Assembly (NCBI GenBank): GCA_020052975.1
Contig: JAGVOC010000384.1
Location: 1 to 5,791 of the forward strand
From: Desulfobacterales bacterium
GTDB taxonomy: Bacteria; Desulfobacterota; Desulfobacteria; Desulfobacterales; RPRI01
Direction: 5' to 3'
Length of the DNA stretch: 5,791 bases
Shown piece by piece: positions 1 through 5,791 of this stretch (positions are counted from its first letter, which is position 1; each line of letters begins with the position of its first letter). The translations under genes were made by a program, and so were the position numbers. The notes under the pieces are model-generated. The model made no database searches and was not told where the DNA came from. It saw only the letters and a program-made list of their open reading frames with translations.

Positions 1-1
1 C

Positions 2-2017
2 GAAAACAGTCTCGAATCCCTGAAAAGAGAACTCCAGCTCCTGAGCATCTCTCCCTCTCTTCAGTATATAGAAACAACATGGCTGATCAACAGGATGGAC
101 ATTGCATTCTCGAGCATCAAACATGAAGGCACGCTCGAAATACGCCTGATAGAACCGAAAAACGAGAGGGTCTACTACGTAACCGGCCAGCATGAATGCT
201 CTTTAGGCACAATGGGGCCGGATGACGCGTCATACATATCATGGGCTCAAAAAGAAGAAAATATCGGCCAGATCATGTTTACCAGCATTTCAACCATTCA
301 GTTCAATGGTAACCCCGCGCGTCCGATTATGAGAATGGTCATCCCTGTATGGCAGATATCCGTCGATGAATCACACCCCGTTGCAACCAATAAGTTTTCA
401 GGGGTCCTGGTCTTTTTTCTCGACGTAAGCAGGCTCATTGGCAATATTACCGATGAGATCCGCTCGGGGAAAACAGGGTACTCATGGGTTATTGATGAAA
501 ATGGCACGTTCCTCTACCACCAGGACGAATCGTTCATCGGGAAAAACGCGTTTAAGGTGAGGAAAGGGAAAAAGCCCACTATTTCATTTGAAAGGATCAA
601 TGAGATTCAGCAAGACAAAATGCTGAAAGGTGAAGAGGGGACCAGCTGGTATATTTCAGGTTGGCACAGAGGGGTTGAGGGTGAAATTAAAAAGCTGATT
701 GCATACACACCTATCTCATTCGACGACAAAGTGAAAAAGAGGATATGGTCAGTGGCAGTCGTAGCTCCTGTAAGCGAAATTGAAGGTCCAATCCATGAAA
801 TACAACAGCGACAGATACTCCTTCAGGCTCTCATCATCTTCGTCATCCTCTTTGGAGGAATCTTCATAAACTTCATGATCTTAAGCTGGTCAAATACGCT
901 TGAACAGGAAGTTACAAAAAAAACTATCGAATTAAAAAAATCGGAGCAGCAATACAAATCTCTCGTAGAAAATGCTGAAGATATTATTTTTACGGTGGAC
1001 TATCATGGAAATATTCTTTCAATAAACAGGTATGGTGCCTATTTTCTGACCTTGCGGGAAGAAAGTATTGTCGGACGCAATTTGCTGGATCTCATTTCAT
1101 GGCCGAGCAGCGAAGTGCTTCTGACGATGATCAAGAAGGTATTCGAAACAAAAGAGAGCAAGCAGATAACCCACCTGGTCCTGATAGAAGACCGGGAGTA
1201 CTGGCTGAATACGCATTTCAGAAGGCTATGGGATGAACAAGGAAATATCTATGCTGTCCTTGGCATATCGAGGGACATTACTGAAAGAAAAGAAATGGAG
1301 GAACATAGTTATTATACGGAAAAACTGGCGGCCATGGGGACACTTGCTGCCGGTGTAGCGCATGAAATCAATAATCCACTTGCGGTTATTCTCGGTTTTA
1401 CCGATATACTCCTGGAGAAGGCTCAACCAGATTCTGATGAATATGATATATTGAAAACGATAGAAAAACAGGGGCTCAATGCCAAAAGGGTTGTTGAAAA
1501 CCTTTTAAGTTTTGCGCGTTATAAAGAACAAAAGCAAGAACCCATTAATGTAAATGAGGGGATAGAATCGGTATTAAACGTTATGGGAAATACCCTTGTG
1601 GTAAACAAGATTTCTGTGAAAAAACAGTTTGAAGAAAGCCTCCCGGCGATAATTGGGGATACTGGAGAATTGCAGCAGGTCTTTTTCAACATAATCAATA
1701 ATGCCATTTATGCGATGCAAGGCGGAGGTATTTTAACAATTACCACAAAATCATCAAACGAAAAGGTTGAGATAAGGATAGCTGATACCGGATGTGGCAT
1801 TAAAAAAGAACATAGAAAAAGGATATTTGATCCGCTGTTCACAACAAAGGAGGTGGGGAAAGGCACAGGACTTGGTCTTTCTGTTTCGTATGGCATCGTA
1901 AAGAAACACGGAGGGTCCGTTACCTTTGACACAACGACAAAAGAAGAATCAGAGGAACCGGGAACTACATTCATTATAGACTTCCCGGTTGCGAAAAATG
2001 ACTCATTGAACGAGTGA
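2..2017 (+). CDS. Membrane sensor histidine kinase (Cache-PAS-HisKA-HATPase), 5' partial
   Basis: This is an inner-membrane sensor kinase that autophosphorylates a His with ATP and passes the phosphate to a response regulator, probably the one encoded next. The frame is open from base 2, so the first in-frame ATG at 95 is internal and the true start and first membrane helix lie upstream. Numbering from base 2 (671 visible residues): residues 1 to about 260 look like an extracytoplasmic Cache sensor (GYSWVIDENG, then FIGKNAF); about 272-295 is a hydrophobic membrane span (ILLQALIIFVILFGG); a short charged coiled coil follows; about 315-428 is a PAS domain ending in DITERKEME. The HisKA motif GVAHEINNPL carries the phosphoacceptor His454 (codon 1361-1363). 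HATPase_c shows the N box (NIINNA), G1 (DTGCGI), F box (FDPLFTTK) and G2 (GKGTGLGL). All catalytic motifs are intact. The core resembles NtrB/AtoS/ZraS-type kinases. The ligand is unknown. Confidence 0.95.
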   Translation, partial: ENSLESLKRELQLLSISPSLQYIETTWLINRMDIAFSSIKHEGTLEIRLIEPKNERVYYVTGQHECSLGTMGPDDASYISWAQKEENIGQIMFTSISTIQFNGNPARPIMRMVIPVWQISVDESHPVATNKFSGVLVFFLDVSRLIGNITDEIRSGKTGYSWVIDENGTFLYHQDESFIGKNAFKVRKGKKPTISFERINEIQQDKMLKGEEGTSWYISGWHRGVEGEIKKLIAYTPISFDDKVKKRIWSVAVVAPVSEIEGPIHEIQQRQILLQALIIFVILFGGIFINFMILSWSNTLEQEVTKKTIELKKSEQQYKSLVENAEDIIFTVDYHGNILSINRYGAYFLTLREESIVGRNLLDLISWPSSEVLLTMIKKVFETKESKQITHLVLIEDREYWLNTHFRRLWDEQGNIYAVLGISRDITERKEMEEHSYYTEKLAAMGTLAAGVAHEINNPLAVILGFTDILLEKAQPDSDEYDILKTIEKQGLNAKRVVENLLSFARYKEQKQEPINVNEGIESVLNVMGNTLVVNKISVKKQFEESLPAIIGDTGELQQVFFNIINNAIYAMQGGGILTITTKSSNEKVEIRIADTGCGIKKEHRKRIFDPLFTTKEVGKGTGLGLSVSYGIVKKHGGSVTFDTTTKEESEEPGTTFIIDFPVAKNDSLNE

Positions 2018-2061
2018 ACCGTCCCCTGGAGCGCAGTTTTTTATGAACGAAAGAATAAAAC

Positions 2062-2070
2062 GGAGGAGGG
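2062..2070 (+). promoter_or_regulatory. Strong Shine-Dalgarno of the response regulator
   Basis: GGAGGAGGG lies just before the ATG at 2075, with 8 bases between the core GGAGG and the start codon. It fixes the start of the receiver gene and implies efficient independent initiation, although the gene follows the kinase by only 57 bases. I see no convincing promoter in that gap, so co-transcription with the kinase is likely. Confidence 0.8.
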
Positions 2071-2074
2071 CAGG

Positions 2075-2497
2075 ATGGCAGGGAAAATATTAATAGTAGA
2101 TGATGAATTGGATATGCTTAAACTACTCAGCATGATCATCAAAGAAAAGACGCCTTATGAGGTTACAACCACCAATAATCCTCTGGAAGCGGTTGAACTG
2201 GCAAAACAAGGAGGGATTGACCTGGTAATTACAGACCTGAAAATGCCCGGACTTGACGGGATCGAAGTCCTTGAGGCCGTCAAAAAAGATGACCCGGATC
2301 GCCCGGTAATTTTTATTACCGCCTATGCAACGGTCGAATCGGCTTCAGAAGCTATTCAGAAAGGCGGGTTTGACTTCATTACCAAGCCGTTCAGGAAAGA
2401 ACAGATACTCTTCACCATTGACCGGGCAATGAAATGGATCGCCATGCAGAAAGAAAACAAGTTACTCAAAGAGCAGCTAAAGAAAAGTGAGAAGTGA
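2075..2497 (+). CDS. Stand-alone receiver-domain response regulator
   Basis: This 140-residue cytoplasmic protein is a CheY-like receiver that should accept phosphate from a histidine kinase, most plausibly the one encoded just upstream. Visible hallmarks are the acidic pair Asp9-Asp10 (LIVDDE), phosphoacceptor Asp54 (VITDLKMPG), the switch Thr82 (FITAYAT) and Lys104 followed by Pro (ITKPF). The start ATG has a strong Shine-Dalgarno. After the receiver, about residues 118-140 form a charged helix (KENKLLKEQL) like the linker that joins NtrC-type receivers to their AAA+ domain, but a TGA ends the protein there. No DNA-binding or enzymatic output domain exists, and the 81 bases to the next gene are too short to hold one. 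It may work through protein contacts, as a phosphorelay intermediate, or be a shortened NtrC-family regulator. The receiver assignment is firm; the role is open. Confidence 0.95.
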   Translation: MAGKILIVDDELDMLKLLSMIIKEKTPYEVTTTNNPLEAVELAKQGGIDLVITDLKMPGLDGIEVLEAVKKDDPDRPVIFITAYATVESASEAIQKGGFDFITKPFRKEQILFTIDRAMKWIAMQKENKLLKEQLKKSEK

Positions 2498-2526
2498 AGA
2501 GCAAGAGCGGAAAAGTATAATCGCCT

Positions 2527-2555
2527 TGGAGAGAAGGCAGAACCTTTTCTCTCTA
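2527..2555. terminator. Possible (bidirectional) terminator hairpin between convergent genes
   Basis: An inverted repeat pairs GAGAGAAGG (2529-2537) with CCTTTTCTCTC (2543-2553) around a CAGAA loop, with a two-base T bulge in the 3' arm and weak extra pairing at the base. On the plus strand it is followed by a modestly T-rich run (ATTCTTCACGTTT). It lies 29 bases after the receiver stop and 23 bases beyond the stop of the minus-strand gene, where a terminator shared by convergent genes would be expected. The lack of a clean U tract keeps this tentative. Confidence 0.35.
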
Positions 2556-2578
2556 TTCTTCACGTTTCAATGTTCACT

Positions 2579-5140
2579 TTATACCCTTGACGGCTTTTTT
2601 ATATGTTCATTCACAAACTGATCGATATACATATCGGTTAGCGCATCGTTGTACAGAACCGCATCGAGCTGTTTTGTATAGACAGTGAGCTTGCCCAGTA
2701 TACACAATGTTTCTTCGAGAGTTGACTGCTTATACTTTGCAAAAACAGCATTGACCACGTCCCCGTCGACATGAATCGCAAATCCCATCTTCCTGAGGAT
2801 TGCTTGTATAAGTCTCACCCGTCGCAATCTCCTTTCAAGAGATGATCCCCCGCCTTTAAAAGAGAACTTTATATAATTGTCATTCAGAGGCTCAGCAACA
2901 TAGGCCTCTATCGCTGAAAAATGATAGCCGAGCCGAATACTAAAATTCATGTAATTCCTGGCAACAATCGAAAAACTCTTTTCTTCTATATGAGATGGCT
3001 GTTTTACCGGGGATGAAGAGGATTGAAGCTGTATACCTGAAAAGCTTCTCTCTTCCGGAGGTCTTGGCTTGGGCCATGTCATATTGCTCATTCCATTGAA
3101 TATTGCAGAAAAGGGGATTGAAAGGATATCGGCTGGTGTCGGTTTCCTGACTTGCGGTGAAATGCCGCCGCCAATATCGAATAAGTGTATCGAGACAGGG
3201 ATTCCTGCCAAAAGCTTGACTGCCCCCCTGCATCTATGCCCTTCGCCGATGGATGACATTTCCTGTATTGCTTTCTCATGGGCGAAACGGGATATATCAT
3301 GGAAAGTCTCACAATATTCCGGGGTGAAATGAGAACTCTCAGGGTCTACAAGATTAAGAGGAACGATCTTCTTGAGTATCCTTTTCAGCCTTTTAAACAA
3401 AGCCATTTCCTTCAGAGGTTCTTTCTTCCCTGCGGTAAACTCCATGAGTTCGGTCACTCTGCCTTCGTATACATTGCAGTGAATGGCATCAACCGTTATC
3501 TCACAACCGTGTCTGATAACATTCGTAGCCACCTCAGAATTCAGAATCGCAGGGACTCGGTATTCCCTCGTGAGAGATGCCATGTGGCCCATTGCGCTTC
3601 CTGCATCTGTGATGATAGCTGATGCCTTGTGCATAACGGTGACATATTTCGGATCGGTGCGTCTCGCAATAAGGACAGCACCTTCCGGGAAATGCTTCAG
3701 ATGTTCTTCATCCTTCAGGAGGAAAGCTCTTCCAACCCCGATTCCTCTACAGGCGATAACCCCTTTTTCCAAAAGGAGGGGATACCCCTTGATTCGTCTC
3801 GGGACATCTAGCCCAGCTTTCTGCCGGATATCCCTTATCCTTAGCGGACGGGTCTGTAATATGTATAAGTGGTCATCTCTGTCAAGCGCCCATTCTATAT
3901 CCTGTGGGCAGCCGTAATATTTCTCTATCCCGAGTGCATATGTTGCCAGCGTTTTCATCTGTCCATCCGTGAGGCACTGTTTCCCCTTTAATGCATCCGG
4001 AATTCCGACTTCCTGAAGGACGCCGTCCTCACCAATGGCAACAATTGTTACCTGGTGTGATATTCTCCTGCTCATTATCGAGCCTTCAGGATGTCTTGAT
4101 ACGATATATGCATCAGAGGGAACAGTTCCATCCTCCATAAATTTGCCGAATCCATACCGTGCGTTTATGAGGATATGATGAGATGCGCGATCATTCGGAT
4201 CTCTGGTATACACTACACCGCCCGCTTTTGCATCCACCATGCTGAGGATTCCGACCGCCATTGCCATCTCTTCTTCTGAAAAACCGTTTGTCTTGTAATA
4301 AAATATTGCCCGTGGAGTGAAGAGACTGGCAACAACCTCTTTATATTTCTCCATAATCCGTTCCTCCGGGACATTGAGAAAGGTAGCATACTGCCCGGCA
4401 AAACTAAAATGGCCGTCTTCATGAATCGCGCTGCTTCTTACAGAGACCTTTGTTACTTTACCGGTCTTCCTGCAGAGACCTGAGTACGCATCCCTTATTG
4501 CGTTTGCTACATCATCAGGAATAGCCGAGCTTATAATCATGTCCTGTATTTCCCTGCTAACTTCATGAAGCTCTTCAAGATTTTCCAGTCTCAATGCAGA
4601 AACTATCCTGTTTGTGTTTTGAAGAAACCTGTTATGTTCCATGAATCTTTTGAATGCATATGAGCTGACCGCAAACCCCTCCGGAGTAGGAAGATTCAGT
4701 ATCGTTTTTACCGCTCCCAAATGTGCTATCTTGCCGCCGGCTATATGCCCCATATCACGGGTAATATCCTCCAGCGGAATGGTCAGGTCACTTATCGGGA
4801 CCTCGAACTTCCATAAAAGCATATTTTCAATATCTCTGTTAAGGACGTCAAATTTCCTGCAAAGCACTCTATAGGTATCTTCAGAAGAGAGTGCATTCAG
4901 ATTCTCGATGATATGCAACACCCCGGAAGCAATCTTTCTGACATTCGCATGAATATACTCTGCATCGAACAGGTATTCGCCTGATACCTTTTCTTCCATA
5001 TCCGCCATAATCTTCAGTACAATATTATTCGTTGCAAGAAGCTGCTGAAATGCAAGATACTTCTTTTTGAAAATTTCGCTGAGGTTATCTGAAAAGTCTC
5101 CGGAAGCCGTTTTTTTGAAATACTTTTGGAGATTCCTCAC
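2579..5140 (-). CDS. PEP-synthase-like ATP-grasp/phosphohistidine protein with an uncharacterised C-terminal region
   Basis: This 853-residue, apparently cytoplasmic protein is likely an ATP-dependent phosphotransferase working through a phosphohistidine. Residues 1-120 are mostly helical and unrecognised. About 120-435 is a pyruvate phosphate dikinase/PEP synthase-type ATP-grasp domain: GGKIAHLGAV near the start, SVRSSAIHEDG with FAGQYATFLNV (233-256), GGVVYTRDP (307-315), QDIEWA (413-418) and the closing LQTRP (428-432). About 455-567 is the swivelling domain with His519 (codon 3584-3586) in TDAGSAMGHMASLTREY. A basic linker (LFKRLKRILKK) leads to about 270 C-terminal residues instead of the TIM barrel that binds PEP/pyruvate in PpsA and PPDK. 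The carboxyl part is shared with the upstream paralogue. The start is GTG, with a weak GGA 7 bases before it; the frame stays open upstream for at least 15 codons with no better start. Databases would probably call it PEP synthase, but without the barrel that reaction is doubtful. The real substrate is unknown. Confidence 0.88.
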   Translation of the reverse strand: MRNLQKYFKKTASGDFSDNLSEIFKKKYLAFQQLLATNNIVLKIMADMEEKVSGEYLFDAEYIHANVRKIASGVLHIIENLNALSSEDTYRVLCRKFDVLNRDIENMLLWKFEVPISDLTIPLEDITRDMGHIAGGKIAHLGAVKTILNLPTPEGFAVSSYAFKRFMEHNRFLQNTNRIVSALRLENLEELHEVSREIQDMIISSAIPDDVANAIRDAYSGLCRKTGKVTKVSVRSSAIHEDGHFSFAGQYATFLNVPEERIMEKYKEVVASLFTPRAIFYYKTNGFSEEEMAMAVGILSMVDAKAGGVVYTRDPNDRASHHILINARYGFGKFMEDGTVPSDAYIVSRHPEGSIMSRRISHQVTIVAIGEDGVLQEVGIPDALKGKQCLTDGQMKTLATYALGIEKYYGCPQDIEWALDRDDHLYILQTRPLRIRDIRQKAGLDVPRRIKGYPLLLEKGVIACRGIGVGRAFLLKDEEHLKHFPEGAVLIARRTDPKYVTVMHKASAIITDAGSAMGHMASLTREYRVPAILNSEVATNVIRHGCEITVDAIHCNVYEGRVTELMEFTAGKKEPLKEMALFKRLKRILKKIVPLNLVDPESSHFTPEYCETFHDISRFAHEKAIQEMSSIGEGHRCRGAVKLLAGIPVSIHLFDIGGGISPQVRKPTPADILSIPFSAIFNGMSNMTWPKPRPPEERSFSGIQLQSSSSPVKQPSHIEEKSFSIVARNYMNFSIRLGYHFSAIEAYVAEPLNDNYIKFSFKGGGSSLERRLRRVRLIQAILRKMGFAIHVDGDVVNAVFAKYKQSTLEETLCILGKLTVYTKQLDAVLYNDALTDMYIDQFVNEHIKKPSRV
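2582..3211 (-). repeat. Copy 1 of paralogous C-terminal module
   Basis: The last 210 residues of the complete PEP-synthase-like protein align without gaps, up to the final few residues, with the visible part of the upstream gene (5158-5790). I count about 113 identities in 204 positions. The copies run in the same direction, as expected from tandem gene duplication. Identity is concentrated in YMNFSIRLGYHFS, NDNYIKF, RRLRRVRLI, YTKQLD and TDMYIDQFV, while the Pro-rich stretch after the first quarter is variable. Confidence 0.9.
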
Positions 5141-5154
5141 AATGTATTCCAGCG
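5141..5154 (-). promoter_or_regulatory. 14-base gap with weak ribosome site for the GTG start
   Basis: Read on the minus strand, the gap between the TAG stop of the upstream paralogue and the GTG start of the downstream one is CGCTGGAATACATT. TGGA (5148-5151) is the only Shine-Dalgarno-like element, with GGA 7 bases from GTG. The short gap and weak site suggest co-transcription and perhaps translational coupling or re-initiation. There is no room for a separate promoter in the gap itself. Confidence 0.5.
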
Positions 5155-5790
5155 CTAACGGGAGGTTTTTGATGAAATGATATGTTCTTTCACGAACTGG
5201 TCGATGTACATATCCGTTATGACGTCATTATACATAACCATGTCAAGCTGTTTCGTATAGGCAGTAAATTTTCCCAGAATCATCAGCTTCTGTTCAATCA
5301 TCTCCTGTTTATATTTCGTCATGACCGCATCAATCACATCTTCAGTGACAGTAACTCTGAAGTCCATGTGTTTCAGAATCTCCGAAATAAGCCTCACTCT
5401 TCTCAATCTCCTGTCCTGTGCAGCTCCCCCTCCCTTGAAAAAGAATTTGATATAGTTGTCGTTGATGTTCTCACCCGCATACGCCTCAACGAGTGAGAAA
5501 TGGTATCCGAGCCGTATACTGAAATTCATGTAGTGCTTCGATACCACTGCATAACTGCTCCTCCCCATTTCCTGCAGCTGGTTCTCAGGGACAGAAGCGG
5601 TATGGGCAAGCATGCCGAGAAACCCTTTCGCATCCGCAGGCGGAGGCCCCGGCCATTTCATACCTTTCATCCCTTTCAGCATCGCGGAGAATGGAACAGA
5701 GTAGATATCCTCCGGCGCTGCCTTCTTGATATTCTCCCTGATGCCTCCGTCGAGATCCAGCAACTGCACATTCACGGGGATGCCGGCGAT
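5155..5790 (-). CDS. C-terminal part of a second PEP-synthase-like paralogue (5' partial)
   Basis: Only the last 211 residues are visible. The frame stays open to the window edge: residues before the GTG at 5773-5775 read IAGIP and match LAGIP at the same place in the downstream paralogue, so that GTG is an internal Val and not a start. The visible part matches residues 644-853 of the neighbour at about 55% identity, including YMNFSIRLGYHFS, NDNYIKF, FKGGG, RRLRRVRLI and TDMYIDQFV. By analogy the missing part should hold the ATP-grasp and phosphohistidine domains, but this is inference; a protein made of the C-terminal module alone is possible. It ends in TAG 14 bases before the neighbour's GTG and is the upstream gene of an apparent two-gene operon. 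I recognise no enzymatic motif in the visible part. Confidence 0.88.
   Translation of the reverse strand: MAGIPVNVQLLDLDGGIRENIKKAAPEDIYSVPFSAMLKGMKGMKWPGPPPADAKGFLGMLAHTASVPENQLQEMGRSSYAVVSKHYMNFSIRLGYHFSLVEAYAGENINDNYIKFFFKGGGAAQDRRLRRVRLISEILKHMDFRVTVTEDVIDAVMTKYKQEMIEQKLMILGKFTAYTKQLDMVMYNDVITDMYIDQFVKEHIISSKTSR
5158..5790 (-). repeat. Copy 2 of paralogous C-terminal module
   Basis: This is the same-orientation partner of the module at 2582-3211. Similarity is visible in the DNA too: the segments near 2601-2700 and 5180-5280, covering the last 40 or so codons, are close to base-for-base alignable. Both copies are intact in frame with no stop, which argues that both are kept under selection. 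The left boundary of the repeat is not reached because the window ends. Confidence 0.88.
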
Positions 5791-5791
5791 A

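What the first reader, a model, noticed from the sequence alone, without database searches (positions are those of the whole stretch)
2579..5790. Tandem paralogues of a PEP-synthase-like protein sharing a strongly conserved, unassigned C-terminal module
Two same-strand genes 14 bases apart share a gap-free C-terminal module at about 55% identity. Both frames are intact, so two diverged copies are kept together. That fits two subunits of one complex, or two enzymes with the same chemistry and different substrates. One known architectural parallel is rifampin phosphotransferase, which also uses ATP-grasp and phosphohistidine domains on a non-pyruvate substrate, but the module here is different.
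Basis: partly seen in the sequence, partly recalled or inferred. Interest (0 to 1): 0.7.

Follow-up and report, generated by a model that had tools for sequence, protein, structure and literature searches.

The report
Paired PEP-synthase-like kinases, unknown acceptor
Two neighbouring bacterial genes encode ATP-using phosphate-transfer enzymes related to PEP synthase in which the usual substrate domain is replaced by an undescribed module, and many of their relatives sit beside sensor kinases and ion transporters, which hints at an unrecognised regulatory system.

Summary
Gene B (2579-5140, minus) is complete; gene A (5155-5790, minus) is cut by the contig end. The 14-base gap and the gap-free 55% match over 204 aa are real. 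In the nearest genome held, A runs 827 intact residues up to a contig end, and A and B match beyond the tail (54% over 806 aa). They are whole-length paralogues.

Architecture: helical N-terminus, ATP-grasp, swivel phosphohistidine domain, and a C-terminal module with no credible Pfam or NCBIfam match in 87 members scanned. The PEP-binding barrel is absent, so neither is a PEP synthase. The family occurs in 112 of 395 Nitrospirota genomes and 60 of 148 of a Desulfobacteraceae genome's phylum. It often sits beside a sensor kinase and receiver, CBS, USP, GntR/UTRA and anion/Na+ transport genes; 20 control loci show none of the last four kinds. Pairs recur but arose repeatedly; a same-genus genome shows only one copy, an A.

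Two short branches lack the ATP-grasp domain. One also lost the phosphohistidine and two module residues but keeps the module core.

Best reading: an ATP-driven phosphohistidine transferase serving a two-component/transport circuit; acceptor unknown.

The parts
2579..5140 (-). Gene B: PEP-synthase-like protein, 853 aa (called PPSL here)
4817..5095 (-). B residues 16-108: N-terminal helices, no Pfam family
   Evidence: full-length model; no Pfam hit in this part
3830..4744 (-). B residues 133-437: ATP-grasp domain (PPDK_N); K137, R235, E416 and Q429 conserved in 84 of 84 aligned
3485..3691 (-). B residues 484-552: swivel phosphohistidine domain (PEP-utilizers)
3584..3586 (-). Codon of predicted phosphohistidine H519 (83 of 84 aligned full-length relatives)
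2591..3343 (-). B residues 600-850: undescribed C-terminal module
3278..3301 (-). HDxxRxxH motif (614-621); R618 and H621 are lost together with H519 in one short branch
5155..5790 (-). Gene A: C-terminal 211 residues of a second PPSL, cut by the contig end; starts at B residue 644
2..2017 (+). Sensor histidine kinase (dCache-PAS-HisKA-HATPase), start beyond window
2075..2497 (+). Single-domain response regulator, 140 aa
2528..2552 (+). Terminator-like hairpin between the convergent units
   Evidence: consensus match only

Best explanation
A and B are two diverged members of a large, undescribed family of phosphohistidine dikinases that are not PEP synthases. Inferred steps: the ATP-grasp domain passes the beta-phosphate of ATP to H519 on the swivel domain, releasing AMP and Pi. 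The swivel domain then carries the phosphate to an acceptor held by the C-terminal module, with R618/H621 close to that transfer. The acceptor belongs to a regulatory circuit under the neighbouring sensor kinase and receiver, and the circuit controls anion/Na+ transport (Na_sulph_symp, CitMHS, Mrp, TauE, with CBS and USP proteins). Shown here: domain content, conservation, context, recurrence of pairs, correlated residue loss. Inferred: catalysis, the regulatory role and the acceptor. The pair most likely reflects specialisation of an accessory copy (B) beside the syntenic copy (A), not an obligate two-subunit enzyme.
Against: No acceptor identified and no biochemistry. GntR/UTRA regulators commonly sense small metabolites (recalled), which would fit a metabolic product. 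16 of the 40 chosen loci lack CBS, GntR, DASS, LCIB, TauE and USP altogether, and of 73 PPSL genes with neighbours on both sides in the loci only 44 have a two-component gene within two genes. The correlated loss is one clade, so one event. The other short branch (L043, L056) keeps H519, R618 and H621; L095 has Tyr at 519 but keeps R618 and H621; and 5 of 190 full-length rows keep H519 but change R618 or H621. The test loci were not a random draw and most neighbour profiles were built partly from them.
Confidence: 0.45

Rival explanations
1. Metabolic small-molecule dikinase. The C-terminal module binds an imported organic or inorganic anion (brought in by DASS/CitMHS), which is activated by phosphorylation as in phenylphosphate synthase PpsAB, HpeHI or RPH. 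The CBS protein would be an activator and GntR/UTRA would sense the product.
For: Same chemistry and domain parts as HpeHI/PpsAB/RPH (passages of PMC12167813). A CBS gene and an anion carrier gene are close in many loci. The module has invariant polar residues like an active site.
Against: No recurrent catabolic enzyme recognised around the family. Sensor kinase and receiver are the commonest neighbours. Branches without ATP-grasp, one also without the phosphohistidine, keep most module residues and two-component neighbours.
Confidence: 0.3
2. Gene A and gene B form an obligate hetero-oligomer.
For: 14-base spacing suggests co-translation. Pairs recur: 15 of 80 loci hold two, 12 of them on one strand, at most 6.1 kb apart. 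Deep pairs co-inherited in L057-L061 and in L117/L131/L151.
Against: Same-genus G284 gave one match only, an A. A and B are not sisters, and window, G308 and L078 pairs come from different subclades. 65 of those 80 loci show one copy or none within their flanks.
Confidence: 0.1
3. B is a decaying duplicate.
For: Long branch 0.41 and dN/dS 0.31 against 0.12-0.13 for A.
Against: The ratio is well under 1, the frame is intact in two genomes, and catalytic residues including H519 are kept.
Confidence: 0.1
4. Ordinary PEP synthase or rifampin phosphotransferase.
For: PPDK_N and PEP-utilizers domains; database names such as 'pyruvate,water dikinase' and 'phosphoenolpyruvate synthase'.
Against: No PEP-utilizers_C; TIGR01418 336.9 against cut-off 739.75; RPH NF041857 233.2 against 999. 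Separate PPDK-sized or PpsA genes exist.
Confidence: 0.03

Closest known systems
PEP synthase (pyruvate, water dikinase; PDB 2ols)
   Different: No PEP/pyruvate barrel; a different C-terminal module and an extra N-terminal helical part; equivalog cut-off missed
Rifampin phosphotransferase RPH (5hv1)
   Different: RPH has its swivel domain at the C-terminal end; here the swivel is central and the new domain is last
Two-component aromatic dikinases HpeHI, CreHI, PpsAB
   Different: In those, ATP-grasp and swivel are separate proteins serving aromatic catabolism; here they are fused and lie beside signalling and transport genes
PTS Enzyme I
   Different: Enzyme I uses PEP (recalled); PPSL has ATP-grasp; HPr was not looked for

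Membership tests
PEP synthase (TIGR01418) | PPDK_N ATP-grasp domain | tested here: met
   E 6.8e-87
PEP synthase (TIGR01418) | Swivel domain with catalytic His | tested here: met
   H519 in 83 of 84
PEP synthase (TIGR01418) | PEP-utilizers_C barrel (PF02896) | tested here: not met
   absent in B at E up to 1 and in G001 A at E up to 0.01, 827 residues seen; present in true PpsA of G001
PEP synthase (TIGR01418) | Curated equivalog cut-off | tested here: not met
   336.9 against 739.75 bits
Rifampin phosphotransferase (NF041857) | Curated equivalog cut-off | tested here: not met
   233.2 against 999 bits
Rifampin phosphotransferase (NF041857) | Swivel domain with the catalytic His close to the C-terminus | tested here: not met
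   swivel at 484-552 of 853; RPH: motif within 50 residues of the C-terminus, from passages of PMC12167813
Two-component aromatic dikinase (PpsAB/HpeHI) | ATP-grasp and swivel on separate proteins | tested here: not met
   fused in B and G001 A
Two-component aromatic dikinase (PpsAB/HpeHI) | Phosphorylation of a phenolic substrate | not testable with these tools
   needs an assay
Phosphohistidine dikinase superfamily | ATP-grasp plus swivel domains with conserved catalytic residues | tested here: met

The most novel reading that the evidence does not exclude
A PEP-independent phosphorelay: an ATP-powered counterpart of PTS Enzyme I in which a dikinase charges a histidine from ATP and hands the phosphate to a partner in a two-component/CBS/USP circuit, tying cell energy state to Na+ and anion uptake in sulfate-reducing lineages, with dedicated pseudo-dikinase members (no ATP-grasp, no phosphohistidine) as regulators.
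Probability: 0.2. Interest if true: 0.8.

Novelty: new variant of a known kind. Interest (0 to 1): 0.5.

Why it matters
A large family (112 of 395 Nitrospirota genomes; 60 of 148 genomes of the phylum of a Desulfobacteraceae genome, with up to 12 matches in one) carries names such as pyruvate, water dikinase although the members tested lack the PEP-binding domain. That misleads metabolic models of sulfate-reducing and subsurface bacteria. If the regulatory reading is right, ATP-driven phosphohistidine transfer is a further way, besides PTS and two-component systems, to move phosphate for control. The short pseudo-dikinases and the recurrent neighbours make this directly testable.

Full report
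CHECK OF THE OBSERVATION. B is 2579-5140 (-), 853 aa, intact. A is open to the window edge at 5155-5790 (-), 14 bases upstream of B. The shared tail is 113/204 identical with no gap. The database entry for B stands on a contig of 5791 bases, the window's own length, so A is simply cut. The window's own assembly is not held. The nearest genome, G001, carries B at 89% identity at one contig start and 827 intact residues of A at another contig end, so the assembly seems to break inside the pair there as well. That A contig is identical to JAKLQR010000274.1 of a Thermodesulfovibrionales MAG, bin S2.74 (L149). G001 A has PPDK_N and PEP-utilizers and matches window B at 54% over 806 aa.

ANATOMY. 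B has a helical N-terminus, ATP-grasp (133-437), swivel (484-552) and a C-terminal module (about 600-850). Across 84 full-length relatives, chosen from 111, K137, R235, E416, Q429, H614, D615, H740, R774 and D826 are invariant and H519 is 83 of 84. The PEP-binding barrel is absent in B and in G001 A. True PpsA of G001 has it and lies elsewhere between two Kinase-PPPase genes (PF03618), the family that holds the PEP-synthase regulatory proteins (recalled). With that PpsA as query, 19 of 20 related genomes list a separate PPDK-sized gene, eight of them also a gene closer to PpsA (44-96% identity); G195 shows only a 311-aa frame besides PPSL (by eye). The module has no credible Pfam or NCBIfam match in 87 members and finds no convincing fold.

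DISTRIBUTION. Module search: 112 of 395 Nitrospirota genomes, G001 among them, and 60 of 148 of the phylum of Desulfobacteraceae bacterium Eth-SRB1, itself among them.

CONTEXT. In 40 Nitrospirota loci that I chose out (diverse and pair-bearing ones, so not a random draw; some with short flanks, as in the controls) against 20 PpsA/PPDK loci of the same genomes: HK 32 v 2, receiver 28 v 1, GntR 16 v 0, CBS 15 v 0, USP 15 v 0, DASS 13 v 0, CitMHS 12 v 0, TauE 11 v 0, c8 9 v 0, LCIB 9 v 0, MrpE 6 v 0, MrpF and MrpG 4 v 0 each (the Mrp rows not significant alone). The profiles for CBS, GntR and so on were built from clusters of the test loci and the loci, which favours the test side. 16 of the 40 have none of CBS, GntR, DASS, LCIB, TauE or USP. 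In the named loci, 44 of 73 PPSL genes with neighbours on both sides have a two-component gene within two genes. Pfam names of neighbours, one member each. In G001 the order is MrpB-MrpG-MrpF-MrpE-LCIB-DASS-CBS-GntR divergent from A; in the window HK and receiver converge on B with a hairpin between.

PAIRS. Of the 80 loci, 15 hold two PPSL genes, 12 of the 15 on one strand; in L078 and L091 they are directly adjacent, and in 11 of the other 13 a two-component gene lies between. In one search, six genomes show two matches about 2.6 kb apart on one contig (G308, G300, G318, G141, G210, G183; read by eye from a cut list). The tree of 114 rows (quick method, SH-aLRT only, midpoint root) puts window A with G001 A and the single copy of same-genus G284 (100), then with G167 and G222 (99); B with G001 B sits on a branch of 0.41, elsewhere in the same 17-row clade (placement 81, weak). 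G308's pair lies in another subclade with one L078 copy. Pairs in L057-L061 fall into two distant clades each with five rows; those of L117, L131 and L151 likewise fall into two. So pairing is recurrent and sometimes long-kept, but the window's pair is not an ancient fixed heteromer.

SELECTION. Window against G001: dN/dS 0.31 for B (0.38 in its C-terminal part), 0.13 for the comparable part of A (163 codons), 0.085 for the HK; G001 A against G284: 0.12 (Nei-Gojobori computed in a script). B is constrained, less than A.

NATURAL DISSECTIONS. Of 213 rows aligned (not de-duplicated), 14 lack the ATP-grasp domain (one pair identical, P0166 and L110). Twelve form one group: H519 to Tyr in 12/12, R618 to His or Tyr in 12/12, H621 to Asn in 12/12, while the other module residues examined (C610, T612, H614, D615, N732, R736, H740, N755, R770, R771, R773, R774, D794, Q824, D826) are unchanged and D655 changes only in P0166/L110. 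The two others (L043, L056) keep H519, R618 and H621 but change R736. Of 190 full-length rows 184 have H519, R618 and H621 together, 5 keep H519 but change one of the two, and one (L095) has Tyr at 519 with R618 and H621 kept. I read this as two sites in the module: one tied to phosphate transfer (R618/H621), one kept for binding even without catalysis. It rests on one evolutionary event. In five short forms the N-terminal helical part was seen to be present. The genome with L113 also has a full-length copy, and that with L110 has a full-length pair. Longer forms (about 1065 aa) add a weakly lectin-like domain (L073 E 3.7e-6, just over cut-off; L067 below cut-off).

MECHANISM. Best reading: ATP charges H519, the swivel arm carries phosphate to the C-terminal module side, and the output serves a two-component-controlled ion/anion transport circuit (0.45). 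Main rival: a metabolic dikinase for an imported compound (0.3). The chemistry step is inferred from relatives; the acceptor is unknown. Ten paper searches (listed under Tried and rejected) showed no description of the family that I recognised in the open-access library.

Noticed in passing
L004 2240-4557 (G001): An LCIB-type beta carbonic anhydrase homologue (PF18599, E 7.7e-52) sits between a Na_sulph_symp carrier and Mrp antiporter subunits; possible bicarbonate or ion-transport operon in an anaerobe.
   Followed up: partly
L043, L056, L106, L110, L113; P0161-P0167, P0169, P0171: Short PPSL forms without ATP-grasp; the group of 12 also lost the phosphohistidine.
   Followed up: yes
L067 8257-11454, L073 6239-9427: PPSL of about 1065 aa with an extra C-terminal lectin-like domain (weak Glyco_hydro_59_C match).
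   Followed up: partly
L067 5257-8106: A PPDK-like gene (949 aa, with PEP-utilizers_C) lies directly beside a long PPSL on the opposite strand.
   Followed up: no
L041 13254-14024 and relatives (cluster c8, 228-256 aa): Protein often next to TauE and USP genes; the one member tested has no Pfam match.
   Followed up: no
Match number is high in some genomes (7 in G398, 12 in G447), with two or three about 3 kb apart in G398.
   Followed up: no
PPSL genomes of Nitrospirota mostly carry dsrA (104 of 112 by eye); confounded by shared ancestry.
   Followed up: partly
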